A stretch of 64,000 bases of DNA from Scatophagus argus (taxonomy: Eukaryota > Chordata > Actinopteri > Scatophagidae): contig NC_058516.1 of assembly GCF_020382885.2 (NCBI RefSeq), forward strand, positions 5,364,594 to 5,428,593, in the 5' to 3' direction. Positions 1 through 64,000 of this stretch are shown one piece after another. Positions within the stretch are counted from its first letter, which is position 1; the number at the start of each line of letters is the position of its first letter. The position numbers were made by a program, and so were the translations under genes. The notes beneath the pieces are model-generated. The model was not told the origin of the DNA, ran no database searches, and saw only the letters and a program-made list of their open reading frames with translations.

Positions 1-186
1 TGCTCAGCATAGCAAATGTGGCTGGAAGCAGCAGCAGAGAGGGATGAAGGAGGAGGGGGTGATGGAGAGGAGGAGAGGGATGGAGAGAGGTAAAAATAGC
101 TCACCCTTTTGTGTATAACAGCACATGCAGAGCACGCACACACATGCAGACACAAAGACACGGTGCTGTTGCTCCTCTCCTGCGTT

Positions 187-235
187 TGTGTGTGTATGCA
201 TGCGTTTGTGTATGTGCGTGTGTGTGTGCGCGCGC
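187..235. repeat. GT-rich microsatellite
   Basis: Imperfect (GT)n interrupted by ATGCATGC and ending in a GCGCGC stretch. A second imperfect (GT)n lies at about 814-846. Confidence 0.85.
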
Positions 236-1629
236 AAGTGTGTAGGCTGTAATTATAGTGGCAACATGAAAAGGCTTTTGTAGCTGCCGAGCCCTGGGAA
301 GACATGGCTATAAAAAGCAGAGAGACAGAGAGGGGGTGGAGGAGGTGGGGGAGGGCACATCAGGGGAGAGGGGGAAGACAGAGGTAAGGAGGGAAGAGAG
401 GAGAGGGAGGCGAGGAGAAAGAGGCAATGGAGGAAAAACAACAGAAACGGTGCAAAAGGGAGGAGAGGGTAGAGGATGAAACTGACATGCATCATCACTG
501 CACAAATCTGCCACTACCGACATACACATTCTCTATGCATGTGTGGGTATTTTTAGTAACCATAAGCACCTGATCCATATATATTCTGAGCACAAGGTTT
601 AAAGATATCTGAGGCACGGAAACATGCAATTATTCCTCTGGATGGGAGATGAAAAGCCATGTAAAATCCCTTTGGAGGAATAACAGAGAGGAAAACAGGC
701 AAGCGTCTCACTGTGCATGATCTATTTCTGGAATTCTCTCTGGACCAGACTGGCACATACACACATACACACTTAATTAGCCATGAAGCTGGAGGATGCA
801 TCGAGCTCTGATTGTATGTGTGTGTGTGTATGTATGTGTGTGTGTTTGTCTCGCAACACCTTGCATGAATGGCTGCATGCCTGATGCACCAATCCCTGTG
901 AGGACTTGGGTGTGGACCTCAAACATCACGTTTGGTCCTGTTCAAACCAATCTCAACACACAAGGGCTTATTTACTCAAATCCTATCGCCAGTGACTCCC
1001 AGACATTAACTGATTATGACTGAAGTAAAAAGTAAAAAACAGTCAGAAGAGGTGCTATTCAAATTCCAAACTTTTGAGAGACAAAGGTCAAATCTGTGGT
1101 TTCCTACACATACAGTGGGTCAGATTTCATGCATGTAAAAGGTGAGGAAACATAGCAAGACCAGACAGCTGGTCATGCCGCCTTCAAAACAAACAGAACC
1201 ACATCAATGATAGTTGATATCTCTTTATGAGCCTATTCAAATGACTCACACATGCTGCCGGATTTTGCATTGGAAATGAGGTGCATCTGTGTGTGATGAC
1301 ACCTGTGGCTAGGAGTAATTCTACGCCAGCTTTTGCACAAATTGCTGGTAGCCGCTTTACATCTCCAACTTAAGCATGGGGAATTAAGAGGACTGATGTC
1401 TTTGTGTGCGGTTAGTTAGACAAAGAGCACAGGTGTGCAAGAATGCACACATCCCACCAGGGAAAGGGACATGGTGAAGCAACAAACCACACTCACAACC
1501 ACTGCAACTTGCAGAGGAGAAGTGCCCTATACCTTGGCAACATGGTCCATCAATCTTGAATGTAGCCTAGTTACCCAGCAGCCCCTCCTCCCTCCAGCTC
1601 CTTCTTTCCTCCCTCCCTCTCTCCATCTT

Positions 1630-1662
1630 TCGTTCTTTCTTTCTTTCTTCCTTTCTTTCTAT
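1630..1662. repeat. (CTTT)n pyrimidine microsatellite
   Basis: A run of CTTT/CTTC tetramers inside a longer C/T-rich tract (about 1,585-1,670). It lies just upstream of the TATA/MEF2-like element at 1,711. Confidence 0.8.
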
Positions 1663-1710
1663 CTCTCCTCTCTTCTTGGTCCCACTGGGCAAGCATCGGG
1701 AGACAGGGAG

Positions 1711-1720
1711 CTATAAATAG
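1711..1720 (+). promoter_or_regulatory. TATA-box / MEF2-like element
   Basis: The decamer CTATAAATAG is a perfect fit to the MEF2 consensus YTAWWWWTAR and also reads as a TATA box. It sits directly downstream of a pyrimidine tract. The first ATG downstream (1,762) opens a frame of only 53 codons that I do not recognise. This may be a promoter of a gene not seen here, or chance. Confidence 0.3.
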
Positions 1721-2204
1721 CCTCAGCTAGCCTCAGGCAGAGAGTCAGTCAACTCAAGCGAATGCAGCTACCGCTCATCGAAAACACGCGTGTTATGATC
1801 TGTGCTGTAAATGGGGAGGGGTGCAGGAGTAATGAGCTAACAGAATGGTGGAGAGCTCAGCCCGCTGCACTGCATAAATACAGATTTGTGACAACACGGA
1901 GAGACAGGCGGGCTTGACCCTGGTCTGCATACTGTATGTTGACAGAGGCCCTTTGTTATGAAGGAGAAATGAGATGTCTGTCTGTGCCTCAGTGGCGTTT
2001 ACAAAAAGAGACAGTGACAGAGAGAAAGAGAGGAAGGATGCTCCAGCCTCATTACATTCAGCGCACTTCCGTTCTGGCTGCTTCGTCCAGGGTGACTCCA
2101 GTGAACAAGGTGAACCAGACAGGAACAATACGATTAATCAAACACGCCTCTCCTTGAAAAGCCTTTTCCTCTGGGTCGCAAATTTGCTTCCTGAGGGCAC
2201 CGCC

Positions 2205-2212
2205 TGACGTCA
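2205..2212. promoter_or_regulatory. Full palindromic CRE (TGACGTCA)
   Basis: A perfect cAMP-response element octamer in a locally GC-rich segment, followed about 10 bp later by an A-rich TATA-like GATAAAAAAG. It could be a small promoter, but no linked exon is visible. Confidence 0.35.
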
Positions 2213-2994
2213 CGGCGACTGATAAAAAAGAATGGCTGACCTCTGTGTGAGCAGTAACCAGTTTGTGTCCCGTGAACAGTCGGAAGCAACCATCTGACCC
2301 TCATTTCATACTGGTAGAGTCAGAGAAACACTACAGTAATGCAACTTGGCATGGCGTCTGAGTGCTTCTTTGTGTTTCTCTGTGAATGCCGTCATTTGAT
2401 ATAAAATCACAAATTAGTTGGGAATTGTTAATTGTCTGTTTCAAGTCCCAAACACATTTAAGTCAAGAGGTCAGCAGACCAATAAAGAAACCAAAAACAA
2501 TGACTGCAAAGATGCTGAAGCTACAAATGCATTGACTAGGTCACAACACCCCCATCAACAGGGGTAAGCCTCAAAGCCTTAACAAGGTTCAGATTTACAC
2601 ATTTCAAATGAACATGACTGTTTTGAACATGTTGTACTCGAAGTATTTGTGAATCAACAGCTCATTTATACTTTAAGAAGTGCCAATTTAGAATTACTAT
2701 TCAAAAAGTAGCAAATTTATGGGCACAAGCTCCAGCTTAGATAACAGATAATGTCACAGCAAAGCAGAGATGGGTAAAACCTGCAGAGAAGCTGACACCT
2801 GTGGTTTGTTTGGTCAAATTTTAAAATGTGCATCTGAAAAGTGAGCAGTGTGATTTCCTTTTTTTCCCTTCTTTCTTTCCTGACTAACAATATTTTAATT
2901 ACACAAAAGAGCTAAACTGAAATATCAGATTTCTGTTTGTATACAGTGGCAGAAATATTACAAACCATATGAGTTGCTCTGCTGAAGATGTTTC

Positions 2995-3086
2995 CCTGAC
3001 CTCTGCCCAGTGCACTCTGGGATGGACCCCCTGCAGTGACTCGGTGCAGCATTAGTTGGGTCTGGAAAATGGATGGATGCATGAAT
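2995..3086 (+). repeat. Degraded retroelement-like 3' fragment
   Basis: The segment runs through a GGGATGGACCCCCTGCAG-like stretch to GAAAATGGATGGATGCATG. I recognise this arrangement (CTCTGGGATGGA..., then GAAAATGGATGGATGG) as a very common dispersed fish repeat 3' end. The copy is diverged. The family assignment is from memory. Confidence 0.5.
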
Positions 3087-4276
3087 TACTGAACCTGCAC
3101 ACTGCACCTCTCATAAACACTAAATGTCTTTATATCTTTTTCATGTATTTAGAGATTATTTGCACACGTGATGGTGCCACACATGGTTGCTAGGAGATTT
3201 GTGATGCAACTGTAAAGCCTTGGTAGCTGGGCCTAATGCCTTACAACCAAAAACACCCACAATGTGTCAGAGGGCAGTTGTTCTGTAGCTACTATGCAAA
3301 CAGAGTAACTGGGGTACCATGTAACATTTGGGATTTTCTGACTTTTTCAACTGTTTCAAGTCCCAGTAACGATCTTCTTCTGATTTGCTTGGGTAACGGT
3401 TGTATTTCTTAGATGCCCAGGCCAGACATCCATGCTTCCTGTCAAGTGCTGTGGAGCACAATGTCAAAAGGCACAAGGATAGAGGCAGCAGTGTAAACCA
3501 TAATTGCCGCTGACAGCTCATTGGCAGAACACAGTGTATCCCGTTTCTCAGCTGGGACGAGACAAAAGACATGGGGACAAAAGATGCGTACCGTTCCTTT
3601 CATTAGCTCATGTTCCCTCTCTGCTGTTTCTGTCCCAATACCAATTAGAAACAGAGCTTTTCTAACGTACTAGAACATCCATGATGATTAGGTGCTTATT
3701 TTTCTAGGGGGTGGATGGACAACATGGGTGCTGCACCCCATGTGTGTACGAGGACAAAGCAGCACTCGTGCAAGCAGGGGGGTGGTCGTTGCACAAGAGA
3801 AACCCTCCTGGTTTGTTAGGGGACGGACTGTTTGTCATGCTCAGCCAAGTTGGTGGCACATGGGAGGGTAGAACTGACGAACTGTCTGGCTGGCAGGAAC
3901 CTCATCTATGTTTGCTGGGTTCAGCGAGAGAGGGAGGGTGCGGCACTGTGGGTACACGCCGCTGAAGTGCATTTTGCAATCTGCTACAATTTCAGAATTT
4001 GGTTTTGATGGACAGAAACAACATGTCGGCGCAGGGGGGGACAGCAGAGAAACGTGACAGTAAGGTTTGAAATTACCCTGGATGAGGCTCATGCTCGTAT
4101 CACACTGACCAGTGCATAAAAGAGGCAGCGGTTGTGCCATGCATGCACTCATCCCGTGCTCCATTTTTAGCCGACAACAAACCGCTCAGTCGAGAAGAAG
4201 GGAATCAACACGGGAGACCAAAAATAATGATTGTTTGTTCGCCATGCATGCACGTGCGCATATCTTGTGTGTGTTG

Positions 4277-4286
4277 CTAAAAATAG
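4277..4286 (+). promoter_or_regulatory. MEF2-consensus decamer
   Basis: CTAAAAATAG fits YTAWWWWTAR exactly. An identical decamer occurs at 13,328-13,337. No nearby exon, so function is unproven. Confidence 0.25.
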
Positions 4287-6404
4287 ACTCAGGGATAAGC
4301 CGGGCCCTCTTTTTTGCAGCGAAAACTTTTAACCCTTTCACCCCCGGATTTAAGCGGAGTGATGTGTGATTGCGTGCATGTGGGTAAGAGGATGAAAAGG
4401 GGTCACTGAGTGGGCCCAGACTGAAAAGCAGGATGATGAGAGGAAAGTAAATTTAATGTATTAACTATGTGTACCCTTTGGCCTTACACTCCCAAATCTA
4501 TGGGAAACCACTGTAGAGAAGCTTTAACTTTTATTTTACTTTAAACTTCTGAGAAGATGACAGATTCGGAGGTTTCCTTTTCACTCTTTATATATCTGAT
4601 ATATGTCTCACTATGGCAGCTCCAGTTAGAAATTATGTGTTTTGCTCAAGGGCACCTAAGTTTCCTCACTTTCTCTTACCGAGGAAAGGAAAAGTGCTTC
4701 TCATTCACTTTTTCCATTTACCAGCCAGAAAAGGCAGTGATCTTCCAGTCCCAAGTCTGTTCCTTAAATCTCTATGCCACTGCTGCCCAGTTAATGGTAT
4801 CTGGCAGGTGTAATAAAAAGCAAATCCATAATATAGACTTACAGCCATCCAGAGATCTGTGTGCATACTGTACTGCACTGTTTATCAAAGACTGGGGTGA
4901 GACACAAAGGTGGTTTAGATGATACAAAAACAGGCTGTAATTTTTAAGTAAAAATAAAAGGAAATGATCAAAAACCTGACTGAAATCTTCTCTCAGTCCC
5001 TGCCATCTATGATGATGAGGCAAAATACAAGACAGCTAGCAGCAGAAAGACAGTACCGGATGCTGAGTTTTATTATGCTGAGTCTACCCTATTAAACCTA
5101 CAAGATTAGTTTTTGGCCACGACAAAAGTTACCTTGAGAGGGCTTGACACGGCCTCCAGGATTTTTTTTTTTTTTGGAAACACTTCAGATGAGATCACGA
5201 GGACAAGCATGGACAACCCACTCCAATCCAAGAGGCCACTAACATCAGGCATCAGTGAGTGTTTAACACCTAAGGGGCAGATGTAGTCAGTAGAAACTGT
5301 GTATTTGACAGCACATACGTGTTTGCACAGTACAGCAGCATTCTGCGTCCCTTGCACTGTCCCACACCAGCAAAGGAAAAACCCTACACAAGGGTACGTG
5401 CATGTGTCCCTACCTTGTCTGTAGTACCGTTTATGTCAGTAGCAGTCCCTCGCCATTGCTGCCAAAACTCGCACCTGACCTGACAACAAAAGTGCACTCA
5501 CAACCTAACCTATTTTAATTGAACCTATTTGTTTTCACCTTCACAGTCTATGGTTGTGTTTTCACCACTGGGAAAAGTCATCACCAGGGTATAAACTCAT
5601 AAAAACATGTGGCTATACAACTGTCACCTCATCTTGATTTAAGGCAGCTTGCTTAAAGCCAGTTAGACAAGAAACTACTAAAGGTGTTCTGAAATCAAGA
5701 CCATGACACAAACGGCCACAGTCCAGAGCGGTGTTTCCCATCCATGCCATGGCCCACTAGCCAGTCCATTGTTAGTCAGTCTATTGAGCTGCAGTTCAGG
5801 AATTTTCAGCAGGTCAGAGTTTTACAATGGAGCATTACTTACATTTGTTATTTCTTACTGACAATAGGACAATATTTGAGCCTCCTAACTCTTACAAAAA
5901 GAATTGCACATCTTGACCAATGCAAACAAAACATAAGACTTGTTTGTACAAGACATAAATCTGGATGTCCAAAGCAACAAATTGTACCGGCGCCTGAGGC
6001 CTGAATTGACATTATCTAATCTTGGGTACCAGCCTGAACGATGCAATCTCCTGACCCTACGCATAAGTGTTTATTTTATTCAGTGATTTTTCTCACTGTT
6101 TTTGTTGTGTTTCAAGGCTGTATAAACCTAGAAACTGTTGTGCTTGTAACCTAGATACAACTGAGCCTTCGAGGAAAGGAGCACTGTGTCAAGTTCACCA
6201 GTTCAGAGCCATAAAAGGCGCTCACGCCCACGCAGACCGTGCAAAATAAAGCAGTAAAACTCTAACCTGCACACAGTTTGTATCCTGCTGTAGATTTCCT
6301 TTTGTTCCTGGAATATGTTAATTTGTAATTTTTGCACATAAGAATGTAAAGTTTAACCCTGTCATTCATAAATGATCATTTACTTTACCTGGCACCAACC
6401 ACTA

Positions 6405-6434
6405 TTGTGTGTGTGTGTGTGTGTGTATGTGTGT
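6405..6434. repeat. (GT)n microsatellite
   Basis: About 14 GT dinucleotides with one interruption (GTATGTGTGTATG). Confidence 0.9.
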
Positions 6435-7976
6435 ATGACTCATGTGCCATCACAGTTCATGCTCCATTGGTAAGCACTGCAGACTTTCCTGGAAAGCCGG
6501 TGCAGGTACCAACATCACTTTCCCTCATTAATAAGAGGTCATAACGTCTGAGGAGATCAACAGCTCCCTTTAAACACAAGTTGTCATTTTCACTCACAGC
6601 TCATGCTGCCTTGCATTAGCATTTGCTTATTTTTATAATGGTGGTAAAAAGACAATGGATGATCAATACTGACCAATCCTCATGGGGAGACAATGAAACT
6701 AAAAATGAAAAAAAAATCATTATCAGTATAATCTGTCAGAGTATGTTAAGTTATTCTGATGGTTTTTGTAGCCTATAGATGCTTTTTAATGAGCAGGTGC
6801 AGTCACCTCTAAAGTTAATTACTCAACATATTTAAAAAACTTTTTAAACACTGTGTTTTATTAAGAACCATAAATGCATCGATCTAAAAATACAGACAGC
6901 CCTACTGTATTTTGAAGACATACTGTTGTTATTGTATTGTTAAACAAATAGAATAATTATTGCTTATCATTTCCATATTGGTGCATCTCTAATATTATCT
7001 GTTTATACAGCAGTCATCTGCAGTATTCTGCACTCTGTTTCAGTCTCACTGCACATTTTTAACAACATGCACATTAAACATACACATGTGGTTTGTGTAG
7101 TCTCCCTCTTTATCTGGAGAGAGGGCAACCCGGATTGTCACAAGGAACTGATAAGGCTGCTTGCCGAGCGACCACAACCACAGAGGGACCCCAGAGAATC
7201 ATGGGAAAGAAACACTTGATGAACCCAGAGTTCAGATATTTCTGGGTAAAGTACAATATAAACCTTTACAGGCTCAAAGCATCTGAAACCAAAGTCAATC
7301 ATCAGTTGAGAAAACGTACTGACTTTTATGTTGTCATACGTTGGTGATTTTAATGTTCAGTGGCGGGGTAACGACAGGAAAGTAAACACAGTTGTTATAG
7401 ACTGATCATTTTAGTGAGCAGGTGGCTCGAGTTAATCACCACGCTTCTGTTTTGAATCTGTCTGGGTCTTTTATTGAGTATACTGTTCTCTATATTTAGC
7501 ATTCGACAAGTACAACTCGACATGAGCGTAATATTTGCAAAATAAATAAATATTAAAAGCTCTGTTCAACACAGTCAACTGGTTAGCTCATTGCTAAGTA
7601 CAAGTGCAAAACAAATGTCGCCAGTTAATGTGCTAAAGCTCTCGGTACACAGAGTAATCACTCCTGTGCAAACACTCCAGCCTGTTTGCTGATATGCCCG
7701 CAAAAAGACTGATGTGATGGCCTTATCAGCCTGACCCCCTTTTGTTCCAGGAAATATAAATCGACAAAGCGCTTTAAATTTCACTTTTCTAGGAAGAGAT
7801 TTGTAGTAAATGATATTTAATCTGCTGCTGTAATAAAGAAAATGAGTAAGTCCTGGATCAAAAAAAAAAAATATACGTGCTAGTAAGCTCATTTACAGAT
7901 TACAAAAATGGCACACCAGCAGGCAGGCACGCATGCACGCTCACAAACACCCGTCAGAGCATGAGGGCAAACATGT

Positions 7977-7978
<2 letters not shown>

Positions 7979-8009
<31 letters not shown>
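7979..8009. repeat. (AC)n microsatellite
   Basis: An uninterrupted run of about 15 AC dinucleotides. Confidence 0.95.
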
Positions 8010-8013
<4 letters not shown>

Positions 8014-9369
8014 CAAGGCTTTACTTAGCGGGCTGATGCCTGATTGGAAATAAGTGCAAAGCAAGCTCAGAATAAAGTTGGCAGCTTTGCATCACTGCAA
8101 ATACAAGAGCACAACAAAGCCACTGATCTGAAAGTCTCATTGTTCACCCTGAGAACAAAGCCAATGTTGTTTAATTACACTCAATATAAAACAAATTCAA
8201 TTTGACAGTGGCAGCAGCAGACAACCCTGATGCAACCAGAAGCCACAAGATCAATTTCCTTTCCTTTTCCAATTATAACAAAGAAATCAAACTCATGCAT
8301 CTCTGACACTTCTGTAAACTCACCCAACAAGCACCACAAGGCCAATTTTTCACATTTCATATCTCTCAATGTCTCTCAGCTGCTTGTTTCTGTCTCTCTC
8401 GCCGTGCACCAGGATGCAACAAGTGAGTCTCTAAGCTGTCATTCAAACGAGAGAAGCAACACCTCAAATTGACGCCCACACTTGGCAGCACTCTGAGGAC
8501 CGAGACCGTCTCCTCTGAAGGCTTTTCAGCAGAAAACAAGACAGTGAGAAAGAGCAGCTGTGGGTATGAATTGTCTCTCCTGGACTCACACAACAGATCA
8601 CAGCTTTATTTGTTTCATTGAGAGGTGAGTTAACACAGGTGGAACTGGGCGGATGCTGTGTTTAGTCCTCTTGTGGGAAGCAAACTGTGAAGACGAGATG
8701 CATAAGAGGGCAGGGTGGGAAATTAAAAAGGGCTAAATCTTATGATATTTTGACAGGAGCTGTATAGTTTATCTGCTAAATCAGCTGCTGCAGCTCGTGG
8801 CCAGAAAATAGTGAAATTTCCTGCACTGGCTGTGTTCAGAATTGGGCACTCGTTCAATAGGTATCAGAGGTATCAATTTGCACAAAAATTGAAAATGTAA
8901 GCAATTACTGATCTGTAAAAAAGCAGCATGAGTCTGCATGACTGCTTTAATTTACTTCAAAAAGGGCTTTTTGCCATTTCTACACATGACGTTTTGTTGA
9001 AAGATGTTATTGAGTTGCATCATGGGAAATGTAGGATCCAGTGTCCTTTATGGACGTGCACAGTACGCAGTACACTACATCAGTGGACATTTCCAAAACT
9101 TAATATCGCAAATCACTAAATTTAACTGCGCTAAAGTCCATTCACAGCCTTAATTTTACATGACTATATGAAATTATGTAAAAACTATGTAACAACAAAT
9201 ATGTATTTAAATTTCTACAAAAAAAAAACAACAAAAAACTAAAAAGCTGTGCAAGTAGAGGCTTATTAGAAAATTAAGAGCATCATCAAACTTGGGGTCA
9301 GGCAAAGTGAGTCAACACCCCGGAGGTTGTGTCTTCTCTACAAGGGACATATGCAACTTCAATATTTAA

Positions 9370-9417
9370 AGAATTTCCCGTCAGGGACAAATAAAGGAAT
9401 TCCGATCCTGATTCTGA
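9370..9417 (+). repeat. Retroelement-type 3' tail (copy A)
   Basis: AATTTCCCGTCAGGGACAAA followed by TAAAGGAATTCCGATCCTG and ATTCTGA. This is the frequent fish retroelement tail of the form AATTTCCC...GGGA..AATAAAG followed by a short tandem repeat. Related copies are at about 35.4, 44.65 and 56.98 kb. Confidence 0.6.
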
Positions 9418-10527
9418 AATAGCAGCCACATGTGCACCAGAGTATGAGCTATCCGCTCTCCCCTCCGTGGTGTGTTCACATGTGTCAGTGATGGAGATGC
9501 TGGAGGGCTGAGGGCGCCGGCTGAGGCTGCAGTTCGCTCATATCTCTCGGGACCCGGTGGTTACCTCAGCTGTGGTATTTATAGTGCACACACTCCCAGG
9601 TGTACAAAGTAAACAAGGTTGACACCGTCAGGTACCACGCCGACCGGGGCAGGAAGCTAACCTTTTCATGTGCCAGCTGCTCACCGAATAATTCATCACC
9701 TCAGAAAAACACAAACCGAAGCTTCCAAACTGAGCTTGATTAGGTGTCGAACAGGAAAGTAGACTCTTTTAACAAGCCAGCATTAAGGAATTTTTCTCCC
9801 TCTCCCCTCTGGAGCAAATTCATACTAAATCAAGTCAATTAATCGTCACAAGACTAGATCAAAATGTTTTATTGCGTTTTGGCACGCCGCAATCTGTCCC
9901 TGTTCACAATGTTCACATATATCAATATGGCAGACGGAGCAGCAGAGATCTCCCTTAATGTGACTGTTTTGAGGAGCTAAATTCTCATTACTCCACACAT
10001 GACAGTTACAGATTTTGTTGAAGATTCCCGATGCGTTCCAGCAGCAGTGATGGATTAGTGTTTCTTCAGTACACGGGCTGAGAAGATGCATCAAAATTTC
10101 ATCTTCTGTTTGCCCTTCTGTCACTTTTTACAAGAAGTTACACATACACATTTTTTCAACCTAAAAGCAAACTACAAATTTGCTGACGCTACAAGCATTT
10201 AAAGTTAAACAACTACGATGCAGTGATGAAAATCATATTGCAGCTGATATGAGAAATGATTTTAATTGGAATGGTAATTCTTGCAATTCACTTTCAAGGG
10301 AAAAAAATGTGATCATTATGTGATTTAGCTGGAATCTGTACTAAACAAGTATGTTACCTGAAGTCAGGAGGAGGTGATTTGCAAGACGGGGCTTCAGATA
10401 TTGCACTTGGCCATATTACAATATTTCAATTAATTGTTCAGCCCCAGTATGAATCATCCTAGGTTGCAAAATCTTAAGTCAACCCAATAAAATTCCTATG
10501 GTGACATATCTTACCTTGGTGGCTGTG

Positions 10528-10535
10528 TGACGTCA
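10528..10535. promoter_or_regulatory. Full palindromic CRE (TGACGTCA)
   Basis: A second perfect CRE octamer in the gene-free flank. No exon or TATA box is convincingly linked to it. Confidence 0.25.
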
Positions 10536-12443
10536 TCACTGACAGGTCGGCCAGGAGGGTGTCCACACAGTGAGGCAGGTGAGCACCCGGTTTGGTGTGT
10601 GTGTGCGTGTATACTGCAATACAAATGTGTGTTTGTGCAGATGTGATTTGCAGAGTGGCAATCAGGAGGCTTTTATCCTGCTAAAACTGTGGATGTCTGG
10701 GACTGTGCGATTGTGTGTGTGTGTTCAGGCTGATCCAACACTTAGGACAGTCCCTCAAGAATCCCTCAAGGCTGGAAACAGGAAGGAGACGTCCAGCAGC
10801 AGCAGCCAATCCCCATGAGGCTTTTGATTTGGTTTCTCCAATCAGAGCAGCAGCTTGCCGTCTTGCACCAACCTATCAGAGAGGATAAAAAGAACTGTGT
10901 CAGTACTTTTGTTTTAAAAAAAACATAACATCTGATATCTTATGTATTAATATCAGTTTCCATCTGATTTTTGGAGGTAAATCAAACAGTTTCTTAGTCT
11001 TAGTTTCATTCTAAAATTCAGTGTTTCTATAATCAGGTGCATTTATTCAGTCATAGTGCGCTGCCAAATCAGATTTCAGTGCCACAACAATCCCTGGCCA
11101 ATTCCCTCATGTGGACTTGCATTAAAAAGATCTCAGAGTTTCATACAATGAGGTATACAGATACAAAGCACTAATATCAAGAGGAGTTGAGAGACCAGAA
11201 TCAATATCAGTAGAGAAAAAGATGGATGGGTGAATCCCTATTAATCCCTATTAATGTCTCACACTCACAGCTCATTTTCCAGTTATGTATGGTATTGATC
11301 TCTCAGTGACAAATGCTGACTAAAATCTTGGATTCCACTTACACTGTATAGCTGATATCACTTGGTCATCTGTAACTGTGAAAAGAACAGTGACAGTTTT
11401 ATGTCCATCAAAGCAATCAAAGTTACATTTTAAATAATCTTGGCCTACAACAAAGTATTATTAGGATACTAATAAACTAAGGATAATAGTTTGGGAAATA
11501 AAATGTCATAAAATATTGGAAAATTCCCGTCACACAAACCAAGCAACTCAGAAAACATCTTTATGGATCCTCAACAATCCAAATCTAAACAATATTTAGT
11601 TTATTATAACACATAGACACCATGGAGGCTTTGGCATTTTTCATTTAAAAAAGCTTACATGATTAATTATTCATTGCAATTAAAGCCAAGGAATTCATCA
11701 TTCACCAACTAACTCATCAATTAATCAACTAATGGTTTCACCTCTAAAGCAGATTAACTTAAATGTGACTATTTCTTTGACTTGTGTGACATTTATGTGC
11801 TATTTTTTAATCTGGCCAGATATGCAATCCTGCACCTTGGAATACACCCCAGGGTTTTTTAAGGTAAAACACTGTTGCCTTGCAAATCCAAGACCACCGT
11901 CAAATACTCAGTACAAACAGTAACCTCATGCTTGCTTTGCGAGAAGCTGTAAACCAATCGCGCAATAAATTGCTTGTTCCAGACATAGTTTCTTTTTGAC
12001 TGGGGTGCTACAAGATTAAGAAAAAATATGGAAAAAGTATGATATATTACACTCACTGTAGAAATGGGTGGAACAGTTCTGTTAGTCTGATGAAAATATG
12101 TATTTCACAGAAACCTCTAATTCTTTTATTTATTTTGGGAATAAACGATCTTTTCTATGCTTTTCGAAGTAAGCGACTGGTCTTTTTGTTGTTTCTGGAA
12201 ATCGACTGTTCTTTTCTTTGTTTTTGCAGAGCAGCCTGAAGTCCCTGAGCCTGGAGCACGAGTGTCAGATGTAACAACGGCTTGAGCCCAAAGCATCAAG
12301 TCGTCGTGGGGGTAAAACTGCCCGAAGGCTAGGTGGGTGGGGGGCAGTGGCATAGGGGTTGTGTGCATGTTCACGCCCTTGTGTGTGTGTGTGTGTTGGC
12401 AGACGCCTCAGAGGTCCTCTGAGGCAGGATGGATGCATGCATG

Positions 12444-12466
12444 ACTGTGTGTGTGTGTGTGTGTAT
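12444..12466. repeat. (GT)n microsatellite
   Basis: About 10 GT units. A shorter (GT)n lies at about 12,380-12,395. Confidence 0.85.
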
Positions 12467-13327
12467 ATGCACTTAGGGGGGTGGGTCTCAAGATGAGAGG
12501 GCCAGACAGTGCAGCCGCAAGACAAATTGCCCCAAAAAAAGTCGGTCACTGCACAGTGCACGCACATTTGTGCTTTGTAATGGAAAAGCAAGGCGTGGAG
12601 GGGTGGGAGGGGAACGTGTGTGTCACCGGGAGTAGCTGACACTCCAGGGGGCCTTCATGCAACACCATTCTCCCAGGGCATCTCATCTGTCTCGGGAGGG
12701 GTATTCATGTGTGTGTCCTAGGCCATTGTCCCTAAAAAGAGCTTGCCTGATGCAGAGTGACAGATCTGGGGGGGACAAGCCCTGAAGCCCAATTTGGAAA
12801 AATAATAAAAACACAGACCCAGAAAAATGGGTTAAATCTAAACAATCTACACCAAAAACGCATCCGATAAACATACAACTTCCATTAATCATGACACTAT
12901 CTGCTATAAATGCCAGTCACAGAAAAAGGTGTCAACACTCAGTTAGCTCAACCCTTCACTCCAGTCCAAACTCAAACTCCGTCCCACATCTGACGACACA
13001 ATTCAAAATTTCGGTCTAATACTACTACTTACTGTATTACTAACCGTTTCGTGCTCTGAACCACACTTTAAAGCAGCCCTAATGTGCTGCTTTGATGTAG
13101 CTTTAACAGCTCCAACAACCCGTACGCCCCCATTCACAAAAAAAAGATTGACGCATGCAGAGAATTACCACCGCCCATCCCGAACCATTCACACACACTC
13201 GAACACACACTTACGCAGGCCTGTGCCTTCAATTTACGCATTTTTCTCACCAACAACGCAGGTTTAAGGCGACAGAGGCGTGTTTGCGCTATGTATAATG
13301 CATTAAAGCCCAAGGCTCGGCCGTGCT

Positions 13328-13337
13328 CTAAAAATAG
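13328..13337 (+). promoter_or_regulatory. MEF2-consensus decamer
   Basis: CTAAAAATAG, identical to the copy at 4,277. It lies in a segment (about 13.0-13.9 kb) richer in CpG than its surroundings and carrying two overlapping open frames with no recognisable protein, so a conserved non-coding element is as likely as a gene. Confidence 0.25.
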
Positions 13338-13981
13338 CTCAGCAACAATCGGCATAATAAACATCGCCTGTCCATTCCCCCTTTATTGCCTACACACTTC
13401 CCGCCCGCTACAGTACAACAAGCCGTATGGAAATCCTAAAGCTAAATGGTTTCAAGATGAGAAATCATTCCTGCCATAAGTAGATACGACTCGTGCTCAA
13501 GAGTAGCCGTGGAAAAACAACCGTGAAGACGAAACCGAAGCGGAGCAGAGTGGAAACTTCAGCCGGACATTGTTTTGATGAATCCTGTCTGTGCATCGCA
13601 TCCCTGCCTGAATATCAACATCAAAGCGGCGCAGCTCGACTACACATTCATCCCGAGGGGCCACAAACACACCAACAGCTCACCTACACGGGCCAGGAGG
13701 AAGCCAGTCGTCCCAACATGTGTCCCGCAGGGCTTTTATTTCTCTCCCATGTTAGACTCTGGGGTTTTTCCTCTGCGCAGGGGGGACGAAGAAATTCATC
13801 TCCTGACAGATTCCGCCATACTGGATTTTTGTTACAGCCCCAGCGTCACATGGAGCGCCCCTACTTTTACCAGGGGCGGGCTTAGCCTGATGAAAATGTG
13901 ATTATCTGGTGTACAACGTGATATGTGTGTGCATGCGGTGGCTTGAATGAAAGGTTGTAATTACGGCAGTGTCATTTATAA

Positions 13982-13994
13982 GGGGGGGGGGGGG
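13982..13994. repeat. Poly-G tract (13 G)
   Basis: An uninterrupted run of 13 guanines. Confidence 0.9.
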
Positions 13995-14024
13995 AAAGTC
14001 CCTGGGCGTGTCCTGAATTATAAG

Positions 14025-14470
14025 CAGCGGTGGAAGAATTAGTTAAGTTTACTTGAGTAAACGTAGCAATAACAGTGTAAAAAATACTCTGTTACGAGTA
14101 AATGTCATGCAATATTTGAGGTACAAAATGATTAGCATCAAAATACTGGAAGGAAGTAAATCATGCTCAATGGCACGTATCAGAAAATCTTTATTACTTA
14201 TGCAGTCATGACTGTAATGTTGCTGACCGAAAACGAAAACTTTACATACCGCTGAGTGACTCAAACTAATAAATCGCCATTTATTTGTTTATAGTTTTTG
14301 TTATCAATCTCAATCCACAAAGTTACGTAAGTTATTAAATAAATGTAGTGGAGTAAAATAAAATAAGAATATTTCTTACTGTGGTATATTGGAGTAAAAG
14401 TAAAAAGTAGCAGTAAATAAAAATACTCAAGTGCATGTACTTGAGAACAGAAATATATACTTTCCACCAG
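14025..14470. mobile_element. MITE-like non-autonomous DNA transposon (copy 1)
   Basis: The element opens with CAGCGGTGGAAG and closes with CTTTCCACCAG, an imperfect inverted repeat. Between them is the characteristic AGTAAAA/TACTTTTACT-rich text (for example TACTTGAGTAAA near the left end, GGAGTAAAAGTAAAAAGTAG and TACTCAAGTGCATGTACTTGAG near the right). I recognise this as a very abundant short DNA-transposon-like repeat of percomorph fish. About 446 bp, no coding capacity. A second, broken copy is in intron 8 of the type II keratin-like gene. Confidence 0.7.
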
Positions 14471-17400
14471 AGTATGAGGAGTACCACTGCAGCTTTTCTT
14501 ACAGTACGTTGTTCTAATAACTTCTTTATGATGTTTTGCATCTATTATAGCCTATCTGCTGTGTGCCTGCGGTTCTTAACATCTTAATGTAATTATCAAC
14601 GATACGCAGTTTGCTGTTTGAGATCTACCTCCTCCCATTATCCGAGACTTTCCATAACCAGGAGTGGCAAAATGAAACAAACGTTTTTATCCAATTCCTG
14701 CTCATTGCAACATGAAACGCCTTCCACACAGCCCTCTCTAATCCAATCTGTTTTTATTTCCATTACTTTATATTTGATTTTGCGTCTCAGAAGCCACCCA
14801 CAGGCAACACTGCGACACCACTGCCTGGTTTTGCTGACTTGATTACTGTAATATGCTAACCAGTTTCTTCAGGCTACATCTGCAGGCAGAGACGGTGTTG
14901 TTATTATTCACCATGTGCAGCTACTGCACAGCTTTCTTATGTGTTAAGTTTATTTTTCATATTCTTTTTAAATCCTATTTAAATGTTTCTTTTTATATCG
15001 ACTTGTGCAACCTGTCAAACTTATATTCCTATGCCTTTTATGTTTTACATAAAGCACTCTCAGTTACCTTGTCCTTAAAAGGTGTCATATCCATAAACTC
15101 ATCTTGCCTTAATTACTTTGTGTGGGTACCTCTATCGATATACCAATATTGCTTTTTATTTGAAACTGTTTATGCACTGCTTTAGCAACTACTTGAACCA
15201 TTTATACAGTAGTTTTATCCAACTGAACTGCATATTCATTATCTTTAGCTGTTTCAATCGCGTATTCATTACTTTTAGCTAACTATCGCCCGTTAGCATT
15301 TCCTCGTTATATTCAGCTAAATACAAGTTAGCTTAGCTAGCCAAACTTTTCAGACTTGCTAGTCTACTTGCTTGATAAAAAAGTTTATATGCACTCAGTC
15401 GGCGATAGTGTTCACGTTTTAGAGCTGATTCAATATTTGGATATTTTTAAACTTTTTATTCTGTTCTTCCTGTCGTCAAAATTAGATAGTGGACCTAGCT
15501 AAGAAGCGCTACTTAAACAACCGCTAGCTAAATTATCTGCACCTGTTATCCTACCCTGTGATTATACCCTAATGTCACCGTAATGTTAATTTTCAGATAG
15601 TTCATAACAATTTCTTTTTACCTAGCTGGTACCGTCCTACCCTACAGGGAGATCAGATGTTCACCAGCTATTCCCCATCTTGCACAAGGGCACTTCGGCA
15701 GGGCAGGTGCTTAATTTTCCAAAGCTGCGATACCTCGGTCCAGTCTTTGTGCTACTCAGGTACAGCCTGCATTAATTAACCGAGGAGTACGGAGGCCCGC
15801 TGGGACAGCCCTATCCATAGCAGTGGAGGATTATCATTTCTGTGGATGAGCTACGGAGCCTGGGTTACATAAGGTCTTGGTGGCATCTCTGGTGTTGTTT
15901 GATGTATTTCACTAAGCTCTTTTGGCCTAAACCCCGTATGGCTCCATCTGTATATGCTGCATGTGAATGCAAACATGAAACACATACCTGAGAAGCCCTG
16001 TGTTTACATGTTTACATCCATGTGAGGATCTGCAAAAACTTAAAAAAAAAATGTCATGCATGCATGGGAAAATTTTACTGACATGAAAGTGCCAAAGTTT
16101 CATCAAAATATACTTAAAGTAACAAAATTGAAAGAACTCACTATGTAGAATGTCCCAGTCATTATTGGATTAAACAGCTGATGCAGTAATAACTTCCATG
16201 TTTGTCCATATGTTTGCCAAGCTGAACTGAGACACAACTTAGTCCAAGTTAAATGCTAGAAGGATGCTTAAAAGCCCACCATAATGACGTTAATTTACTG
16301 ATGTTTAGTAGGTATAATGTTTGCTAAGTTCACTATTTTTGTTTATTTACTGTTTCAGTTCTGGGGGTATTTGGCCACAATCAAAGCTGTGGACCATTTA
16401 ACCTGTAAACATTTGTGAATTGAGCAAATGTAACAATACAAGGCTTTAAAAGATGGATTAATGTGAAGGCCTGAGTATGTTAATAATTCTTCACAGATAA
16501 GGTGAAAATTGTTAAACAGCTTGCCCAATGCTCTCAACATATTCAAAAATACATATACATCAACGTGACAAACACTTAATGCAAGCGTATAAAGTTTAGA
16601 CTTTTTCTGTCAGGGAGCACAAATTGGTCTTGGATATCTCTGTCTGTGTTGTTTGCCTATGGGCTTTTGCTGACGCAGACCTGCATAAAACACTGAAATG
16701 TGTGTATGCGTGTGTGTGTGAGAGTGAATGTGTCCAGAGCAGTGATGTCAAAGCAGGGATTAGATTGGCTTATATTGCCCAGAGCAGCACATTTGCAATT
16801 CAGTGAACATCACACTAGTGTTGCCAAATTGCTGATTATGTTAGTTTGACTATTTTGCATCCAGGGGAGTAACCATCACCTCCTTTCACTTCAGGTTTAC
16901 ATCCAGTGTTGGTGGCTATAAGACCTTTTATTTGGAGCATGATGACTTAAAAGCATTTGTACCAATTGTAGCTTACATGCTCGGGCTAAAAGCACAGATC
17001 CTGGGGAGTGAAGTTCCAAAAATACACCACATTTTTGGCCAGCGGGCAGAAAAAGGAATAGCAATCGGGCTAGAAAGTCAACAGGCAAGCGTGTACGGCC
17101 TGCGCAAACTACAGCCCTGCTACCACAGCAGACACATCACACACAGGCTGTGGACCAGACCTCTTGCACTGCACACACAACTGGCTGTTAGTGGTTTGAG
17201 AAGGGAAGCCGTCATCTCACCCAACATGGTCCCACATGAGTCAGACGCAGCGTGCAGACAAAGCAGGCAGACCTCAGTGTCATAAAGACGTTTTGCTTTG
17301 CCAGCAAGAAAGAAAACACTTCTAAACGTCTCACTGTGCATTCGGCAGCGCATGACAGGATAAAACAACAACAGTCGCTGTTATTATGCGTATTAAGCCC

Positions 17401-20400
17401 TTCTCTTGTATGTTTGTTTGCTCATATTTAAAAACTAGACATAAAATCTTTCCGGGAAGCCGTGAAACTGGAGTGTTTAAGAGAGCAAAAGGAGCCATAA
17501 AGAGTTCTTGTTAAAACGAACCAGAGTCAAGGCTTCTTCCAGTCGAGCCAGTAAGGCTAAAACTTTCCATCAAAGCCTTGCTGAGCTTCATGGTGTAATT
17601 ACCTCTCACACAGCAACAGCTCGCAGGCCTTATTAATGATACTGTTTGTGTGTGTGCGTGTGCATGTGTGAGTAAAGGTGCATGTAGTGCGCACACACAC
17701 ACACACAAAATAGATGAATATGCCTCCATGTCTTGCTTCGGTAGAGTGTGTGTTTCCGTTAGCATGTGCCTATAAAGTAAGAGCACCCCAGAGTGTCCTG
17801 CTTTCCAGACATAAACCAGCTTGCCGGAGTGATAAACCGAGAAATGTTGTTATGACGGGTCTCTCCTGGTCTCTGCTGTCCTGATGACGGCAGAGAGAAG
17901 CCCACCCAATGTGCTGCTCCAGAGTGTCTGGGTAAAAATAGGCAGATTCAAAAGACGAAGACAAAAACCAAACAGGAAAGCACCCACAGCAAGAAAACCA
18001 CCACGAGTGGCGAACAGTTCTCCAGCCCGCCTCAACCCCCGAATGCACCATTCTAATCACTTTTAAATGTTTTAAATGGTCAAAATGATACCCCTACCCT
18101 GCAAACACACAGCAAAATACACATAAAGTATTGGAATTAAAAATCCTTTTTGGCTTTTGTTAATGATGTATTTTATTTATCTATTTATATTAGAAGTGAT
18201 AGTAGAGAAGTAGCATGAAACAGAGATGCCCGAATAAAGTGAATAGCTCATTTACTTTCCACAACTGCTTATGTTCAACTGTGAAATTTTCACTTTCGGG
18301 TCACAACCCGCTGTGAACAAAATGTAACAGAAAAACCTCACAACAAATCCCACAGAAGGAAAGCAAAATTAAATCTCAAAAAGGGGTGAAAAAACTTGTT
18401 ATTTATGTTTCAGTGGATGTCCTGGTTGCTCAGGGGACTGAATCACATGTTTTCTGAGGTCAAACCAGCTCATGATCTCTGTTGCATATATGGTATTTCC
18501 TGTTACTCCTGACCAGAGACTCTATATACAGTGTGAGCTCCTGACTGGGATTAAATCTGTATATGTGCCTGACTTTGCTCACTCATGTTGTCACCCTTTG
18601 ATGTGTCCAGTCAAGTTTTATTTTAATTTTTGTGGACATTCTCAGATTTTTATTTATGAACCTCACTGCCTCGAGGAGCTGCTAAGCCGAAAAGAATTCA
18701 AGTCTGGGTTTTAGTGTCTCATGATGGTCAAACTGCAGTTTCAAAGGCTTTTTCTTGGAAAACTGTGACTTTACTTGCCATGTTTTGGTATGAAAATAAG
18801 TTAATTTAATTATAAAGAAAAATATCAGTTCTTGGATCAGTATTTGTATCATCCTTCAAAATCAGCCTCTCCCCACAGTAGTAAAAATGTCCCACACATG
18901 ATTAATACCACCAAATGAATCCAACAACGTTAGAGGCTTTTAAGTTTTGCGAACAGGAGCTGAATGAAGTCCTTTGCTGGCATGACGGCCAGAAAAAACG
19001 ACGAAATGCAGAAACAGATTGATGATATAAAGCGTCTGTAACCAGCGTCATAACTAATGTCATCTAAGTTTCCAGCATGAAAATTCAACGGCCTCTTCCA
19101 GCGTTACTCAGAACTGAACGGAGAGTTTATAAATCTCTCACTCACTGCAGATTTAAAATGTCTAAATAACGTACACCCTGATGTTTCCACATCTCACCAC
19201 ATCATGAGATGGTTGTATTTTTCCAGGGGAGCCTTGAAATGGAGGACCTGGGCAGCCAGTAAAACTTCTCTGGGAAAGCAGTCCCTGAGCCCTGCCAGCG
19301 ACGTATAGTGAGAGACATAAACCCCCCCAAAACCTGAAGTGGACAAACTGTGTTAAGTGTTCATAAAATATCTCCAGCTAGGGAACCTTTGATGGAGAGA
19401 CTGAGGAAGAGAGGAGAGCTCCCTTTAAAATGGAATACCGCTCGGGTCTTATAAATATCCTTAAATGTGAGCTGAGAAACTTTATCATCTCACTCCCCGT
19501 TTGCACGGAGGTCAGAGGTCAGACAAAGCTGGAGCTGGCAGGGATTAATCCCCCCTTTGATATCTGCTCGAGGACACTTCAGACAGCATTGTCAGTTCAT
19601 TAAATATGAGTGTCTGAGTTTTAAGTGTAACATTCATGCGCTGTAGTGGCCTCAATAATTCCCTCAATGGAATCAAAGTGGAGAGCATCAACAGCCGGAA
19701 ACTATTTTAAGTTAAAAATCCCACGATGCGTTGCTAAACCTTTGCTCTGGTGGAAACAGAAAATTACAGTTCTGTAACAGAATGATGATTCATGAATGGC
19801 TGAACTCTCAGTTTAGTGCTTAGCACAGAGAGTGTAGAGGGAATAGAGGAGGGAACCCAACATGATCAGACTGAAAAGGGACATACAATTGCTTTCACAT
19901 AATGAGGAACTTTTTATATCTTAAGAGTGAGTAACTGGCTGCAAAATTTTGCACATACAAGGACTTTTGCTTCCTTGGCTGAAAACAGTACATAAATAGC
20001 AAGTGTTGAAAAAACAGCACATCAGCTGCACAGTGCTGCTGATAGAGGTTTTTGTTATTTCACAACGACATCTTCAAGATTGCACATGTAAAGAATACAA
20101 AAGAGACAGACGTTAAGTGGAGAGTGAAATCAACTGGGGCAAATGCAGCCCACATTAAAGATGATAAACACCTGTTTGCTTGAAAGTGGGCATTTTTATT
20201 TTTGGCAAACTGAGCAAGATGGGTTAACTTTGATTTAATTGTATTTGGACTAATACTAACAAATCTGTTTCTCTCCTAAATATAAGCTGAAGTGTAACAG
20301 TAGCAGCTGTTTTTGTATTAGTATTCCACACTAAGTTTAATATAAAATGCAAAACAGGTTAGTTTAGTATGAGTGACAGTGTTAAAGAGGATAAATAACC

Positions 20401-20504
20401 TAGTAAGAGGTCGACACATCAGCTCCAGCTCTTAAAACATACTGCAGATTGGCCATGTGGTATTTTCAGAGCAGCGCTATGATGTACTCATTTTGTACAA
20501 CGTC

Positions 20505-20513
20505 GCCATCTTG
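20505..20513 (+). promoter_or_regulatory. YY1-type motif upstream of aamp
   Basis: GCCATCTTG matches the YY1 core often found at housekeeping promoters. It lies about 310 bp before the aamp ATG in a locally CpG-richer stretch (about 20,500-20,580) that also carries a half-CRE (CACGTCA). There is no TATA box, which fits a housekeeping promoter. Confidence 0.35.
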
Positions 20514-20813
20514 TGGACACAGAAGTGAACGACGCCGACGGCGCGACGGTGCGTCCACGTCATCATTATGCGTCTGTCTCACTAGTCACCGCAACGTGAG
20601 GAAAACATGGAGTGGTAGTTAGTTTGACATTTAACTACAGTTTATCTGGATTCACACAACACTAAATGTAACGTTTGTGAACGTAAGTGTGACTTTTAAG
20701 CACCACAGGACTCTGCGATCAGCTGAAAGTGCGCTAGCCTAACGTCGGCTGAGCTAGCTTCACTCGCACGGTTACTTTTCGGTTCTTTTATTAGCTTTTA
20801 GCCTGCTATCGGC

Positions 20814-23800
20814 ATGGATAACACTGAGGAAAGTGCGATCGAGCTCCACGGAGATGAGGAAATTGTGGAAGTCATCGACCTGAGCGATGGGGAGCCTGGT
20901 CCTGGTGGGTAGAAAACTGTTATCTATCCCTTTTGCCAGTGTTGAACTTTGATCATACATGTGACAATCTGTGTCAGGGTAGATACTTTTGGTATTTGGT
21001 AGCTGGGATTACACTTAAAAGATGAACTACTTCACCTTCCATGTTGATTAACCTTCTTTCTGTCTCACTGTCAGATGACTTGGCCGATGACTTGGGGGAC
21101 GTTGACTTTGAAGACCCTGGCAACGCGGATGATGAAGGCTGGGAGACTGAGGACGAGATGGAAGCTGAGGCGGAGCAAGATGACAGCGAGCTCACCTTCT
21201 CCAAACACACCGGTAGCATCTTACCTTGGGCTTATGCTCTTAATACCAGACAGATTCTGTCTTTTAAACCTTTCGATCGCTTTCCCCTTCCTTTGTCCAG
21301 GCTCTGTGTTTTGCGTGAGTTTGGATCCTGCAACAAACAGTATGGCGGTAACAGGAGGAGAGGATGATAAGGCCTACGTTTGGAGAGTGAGCGACGGAGA
21401 AGTTCTGCTGGAGTGCACAGGTGAGTGTCTCAGCAGGTTAAACCTCTGTCCCACCTGCTCCTGCTTTCAGTTATGTCTTTATGCTGATAAACTGACTAGA
21501 TAAAAACATATACAACCTGTTGACTTCAGATTTGTTTTGTGAGGCAACATAAAGTTCTCTTGATGTTTCTCTGTAGTTTTAATCAACACTGAAATTAGCA
21601 TATTTTTGTCTCCACAGGTCACAAAGACTCTGTGACGTGTGCCATGTTCAGCCACGACTCCTCTCTGGTGGCTACGGGCGACATGAGTGGCTTAATTAAA
21701 GTTTGGAAAGTCGAAAGCAAAGAGGAGATCTGGTCCTTTGAAGTGGGAGATCTGGAGGTAAGAGCTTCTGCACAGGGAATCTTCCAAAAACACTGCGTCT
21801 GGCTGAGTGTGTTATTTATGTGTCTGTTTAGTTTGTGCATCTGTAAGCGCTTGTTCAAAATCTTTCGTTGGGGCTGAAGGGAGTCATGAGGGAATAAGAC
21901 AGGATGTCAACTCAAGCTGAGAATGTGTGTTCTTGTGGAGGAAGCGAATGAGAGGACATTCGCTTCTTCCTCAACCGTGACTGCTGAATCGCCCTTTAGC
22001 AAGGCACACAAGCCATGATGATTATAAGATCTTCTCACTGGCCGCTTGTAGAAAACTGCAGGGGAAATTAAAAGGATATAACCTGTGCTTTTGTGGGTAA
22101 AGTAGCTGTTAATTCGTGGTTGTCTGCCCTGCTTCCCCCTCAGTGGTTGGAGTGGCATCCCTGCGCTCCGGTGCTGCTGGCAGGAACAGACGACGGCAAC
22201 GTTTGGATGTGGAAGATCCCCTCTGGAGACTGTAAAACCTTCCAGAGTTCTGCATGCCAGGCCACCAGCGGCAAAGTCCTCCCTGACGGTGAGAGACGGG
22301 AAAACAACACACAAAGTCACTCAAAATTTAAAAGAAAACAAACGGAGTCGCAGGATGCTTTACAAGATTTAAAAGCCACATTTAAAGTGCCAGAAAGCAC
22401 AACCTGGGCTCATATTTATCAAGTGAAATTTTGCACGTAAGAAAAAGTTCTTTTTTTTTGCTTTTTCTCTTTTGCTTTTTTGAAAAAAAAAAGTGGCATT
22501 GATTTGGTCTGCAACATCTTTTCACACGTCTTCATTGTGTACGTTTGTCAACATGGACAACCAGGTAAACGGGCTGTGGTGGGTTATGAGGATGGAACGG
22601 TTCGCGTGTGGGATCTGAAGCAGGGAAACGCCATCCACGTCATTAAAGGTAAGTCTGACAGCCTCGTCCTGCTGTCACCTTTACATTTTTTGTGTTTAGT
22701 AGAAGTTTGTCATGGTCCATGGTCCATAACGCAGACAGTATCAGAGTCTGTGGTGAGAAAATACACATCACTGTTACATCAGTGGTTTGTCTCCTTCCAC
22801 TGCCCCGGGTTTGCTGTGTGTGTGCACGTCACTTGGGTGGGTTAAATGCAGAGCACGAATTTCGTTGGAGTGAGTTCCCTCCAATGACAAAATATGTCAC
22901 TTTCATCTTTCTTTTCACTTTCAACAGGTCAGGATGGACACCAGGGGGCGCTGACCTGCCTGGCGTGCAACAAGGACGGCTCGCTGGTGCTGACGGGTTC
23001 AGTGGACGGCTGTGCCAAGCTCATCAACACCGCCACAGGCAAGGTGTGTGTCAGACCGATGAAATGATTCGATGAAATGCTTTGTTAGACTAAAGTGTTC
23101 TGTGTCAGCCTTAAACATGTGGTTTTTGGCTGTGTGTAAAGGTGGTCGGATCGTTCTCAGTGGACGGAGGCAAAGCCAAAGGATCAAAAGACGGAGAAGA
23201 ACCCAACTCTGTCGAATCTGTGGGATTCTGCAAGACGTGAGTTGTCGATCACTGTGAACATTTGTGAAAGCTCCCAGCTACCAAAAGTAGGTGCCTGGTG
23301 ATGAAGCAAACATTAAACTGCATGGTTACCAGGTGAATCCAGGTGCAGAACTCATTCTGCTTAGCTGTGGATTTGTTGCAAGTTCTTGTTTCAGAAAATT
23401 GTAAATTAAGTGGCTGACAGAATATGCAGTTTATAGCCATGACTTTAAGCTTCCAGCTTCAGGTCGGGTTAATTGAAATGGTAATCTGGACCGCTGCTTT
23501 TGTCTGATCTGAAGCAGAAACTTGCTCCACTTCAGCCTTGAAATCCAGGTGTGTGTGGGATTAAATAAGATTTGAAAAGGCTTCTAACTTGAGCAACTAT
23601 AGTGCCTTTTCATCACAGTTTGAAGGACAAAATAGGCCTTTTAGTGCCAGTAAAACTGGAAATCAGTGTGAGAGGAGATGTGGTCTGCCGTTTATTTTGA
23701 AGGCCATATTAAGGAAAATGAGCCTGCTATGCTATAAATATGAACAGTAGCACACAGAGAGTTTTATGGTTATGCATTGAGGAAACACTACACTGTAATA

Positions 23801-24643
23801 CCCTTTTACACCGGGCTCAAATAACCCACTAACATCTGGCTAGAGTACATTTGACAATCATTCCCGCGTCGGATCACTCAGTTGTAGTCACGGTTATTTA
23901 CTGGTGCCAGTTCGGATCAGCAGCGATGGAAACTTGACATCTGGTTGTGCCCTTTTGTTCAGAAAAAGCAGAGATTGTCAGAGTCATGTAGAAAGTACAA
24001 GAAGAAACTCGACTGAGTTTCACAGCTTTGCTTCTGTTTCTTGAATGTTTCTGTCTCGTTCTTTGCAGCCTGCCTCTCGTAGCTGTGGCGTACCTGGAAG
24101 GGACTCTGGCCATATATGACCTCTCCACACAGACCCTGAGGCACCGATGCCAACATGAGGTAACAAGCAGCAGAAAGAGGCAGAGAGTGTGTGTGTGTGT
24201 TGAGTTTAGATCCCCTTAGCATGCCACCATGGATTTTCACTCATCCTATAAGCTCGATTAGCAATCTAACTGGAGGGAAAATTCACGCTTGCTGTTGACA
24301 CCTAAAATCCCTCTCTGTGTTTCTCCAGGCTGGCATCGTTCACCTGCAGTGGGAAGAGTCTTCTTCTGTGGTGTCCACTTGCTGCCTAGACGGAGGGCTG
24401 CGCTTGTGGGACGCACGCTCTGGCGGCATGGTGTCCGAGTACCGTGGCCACACTGCGGAGATCCTGGACTTCACCGTCAACAGGTACCGGTTTCATTGAG
24501 GTCTACTGTTGGTTTTCAGGCTGCTTCTTCTGTAGTTAAATTGTGCCAATCCGTCTCTCCATTTCAGGGAAGCGTCTCTTGCGGTAACTGCTTCAGGAGA
24601 CAACCAGGCAAAAGTCTTCTGCCTCCAAAGACCTGATCGGTAA
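20814..24643 (+). CDS. aamp: Angio-associated migratory cell protein (WD40 repeat), 11 exons
   Basis: The product is a cytosolic WD40 beta-propeller protein implicated in cell migration and also, through yeast work on its homologue Sqt1, in ribosomal protein L10 chaperoning. Coding exons are 20814-20904, 21075-21212, 21301-21420, 21618-21757, 22144-22288, 22565-22648, 22928-23043, 23142-23236, 24069-24159, 24329-24483 and 24568-24643. They join in frame to 416 codons, against 434 in human. The N-terminus is an acidic Asp/Glu-rich stretch ([12 protein letters not shown] near residue 12). The WD repeats follow, with clear AAMP signatures: [66 protein letters not shown] and [10 protein letters not shown]. 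It ends in VFCLQRPDR just as in mammals. The exon 1 donor is GTGGGT; using the GTAGAA four bases on would break the frame. Intron 6 holds a SINE tail fragment. Confidence 0.97.
22800..22906 (+). repeat. SINE 3'-end fragment in aamp intron 6
   Basis: GGGTTAAATGCAGAGCACGA, then ATTTCG and, further on, TGACAAAATATGTCAC. This is the usual 3' end of tRNA-derived fish SINEs (compare GGGTCAAATGCAGAAGACGA in the full element at 27.7 kb). The tRNA-like head is absent. Confidence 0.6.
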
Positions 24644-25141
24644 AGAGAAGCAGGAAGAAGAGAAGAGGACATATTCCTGGAGAGACTTTTCATGATCAGA
24701 CTTTTTGTTGTCCAGTGCTGGAGAACAGGTTTCCCTTCTCTTTGGGATTTTAAAACCATCTTGTCCTGAGTTTCACATTGGATTCTTTCAAACAAGCTGT
24801 TCCTCATTACTTTGTTCTAAGTGTGCTCTTGTTCAGGAATCTGTGACGGTACACAGAGAAAATTTCAGAGTGATCCATTACAGTACTTTTACTTATGACA
24901 TCCTCTTTAATGTTCTGTCCAAATGTTTTGTCGACATCGGAGAAGATGAGAAGAAAAAGAGGTCTCGATTATATTTTTTTCCGTAATTGGAGTTTTTTTG
25001 TTCGCCACGAAAGTCCTTGTTTACCCCTTGAGTGTGTGTGTTTGGGTGTGCGCGTGTGGTCTCCCAGCTTTCAGACAGATTGTTAAGTCAGGAATTATCT
25101 CTCCAACTTTTTTGATGTAAACTCAAGTGTAAATACCAAAT

Positions 25142-25147
25142 AATAAA
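25142..25147 (+). other. Candidate poly(A) signal of aamp
   Basis: AATAAA about 500 bp after the stop, followed by T-rich sequence. Confidence 0.5.
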
Positions 25148-25733
25148 TAATATTCTTTCTTCTGGAGTAGCTATGAAAACTCATTTATCAACAAGGGCTG
25201 TTTCGTTTGTGAGTCATGTCCATCCCGACCTCTTGGAACACTTAAATCTCATCTGCATCTGCGAAAATAGTTTATACTTATGTCTATTTTTGTCTGTGCA
25301 TATCAGTGCAGACAAGCTATGCAGGACAAAAGGGGACATTTTGTGAGTTTTGGTGACGTGTGGAGGGCTGACAAAAATATGCAATCTACTGTGAAATCTT
25401 TGTGAATTCAAGTGGGCTTCTCTTCCTGTTTAGACTCTCATTTGATTTATTTATTTTTTTTTAACTTGGATCAGTTTTATTTATTTTATCAGATATGAGT
25501 AAAGAGAGGAGGTGATTCACACTGGAGATGGCAGGACCCTTAAGGAAGTAGAAAAGCCCAAATACTGTAAACCCTGCCTTTTTGAACCACATGTAATTTT
25601 TATTCTTATTTTTATTTTTATTTCATCAGCAATTTTAATAGATCAGTTCCTCTTTAACCCAGTGTGCCTTATTAAAATCACTACAACGACAAATATGTTT
25701 CCTTTGGTCAGTTTAATTCAGTTAAACCTTATT

Positions 25734-25763
25734 GTCATACCAATACTGCAGTATTGGTATGAC
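25734..25763. repeat. Perfect 30-bp palindrome
   Basis: GTCATACCAATACTG followed at once by its exact reverse complement, with no spacer. The text before it (TTAAACCTTATT) and after it (GTCACAGTACAGCAGTGCAG) resembles a retroelement tail of the type ...TTATTGTCAT..., so the palindrome may mark two tails inserted head to head or an extruded cruciform. Confidence 0.9.
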
Positions 25764-27726
25764 AGTCACAGTACAGCAGTGCAGGGTTTGCTTTAAAACA
25801 GATTGGGAAAGTGTCAGACAACAATCAGCAGGAAAAATTGTTAAAGAATTGCAAATGCAATTGTGACCAGCGAGGTCCAAGGGGCACCGCAAAGCTGCAA
25901 AACAAGCCCCCTAAAATAATCATATGACAAAAGGCAAAAAACATTTGTATTTCTTTAAATGTATAAATGTCTGCTAAAATATCTATGTTAAAGAATGAAG
26001 GTCTAACGTATGGTTATCGAACACCACTGCTGTTTCAAGGCCAAAATTGGTTCTTTTCTCTAAACTCTATTGTTGTCCAACTATTTCTCTGGCCTCTGGT
26101 CCTCCTCTGCTCTTGGCTGTCCGTCACAATGAGGACAAACCAGCGGTATCCTGTGCACAAGTGCTTCTTCCTTGCACCTTCCCGGCTCACACTGTCATTG
26201 TATGTACTCATGTGTGCATACGTAACTGAGCCAGACAGGAAGGCAGTAAAACACTAACACACACAAACATGTTTGTGGTCTTTTTACAGGCATTGTAAAA
26301 ACACTGTTAAGTCAGAAGATAAAGCACAAAGCTGAGGAAAGACACATATGTGCTGTTGCACCAAACTCATCTAATGGCGTCTGAGCAGCATTCATACAGC
26401 TGGGATGGAGCTCGACTGGCAAACGAGAAAATAACACCCGTCAAGTGTGGCGTTCGGTAGCGGCAGGATATTTTCCTCATCTGTCACAGCGGTGTGTTTG
26501 GCCTCAAAGGTCAGCCTGTGTGAAGACAAAGGCGAGGAGTGGCCTGAAGGATTATCACCTTTAGACCTCGACAGGGCCAAAGCCTGATCCATTAAATTGC
26601 AGTTCATTTTCTCCGAAGGCTGCTGTGCTGACAACCGATCAGTTCAGCAGAGAGACGGAGGGAGGCAGGCGCTGCGGCCAAGGTAAACATGTGTGGAGGA
26701 TGAGGAGGCAAACCCAATAAAAATACATCTGTTTGGGAGAAAGCCGTCAGTGGAAAAAAACATTTTGCATCACTCACAAAGAAATCAGGGTGACTTACTA
26801 AAAATACATATGTCAATAGATTCAGTTACATAAAGAATAAATAAATATTTTGATCAAGTGGCAAAGTTATAATTGTATTGTTATTATTTTCTTAAGAACT
26901 TGGTTTTCAGACCATTGAAACAAAAGAAATAAAACAAAATAGATTTTCTGGAAAAATGCTGAAAATTTGCATTTTGAAATATTTGAAATTGTTCATGTGG
27001 AGACGTACTTGTTAAAATGTAAGCGTTACAAGAGCATCAACAGCTGAATAAAATTAAATGTAAGTTCAAGTGTTAGCAATAAAACCTTTCACCAAAATAT
27101 CGGTTGAATGGAATAATCCAAGAATCACCACCTATTTGGTTCTAGATGTTTTGGAGCGAAAATGTGGTGTTTCATGTTTTAGCTAACATTAGCTAGTTTG
27201 ACAAAAAACTTGTTGACAGTGAATTTTTAATTAATCCTATCACATTAAATTTTTCCACTTTGTATAAAAACAATCAGGATTATATCATAATTTAGCTGTA
27301 GGAGGAACCAGCATTCCAGGAAAGAAGATGATCCATCTCCTCCTTTGTAATGTGAAAATGTTGTGGTTTCACGTCCAACTTGTCCTCCCTGTGTAGTGTC
27401 TTTCCAGATGCTCGGGAACATCTCTGTTTAAACCCATTATCTGACTGGAGCTCGTCCATCTCTACCAGCACCAGGTCTGCGACACGCTATCAGTGAAGGA
27501 GGACTCCGTGTTTGGCTAACAAAACAGGTCACCAGCGGCCTTCCATCCAACACGGTGTTTAAATATGAGGCGTGGGTGACAGCTGTTATGAATTCATATG
27601 TACACACTGTTGTATGTATATGTTTAGGATGGTCCTTGGCCAAATAAAAGGAGCAAATACATCTTTACATTTGTTTTAACTCACCTAAATGTGTCACATG
27701 TGTCACATGTCTGTGCGCTCTCAGGG

Positions 27727-28048
27727 GGCAGCCGTGGCCCAGAGGTTGGAGAAGCGGATTGTGATCGGAGGGTCACCGGTTCGATTCCCCCACCAGACAG
27801 GCAGGAAATATTTGGGTGTGGTGGAGTGATTAATGGGAAAAATCCCCCCCCCCCCCCTCTCCATTAGCCTGCTGATGTGCCCCTGAGCAAGGCACTTAAC
27901 CCCCCAATATGCTCCCTGGGCTCCTGTGTGTGTGTTTCACTGCATGTAATTTGCTGGGTGTTGCATGTGTGTTCAACTAAGGATGGGTCAAATGCAGAAG
28001 ACGAATTCAGTATGTGTATGTAAAAATATATGTGCTGCCAATAAAGCT
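27727..28048 (+). mobile_element. tRNA-derived SINE
   Basis: It opens with a tRNA-like head: an RNA polymerase III A box (TGGCCCAGAGG) and a perfect B box (GGTTCGATTCC) about 40 bp later. The body carries the common fish SINE text GAGCAAGGCACTTAACCCCC and GGGTCAAATGCAGAAGACGA. It ends near AATAAAGCTGATTT. An internal C14 run (27,844-27,857) has expanded. It is not a working tRNA: the acceptor arm does not close and the body continues as SINE. Confidence 0.85.
27844..27857. repeat. Poly-C tract (14 C) inside the SINE
   Basis: An uninterrupted run of 14 cytosines within the SINE body. Confidence 0.9.
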
Positions 28049-28830
28049 GATTTAATTTCAGACAAACAGGCTAGCTTCATGTTTTCATGTGTCTCTTGGC
28101 TCCAGGTTCATGCTTAGCAGACAGACGTTAGCTCCAACTGGAGAACGCTATGCTTATTTCCCAAAACTGTATTTCAGCCTTAAACTGCAAATTATTTCGC
28201 CGCTGTTATTTCAGATGTGAGATAGTGTGGATGGCAGATAGCATCTGTGCTTTGAGGGGTCAGAAACTGCCAGTTTGTCACAGCTAACAGCCAAAAACCA
28301 AAATAAACAGAAATTTACTTTCAAGTTATTTGAAAAGCTAAAAATAAATAAATAAGTACAAGGCTAAAAGTGTTTGTAAACGTCTTGGAGGAGAAAGACA
28401 TTTGTTGTGCAAAATTAGACACTTTTTGTTGACTTGTGAATGTGTAACAAGGAAACAATCACTATAAACAACTGGATGTTTCTTCCCCTTGACTCTCTAT
28501 ACTAACATATAGGCTAAGCATCTGGAGACCATCATGGGACGTGTGAGAACAAACCACACGCCAGGCCTACTGGTGTTACTCTGGAATGTTCTTATCATTT
28601 TCTCCCATCCTTTTCCATTAATGGTTGTGCACTGCAAATCTGCAAGGGGCTACTGGACGAGTACAAAGAAGAAGAGCAGAAAGTTAGTAGGTGAAGGGCT
28701 GCAGGTAGGCGGACACTGCTGCTTCATCTTCATCATGATCAGTGTGTCCATCTCAGGAAAAAACAGGCATTAAGTGTAGCTGCTGTCACCTCCTCCCTCC
28801 TCCTCCTCCTGCTCCAGTGTGCACTTCCCC

Positions 28831-29062
28831 TTTAAAGTATCTGAGAGGAACAGCCTTGCACTTGGCTTCTCGATCTGTCTCTCTTGTAGTTTGTGGTGAG
28901 GACTCGGAAAGGCTGCCGCTGACGACTTGTGTGAAAGGATCTCAAAGGATAAAAGTTAGTTTAGGGTGGAGTCTACACCGTCTACTTGTGGATATGTCAA
29001 GCAGGGGAATAAGTTATCAGGAGAGTGATCAGAAACTGTAGTGCTGGAGTGTTCTTCCTGAG
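28831..29062 (+). promoter_or_regulatory. Candidate promoter and non-coding first exon of gpbar1
   Basis: TTTAAA at 28,831-28,836 could serve as a TATA box. About 230 bp later there is a good splice donor, CCTGAG|GTAAAA, at 29,062/29,063. The gpbar1 coding exon has a matching acceptor at 30,807 (TCCCCTACAG), so a 5' UTR exon here spliced over about 1.7 kb is plausible. No coding sequence is involved, so only transcript data can settle it. Confidence 0.3.
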
Positions 29063-30875
29063 GTAAAAGTGTTTGGGGTTTTTTTTATCATAAAAGTTCA
29101 TACAGCATGGTGATATAATATGTTGACATGTTTTAAATTATGTAATTGATGCTACATACATCAGTTTCTGTGTTACATGGATTGCAGGATTACTAATTAT
29201 TTGATCTCTTTGTACTGTGAAGCAACATTTTAATGCATGAAAAAATGGACTCCTCTTACAAGAGCTTCTTATTCAGAGGAGATTCTGCAAAATGGATAGA
29301 AATAAATGAAAAAATCTAAGTTATAGTTAAATGCAGCAGAACCAGAGAGAAAGCCTAAAATCAAGGCAAATTGCCTTGCAGTATTGCTGAAAACCAATTA
29401 GTTTCTGTGTATCCACCTTTTAAAGACACTGATTGCTAAAACTGCACCAGGACTTTGATACCATAAAATCCCCTTTACTGAGCATGTTTGCTAGCAGATT
29501 GCATGTGATGTATGTGGACAGTGGAAGTACTGGCATACTGCAATGTTTATTTATAAACTCATTATCATATATAATCTTGCTTTTGCATTTAAGCACTTGT
29601 TGCACAGTTGCAAATAATTTTAAAATCAAAGCACTTACATAATGCTGATATTAACAGGGAGGCTTTCAGATTTAATAAGGCATAATAATAAAGCAGATAG
29701 GCCTGAAACTACGTGTAACATGTAAGTTTCCCATAAACTAACTTGTTTCACAAAGTCAGGCTTGTTCAGTTCTCTTCTAGGACACGTATCACTTTCTAAA
29801 ATATAATAGACACAAAGGGAGGTGTAACTCCAGAGTCCCAGCTGATGAATTATTGAATAATGGTGGCCTTGGGTCCATTAGTAAGTGCACTTATCGCGGT
29901 TGTTAGCAAACAAAGGGGTTAAATTCTCAGTGGTCTTGCAACTGGTCTTCTCTGTTTGACGTGGGTTAATTTGGTGGAAAGAATGACCTGGTAAGAGAGG
30001 CATATTTAAAGTACTTGGAGCCAATAGGTGCATTTGAAACAGATGATGAAATGTTGTGAATCAGAGTTGGATATATGTAACCTATTTAGTCTCCATGATT
30101 CATTTAATGAGGCCATAAAAAATACAGATGAACAAACTATCTGATGAGACAGAGTCGGTGTGTATGACTAAACTGAAACAGAAATACACCTCAGCACCTG
30201 AAACTCCGGCTGTCTTCCCCGATGGCCTTCCCCTCTGCTCTGTCTCCATCTTTGCCATCTTCTGCTATGGTAAATACTGTCAGTTTCATCTTTCTATAGG
30301 GTGTTAACTCTCCAGAATAAATTCCTGGCTGCATTGTGTAAATCTGCCTCTTGACACTGACTTCCTCCTCATCTCCCTGGTGGGAACGATAACAAATCAT
30401 AGAGAATATCCTTCTTCCCACTCTCCACTTGAGAGTGGTCTGAAATCTGGTCAACATCTTTCCCCCTTTGAGGTTGAACATTAGGCCGTGCTCGCTTTTA
30501 AAGAAGACTTTCTCTCTCCCTTTCTTGAACTCTAAAATCACTGAACTGAATGTGAGTGTTTATTAGTGGCCTGAACTGTTATTGTCATCCTGGTTTGGTT
30601 TGATTCTATAATCCATCTTTGATAATCTGCTCTGCTCCACTGCCTGCTACATTTTCTACTCCGTCTGTTTTTTCTTCTGCACTCAACTGCATTTCCTCTG
30701 CAAGTTTGTTTATTCTTGTTGAGCAATGATAAAAACCACAAGCCACATGCTCACGAAAGAAGGTTAGCAAAACCTCTCAGTTCACACAGTGTTCTCCTCC
30801 CCTACAGGGTAGCTGCACCCTGGTGGGACTGGAGCCCAGTTGTTAATGAGAGGAAGCCTGCAGATTTCACACATG
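29063..30875. other. Presumed 5' UTR intron and leader of gpbar1
   Basis: No exon recognised. A 116-codon open frame on the reverse strand (30,191-30,541) starts with GTG rather than ATG and resembles no known protein. The acceptor TCCCCTACAG ends at 30,807, 69 bp before the chosen gpbar1 start. Confidence 0.4.
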
Positions 30876-31895
30876 ATGGATTTCAACGACTCTCATGCGT
30901 TGCTCTCTGGTGAGCAGCTCATCTATGCGATCACGGTGCCACTGTCGACCTCCATCATCCTGGCCAACCTTGTCATCATCTTGGGCATCGTCTGGAACCG
31001 TCAGCTCCACAACACGCCCAACTACTTCTTCCTCAGCCTGTTAGTGGCGGATCTGTGCACAGGCGTGGCGCTCCCTTTCATACCATTAATGGGTCTGAAA
31101 CGGGAGCTGAGTTTCAACTCCTGTATGGTGGCTCACACTTTCCCAAACTTCCTCTTCCTTGCGTTCCTTTTAAATCTGGTAATGGTCCACTATGAGCGCT
31201 ACATTTGTATCGTAGACCCCCTGCATTACAATACCTTGTGGGTGCATCGCAGTTTTCCTCTGGCGTTGCTTGTGGTGTGGGCTCCACCTCTTCTGTATGC
31301 ATCTCTACCTGCTTTTGGGTGGAATAACTGGACAGGGCCAGACTGGAATGACTGTTGTAGTCAAAACATTACACCAACTACATACTGTTCAACAAATGGA
31401 ACCGCATGCTGCTCATACAGGCGAGTGTTCCCCAACGCTTTTATCTACTTGGAGGTGTATGGACTTGTTTTACCTGCTATTCTTACCATTGCTGGCATGA
31501 CTGGCCGAGTTTTATGGATCACCAGAGGCCAGATGAAGGATATCTGCCGTCTCCATCGTTCAGTGGAGCGTGGAAGTCAGGCCTCAGACCGAGAGCAGAA
31601 GCTGAACCTGCGTTACACTCGCTGCGTTGTGGCGGTGTCACTCACGTTTCTGGCATGCTGGGTTCCCTACCTCATCTACATGCACGTCTGCATCGCGTTC
31701 CTGATCAGCGACACCAAGTGGAAGTCCACCACGCACATCGTGTTGTCGTGCACTGGCATCGGAAGCATGGCCGTGGTGCCGCTGGTGCTCGGCCTGGCCA
31801 ACAGGCAGTACACAGTACCCGCGTATAAACTTTTCCAGAAACTCCGGGACAGATGGGGGCCAGGGATGCAGGGATCAGCAGAGGCGGCAGTCTGA
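30876..31895 (+). CDS. gpbar1: G protein-coupled bile acid receptor 1 (TGR5), single coding exon
   Basis: A class A seven-helix receptor for bile acids that raises cAMP through Gs in mammals. The frame gives 339 residues from the ATG at 30,876 (human 330). This ATG has A at -3 and G at +4; the adjacent ATG at 30,873 and the one at 30,846 (weak context) are alternatives, giving 340 or 349 residues. TGR5-specific text includes NYFFLSLLVADL, LYASLPAFGWNNW, YLEVYGLVLPA, QMKDICRLHRSV and VPLVLGLANRQYTVP. The ERY triplet is at 107-109. As in mammals, helix VII lacks the usual NPxxY. The second extracellular loop is longer than in mammals and holds five cysteines (160, 161, 171, 178, 179) against C83 at the top of helix III. 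N-glycosylation sequons are at N4, N151, N164 and N174. It follows aamp on the same strand. Confidence 0.93.
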   Translation: MDFNDSHALLSGEQLIYAITVPLSTSIILANLVIILGIVWNRQLHNTPNYFFLSLLVADLCTGVALPFIPLMGLKRELSFNSCMVAHTFPNFLFLAFLLNLVMVHYERYICIVDPLHYNTLWVHRSFPLALLVVWAPPLLYASLPAFGWNNWTGPDWNDCCSQNITPTTYCSTNGTACCSYRRVFPNAFIYLEVYGLVLPAILTIAGMTGRVLWITRGQMKDICRLHRSVERGSQASDREQKLNLRYTRCVVAVSLTFLACWVPYLIYMHVCIAFLISDTKWKSTTHIVLSCTGIGSMAVVPLVLGLANRQYTVPAYKLFQKLRDRWGPGMQGSAEAAV

Positions 31896-32534
31896 GGAAA
31901 TAATAATGAATAGGAATCTTTATGAAGATGAGTCTGCAAGAAATGCTGTTGATAGAGTTGATGAACATCTTGTCTGCTAGGAGGGAATATGGCATTACTG
32001 TCAAAAAACATTTGCTTTCACAATTTATTCATCAATGTTTATCACCATTCCTTAAGAAAAAGGCCAGATATTATTTTAAAGTTGGGTTTGGAAATGTAAT
32101 GTCTGCCATTTCTGAAATGTTACCATTACATTTTCCTAATTTAACTGATAATATTAATGTGCCAGGCGATTTTCTCAAACAAGACTGAAGCCTCATCCAA
32201 AGATTCATTTTATAGGAGGAGGAGGGGATTAAATTATGCACTGTGCTTCTCTGTAATTTAATGAGGTTGTCTAACTTGTTGTTCCAGCTGCCATTTTAAC
32301 CATTGTTAAACTGCAGGACTTGGTCTGTAATAGACATGCATATTTTGCAGTGGCCTAGCTCTCCTGATGGCTTTTATTTTAGTCTGCCAGAAAAGCAATT
32401 TCCCAATAGGCCTGTATGTTGGTGTTTGCATGTTTCCAACCTCAGTGAACTGATTTAAATAACGGAGAGTGAAAAGCAGGTGGGATTAAAAACACACACC
32501 AGCACGGTAAATGTTAAACCCACCCTAGCAGAGA

Positions 32535-32540
32535 AATAAA
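32535..32540 (+). other. Candidate poly(A) signal of gpbar1
   Basis: AATAAA about 640 bp after the stop. Confidence 0.35.
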
Positions 32541-33319
32541 TCCAGATCTGGATAGAAACACCTTCACACTAAGAAAGAAAGAAAAGTTAAATGCCCTCTA
32601 CAAGTGTTGTACATCCTATAAAGACACTCAGTATGTCCTCATTTCTCTTTGTGCTGCCTGCTGTGGACGTCAGTTTAACCAGCCGTAGATTTTCTGTGTC
32701 TGTCAGCCATCACTAGTGTTCATCTTTATACTGGTATGCAAGCTGAAGATGGGTGAAGGATGCACCTGCAGTCTGTAATGCGTCTAAAAGACAATGAGAC
32801 ATGTGGGCTTCAGCAAGAACATACAGGAAAGAGACATGAGCTGAAAACCATGTTTTCAAGTTCAACCTGAGTTCCCAGTTTCTTTCCCATTTAGATGAAT
32901 GTTACAGGAAGGTTAAGTCTGCAAAAGCAGGCTGCCCGCACTTCAGAGAAACATCTGCTACTTGCAAATTGTATTTGAGGACTAAAAGTTTTATTTGCTG
33001 TGAAGAGACATTCAAGGGAAATTAGATTTTTATTTGATTAAACATGGAATGTTATGCAACTTGTTTCACCCAGTCAACGTGTGGTCTTAAATGTGTGCTT
33101 ACAATATGTGGGTGGAAAAGAGACAGACTGCAAAGGAAAAGCAGACTTTAATCAAATTAAAAAGCAAACAGGCTCTGAACAGTTGGTGGACTTTAGAAGA
33201 CATCACAGGTCAGGGTACACCGTGTATTGTTTGTGTCGCTTTGCTAAGCCGTGTTCCAGTATGTTTTCCACATTGGAATATTAAGTACTCATGTGTCCAC
33301 AAGACGGAGGAGAACCGGG

Positions 33320-33352
33320 AGAGGAGGAGGAGGAGGAGGAGGAGGAGGAGGG
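33320..33352. repeat. (AGG)n microsatellite
   Basis: About ten GGA/AGG triplets in a purine-only tract. Confidence 0.9.
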
Positions 33353-33544
33353 AAAAATAAGAACAGGACGAGACTGTCGGGCTCCAGCTCCTAATGAATG
33401 AGTGCTGTCTGGGTCAAGCAGAAAGCATCTGACTTGTTTTATCTATCACACATGCTGTACCAAAACTGTGTGGCATCTAAGCAGCAGAAAATATGCTTAT
33501 TTGCTTTCTGAATTAATAAGATTTATGTTATTTATGATTTATGT

Positions 33545-33660
33545 TTCAGCTCGCTATGTTAGTTGAAGCTAGCAGCCTGTTAGCTTAGCTTAGCCTGGAA
33601 GCTAGCCTGTCTCTGCCTGAAACTACCAAAACCTGCCTGACAACATTTCCAAAATGTGTT
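33545..33660 (+). repeat. Dispersed fish repeat, central part
   Basis: GCAGCCTGTTAGCTTAGCTT, then AGCCTGGAAGCTAGCCTGTC and further AACC/ACCAAAACCTGCCTG. I recognise this as the middle of a very abundant percomorph repeat (GTTAGCTTAGCTTAGC...GCTAGCCTGGCTCTG...). A second copy, holding mainly the two ends of the same unit, is at 42,985-43,170. Confidence 0.5.
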
Positions 33661-34202
33661 AATAGACAGGTTGTGTCTTGGTTATTAAAAAAGGAAGCGT
33701 AAAAACATTTTCCACTTAATGTGGGATTTTGTTCCAATAAACCATTATGTTGCTAACTGTCATTTTTTTACACTTCTCTTGGCCTCAGCTACATGTTTAC
33801 TTCACAGACATGAGTGGTATGAATCAGTATGTAACTCTGGGTGACAAAAGCAAATTAGCACATTCACCAAAGTGTCGAAATATTTCTTCAAGTATGTATA
33901 ACCTGTGTGTGTGTTTGTGTGAAAGAAAAAGAGAACAGTCATGTTGTTCATGTTGCTTTATTGATTAAATGTATTCCACTGCAAATGCTTGTCACAGCAA
34001 CAGTAAACTCTGCAATGTCTTCTGATTTCCTTGTTGTTGATTTGACATTTTTGAGGTACAAAAGTGCAGAAATGTGAGTGACGAGTAAAAAGTTCCAGAG
34101 ATTAACAGAATTTCAGGCTTGCAAAGGAACATTTCCATTTATCGCATTCGGCAAAGATGTCACACACATAGCACCAGTGAAACGTCAACAAAAAGGATTG
34201 TC

Positions 34203-34208
34203 TTTATT
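34203..34208 (-). other. Candidate poly(A) signal of the type II keratin-like gene
   Basis: AATAAA on the minus strand, about 590 bp past the stop at 34,797. Confidence 0.35.
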
Positions 34209-34796
34209 TGTTGCTGTTTTTGTATTCAGAAGACGTAAAGCCAGATGTCAAGCATGCAGTTGCTCCCCCCAGAGTCATCTTGCATCCCCACAATGTGCCC
34301 TGTAGAAGCATCTTTGCATATGTTCTTCTTGATATGTAAGCAGAGCAGAAACCCTCCTTCAGCTGTCCTCATTTTATGGTTCACTTCATTAAGCTGTAGC
34401 CCAGAAAGGTATGAGAGAAGCAACTGCAAGCTTAAAAACACACTAATGATACCGGGAACACCACAGGTCTTTGCAAATGTAAACAAAGATAGAAAGCCTT
34501 TATAAAAACAAAGCTTGATAGAAAATAAATGTCTCCAACTTCAAGCACAGTTCATAGAAAAAAACCTCCAACCTGCCCAGAAGCAACAGTCAGACTGTTC
34601 ACTGCGTCAGAAAGCACAAGGATAATGATTATGGCACTGAAAGTCACTGTCATGATTATTGTTGAAGCATTCAATATAAGATAATTTGACCGTAATATAA
34701 TTTAATTTAAATTAGTTTGAAGTTTTTTCCTTTAATTCACATTTTATGGATATAATGAAATACAAGCGGAAGGGTGATGGGCACAGCCAGTCAATC

Positions 34797-37700
34797 CTAA
34801 GTGTAATGGGAGCTTTCAGACACGACTCTGCCCGCCTCCACCTCCACCCGGATCACCAGGCATTTGTTGGAGTAGTCGGGGTATTCTGCTGGGATGACGG
34901 TCTCGGCAGGGATGATGGTTTCTGCTGGGATGACGGTCTCTGCTGGGATGATGGTCTCTGCTGGGATGATGGTCTCTGCAGGGATGACGGTCTCTGCTGG
35001 GATGACGGTGGGTTTTGGGTCTCGCGGCTTCTGTGGCAGCTGAACGTCTGCGTGCAAGTAAGGACTTGGATTGGTTGGTTTGTTTTTAGAAATCTGAGCG
35101 AAAGAGAGGTTTGATTTTAGTGGAACACAAAACATGAATCAATCATGAGAACACTGTTGTGTGTTAGTAACTATGAGCTTTTGTTGACTTCAGTTGGCAG
35201 TTTTCTAATTTTCCCAGAATTCTTTTCAACAGCTTCCTACCCTGCTGGAAATGACATTAACCAAAGTACTGTACTTAAGTACATTTCTGAAGTACATGTA
35301 CATGAGAATTTCCAGCTTGACTGTATTTGTTTGATAAATTTTGTTGTTACTTTATAGATTAGAGTTATTAATACATTTCTACAATTCTTGAATTTCCCTC
35401 GGGATCAATAAAGTATCTATCTATCTATCTAATTATTATCAAATAAAATATAAAATATCATTATAGATAAGCTGCCCAACAGTATTTAAAGTAACTGAAG
35501 TTAGCCCCACATTCACTAGCTGCAACATTTAAATTATACCTGCATTAATCCATCAGTGAGTTCAATCCAATAATATAATAAAATGTTAATATCTGTCCAG
35601 AATTTGTGGAAAAAAAAGTAAAATACACCGCAAAGACACCAAATAACGAAATGGTTCTCACCTGCGTGGCGCATGAGGTCATTCATTCTTCACAGAGACG
35701 GAGCAGAGACAGTTGTTAGTGCAAGCAAAAATCCATCATGATATGTTTCAGTAAACAGCAACACAGAAGCACAATGTGATGTGTTCCCAACCCCCAAATC
35801 TGCTATCTTCACTTACCTCTGCTCCTCGCCCTCCAGCAGCTTGTGGTAGGTGGCGATCTCGATGTCCAGGGCCATCTTGAGGTTCATCAGGTCATTGTAT
35901 TCGCGGATCTGCCCTGCCAAGTCCTGCTTAGCCCGCCTCAAAGCCTCCTCCAGCTGGACGATGTCCTCCCGGGCCTTCTCCAGGTTATCGTCGCCCTCTG
36001 ACCTCAAATCGTTTATTTCTTTCATCAGGGCCTCTTCCTAACCGGGCAAAATTGAGTGGAAAAGAGGAGATCAGAGGCTCATTGTATTGGACGAAGTGTG
36101 CGCTCAGGCCTGAACTCTGGGACTGTCTATCTGAGTCATCCTGACCTTCCTTATGAGAGCTTCCAGGTCCCCGTTGAGCCTCTGGATGTGGCGCACCATG
36201 TCTGAGATCTCCCTCTTTAAATCACGCACCTCCTGCTCACGCTGTCCTGCGCTGAGTACCATGGCATCCATCTAAATGTGGGGTGTGCAGCAAAATGTCC
36301 GCAATATTGAGGATGCACGCTTTCTTGTCCCCTCATACTGTATATTTGAGTTAAGACATCAAACACTGTCTTCTTCTTTGGGTAAAATCTTTCTTTTCCT
36401 CACCTTCTTCTTGTTCCAGTACTCGGCTTCCTCTCTGGTGCGTGCGGCCACGTTGGCATACTGCTTCCTGACGCTCTCAATAATCTCGTCCATGTCCAGA
36501 GAACGCTTGCTGTCGTCATGTAACACCAGTGTCTCGTTCTGGACTTGCGACTGCAGCTCCTTGATCTCCTGCAGGGGGCAGACATGAGCACAAGAGTCAT
36601 TTGTGTCTGTTTAATGTCTTTTTTTCACTGGGTTTGACGTCCTGTTGTCAAGTACCCGTCACTATCTCTGTCCACTACGGCCCTGCTGACTTATGGAAAC
36701 TGAAATAAACTCCAGTCATCACCTCATCATAGCCAGCCCTAAGGAAGTCCAGTTTTTCCATCAGTTCTTCCAGCTCCAGAACCACATCAACTGCCTCCAA
36801 GTGACCTTCATCTACATCCTATTGCACACACATTAAACACAACACAATAAGACATTGCTTTAAAAAAATGTCATACTGCCAAAGGGCAGTTTTTTTTACC
36901 ATGTTCCTACGTGTTTGAAGAAATAAGCACCAAATGAAGGTTAGAGTACCTTTTTTAGGACAACAAACTGATTCTCCAGGTCAATTTTCTTTTGTAACTC
37001 GTCCTCATAGCTGAAATCAAGAGAAAACAAAGGGTGAGAAATGATGCAGTACTGAGTCCTCTGGATGTATGCTGTGTTTGCAGCCATGGAAAAAAATCTT
37101 TCCTTTTAAATAACATAATCTCACCCAAGCCAAAAAGACAAAGTGCAGGGCCAGTGGGTGCACTAAATGGAGGTTTAGTGTGTGTAAATGGTGAATTATA
37201 GGATAAAAATTCAGTCACACCAACTTTGACCCACTAACCTTTTCTTGGTGTCCTCCACCTCCTCCTGCTTCTTGAGCAGTTCAGCCTGCAGTTTTTCCTG
37301 GTCGCGGATCAAGTTCTCGATCTGCTCCTCCATCGTGTTCTCCATCTGCTTTACGAGGTCGTCGATTTTCCCCTCGTAGTCGTCCTTCTCCTTCAGGATC
37401 TTCAGCTTTGTATCCAGCTTTTTGTTCTCATTCTCCAGGTGTTTTACCTGAGACAAGAGTCAGATGGGCAGGTTAACGGAAACCCAGGAGGATATGTTGG
37501 AGCAAAGTGATGACCCCGAAAGACCTCGGACTTAAAGTTATCAAAATATCCACAGGGTGGCGCCCTACATGAGCCTCCACCTCTGTTTACACGAAGTGAA
37601 GCCTGCAGGAGGAGACACTTTTCATGGCCTCAGGTCACAGAATTATCTCATGCTCCAGTACTGAAAACAGGTTTTACCGTCTTTTCTTTGTTTTACTTCG

Positions 37701-38271
37701 AGCTTTGGTGCAGGTGAGTGAATGAATAAGTACAACACTCAAAAGAAAAACAGGAAAACAAACTACTAAGCGAAAACGAAAGTGAAAAAGTATTAAAAAC
37801 ACGCAAACGCATAGAATTATGTCAAACGAATTATATCAAAACGTTAGAATAAACTCAAGAAAGAGGAAAATCTAATTACAAATTACGTGTTTTAGGTATC
37901 GATTTTTTTTCTATGAATAATGTATTTATAGTCACTTATAATCTATGTCCCCTTACTAAATGATCAAACGCAGTCAAGTACGTTTTGAGGAGTGAAAAAT
38001 AAAAAATAAATTAAATTCAACAGTGAGGTAATTTATATCATAATAAAAGAATTAATTAACTTAAACGAACAGCCATAGTAAACGACAAAACAACACTGAT
38101 GATAATAATAATAACAATTTACCAAACCTTGTCAATCAGCCTGACGAACTTGTCGTTGAGTCCAACCATGTCGTCCTTCTCCCTGGATTTGTCGGCGGTC
38201 GGGTAGCTTTTGCTCGGTCCTGAGCTGCTGGGGGTGTAGGACTGGCTGCTGTAGTCTCTTGGTTTGGACAT
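34797..38271 (-). CDS. Type II keratin-like intermediate filament protein, possible thread keratin alpha, 9 exons
   Basis: An epithelial intermediate filament chain expected to pair with a type I partner. In transcription order the coding exons are 38271-38128, 37447-37239, 37010-36950, 36818-36723, 36568-36404, 36271-36146, 36037-35817, 35687-35662 and 35047-34797; they join in frame to 432 codons. The internal lengths 209, 61, 96, 165, 126 and 221 are the classical type II keratin series, which excludes type I and type III. The head is short (about 37 residues, Ser/Pro/Tyr-rich). The rod starts at [18 protein letters not shown] and ends at [18 protein letters not shown], so both helix-boundary motifs are intact. 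The tail holds seven T[VI]IPAE-type hexapeptides (residues 363-404) and ends with [18 protein letters not shown], which echoes the KTVETRDGxVV tail box of vimentin, desmin and K8. The 26-bp exon 8 is the least certain join; its neighbours only fit in this phase. Plain krt8-like naming is the alternative to thread keratin alpha. Confidence 0.88.
34884..35009 (-). repeat. Coding minisatellite: seven 18-bp units in the keratin tail
   Basis: Seven head-to-tail 18-bp units, all in frame, each coding T-V/I-I-P-A-E. Units differ by 0-4 bases, mostly silent or V/I changes and CTGCTG versus CTGCAG. This pattern says that the peptide is kept under selection or that the array is recently homogenised. 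Confidence 0.95.
35258..35600. mobile_element. MITE-like element (copy 2), interrupted
   Basis: In intron 8 of the type II keratin-like gene. The left part has CCAAAGTACTGTACTTAAGT and ACATGTACATGAG. The right part has GATAAGCTGCCCAACAGTAT, TTAAAGTAACTGAAGTTAGC and AATCCAATAATATAATAAA, text I know from the interior of the same family as the 14-kb copy. Between them, at about 35,381-35,431, sits a retroelement tail. Confidence 0.6.
35381..35431 (+). repeat. Retroelement-type 3' tail (copy B) with (TATC)n
   Basis: AATTTCCCTCGGGATCAATA followed by AAGTATCTATCTATCTATCT. It is nested inside the MITE-like copy, so it inserted later. Confidence 0.7.
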
Positions 38272-38352
38272 ACTGAAGCTTGTTAACAGACAGCTGAAAC
38301 CTGAAAGATGAAGGTAAAGGTGAAGGTACCTGCAGCCGTCCGGATCACTCTC

Positions 38353-38358
38353 TTTAAA
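38353..38358 (-). promoter_or_regulatory. TATA-like box for the type II keratin-like gene
   Basis: TTTAAA (palindromic) about 80 bp before the minus-strand ATG, at a position that suits a short 5' UTR. It is one half of a divergent promoter whose other half is at 38,551. Confidence 0.45.
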
Positions 38359-38550
38359 GGTGGACAGGGACCACCCATCACCTCCCCGAAACTCTGCATG
38401 CGTCCAATCAAGAGAGGACAAGTGCAACTTTACAGCGAGAAAAATAAAAAAGTCGACATGAAATACTTGAATTTCTGCTCAATGCCAGTTTGTCCAGGAG
38501 TCGTGAGCCAATGGCATCGCAAGGGGGGCGGATTGATGCGTAAAAAGAGG

Positions 38551-38557
38551 TATAAAA
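38551..38557 (+). promoter_or_regulatory. TATA box for the type I keratin-like gene
   Basis: TATAAAA 78 bp before the ATG at 38,635, predicting a start of transcription near 38,580. Only 192 bp separate it from the TTTAAA of the divergent partner. Confidence 0.65.
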
Positions 38558-38634
38558 CCTACCTGCACACATCCGTCACATCCATCGGGTGACTCTGCAG
38601 ATTGAAGCACTCACTGTCACTGTCAGCAGGAATC

Positions 38635-41544
38635 ATGCCTTCAAACACCGCAGCCAGCATGTGTGGTGGAGCCGGGGGAAGGGGCTCCAGGGTGTCCGTG
38701 GCCAGCCTGGAGGGGCTGCGCAACGTGATGCGCAACGACACGGAGAGAGACTCCGCTCCAGTCGCTCCAGAAAACCCTGCCGCTCCTCCGGCTCAGGCCG
38801 CTCCTGCCGCCCCCGCGGACGACAAGCATACACTGCGGGGTCTGAACGACCGGCTGTCCGGCTACCTGGGCAGAGTGAGGCAGCTGGAGAAGGAAAACGA
38901 CGATTTGGAGAAACAGATCGATGAGATTTTGGCCAAGAGGAAAGCCCCCGAGGGACGCGACTGGGATGAGGTCGAGAAACCCCTGGAGGACCTCAAGAAG
39001 CAGGTTGTTCATCAGATTTACTTAAAAATGAAAAAATAACGTTGAGACTTGAAATAAGAAAAAATGATCTAAAATTCAAAATAATTTCTCAAAGACTGGA
39101 CTTAAATTACTGCTCATACCTGTCATGCATTCCTCTCCTTAGATAAAAGACCTTACCAAGGATAATGCCAAGCTGCTGCTCCAGATTGACAACACCAAAA
39201 TGGCTAATGATGACTTCAAGAACAAGTGAGTATCATGCAAATTAAACTTAAAAACAAAGATGATGTTTGAAATCAGAAGTCCAGACTCCACATCACAAAA
39301 CAACAAGATTTATTGTTGGGTTCCTCCCGCTGTGTGCAGGCTGGAGGATGAGAAGAAGGCTCGGAAGGAATTAGAAAAAGAGGTGGAGGATCTGAAGAAG
39401 GTAAAAGAGGTCACTAAGATGAACTGCATGCAGACACAGAAGGAGATCAATCTGGTGAAGGAGGAGCTCGCTCGCCTCAATCAGGAACACAAAGATGTGA
39501 GACTGGGAGAAAAAAAAACACTTCAAAACCAACTGATGAAATTATATTGTGTGAAATCTGACACAAATTTGTTGCTGCGGCTCCCGTAGGAGGTGGATGT
39601 CCTGTGTGAGAAGATCAAGGACTCCGAGGTGAAGGTGGAGATTGATTCCCAGAACTCCAACCTGGACGAGATGCTCAACAAGATCCGCGAACAGTACGAC
39701 AAACTCGCCCGGAAGAACCTGAAGGAGACCGAGGAGTGGTACCAGAGCAAGGTAAGATACCTGCAGGATCCCAGCATCTGACAGGTGTTTTCTTTGTTCG
39801 GCTCCTCCTCCTTCTACTCTGTTTATCTCACAATTTCCTTCTTTTTTTTCCATCTCCAGTTTGAGAACATCAAGGTGGTGGAGGCCCAAAACAACGAGGT
39901 CTTGTACTCTGGAAAGTCCGAGCTCAAGGAGCTGCTCAAGCAGAAACAAACTCTGGAAATTAAGATCCAGAGTGTGCACAGCACGGTAAACAAAATCTTT
40001 CCGTCCACAGTGGTGTTGGCTTTTTCACAAGCATTCCTGACTGCCCTGTAATTATATTGTAACTCTGCTAGTTTAAGACCAGGCCAACTCCCTATCTGTC
40101 TCACCTGGAGCCACCAGGATCTGCCTCTGCATAACAAAACAAATTGTGTCCATAAAAGAGATGTAGGCTCCTGAGAAGTCTCCAACACACGTTAACTATT
40201 TAATATGTAGACCAATATGTTAATATGATCACAAAAAAAACAAAAAACACCTTATGCTTTCTTTTCAGATCCACAATCTGGAGGAAACCCTGAAGAGCAC
40301 TAAGGTGGAGTACAGCCAACGCCTGGCTCCCCTCAACCAGGTGATACTGGACCTGCTGGCGGAGCTGGAGGAGGTGAGGTCACAGGTGGAGCGCCATGTC
40401 GAAACCAACAACAACCTGCTGTGTGTGAAGATGAAGCTGGAGGCGGAGATCAGCAACTACCAGCAACTGATTCAGGGCACGACGGCTGACCCTGAGAGGT
40501 GAGGATGGACTGTGACTGTGACAGACAAACCCCCCCCTCACCCGTCCCTTAGGCTGAAGTCATGAGAATCCATAGTTTTAATATGATATTACAACATGGA
40601 AAGGCATTCTCACTCAGTACGTTAGCATACTTATCCTCTTTTCCTGACAGCTCGAAGTTGTCTATAGAGGATGCTCTGCTCGCGGGTAAGTTCTGGATCC
40701 AGCCAAAAAAGAAAAAGAAAACCAAAAACATCACTACTTGAAATAAAATCACAACCACTCCAGCATGATCGTGTTTTGACTTGATTGAAAGGTTCATCTC
40801 TGGGTCAGTTACTACTGTCAGTTTGGTCTCACAATCTAATTGGCTCCTTTCCAACAGGAAAATGATCTTTTGTGAAACCTGTCTGTCCTAACTCTATCAT
40901 GTCTGTATTCTATGAAAATCAACAGCCGCAGTTAAACTTGAACCTAACCCTCATTACTCGCTCACGCCTGAGATGAAGCCTCTTGTGTCACTAATCTGCA
41001 CTCAGCTGTCACGTTGCACCTTGTAACCGCATGCAATCACACCAGATTTTAACATCACACACTCTGGTTGACTCTCCGGAAAAAGCACACACAGAATCAC
41101 TAAAATCTGAAGGGCCAGATTTATTCTTAACACACTGATGTGTTTGAAACTTGTCACATCTGATCCACCTTGTTTCCAGACCAGCAAAAGCCTTACAGTG
41201 AGGTGCCCGAGCAGCAGGAAGAAGTGAAGGAAGAGGTCCTTGTGAAGCACCAAAGTGCCCCCACTAACAAATCCACACCCCCCAAAGCTCCTGCCGATCC
41301 CACCACCGAAGCAGATCAAACCCCTGAAACGATGGAAGGAGACGTCGTCGAGAAGGCTGCTGCTGAGAAGGCCCAGAGCAGCAAGCCCAGTAAGAAGAAA
41401 AAATCCAAGACCAAAATTAAAGATTCATCCTCATCCTCTTCCTCTTCATCTTCTTCCTCTTCCTCCTCCTCCTCCTCTTCCTCCTCCTCCGATGAGAATG
41501 AAGATGAAAGCCCCAAGAACGAGGGCAAAGTGGCCAAAGCCTGA
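38635..41544 (+). CDS. Type I keratin-like intermediate filament protein, possible thread keratin gamma, 8 exons
   Basis: The presumed type I partner of the divergent type II chain. Coding exons are 38635-39003, 39143-39225, 39340-39496, 39590-39751, 39860-39985, 40269-40498, 40651-40685 and 41180-41544; they join in frame to 508 codons. The internal lengths 83, 157, 162 and 126 are the classical type I series, and exon 6 is 230 instead of the usual 221. The head (about 67 residues) lacks glycine loops and is rich in Ala/Pro. The rod starts at GLNDRLSGYLGRVRQLEKEN, but its end is degenerate: LEAEISNYQQLIQG where type I keratins have LExEIxTYRxLLEGE. The tail (about 120 residues) is hydrophilic: Glu/Pro/Lys-rich, then KPSKKKKSKTKIKD, then 22 serines (470-491) and DENEDES. 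The ATG has A at -3. Reading it as an ordinary krt18-like chain is less likely given the tail and helix end. Confidence 0.9.
41425..41490 (+). repeat. Poly-serine (TCN)22 tract in the type I keratin-like tail
   Basis: Twenty-two consecutive serine codons in mixed TCA/TCC/TCT use, with the longest pure TCC run only five. Mixed codons argue that the serines are selected for rather than being a fresh triplet expansion. Confidence 0.95.
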
Positions 41545-41656
41545 TCTTTGAGAGCTTTTTCTCTGCTGTTTGTTGTTTTTCTAGCACAAAATCCCATCCA
41601 ACTGTTTCTTACTGTTGTTACCAAACCTGTAAAGCTTCTTGAGGTGTCCTTTCACA

Positions 41657-41662
41657 AATAAA
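41657..41662 (+). other. Poly(A) signal of the type I keratin-like gene
   Basis: AATAAA 113 bp after the stop, in a compact 3' UTR. Confidence 0.7.
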
Positions 41663-41983
41663 AACATTTAGATTTTGAAAGAAAGTCTCCCAGCAATTCA
41701 TTACTTTTTCTTTTGATAAATGAATTACATAGCAACTCTTTTAGTTTTTTCTTAATTTACTTTCATGAACTTAGTATATAGTGTACACTGAGCAATTACA
41801 ATGTGAAGGCCAACCAGGGACACAAAGTGCTCGCTACAGGAAATGAGTTGATCCTTTGCTGCAGATTGTTATGAGGCAGGAGTCAGAAACATCTACCATC
41901 AAACGTTTGTTTTAGCTCTTTGTGTACTAAATTTATTGTCACGACATGCAAAACACCAGTCTTCATGGGCCAGAAAATGATTA

Positions 41984-42006
41984 CCCACCACCACCACCAC
42001 CACCAC
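41984..42006. repeat. (CCA)n microsatellite
   Basis: About seven CCA triplets. Confidence 0.85.
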
Positions 42007-42450
42007 ACACGCACGAGTGCATGAAAACTTGTAGCAAATGGACAGATTGCTAAAAGTAATCCATCCATGACTGAAAGTGACTCCAAGCGCAGCAACATGA
42101 ATGCAAATGTGACCAAAGGAACAGTCACAAGGGTGGATGAAAATGTGTTCAGGTGTTAAGTTCTCCTGCTGAGCAGATAACTTACATCCAGAACGTCAGG
42201 GGAAAACCTGACTCTGCCAGAAACAGCACTGATTTTGGGTATTTAGTTGGGTAGAGTTAATTTCAATGGCTTTAAAAGGATGAGGATGGCATAATTTGAC
42301 TAACTTACACTGAGAAGCCACAAAACTGAATGCACACGACAACAGTAAAAGCTAGGAGGATAAATAAACAGAAATGTTGTGCCAAAGTCTAAAAATTTCA
42401 CTCAAAAGTCAACAACACAAAGTGAGCACACAGCGCTTTTTTGTAAGTGA

Positions 42451-42456
42451 TTTATT
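42451..42456 (-). other. Candidate poly(A) signal of arpc2
   Basis: AATAAA on the minus strand about 440 bp past the stop. Confidence 0.45.
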
Positions 42457-42898
42457 TAGTTTTTTTTTTTCAAATGACAACGGTACAGACGACATGAAAG
42501 CACGAGGAGGGAGGAAGGGAGGACTGAAATCATCCAACACGTGGATATCGCATGATGAGGGCTGAGGGGCAAGCAAGAGTACCAAATGGAGTAAAAGATA
42601 TCGTATCAAAAATTTCAATTTTCTCATATATATATTTATATAGGACTAATAATTCTCTTTAACTATGCAAAGCAAGGAATGCCCTTTTTCCATTAAACTT
42701 GAGCCTTGGCTTTCCCTAAACAGAGCCAACATTATTATTTATTAAAACAAAAAAAAAAAACAGACTGGACACGTTTTCGTGTTTGGGCTGGGGAATTCTC
42801 GATTTGTCCTTGATTCCTGTCCGATGTGGCGTTGAGTCTCAGTGTAGCGCGTTTGGGCATGTCCAAGGGGGGTTGGATCTCTCTGGTGTGAGTTGGCC

Positions 42899-45800
42899 TC
42901 AGCGTGAGAACGTCTTTCCACTGGGAAAAATAAAAATAAAAAAAAAATCAAAGAAATATACGTTAGCTGCCGCACAAAACAAAAAATCTTTTTAGAGGAC
43001 ATTCTGACATTTTGGGGAATGTTTGTTGTCTTGCTGAGAGTTGAGAGATGAGAAGATTGACCCCACTTTAATAACTGTTGGGTAAATACCATTACAGCCA
43101 ACAAGGCTGCCCACCTGCTCTCAAAGCTCACTAATTAACACTTTATATCTCACATGACTTCTCACATGTCTTGTTGTCACTGTGAGGCTGCCAGGAAGCC
43201 AGCAGAGACTGGCCAAGAAACAATCTGAGAGGTAACCACTCAGTAAAACCGCCACCTGTACCGTTTCAGGAACGAGCGTTGCGTCAACTGTCTCACTTTG
43301 GCAAAAAACCAAATAAATATTCCTCCTTTTAAGTAAAACCAAAAGCTTGGAAGTGTAACAATGCATCTGTCGTTTTGCCACCACATTGAAACAAACAAAA
43401 CTTATCTTCATGCCTAAGCTTGAGCCGTTTGGTTGTTTTGCATTCTGACAGCAAATGTAAAATTCCATTTGTGTGAACCTGCTCAGCAATTTAATGGGTT
43501 AGTGATACTGGTTACAGTGAGATATTTGTGGCATGCTTTAATCTTCATCTTTGTCAACAGATGGAGCCACGTGTGACTGACACTTCCATTTCGGTTCTAC
43601 ATTCCTGATAGTTTCATGTCATCGTTCAACGTTTTTAATACCTCGCAGTCAAACACAGGATTTGTGTGAAAAGTCTGAAACTCGTAAAGGTGACGAGGCT
43701 ACGGGGGGGTCTCCTAATTATTGCAGTTACACATTAACCACATGACAAAGACACTCTGTGCCCCTGTAGAATATATTTTCACAAATATTTCAGAAAAGGG
43801 TTTTACTTTGTATGCGCAGCTGTTTGAAGGTATTAACAAAGCAGATATCTGTAGAAATTTCTTTCTGACTCACTTCAAACACTGCAAAAACAGTGAGGGG
43901 CAAACACACCTCAAAAGCACACAAAGATACTGCAGATACTACAAATGCAGACGGGAACTGACTAACAAAAGCTGAAGAAACTGCCTCATGATTGTGCGCT
44001 TCCGTGCAACACTCACAAGTTTCAGTTAATGTCCACGTCTGTCCACATTGGTGATGATTTTAGAAACTTAAAAGGTAATAAGTTTATTTCTTTTATTGTT
44101 GGCAAAATGGGGTCTTCATTTATGGTCTGAAAAGTGCAACAGCCAGCAAGGAGGCTAAAGACGATACGATTCAGACAAAATTTAATCTGTTAAGCTTGAA
44201 CATTAAACTGTTGATCCAAATCCTAAAATCGGACACAATGGATCCAAAAGATCCTTCGATAGCAGCAGCAGCATGTCTACAAAACTGCCAAACTTGCCGG
44301 TCCTTATCTTGCTTTGTTTTTATTGGCACGAACGCTTTGACTCAGCGCAGAATCTTTGATGTGCACAAACGGGGACGAGGAATCCGAGGTGAGTGTCGAC
44401 ACGAAGAGGAGGAGAGACTACTCACGAGATGGTCTTCATCTCCTTCTTCTCGGCGTCGGGTCGAGCGCGGTTCAGCACCTTGAGGAAGTCTGACGTCTTG
44501 GCCCTCATACGCGTGTGAATGTAGGCCTGCGGGGGAGAGATTTTTATCAGTTATTTGTAGTGCAAAACACCAGTGATGCCTTCCACTAATCTTGGAACGA
44601 ATCTAAATGAAGATACGCATGCAGACTAAATCAGAATCAGAATCAGAATTCCTTTATTTATCCCTGAAGGGAAATTCTTGAGAGAATAAAATGTGTCAGG
44701 TGCTTCAACACAGTGTGTGGCAGAGACAGGGACAACAGTGTATGGCTGTTTTAACAGAGTATAAACTCATCTTTCTCAAGCTTAACCCACCCACAGCTGT
44801 TCATAAATCAATCAGCCGTGTCGCCCACGCAGACTCCCTGCTGTCTGAGGCACAAACACCCAATCTTCAGTTTAATTACCTGTGGTCTAAACACCAGACG
44901 CTTATTCAAAAGCTTAACACATCCCTCTGAGATCCAAGTCATGCGAGAAGTGCTTTGATTATGGTTTACTGTGGAGGCGAGTCCATTTGAGGAACCATTA
45001 GAAGTGCGTCTCATTCTGTGAAATGTGTACACAACCACCCAAACACTGCTCTTAAGAACCTGTATGACCACTGACATTGTACTTTCTATTGTACTGTAAG
45101 GCACTAAAAAGACCTGCTATTACAGAAGAAGCCTTGTTTGTAGCCTGTGATTAAAACACTCTTGATGTGTTACATGTGTGTTTGACAGGTGCCTTCTGAA
45201 TGTTCATTTAGCTGCAGTGGACGCTCAAACTCAAAAAGTAGCTCAGCCTCAGGTCTCCCCACAGACAAGTTCCGGTTGTGTTATATTTTTTTTAAGAAAA
45301 AGCAAATAATTTACAGAAAACTTTGAAGAACTGTACTTCAGAACATCATTAAGAGTTTCTTGAGATCGACATTTTTTGTAAACCCCATTCCAAAGAGTAT
45401 CAAAGACAAAACTGACCTGACAAACAAATCCATGAGGGGAAACTCACACTAGTAGAGCTTTTGATTCTGATAGTGAGTTGAACTGACCTTAGAGCACTTT
45501 ATGTGGTAGTGCAGGTAGTCCCTGAAGGTGTGGATGAGGTTGATGGTGTTGTCTCTGGCATTGGCATTGGTGTGACGTGGGAACAGGACTGAAAACATCA
45601 AAATGGCATCTTTACAATAGTCAGATCTGTTTAATAATCGCTGTAGTATGGCTGCAATAGGGGCGAAGGTTTCAGATGGTTCTTTAGCAGCTACTGACCA
45701 AAGGTGATGTATCCAATGTTGTCCCCGACAGCGGCGTCTGTGTCCTTCAGCTCCAGTGGGGGCTCCCTGTGGCTGAACAGCACCTGGGGGGCTGTGTGGC

Positions 45801-48114
45801 TGGCTCGCCGACCCTCTTTGAACTCCTACGCAAACCAAGTGCACATTATGAGTTTTAGTTATCACTTTATGATTTTTTCAAATAGTTGGGACTCAGCAGT
45901 GGTCTCTCATTGGGCTTCAGTCCAATATAACCTGACCAAATGGACTCAAAATGACTTTTATGTACTTATGGCGTCACACACCTGCATGAAGACTTTGCCA
46001 ATGATGACGTCGTCGTCGTCTTTGAACACTGTGCTGAAAACCACTGTCACTCTGTCTTTCTTGGCCTCCACATACCTGAGAAGACAGAACACGTCAGAGG
46101 TTCAGGACCTCCACAGAAACTATGTTCACCATAAAAATGAAAGCAGTGCTGTGAGCTTTTCAAACTCATCCACCACGCACATGGACTCATCGTCTCTGTA
46201 GTGGACCACGGCCCTCTGCTCGCCCTCTTTGCCTTCTTCCTGGAACTTGAAGTACTTCTCGAACACCGAGGCGAAGCAGTTCCTCTTGAGCATCCCCGCC
46301 TGGTGGACAACCTCGTCTTTGTTGGCTGGTAGTGCGTCCAGGTCGTAGAGGAGGGACACATTGTAGCCTGGGAGGACACCGATAAGACAATGAGCCACGA
46401 GGACAACAAATTCAACAAAAATACACACAGCTTAATGGCTTGTTGGGGACCATCGTGTTTCACAGATACCACTTTGCTCCAAGTGAATTAATTCTCGTGT
46501 GCATGAATGCAATAAATTTAACTTATACTTGAATATACTGTTGCATAAGTGGTTTTTAAAGGGTTTAAAGGGCATTTTTCATTTCATCTTGACTTTACAG
46601 GAACAACTGAGGTGCCACAAACTAACAAATACTTGCTGTAAACATGGTGGTTGTCGGTGTTGGGATCTTTAAACTGATCTGATATAATAGGACTTTAATA
46701 TCTCAAGCAGTAATTCAAAGGCAGCGTTGTCTGCAAAAAACGGAAAATGAGCTCAGTAACCTTGTGAGTACTTACCAGCCTCTGCTGAAACCAGGAAATT
46801 CCCATAGACCCTCTTGAGCAGCTGTAATTAAAAATATGACCTTCAGTCGTGTCGCACTTCTCTAAATTCAGTTCTGACGAGAAGTATTTCACAGAAAAGA
46901 CATGACACAAAGACAAAAGCAACAGGAACTTCTGAAACAAAAAAGTAATTAAGACAGGAAAACAATTGAAAATTTAATTTGACATATTTTTCAAGGCCAA
47001 GCTCTCAAGGCAGGCCCTGACTCAGCTTCTTCAATGCAACAACAGAGAAAGGGTCCCAAGAGTTAAAAATACTGCCGATTATGTACTTTGTTTTGACATA
47101 AAAATATCTAACAGGCACTTCAAAAGCCATCCTTTGCTTTTCATGATTATTAACACTTCAGTGCATTTCATGGCCTGTGGGAATCTCCTGAGACTGAGCA
47201 GGCGGTCTGAGAGACCAGAAGTGCCACCACCAATAAAAGCAGGCAAAGAAACAAACTTGCAGGAAGGAGGTGTGTGTCTCCTGGAGGTTAGAATCCTAAC
47301 ATGGAGACCTCCTCTCTAATGGATACCTGTCACTGTGGAATGAAGTGAGGTGGACTTACAACATTATGCAAATCAAACTTAGGTATGGCAACGGCGTACG
47401 ACCACAAGTCAAAACAAACGCTGGTGAGGTCCTACATTCTTTGTAACACTAACCTGAGCAGCATTTCAGAGGAAGAACAAATAAGAATGTGTGAGAAAAA
47501 ACAAGCTCTTTAGCAGAGTAACACTCCTTCCCCTGACTGAATGACTGAATGTGACACAGTTGGACCATTCATTTATCCCTGTGCTCTGGAGTTATAAGGA
47601 AGAAGCAAGCGAAGTCGCTGGACTGCAGCCAAGACATTCGTACACAGAGGCTGCTGCCCGCAGTCAGCACTTCCTCGCCTGGGGTGAGTCACACAAACTC
47701 ACTTCCTGTTTCTACCAGAAGCATCGGCAGCTGCTTTCTTCCTTACATGGCAAGAGAGCTTGTGAGGTGGAGGTGTGTGCAAATAGCAAACATTACCTCA
47801 TTCATTTTTTTTTATTTTGATACATTATGTCTCAAAATGATAACAAAACCAGAAAGAAAACAATGGGACTAGTGTTCTTCCCTGCACTTTTCAGTGACAG
47901 TGCTTTTATGATTTGCACAACGGAGATACAGAGTGTCACAAAACCACAATTGCTTTTTTTAAAAGGCTGTGAAGCTCAAGTTTAAGAGCTAAAAGACAAG
48001 AATGTTTCGGCTCTTAAATTTGAAACAACTCAGAACTGACTATTAGCAAGACCCTGTTTCCTCTGTTGTCTATGCAAGCACAGAAAAATATTTTCTAGAT
48101 TCTTCGTTTGTGTT

Positions 48115-48145
<31 letters not shown>

Positions 48146-50208
48146 ATATGTGTCGCACCTCATCGGCCCCATGCTCCTGCAGCTCCTTGTAGAACTTGAG
48201 GGAGATGCTGACCATCACTTTGGTCTTGTCCCCATTGGGGTTGGAGATGTGGTACAAGACACCATCGAAATCTGAGACAGAGTTGAACAACATTAAAGCC
48301 TGCAGTTTTTGAATCAGGGACAACCCAACCCTTTAATTCTGACTGGACACACTGACACACTTTGTGCTTGCACAAATCTTCATTTGCGACCTCAATTCAT
48401 CTTCAATTTGTGCCAGTACCCAAAGATTATTTCAGTCATTTTAACATGTGAGATGTAACACATCAGCAGTGATTACTGGCAGGGCTGAGTGTGTGCAACA
48501 GGTTCATTGCATAATAGGAAGATAAGCGGTATGACAGCAGCAGCAGGCACAGCTGAACACCTCTTGCAACAGCCTGAAAATTCACAATACTCATAATGCT
48601 AAAAACACCCATTTTATTTCAAATCAAAGTTGCAAACAAGCTGTTAAGCAAATGTGTGGTCAGGTCTAAGGGTCAAAGACAGCAGGTACAGCATACAGCA
48701 AGCTGTTAGATAAGGTGCCATATATCACCTGCAAACGTCACATCGACGGCCTCTGGCTTGGTTCTGCAAAGAGAAAATAAAATTAGGAGATCCATGAGGC
48801 ACAACACGGTACAGCTCAGTCTGTGGTAAATGATTAAATTTGACCAAAATTCTACCTATCACAAACAAAAAGATGACACATTGTGGTGGCGATTATCATT
48901 AATCATTTAGCTCATCATTGCCTAGTCCCAGTTTCTAAACTGTGAGGAATAGATAATTTTATTTTTAGTATACATTAACAAAATTGCTATATTTCAATTT
49001 TGCACTGTTGGTTGGACATTTTTAAGACATCACCCTTTAGGGCTTTAGGAAAGTGTGAAAAAAAAACTGCACATTAAATGACAATGAAAAAGCTTGTTAG
49101 TTGAAGCCCCATCTGTAACATGATGAAAACAAAGGTCTTCATTTGGGGTGCACAGTAACAAATGAATTCCTATACGGTGAATGCTGCAGCAGCTTGTCCA
49201 AGCCTCATACTCTGCATGCTCCGGGGAGCTGCTGGCACAGGCTTGACTCGGCTTGACTGCAGGAATGCGGAAACTGGAGAGAGGGGCGATGGTTAACCAA
49301 CAAGAAGCCGCTAGCTGGCTCTACGGTGCCGTGGAGAGGGAAAAAACGCCTTGATTTAGTGGAAAAACCAAGTTCGGTGTACTATGTAGCCATACCGATG
49401 TTGTTACACCGTGATTAATGAGCAGTGGCGTTGGGAAAGGAAACCGGATATGAGCAGTTTGTGTTATCTTTACTGACCTGTTGTGTTACTGTACTCTGCA
49501 GAAAACACGTTTCATTTGTCGTGAATCATGGTGAATATGGGTGAAATATTTTTCACAGATGGCGATTCCAGTCAGACAACAGATAATAGTTACATATATA
49601 TATAATAGTTAATAGTTTGACATGAGAGTATCCAGTAGTGAGACTGTTATCCTGAGTTAGAATTACGAAGAAGCTAGCCACATACATCAGCAGAACTGCG
49701 CTCGGCTAGCTACTTTCATACTATGGGACCTCGTAAAACGCTCAAAAATGTTTTAACTAACATTTATCAGGTCAGTGTTAGCGGATTACTGTAAAATGCT
49801 TCTATAGGCAGTGAGAAAACCGCCAGGGCAGATACAGTTCTTTAGGTAACATATTCTGGCACTACACGTACCGTACAGACACACCCCAGCTTTAGGGAAA
49901 CCAGTCACGGCGGATCAGCAAGCTAATTCTGTGTGTATTGTAACATTTTTTAATTATCAAATAACACCGCCTGGCTGACTTGTGCAAAGCTGCAAATGTT
50001 TAGCATCTGCATCCGAAACCCCCCTTGCTTCATTAAATGCAGCCATCATTTTCAGGAAGAAAGAAAAAGAAAAGCTAAAGGGGAAGCTAGCTGACATTAG
50101 CAATGCTAGCCAGGTGTTAATAATGATTTCTCACCCGTTGGATGCGCCATCGAACTTCAACGTCAGCGTCTCTTCTATAATGCGGTTATTGATTTCTAAC
50201 AGGATCAT
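42899..50208 (-). CDS. arpc2: Actin-related protein 2/3 complex subunit 2 (p34-Arc), 10 exons
   Basis: A core subunit of the Arp2/3 complex that, with ARPC4, forms the dimer clamping the mother actin filament and so nucleates branched actin. In transcription order the coding exons are 50208-50135, 48763-48729, 48271-48159, 46821-46776, 46367-46181, 46075-45982, 45825-45699, 45588-45488, 44526-44426 and 42920-42899; they join in frame to 299 codons (human 300). The protein is nearly identical to mammalian p34 throughout: [70 protein letters not shown] and the end TISGKTFSR. The difference from human is one serine fewer in the last residues. The exon 5 donor is GTGCGT, inside ATG|TGCG; only that choice restores Met-Tyr-Val at the join. 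Introns 9 and 1 (about 1.5 and 1.4 kb) carry repeats or nothing recognisable. Confidence 0.98.
42985..43170 (+). repeat. Dispersed fish repeat, two ends of the unit
   Basis: In arpc2 intron 9. TTGCTGAGAGTTGAGAGATG and AAGCTCACTAATTAACACTT are both hallmarks of the same abundant percomorph repeat as the 33.5-kb copy; the central GTTAGCTTAGC part is missing here. Confidence 0.55.
44630..44680 (-). repeat. Retroelement-type 3' tail (copy C), reverse orientation
   Basis: In the intron between arpc2 exons 8 and 9. On the minus strand it reads AATTTCCCTTCAGGGATAAA, then TAAAGGAATTCTGATTCTGA in tandem. It is the closest relative in the window of copy A at 9.37 kb. Confidence 0.7.
48107..48138. repeat. 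(GT)n microsatellite beside arpc2 exon 3
   Basis: About 14 GT units, only some 20 bp outside the splice donor of arpc2 exon 3 (on the minus strand, a (CA)n tract just inside the intron). Confidence 0.9.
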
Positions 50209-51771
50209 CGCAGCGGACGCCGGTGTCGAGGAAAAGGGGGGATGTTCGGTGCTGTACGGTGGGATTAACCTCTTTGTGTCAAATTCTGCAAAAAATTTCC
50301 TCCCTTGACAGACCAAACCGCTTCCGCCGAGGCTTCTTCCGCCTGTCGCTTCCGCGTATTTTGCACTGAGGACCCCATAGCATGAGGATGCCCGTAATGC
50401 TGCCTGTAATAAATTAGAAATGTCAATATTGACTGTTTAATATCGAATAATATAATATAATAATAATAATAATAATATATTATATACAAATTTGTTATGC
50501 ACAGTTTTTCAGGTATGTTCATTATTAAGTTAATCAGAAGTGGTAAACCAAATGTTTAAACTTAATTTATTATTTTGACTTCATATTGTCTGATGCATAA
50601 TACAATCAAGTGAACACATCCACAGGATTTTTTCATAATCAATATCCTGAAACAGACACAGAGTAACTCAGTGGTTCTCACCCGTCAAAGAAACAGTGAT
50701 AAAGTCATAAATTTTCCTTCGCCATGGTAAGTATGAGGGTAGTAAAACGAGACATATAGGAGTCATTCTAATTACAAAGTGTGTCTCAGTAATTATCAGT
50801 AATGGCTGTACATGCTGTCAATACCATACAGGATGACTGACATACGTGACAGCTCAGCAGTCAGCAATTTGAAGCTTTTTGGTTGAGCAGTTTGGTGAAA
50901 GAGGAAGCTAGAGAATGTAATAAAGAAACTACTGCAAGGTTAACAACTTAAAAACTACATGGCAACATTTATGTGCTTCACTAAATCAGCTCATTGCATC
51001 AAAGCACATTAGTCTGCATTATTTTAACATTAGCACATTAGCCACACATTTTAACACATATTTTTTTCATTTATCATTTTCAAATCAATAACAAGGCTGA
51101 TTCATTGCACCAAATATTTTGATAATCAACAATTTTTTTTCAGTCGTCTTTTCTGGACAAAATGCAAATTATTCTCTTGTTGCACATTCTCCAGTGTTTG
51201 CTGCTTTTCTTTGTTTTGTGTGGTTGTAAATTTAATTAATTGTGAGATTTGGACACTGTGGCTTCTGGAAAACTGAGAAATGATTCATCAACGAACTGCA
51301 AATATAAATAGCAGAATAAAAGATTGTTTTTCGCTTGCAGCTCTAGTTTTCTCTTCATTTTTTTTCTTTCGGTTGATTTTTGACATTTGTCTGCACTTTT
51401 CCGCCACATAAAAATAATCATTTCAGTTCCTTAAAAAGTGATGCCTACAAAATGTGTGCTCATTCACGATGGTGACGATATCAGTTGTAAAATGGTTGAA
51501 GACCTTATTTGTACTATGATAATCATAATTATTGTCTGCACCATCATTTGAATTCATTTGAATTAGGATTATGTTTTTTCCTTTGTTTTTCTGTATTTCA
51601 TTTTGAGGGAGCAAAATACTTTTATATGCCTTTTGTCTGTCTTTTTTTCTTTGTCTGCTTCAGCTTTCTAATTCTTTCATTCGTAATAGATCTTACGAGC
51701 TCTGCATTGACCTGCCCTGATGAAAAAGAAACCTTATCAGGTGTTTTTTTGTGCGACAGGATAATCTGCAG
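50209..51771. other. arpc2 upstream region
   Basis: Contains the arpc2 5' UTR and promoter (a GC-richer segment at about 50,200-50,360, no TATA box) and an AT-rich (TAA)n tract at about 50,450-50,480. No exon recognised. Confidence 0.5.
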
Positions 51772-52638
51772 TGCCAGATTTCCTTCTTAGTGTGAGTGAA
51801 CAACAGAGAAATGATATCTTTGAGGAATTTTTGAACTGGTGTATCCACAGCAGCAGTTCTGCAGAATCAAACACTGATGGACCAGAGGCTCAGGTAGACA
51901 CAGAATTAGAAAACATCAAGATCGATTTCATACTTGCTGTTAAAAATGTAGATTTATTAAAGGAGGGTTTTTTTACTTGATATTTTTTAGCATTTAGTAT
52001 TTAGTTTCCTGGTATTTAGTATTTTAGTATTTTTAGTATTTTAAAATGTTGGTGTGTGACAAAAAAATTACACATTTATATACCAAGTTTTGCTGATGTC
52101 GTTTTATTGTGTTGCATTATCATTTGCGTACTTATTTTTTTATTTAAATTTTGTTTTAGGACTCTTTATCCTCAAATTAAAAATGAAACTGAATCAGGAC
52201 AGAACAAGGAAAACAAAGAGCTGAGGGGACTACAGGGTAGCAAAATATTGTGCCACTCATGAAACATCTTATCTAATAGAAAAACTCATGCATGTCGCCA
52301 AAATGAATATTTTCCCTTCATTGGAACAGGATGAAAAAACCATCCTTGATGTCAATCAAGCCCTTCCAGAGAACGGGACTGGGATGCAGGTTCCTGAGAA
52401 GAGATGTGTACGTGCCAAGTTTCGTGTTATCGTTTACATGTTTTGTTGAGATAGAACAAAGTCTTTAGAAGAAAAATTTGAACAGTCGGCTCAACAGATC
52501 CAACTGACCGAGCTTTTTCCAGTTTGGCAGGATGCTTTCTTAAGAACTGTGAGGTTTTGTACGGCATTACACACGATGATAATGACACTGAGAGCAGTAG
52601 CAGAACAGTGTTTGTTTTACTTTAATTACTTCAGTTGA
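51772..52638 (+). other. Cluster of short open frames with splice-like borders, unrecognised
   Basis: Four stretches look protein-like. One is open from 51,772 after AATCTGCAG (VPDFLLSVSEQQRND, EEFLNWC). One starts at 52,160 after TTTTGTTTTAG (TLYPQIKNETESGQ, NKENKELRG). One starts at 52,330 after GGAACAG. The last runs from 52,450 to a stop at 52,638 (SLEEKFEQSAQQIQLTELF, PVWQDAFLRTV). They are hydrophilic and Glu/Gln-rich, unlike the AT-rich surroundings. The phases do not join cleanly, so this may be a decayed gene, a fast-evolving small gene whose true borders I missed, or chance. Confidence 0.2.
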
Positions 52639-54760
52639 AGTCATTTTTTTGTTATTCAGATTTTATCAAACAATAATTTGGCTTTATCGTGAGTAATATT
52701 TTTTAAAATGGAACATCAAAACAGATAAGGTTCAGTTACTGTATGCTAAAATAAACTAAAATAAAACATATAAATACAGCATATCATAAATGCTGATCTG
52801 ATTTTAACACATACATTTGTTTTCTGTGTGTAACCAGGGGCTCCAACTTACATTTCACTGTACACAATGACAAATAAATTATCTCAATCCTGACTTATTA
52901 GTTAATTTAATCTGCATAGATATTTCATTAGTTAACCCTGGACTTGAACAAAACAGTAAAAAAAAAGGAAAAAAAAGATTAAACCATATGTTAATGTTAA
53001 TATTATCATGGTCATTTTTTTAATTAAATTAAGTTTATTAAAGTGCACCAACACACACACACACACAGATGTTGTTGAAGAAACCAGAAACTAAAAACAG
53101 GCCAGTCTCGTTGGGGGACCTGCATGCTTCCTGATGGAGGACAATGTGGCTCAGCCTTCATGTCTCTGTTTGCTTACAGAGACATGACAGCTGCGTCTTA
53201 GCTCTCAGAACCTGAACGGAGTGATTTATAGAGACGAAGGGGAGGTAAGGGATATGTTTTTGCGTCTGCTACATATTAACTTGAGTTTAGGACGGGGAGG
53301 AGGAGGAGTGAGTCACTGAGGCCCTTCTGTCGGCTCCATCCCCTGTCATCACTCACATTTTTCCTCTGCACGCTCGCTGATGTTTGATGTCATGTAACAC
53401 TGTTTCTGTGCACAAATCTTATCTCAGCAAGATCACAGAAATAACGACGGTCTAAACATTCAACTGGACCGTCTTCTTCTTCTCAGTGAGGGAACAAAAC
53501 AGGAGGATGATGTCAAACTTTTGCAACAGCGAGAGTTGGTACAAAGCGTTTCATTTCCAGAAAGTGTCGCAGCCGACGTCCCGAGCAGCTGATTTGTGAA
53601 ACACCTTACAACACTGATCACCCAGCAGCTTGCATCAGGGCCACGAGCTGAGTGAGAACTAAATATTCCAAAACATGCATTTGGGACAAAAAGACTCTCT
53701 TGAGTGTAAGGATCAATTCAAAGGCCATTAAAGGCTTTGGTAGGATATGCAAATAATGTAGATATCTTTTTTTTTGTTTAGGTCAGAAGGTTTAATATGG
53801 AAGAAAATGTTGTTAGTTACCGACTTGCTGAGTCTGATGGAGGTGTTAGGAGACATTTTGTAATTTGTAAAAGCCCCGTTGTTTTATCTGCATTCCAAAA
53901 AGGCTCATTTTACCATAACAAACTTGAACCCATTAATTTTCTGCTAAAATCACAAACGTATGACTGGATGCCAGGGGTTCCTGACCTTCTTCTGGGCCCT
54001 TAAAATGAAATGACGTTCACATGCGATTCCACCTGCACACTGAGACACTGACAAACTGAAAAATTGACTTTCTTTCTTTTTTTTTGGTTTTAATTTTTAG
54101 AATCTTAAAAATGTAAAATGATCCATTAACTCCACTAATTAGAGGAACTACAATGTGATTTTGTGTGGCAGAAATGTCTTGTTCTGCTTTTCTTGCTTGT
54201 TTGTGAACCACCGTGGGAGTCCTGAACCTCATGTTGGCAGCAGCTGCTGTCATCCAGCACTTTTTAAAAACACTTCCAAATATTTCCCATATTCATTGGT
54301 ATGGAAGCACCATGTTTTTACAGATGAATAAATTGAATTTTGAAATTTAATAACAAACTAACCATAAATTCCTGTGGGTCCAGTAGCTTAATGGCCAGAT
54401 ATAACCTCAATTTTAAAAAGAAATCCCCCGCTGTTATACAGTTGTAGTTTAATACATCCAATAAAAAACACAAAGGCATTCATAGCATAACATCCTTCTT
54501 TTTTGTTATGGCATCAGCTTGACTTTGTTGTGGCCCTGAAAAGTGAGCCAGAAACTGAAGCAGCTAAAATGGAAATGCACATGTGCACCTTGTGCTGCCC
54601 TATGTTGAAACGCCTTGCGCTGGGAAGTCCTGATGCTGCTGAAACATTTGATGACACACACATGCAGTAACACACTGGGGGGGGGGGGGGGGGGGGGGGG
54701 GCACACAGGACATTGGGTCAAAATCACACTTAATGTAACACACTTTACCGGATGCTCTGT
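52639..54760. other. Intergenic region before the chemokine receptor
   Basis: AT-rich. A short (CA)n lies at about 53,050. A 68-codon open frame at 53,797-54,003 has an ATG but no recognisable protein. Nothing else supported. Confidence 0.5.
54677..54701. repeat. Poly-G tract (25 G)
   Basis: Twenty-five consecutive guanines, about 130 bp upstream of the splice donor of the presumed chemokine receptor 5' exon. Such a run can form G-quadruplexes and often varies in length or is misassembled. Confidence 0.9.
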
Positions 54761-54769
54761 GGCACACAC

Positions 54770-54828
54770 ACATTTGGGTGTCGAGCTGTTGATCATCTTT
54801 CACAGCTACAGCCAAGCCAGTTTAGAAG
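54770..54828 (+). other. Candidate non-coding first exon of the chemokine receptor gene
   Basis: A consensus donor TTTAGAAG|GTAAGTG lies at 54,828/54,829, and a good acceptor (CCATCCATAG) ends at 54,950, two bases before the receptor ATG. A short 5' UTR exon and a 122-bp intron are therefore likely, as is usual for chemokine receptor genes. The 5' limit is a guess. Confidence 0.45.
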
Positions 54829-54952
54829 GTAAGTGTCAAAGTGAGTTTCAGACTGTACTTGCTTGTTGCAGCTTTTACAAAAAGGTGCTGAATCGGTGTT
54901 TGCGTGCTGCTGCAATAGTGGACTAATATGAATCTGTTTTCCATCCATAGTC

Positions 54953-56026
54953 ATGTCCATCACCTTTAACTTTGAGGATTACTATGATGTGGGGAATGAA
55001 ACCAACCAGGAAAACATCACGCCTTACGTTGTGGATCCTGAGACGTTACCATGTGAGATTAAACCCCTGGGTTTTGTACCTGCTTTAACGCTGTGTCTCC
55101 TCCTCATAGCCATCTTTATAGTGGCAATACCAGGAAACGTGTTAGTGGGATGGGTGATCGGCACCAGCAGACAGGCTCTGACTCCATCTGACGTGTACCT
55201 GGTCCATCTGACCATAGCAGATGGTCTGATGGCCCTAATACTCCCGTTCTTTGCTGCAGCATTGATCAGAGGGTGGATCTTTGGAGACTTCATGTGCAAG
55301 TTCCTCCACCTTGTCTTTGAGGCAAACTTCTACACCAGCATCCTCTTCCTGGCCTGCATCAGCGTTGATCGTTATCTCGTAATCGTGCGCGCCAATGATA
55401 GTCTGGGTCGTCAGAGGTTATGCAGCCGGCTGCTCTGTGCAGCAGTGTGGGCCTTTGGTGTGGCCCTCTCTCTGCCTGCACTTTTCAGAGATGTGAAAAA
55501 GCGAGGCCCTGACTCAGGGCGGTTAACTTGCACCGAAAACTTTGACATCGGCAGCGCCACCGTATGGAGGCATGCCACCAGAATATTACTCCATGTTTTT
55601 GGTTTCTTTCTCCCCCTGTGTGTCATGATAACTTGCTACAGCATCACCATCATACGGCTGCTGCGCACTCGAGGCTTCAGGAAGCACCGGGCCATGAAGG
55701 TGATCATAGCTGTAGTGGCTGCGTTTCTGCTGTGCTGGACTCCGTACCACATTGCCATGATGGCGGACACAATCCTGAGAGCTGATCTGATAACTTTTGA
55801 CTGTTCTGTGAGGAGGTCGGTGACTCTGGCTTTGATTGTAACGAGCAACCTGGCTCTGCTCCACAGCTGTATCAACCCTGTCCTCTATGCCTTTGTGGGG
55901 GAGAAGTTCAGGAGAAATATGACGCTCCTGCTTCAGAGGAAAGTCAGACACACAGAGAGGATATCGGGGTCAAGGTTCAGCAGGTCGACATCTCAGACCT
56001 CAGAGGGTACCGGAGCTATTCTCTAA
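54953..56026 (+). CDS. C-X-C chemokine receptor, CXCR1/CXCR2 (interleukin-8 receptor) type
   Basis: A class A seven-helix receptor that should guide neutrophils to CXCL8-type chemokines through Gi. It is 357 residues in one exon, with the acceptor only two bases before the ATG. The N-terminus is acidic with tyrosines (FEDYYDVG) and sequons N15 and N21, as chemokine receptors have for ligand docking. C34 and the cysteine at position 115 (DFMCKF) are the usual disulfide partners. Key motifs: CISVDRYLVIV (DRY at 139-141), KHRAMKVIIAVVAAFLLCW, HSCINPVLYAF and a Ser/Thr-rich end (SRSTSQTSEG) for arrestin. The text ADTxxR and KHRAM..IxAVV.xFLLCWxPY is nearest CXCR1/2. I cannot decide between cxcr1 and cxcr2 by eye. 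The position beside arpc2 supports either. Confidence 0.92.
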   Translation: MSITFNFEDYYDVGNETNQENITPYVVDPETLPCEIKPLGFVPALTLCLLLIAIFIVAIPGNVLVGWVIGTSRQALTPSDVYLVHLTIADGLMALILPFFAAALIRGWIFGDFMCKFLHLVFEANFYTSILFLACISVDRYLVIVRANDSLGRQRLCSRLLCAAVWAFGVALSLPALFRDVKKRGPDSGRLTCTENFDIGSATVWRHATRILLHVFGFFLPLCVMITCYSITIIRLLRTRGFRKHRAMKVIIAVVAAFLLCWTPYHIAMMADTILRADLITFDCSVRRSVTLALIVTSNLALLHSCINPVLYAFVGEKFRRNMTLLLQRKVRHTERISGSRFSRSTSQTSEGTGAIL

Positions 56027-56865
56027 AACCTCAATGGACTTGTTTGATATATGTTCATACTTATCAGGGCTTTTGAGTAGAGAGAGGAAGATGCACTAGA
56101 TAAATTAGATATGTATAGATACCAAACGGAGACTTGATGTCTCAGTTTTGTCCAAACAATCCTCTACAGCTATGTTTCATTAAAGTCATTAGCTCTCATT
56201 CGCTGAAGAGCAACAACTTCATCTTGATCTATCCAGTCGTTGGTTTGATATCTCAGCCTGGACCAAAGGTGCGGACCAGCCCTCACACATGCACAGTTAC
56301 ACCACAAGCTTGACTTTGTGTAGACTTCACTGCTAAATGAGAGGATTTGTCAGAAGAATCAAATTATAAAGCTAAACTGGATATTTCAGTGCGCCTTCAT
56401 ACATTTTCAATCAACTGTGACAAATTTAACTCCTTTTTTCCACTTGTTTTTCATTAGACAGAAAGCATTTTATTATTCATTATATTTCCACAGTACAGGA
56501 AAATGTCAGAATATGAGGTCAAATTTAACATATTTTGTTATTGTGTGTGTCAGTTTTTTGTCTCCATTTATTGTCACTCTCTCACCTCTGATTTACGTGG
56601 TACACCGCTGCCATCTATTGGATTGACTGGAGTCTGCATCCACTAGTGAAATCTTTCAGTCTGTTTTTAGTTTTTGTAACAAAATAATCTTGGATAGCAT
56701 TTATTTTAAATATGCAGTATGCTTATGTCATCCAGCTGTTGTTTGTGTGCTTACTACTATGTCTTATTTATCCATATGCTTCATAAGTTTTAAATAAGAT
56801 TATATATACCGCTGTCTTTTTTAGTAAAATGTTAGTACTATTCACATTTCAGGTTCTTCCATGCA

Positions 56866-56871
56866 AATAAA
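56866..56871 (+). other. Candidate poly(A) signal of the chemokine receptor gene
   Basis: AATAAA about 840 bp after the stop. Confidence 0.4.
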
Positions 56872-56959
56872 TGAAATATGAAAGGCAATTTTCCCTGTGC
56901 TCACTGACTTATTCTTGTAGACTTGCAGTTGGTGAGTCATGTGACTTTTGACTGAAAGA

Positions 56960-57007
56960 TGAGATAAGATAAGATAAGATAAGACTTTATTGATCCCGCA
57001 GGAAATA
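56960..57007 (-). repeat. Retroelement-type 3' tail (copy D) with (ATAAG)n
   Basis: On the minus strand it reads ATTTCCTGCGGGATCAATAA, then AGTCTTATCTTATCTTATC. It has the same core as copy B but a pentamer rather than a tetramer tail. Confidence 0.7.
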
Positions 57008-57531
57008 CCAACATCTGTGACAATCCTGCAAAAAACATACATTTATCAACTGTTGCCGAAGTTGGAAATCTTTGTTTTTTGTTTTGTTTTTCTTCTTATC
57101 ACAACCAAGTTAACTTGCACAGCACTTACAGTTGTAATAACAATGACATAATACTCTACTGCTACTTTCAGGATGAATAAGAGGTGACATTATATATTAC
57201 ATTACAATACATGTTTGCATTTTACTTGTCATGACTAATCGTGTCATGATGATTCTTAGAATTATTATTATTAATATTGTTTGTATTAGGAGAGTTACAC
57301 CGTACTTCTACAAACAAATAACATTATTTGTCCAACAGATGGCGAGCTTGGTGCATAAAGCGCTTGCTCAATACTCAAATTTGGAATTTATTATTCAGCG
57401 TGGGCCATCCTGATAAGCTAATCTTAATATTCATCGAGGTAAAGCTGAAAAGAAAACCTGCTAAATTTAGCTCCAAGGGTTGTGTTATTCTCTCAGTTTG
57501 AAAAGTTTGTAGAGAAAGTTAATTCTGCAGG

Positions 57532-57556
57532 ACTACATTTCCCAAAAGCCAATGCG
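57532..57556 (+). promoter_or_regulatory. ZNF143/Staf-type promoter motif
   Basis: ACTACATTTCCCAAAAGCCA followed by ATGCG closely fits the long ZNF143 site (ACTACAATTCCCAGCATGC...). Such sites sit close to transcription starts of broadly expressed genes, so the slc19a1 start may be near 57.6 kb, about 1.1 kb before the ATG. Confidence 0.4.
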
Positions 57557-58717
57557 TGGAGATGATCAGTTAATGAACCGCTGCGGGTTCTGATAAAGCC
57601 CATGAGGTTGGATCTTGTGTACCTGATAAACTGCAAATAAGGTAAATGAGGCGCTTTCTTAAAAGAAAATCAGCTTCTTGTGCTACTTCCTAACCAGATT
57701 TTGTATATATTTGCGCTATCTAAAGCTAGGAGAACCCATTGTTTTCATTCTTATTTACTATTAGCCAGCTTGCTAACTAGCTAAAACTTTTAACGTACTC
57801 GCAAATTAAATTGTCCGGTGGGGTGATTTTGCGCATGTCAGACTGTCTTACTCATGCGCTAAAGATAACTGAGCCAGTCAGGTTTAGCGTGCTAGCAGCT
57901 AAGAATCGGTGAAGCCCTGGTATGCTAAAACTCACTTTGTTACTCAGTGCCCGGCTTGTGTAACTTATTTGTTTTGCCCCTGAAAATGTTGACACGTACC
58001 TCAGAGCATGTAATCCATCCCCCGGGACGACGCAGTGTATTTATACGCCATTCTTTAGAAAGAGCCAGTACGTAGAGATGTGCTTCATGTGCTTCAGCAT
58101 GTGGCTTTTCTAGCAGATAATCTCACTTGTATTTTTTTGTGAAGGATTTCTCGTTGAAAACTTGCTGATCTCCTCTTCTGTGACTGTAAGCTGAATATTT
58201 TTGTGTTGGACTGCCGGTCAGTCTAAAAAAAGCTATTTGGGGACATATGCTTGAGCACATGAAGAATGATAATAATTGTTAATTACAGCCCCATTTTAGG
58301 TAAGGTAAAACAGCCATGCTCTAGTATTAGCTGCACAGAGTCAATGTAATCTGACTAACTGACAGCAATGTTATCTTTTCAGGTTAACAATGACACCCGA
58401 CTGCATGATGTCACAGTGTGGAAAGGAGCAAAGGTCAACATTTTCTCTTACATGCTCACGGCCGCATGTAGCACTTTAACTACATTGTCTACACCCTGTT
58501 AAACAGTTCACTCTAGCCGTTTCAGTATTCTTTTGCTTGGAGAGGCAGACGAGTTGAGACCAAACCGCAGCCTGATTGAAGTGTCCAGCCCTAACAGTTG
58601 GGTTTGTTTGTTCAAGTCGGCTGCTTTTCAGGTGAAAACAAATCCTCACATGGTGATTTGACCTAGCAAAACAGTTACACTCTGCGTAACAGAGTGGTCC
58701 GTAAACCGGCTCACACA

Positions 58718-61700
58718 ATGGTAGTGGATGACACAGCAGGAAGTGGAGACAGATCAGATGGGGAGAAGGAGATGGACCTTAAGGTGCCTACATCTGAGGA
58801 CATCGGAGGGCATCAAGACGGGGATATAGGCATGGCTGTCTCTGCTCCTGAGGTCCTGTCTTCCTCCGACCGTCCTTCAGCGGAAGCTGGAGAGTCCAGA
58901 AATTGGAAGTGCGCCGTGATGTTCTTGTGTTTCTATGGGTTTATGGTATCCATTAAACCTGGGGAGCCCTTCATTACACCCTATCTGCTCAGCCCAGAGA
59001 AGAACTTCACCACGGAGCAGGTTAGTGGTGTCCTCATACTGAAATGTGTTGGTCTTCATTCAAGGCAAAAGAACACCAGTGTAACTACATTTGGGATCTT
59101 ATTTTTAATGCCAAAAAGGCCAATAGTAAAAAGCTAGAAGACATTCCAGTACTGCAGAGTTGCACTCCGGACTCTTGTACAGGAAACTATTGACAATGAA
59201 AGTTAACCTGTAAGACTCTTCTCTGGAATTCTTTCGCCTTGCAGTCAAACACTCATTACACAGAAGAGGTAATGAGTGCCACTGTGGGGAGCTTGCTGAT
59301 CCATCTTACTGTGGTCAGAGTTCACATTCTTCCAAAGTGGGTCAGTGTAATAGGCATGTAGCGGCTTACTGTTGAGGAATTGCCGTGAAATCGTCAGTGA
59401 TTTGTAGATTTTGATTATTTGTTCTAATTTACTCTGTATTGACCATGAACTGTTGCTAAGAGCTGATTACTTGCCAGAGTGTCACAAATTTGTTGTGTAG
59501 GATACACAGTTCACCTCAGTGTTTGTTTATATTGCAGTCATTGTCACTGCCATGTCCCATAAATTCCCATATTTATCAGATTCCAGGGAAGAAGTTGACC
59601 TTTCATTGTCCCTCATCATCTGCTTGCTCCCATAACTGTGATTACGTGTGTTGCCCAGCATTGTCACGGCTTTGAAACTGATATTTTAGATTGAACATTG
59701 GACTTTAGATATCACCATGTAAAATCAAATAGACAATTTATTTTAGAAATCCTGTTGACCAAATGAATGTAAGCACAATGTAATTAAAACCCAAATCTTT
59801 ATTATTATATTTGAGTAGCTAAAAGCAAGACATTTTTTGGGGTGGATGTTTTTGCTTGGAAAAAAGGCAAACAATCTCTGACTGTTGACTTGACTAATTT
59901 GTCTTTTAATTGTTGAAGCTCTAAATTTTACTTCACTTTATGAGAGCTTTTGATGCATCCTTTTGTATCAAAAGCAGAAGAAATATTTGCAGTGATGTTG
60001 TGATACTTTTTCCTGTCATGTTGCCCAACTTTGTGTTGTGAGGTATATTGATATTGGGGGAGAGATAAGACTTCATATGTCCTAATCACCCATCATTAAA
60101 TTGTTTATCATCATGAACTCTTATGGTAATTACCGGAAGATTAAGGTCTGACTTCTGCAAGAACAGAGTAGTTAGTTGAAATTTGCTTGTAGTTACCATT
60201 TTGAACTACACAGTAACAAAATAGTAACAAAAAAGTACCGTAACAAAACAGCTAAGAGAAACTGGTACATTTCATATTTTGTGAACTAAAACTGGAGCTT
60301 GATGGAGCATCTCAATCACAGCTGCATTTGTTTGACTTTACTGTAATTTCCAGGTGACCAATGAGATCATTCCTGTGCTGACGTACTCCTACATGGCCGT
60401 GCTGGTGCCGGCCTTCCTGTTGACGGATCTTATGCGCTACAAGCCGGTCCTGATCATCCAGGCCATCAGCCAGGTGGTCATCTGGCTTGTTCTGCTCCTG
60501 GGCAACACCCTCCTCGAGATGCAGTTTATGGAGTTCTTCTACGGCATCACCATGGCCTGCCGTGTGGCCTACTCCTCCTACATCTTCTCCCTGGTCAATC
60601 CAAAACTCTACCAGCGCGTGGCTGGATATTCGCGCTCCTCGGTCCTCCTGGGGGTGTTCACCAGCTCGGTGGTTGGCCAGCTGTGCATGTCCGTGGGCAA
60701 CATCAGCTTCTACACCCTCAATGCTATATCTTTGGGGTTCGTCAGCTTTGGTCTGCTGCTCTCACTGTTCCTGCCCTGGCCTAAACGCTCCCTGTTTTTC
60801 AATCGGATGCAGAATCAGGGGCAAAAAGAACTGACGGAAGTAGCCACCAAATCTGAACTGGACAAAATTAACCCGAAAGACGGCGTGTCGTCCTCTGCGG
60901 CGCCTCCGTGCCCTAGATCACGCTGGAGGGATTCTGTGTTTGTGCAGATGCTGCTTGAGGTGAGAGAAGTGGTGAAGAGGCCCAACCTGAGGCTGTGGTC
61001 CCTGTGGTGGGTGTTCAACTCCACAGGGTACTACCTGGTGCTGTTCTACGTTCACATCCTGTGGAACAAAGTCTACCCGCCCTCTGAGAACAAGCGCGTT
61101 TACAACGGGGCAGTGGAGGCAGCTTCTACCCTGCTGAGTACGACATTTCTGGAGCTTTTAAAGGAATACTGCTGCGTTTTTGCAATGTTATGTGTGTGTG
61201 TTTCGCTCAGCGTTCAAGCAGCAGTTCAGCAGTCCTCTGTGCTATTAATTATATTGGCACGTCTCTCCAGCTTCCCATCTAAATTTAGATATAATTAATG
61301 GAAACAGTCAATAAGGAAAATATCAAAAGCCTTACAGCCAAAGGCCTACAGGAAGCATTTGTTTTTGATATTAGTGGCTTCAACGCCCAAGGTTTCTCTG
61401 AAAAGGAAAAGGAAGGATCACACAGGATTGTCATGCCAAGAGAAATGTTTTATCTATGAAGGTAGCTTTAAACGTTGAATGAGAAAGGAAAGAATGTTGG
61501 ACATGAAGGAGACAACAAAGTTATGGAGCTGCTGTGAGTTTTAAACACACCGGCTGGTCTGGTGAATGACGCCCTGCATTGACTGAAGAGCATATAGTGA
61601 AGGTCAGCGCCTTGTAGATTGGAGAAAACTAAAATAGAAAGTTAATTTGTGTTTATTCCCTCAGCACTAAAATCTCATAAATCTGGACTTAAACTGACTG

Positions 61701-62960
61701 AACTTCTGCCCCCAGTAGAGCGATCGATCTCACAGCTTTATTCTGCCAGCAGGTTGTTTAATTAACCTTGACATCATGTGAAAGCAGTAAAAGTTAGACC
61801 AAAACAAAATCTGATGGGAGCTCACTGATAACAGAAAAAACTTCTTCCCAGCAGCTGGGAGGAAGCTTAGCTATTATTTGCTAATAGTAGCCATTTTTTT
61901 TTTTAATTGAAAGTAAAGGGTTCTCAGTAACCACAGTATGTCTGCACAGACCACTTGCTTTGAGTAACCCTGATGAATAGATTTTTTGAGATTTTTAACC
62001 TCAATCTGTGTTTCGGCAGGCACGATGACGTCCTTCAGTGCGGGCTTTGTGAAAATCCGGTGGAACATCTGGTCCGAGCTGGTCATCGGCCTGATCACAG
62101 CAGTGCAGGCAGCACTGCTGCTCCTCATGGGCAACACAGACAACATTTGGGTCTGCTACGTGGCCTACATCCTGTTCAGGGGCTTCTACCAGTTCCTGGT
62201 GCCTATTGCCACGTGAGTGCCAAATAAAAACCTATTATTTACTGTCTAAATCTGAAACCAGAATCCACCAATTACTTCACCTGCACCTGCACCTGCTGCA
62301 GCTGGAGGAAAGTTCACAGGTTCACCACAAATGGAGAAAAAAGTTACTAAGCTGAATAAAAGTACTTTTCCAGTTTCACTGTATGAAATAACAAGACAAC
62401 ACTTAGGGCGACATCATGTTGAATTGAATCCCTTGAAGTGCCTCCCACGCTGACAGTCATGTTGTGAGCTAACTGTATTGTAAGCGTTTCTCTCATCTGT
62501 CGGCTCCGTGTTCATCATCTCTTCTTCTCTCCATAGTTTCCAGATTGCCTCGTCGCTCACCAAGGAGCTGTGCGCCTTGGTGTTTGGCATCAACACCTTT
62601 CTGGGGACCATTTTGAACAGCATCATCATCCTGATATTTGCTGAAAAGAGAGGCCTGGGGTTGGATGTGCACGATCAGGTAAAATTTAACACCTCAGAAG
62701 ATTATGCCGGTGTCAAACACAAAGTTGGCAACTACAATGTGTCTGTATCTCTCTTACAGTTCCTGGTGTACTTCATTTACCTCACCATTCTTACCGTCAT
62801 CTACTTTATCTGTGCCACCGTGGTCATCATGCGTCACTATAGAAACAAGCCCAGGGAAGGAGGCGGGACCAACGAGCAGGCCTCGCCCATGGAGCTGCAT
62901 CCTGTGACTGCGAGTTCAGAGGCAGAAACTTTAACTAACGGCGCAAGTGCCAAAGCATAA
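58718..62960 (+). CDS. slc19a1: Reduced folate carrier (solute carrier family 19 member 1), 5 coding exons
   Basis: A 12-helix plasma-membrane antiporter that brings reduced folates into the cell. Coding exons are 58718-59020, 60354-61137, 62020-62212, 62537-62678 and 62760-62960; they join in frame to 540 codons (human 591). The ATG has A at -3 and G at +4; the exon probably opens after the acceptor at 58,631. The N-terminal tail (about 66 residues) is longer than in mammals and the C-terminal tail shorter. Family text: CFYGFMVSIKPGEPFITPYL, KNFTTEQ (sequon N96, the human N58 site), YSSYIFSLVNP, QRVAGYSRSSVLLGVFTSSV, PKRSLFFNR, LVLFYVHILWNKV, SAGFVKIRWNIW, FQIASSLTKELCALVFGIN. These fit SLC19A1 clearly better than the thiamine carriers SLC19A2/3 (for example FVKIRW, VAGYSR). 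Intron 4 is only 81 bp and open in frame. Confidence 0.93.
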
Positions 62961-64000
62961 TGACAGGAAACGTATCTTTTCCCAGTTTTTGTGAATATGC
63001 TCTACAGACTCAGCGGGATCGATCGTTTTAACCCTGAGATGTTGATGGCGTGGTGTGTTCGATGTTGAGCTGCTGAGCCTTGTAGAAACCATAGAAGTGC
63101 CTCACCTAAAGCTCCTGCACCACACCAGTCGGATTGGCTGGATCCCACTCATTTCCGACGTCTGAAGTAAATTCCAGTACTTTTTAAATACAAAGCACTA
63201 CCTGGTACTATACTTTCATACTGCGACAAGTCATCTTTCAGCACAGACGGGGACCATTAATTTAATGGCCGGAATTGAAGTTTACTTTCTATTTGGACAG
63301 GAAGTTAACGAGCTCAGTTTGCAGCTGTACCAGGCTGAAACACTTACTACAAATCAAAGTTCGGGATTACTATATAATCACTACATAGTACCTTCAGTCT
63401 GCATTCTCAGACATCACACATTTTATTTTTATCATCGACATTCCCATTATATCTAAAGTTCTAGTTCCATGATTACATGTTATTTGAAAAGACATTTAGA
63501 TTATTTTTAGACACAGTTTTCCTTTACTGTGCTGATAATCCCATCACATGGTTATATACTGCTAATCAGATTACGAAGCTGTAAACTGCTGGTTTTATGC
63601 AGAGTGTGTGTGTGTAATATCACGCTTACGTTTTTAAAATGATTTTACTGTTGCCGTAGTCCCACATAGCCAGACACGTCTTCTGGACCGGGGATTTTGG
63701 GTGTCACTAAACCCAGGATGTGGTGATGGTGCCAAAACAGGGTCAGGGAGGAGCTTGTTGTGGTGGGACTTTTGCACACACAGAGGTGAGCACTGACATT
63801 AAAATGGCTGAATACCTGCGAAAGAAAGTGAGAAGCTAACAGCTGCTAGCTTGTAAAGCATCTGTTATGTGCTGCAAAGGAGAAATTATGAGTGAAAGAT
63901 AATTTTTAATAAACATTTCTACACAGTTTTTTTTTTGTGTAGAAATGCGTTTGCTTTTTCCTTTTTTAGAGGCGGGGGGAGTCAGTCTGAGTGCATGACT
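62961..64000 (+). other. slc19a1 3' UTR and right flank
   Basis: No further exon seen. An AATAAA at 63,908-63,913 is a plausible poly(A) signal about 950 bp after the stop. A short 63-codon frame at 63,265 has no ATG-supported or recognisable product. Confidence 0.5.

Follow-up and report, generated by a model that had tools for sequence, protein, structure and literature searches.

A divergent type II/type I keratin-like gene pair of Scatophagus argus, likely thread keratins alpha and gamma, separated by a short intergenic region

The locus analyzed here raises the question of whether the two partners of a filament heteropolymer can be served by a single short region lying between their genes, and of which keratins these partners are. 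Within the window, the whole stretch of 64,000 nucleotides taken from contig NC_058516.1 of Scatophagus argus, positions 34797-41544 hold two intact intermediate-filament genes that diverge from each other, an alpha-like one on the minus strand and a gamma-like one on the plus strand, flanked by gpbar1 and arpc2. The start codon of the minus-strand gene begins at 38271 and that of the plus-strand gene at 38635; the stop codons form the outer ends of the pair at 34797 (-) and 41544 (+). The head-to-head arrangement with 363 bp between the ATGs, as proposed by the first-pass annotation, was thus borne out. Among the filament matches listed, the four that fall in the window (contig C24) are all exons of the pair. 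Head-to-head neighbors are common in general, about 10% of genes having a divergent neighbor within 1 kb according to PMC4089025; the present case stands out by pairing a type II with a type I keratin-like gene.

Gene models of the pair

The thread-keratin-alpha-like gene (34797..38271, minus strand) was modeled with 9 CDS exons encoding 432 aa (exons 1-5: 38271-38128, 37447-37239, 37010-36950, 36818-36723 and 36568-36404; exons 6-9: 36271-36146, 36037-35817, 35687-35662 and 35047-34797), and spliced alignment using human vimentin as query recovered exons 1-7 independently. The protein scores 247 bits against Pfam Filament and its rod matches K5 better than K14 in the PDB (95 and 40 bits); the highest PDB score of the protein, 147 bits, goes to full-length human vimentin, the longest chain. 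The rod exon series 209/61/96/165/126/221 is the one typical of type II keratin genes, and 209/61/96/165/126 was found in all six type II models of the same genome, the last aligned exon being 222 in four, 228 in one and split (144+78) in one. The neutral-basic, long-head type II character is absent from this protein, whose pI is 4.8 and whose aligned rod is preceded by 27 residues; the distance from the most upstream in-frame ATG to the same rod point is 201-423 bp in the six ordinary type II genes. Its tail carries an 18-bp tandem repeat giving seven copies of T[VI]IPAE (34885..35009, minus strand). A 5' UTR intron ending at an acceptor-like CTTTCAG was discarded by eye, as the nearby donor-like site would leave an intron of ~30 bp.

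The thread-keratin-gamma-like gene (38635..41544, plus strand) has 8 CDS exons encoding 508 aa (exons 1-4: 38635-39003, 39143-39225, 39340-39496 and 39590-39751; exons 5-8: 39860-39985, 40269-40498, 40651-40685 and 41180-41544); its rod exons 1-6, the sixth only partly, were also recovered with the vimentin query. Pfam Filament gives 225 bits, the rod prefers K14 (69 bits) to K5 (36 bits), and, as for the alpha-like protein, the highest PDB score (123 bits) is that of full-length vimentin. The series 83/157/162/126 corresponds to that of type I keratins (83/157/162-165/126), found exactly in 11 of the 16 type I models of this genome; the five that depart from it (one in L010, L011, one in L024, L027 and L028) do so at least in part because the aligner split or merged exons. 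The helix-end motif is deviant (EISNYQQLIQG, against E[IS]xxYxxLL in most other rods), and a serine run followed by an acidic stretch lies in the tail (41424..41490, plus strand). Exon series and rod scores, together with the tree described below, confirm the assignment of one gene to type II and the other to type I.

Exons 8 and 9 of the alpha-like gene are uncertain, exon 8 being 26 bp long and the exon 9 acceptor (35048) having been picked as the one that keeps the frame; a stronger-looking acceptor before 35093 was rejected since it brings in an internal stop. These features, and the weak first-intron donors of both genes (GTTTGG and GTTGTT), could be taken as signs of an annotation artefact or of decayed genes, an explanation that we regard as extremely improbable in view of the GT-AG sites and open frames maintained across all 9 and 8 exons, and of the polyadenylation-type signals downstream of both genes.

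Relationship to ordinary keratins and thread-keratin identity

Both genes were compared with 22 ordinary keratins modeled from the same genome (6 type II and 16 type I), and by identities and tree both are outliers among them. The alpha-like rod is 41-44% identical to the six type II rods, which are 66-91% alike over all 15 pairs, and the gamma-like rod is 31-38% identical to the 16 type I rods, which are 39-93% alike over all 120 pairs. In the tree the alpha-like rod joins the six type II rows with a support of 100/99 and the gamma-like one falls inside type I (100/100). Grouping with krt8/krt18 paralogues was the outcome that the first-pass annotation had set against its own reading; in the best tree the gamma-like rod does join three krt18-like rows, with a support of only 63/41, sharing with them a KLEAEI stretch, and placing the alpha-like rod with two krt8-like rows gave a borderline AU p of 0.058. 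Both results could reflect fast-evolving krt8/krt18 paralogues of this fish lineage rather than thread keratins; we find this decidedly unlikely, given that the identities of both rods lie below those of all ordinary pairs and that the six ordinary type II rows group without the alpha-like one at 88/85 (a node not starred). A deep sister relationship of the pair to the krt8/krt18-like genes may nevertheless exist.

The pair is likely to represent thread keratins alpha and gamma of the teleost kind, as the first-pass annotation had suggested; the name was reached by elimination against the 22 modeled keratins, from published zebrafish outliers and from the first-pass annotation, rather than by comparison with a reference thread-keratin sequence. 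These teleost proteins have reportedly been known since 2006 from the work of Schaffeld and Schultess, in which TK-gamma genes are said to have a type III-like structure, in contrast to the type I structure of the gamma-like gene here. None of the 15 and 31 PDB sequences matched by the two proteins bears a thread-keratin name, and the viral contigs scanned yielded no relatives, which is unsurprising for genes of a fish.

In a zebrafish survey, thread keratin alpha (si:dkey-183i3.5), thread keratin gamma (zgc:136930) and krt222 are separated from the accepted type I and type II keratins (PMC6778804); by description, zebrafish alpha and gamma are likewise a type II-like and a type I-like filament gene outside the ordinary keratins. 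PMC10005773 describes the alpha and gamma families of hagfish as sister groups to type II and type I keratins, respectively, a position similar to that of the alpha-like rod relative to the type II rows. Slime-gland-specific copies of both are numerous in hagfish (PMC10005773), and the slime-gland keratin genes are described as forming two clusters (PMC10972751), whereas among the loci modeled here there is one gene of each kind; a second copy may lie elsewhere, because several filament loci fall outside the modeled set. PMC10005773 also describes the Danio orthologues of alpha and gamma as skin-specific and states that thread-bearing cells are not known from teleost or amphibian epidermis; an intracellular epidermal filament is the more likely product of the pair, rather than a secreted thread.

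The intergenic region and divergent junctions

The putative divergent promoter is the 363-bp intergenic region (38272..38634; GC 48%, CpG o/e 0.58). A TATAAAA box on the gamma side (38551..38557, plus strand) was found by motif scan 84 nt upstream of the gamma ATG, where 0.13 TATAWAW are expected per strand in 363 bp by mononucleotide shuffling; CCAAT (38508) and GGGCGG (38526) lie shortly upstream of the box. At a similar distance from the alpha ATG (87 nt) lies TTTAAA (38353..38358, minus strand; 0.09 expected), a weak TATA variant that is also palindromic, making the alpha-side box less secure. Hence the 192-bp spacing between two TATA-type boxes claimed by the first-pass annotation holds, with a proper TATAAAA on the gamma side and only a weak TATA-like box on the other. 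No full AP-1, GRHL, ETS, TEAD or C/EBP string was matched in the 363 bp by a scan for epithelial-type motifs, and comparison of the intergenic DNA with the 29 loci retrieved for the analysis revealed no similarity beyond chance (E of at least 0.71). The limit of <1 kb for bidirectional promoter pairs applies to start sites, which are placed here from the TATA-like boxes only, whereas the 363 bp separate the ATGs; a promoter shared by both genes is plausible.

All three type I/type II junctions among the modeled genes are divergent, possibly a new observation, with ATG gaps of 6,354 bp (C3), 33,066 bp (C8) and 363 bp (window), the first two measured from the most upstream in-frame ATGs. Teleosts underwent a genome duplication from which the C3 and C8 loci may both derive, as copies of a single ancestor, so that three of three may equal only two independent cases. 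The krt8/krt18-like pairs (C3 at 17.37 Mb, C8 at 21.83-21.87 Mb) have the same exon series and are likewise divergent, but their gaps are far wider (6.4 and 33 kb, against 0.36 kb here), their rods are much closer to other keratins and their type II genes have longer heads than the alpha-like gene. The divergence of type II and type I partners would accordingly be old, with a compact version at the thread-keratin-like locus; since this fish also has its krt8/krt18-like pairs in divergent order, inheritance of the layout is probable. In mammals KRT18 lies within the type II cluster, together with KRT8 (PMC7086170).

These could still be thread keratins driven by separate promoters and enhancers, their closeness being inherited compactness and involving no functional coupling. 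The general frequency of divergent neighbors, the TATA-like box assignable to each gene and the 6 and 33 kb at the other two junctions, which indicate that partner keratins need no coupling, agree with this. In one zebrafish study, six structural genes including alpha are repressed, with no mention of gamma among them (PMC6361922), which counts against the reading favored below. On the other hand, 192 bp between boxes would leave little room for separate proximal elements, and the two zebrafish genes stand side by side in a list of responding genes. We consider separate control unlikely, and favor with reasonable confidence a teleost thread-keratin alpha/gamma locus in which two filament genes diverge from a 363-bp region with shared upstream elements, in an inherited layout. 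Under this proposal the region would comprise two back-to-back core promoters with common upstream elements (CCAAT, GC box), one epidermal cue would switch on the two obligate partners of the heteropolymer at roughly equal levels, and a divergent type II/type I pair of an ancestor would have been duplicated, the thread-keratin copy being the compact one.

The close divergent arrangement of the pair, with gpbar1 and arpc2 as neighbors, is possibly new; the portions of the thread-keratin literature covered contain no statement on a head-to-head layout of the teleost genes. More speculatively, and as a reading that we hold to be less likely than not, vertebrate keratins may stem from one divergent type II/type I pair, whose duplication as a whole gave rise to the krt8/krt18 and thread-keratin loci, the latter with a compact bidirectional promoter acting as a stoichiometry lock and lost in amniotes. 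If the layout is conserved, the region would be a small, tractable promoter through which two filament partners are expressed in balance, and would hint that the keratin classes arose as a divergent pair and not as two separate clusters; in other vertebrates, the gpbar1-arpc2 interval is where the presence or loss of thread keratins can be sought.

Gene models and type assignment

Two divergent intermediate-filament genes, as claimed by the first-pass annotation, are found with their ATGs 363 bp apart. The type II-like gene, here alpha (minus strand, ATG 38271, stop 34797), has nine coding exons and encodes a 432 aa protein (pI 4.8), while the type I-like gene, gamma (plus strand, ATG 38635, stop 41544), has eight coding exons and encodes 508 aa (pI 5.2); they point away from each other. 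Both were assigned to the Filament family by Pfam (247 bits for alpha, 225 for gamma), and their rod exons were recovered independently of our hand-made models by a spliced aligner using human vimentin as query. The last two exons are the weak part of the alpha model, their acceptor having been picked since the frame stays open; another acceptor for this end of the gene broke the frame and was rejected.

The head of alpha is short and its tail carries T[VI]IPAE repeats, encoded by seven copies of an 18-bp unit (34885-35009) that differ by V/I and synonymous changes; this repeat is possibly length-polymorphic. The net rod charge is -26 for alpha versus -11 for gamma, alpha being the more acidic partner, and the helix-end motif of gamma is deviant.

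Among solved chains full-length vimentin was the best match overall (147 bits for alpha, 123 for gamma); of the keratin chains, alpha scored 95 bits with K5 and 40 with K14, and gamma 69 with K14 and 36 with K5. For comparison, 29 loci of this genome yielded 31 spliced models; the loci are part of those listed from at least 151 exon-level matches. Type I to IV labels were set by exon patterns, "type IV" taking in an intronless gene (L002). The 209/61/96/165/126 exon series was present in all six type II models; the final aligned exon measured 222 in four, 228 in one and was split in one. The 83/157/162-165/126 series was exact in 11 of the 16 type I models, split or merged exons accounting at least partly for the deviation of the other five. 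Alpha follows the type II pattern and gamma the type I pattern, so that exon series and keratin-chain scores agree on the type of each gene.

Distance from the other modelled filament genes of the genome

A tree of 33 rods was made with alpha, gamma, human vimentin and every model except an incomplete one, 30 of 31. Alpha grouped with the type II rows (support 100/99) and gamma with the type I rows (100/100); thus the earlier reading of one type II and one type I gene holds by exon series, K5/K14 scores and tree. A single clade of alpha plus gamma was rejected (p 3.7e-6). The tree leaves the exact branching loose: both branches are long and the letter make-up of gamma is unusual, gamma joined three krt18-like rows with support of 63/41, placing it outside all type I rows cost only 0.2 log units (p 0.47), and for alpha with two krt8-like rows the AU p was 0.058 ("krt8-like" and "krt18-like" are labels by position and tree, without a reference sequence). 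Rod identity of alpha to the six type II rods was 41-44%, these sharing 66-91% among themselves; that of gamma to the sixteen type I rods was 31-38%, these sharing 39-93%.

Three other observations come from the same set. Loci L027 and L028 (contigs C4 and C20), labelled type I, form a branch of their own (100/100), separate from the remaining type I rows. Locus L024 (C16:22359000-22368900) holds a pair of type I keratin genes that closely resemble each other and run in opposite directions, with the same first 25 residues and branch lengths of 0.07 and 0.00, apparently a recent inverted duplication. A type III gene with a rod 71% identical to human vimentin (L029, C24:1160500-1165500) shares the contig with the pair, ~4.2 Mb off.

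Likely identity as thread keratins

A zebrafish keratin survey leaves three filament genes outside the type I and II sets that it accepts, namely krt222 and the two thread keratins, alpha (si:dkey-183i3.5) and gamma (zgc:136930) (PMC6778804). The alpha family is placed as sister of type II keratins and the gamma family as sister of type I, with orthologues in teleosts and amphibians (PMC10005773). The two outliers of this genome, one resembling type II and the other type I, would fit zebrafish alpha and gamma, and the pair likely represents these thread keratins.

Reports on expression list zebrafish alpha and gamma side by side in the top 50 differentially expressed host genes of infected larvae (PMC6980646, figure legend; adjacency taken without direction of change or ordering rule), zgc:136930 among genes reduced after UVB (PMC7341518), and zgc:136930 in a table within a section on pax6b-dependent cornea genes, row header not included (PMC4334901); these three reports would fit a surface epithelium. 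In a passage on stressed zebrafish telencephalon the alpha gene is one of six repressed structural genes, gamma being unnamed there (PMC6361922). No indication of a secreted thread in teleosts appeared in the parts of the literature examined.

Intergenic region, neighbours and layout

The 363-bp region (38272..38634) was scanned with motif strings, counts being compared with mononucleotide shuffles only. It contains TATAAAA on the gamma side (38551), CCAAT at 38404 and 38508, a GC box (38526), an AP-2-like GCCNNNGGC (38507) overlapping the second CCAAT, and TTTAAA (38358), the sole TATA-like candidate on the alpha side; the TATA-like boxes lie 84 nt (gamma) and 87 nt (alpha) from the ATGs. Full AP-1, GRHL, ETS, TEAD and C/EBP strings had no match within it. 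These motifs are compatible with two putative back-to-back core promoters with common upstream elements.

The gene order is an aamp-like gene (~21-25 kb), gpbar1 (30.8 kb), the pair, arpc2 (near 45.5-45.9 kb, minus strand; one exon tested), a CXCR1/2-type receptor (54.9 kb) and, downstream of it, a reduced folate carrier gene (58667-62960; SLC19A1 327 bits, above thiamine transporter 2 at 200 bits). The first we take to be aamp by eye, its sole Pfam match being a WD-repeat propeller model at 21 bits, far below cut-off. Human 2q35 presumably holds ARPC2, GPBAR1, AAMP and CXCR1/2 together with no keratin in between; if that order is right, the pair was lost there.

Type I and type II genes adjoin at two further places in the modelled set, both divergent; the most upstream in-frame ATGs are separated by 6,354 bp on contig C3 and by 33,066 bp on C8. 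Mammalian KRT18 sits within the type II cluster (PMC7086170). We found no statement of the head-to-head layout of the pair in the parts seen of the literature on teleost thread keratins, zebrafish gene names and head-to-head or bidirectional keratin promoters, subscription papers being mostly outside this scope. The alpha and gamma genes themselves are already known; what may be new is their head-to-head layout and its likeness to krt8/krt18-like pairs.
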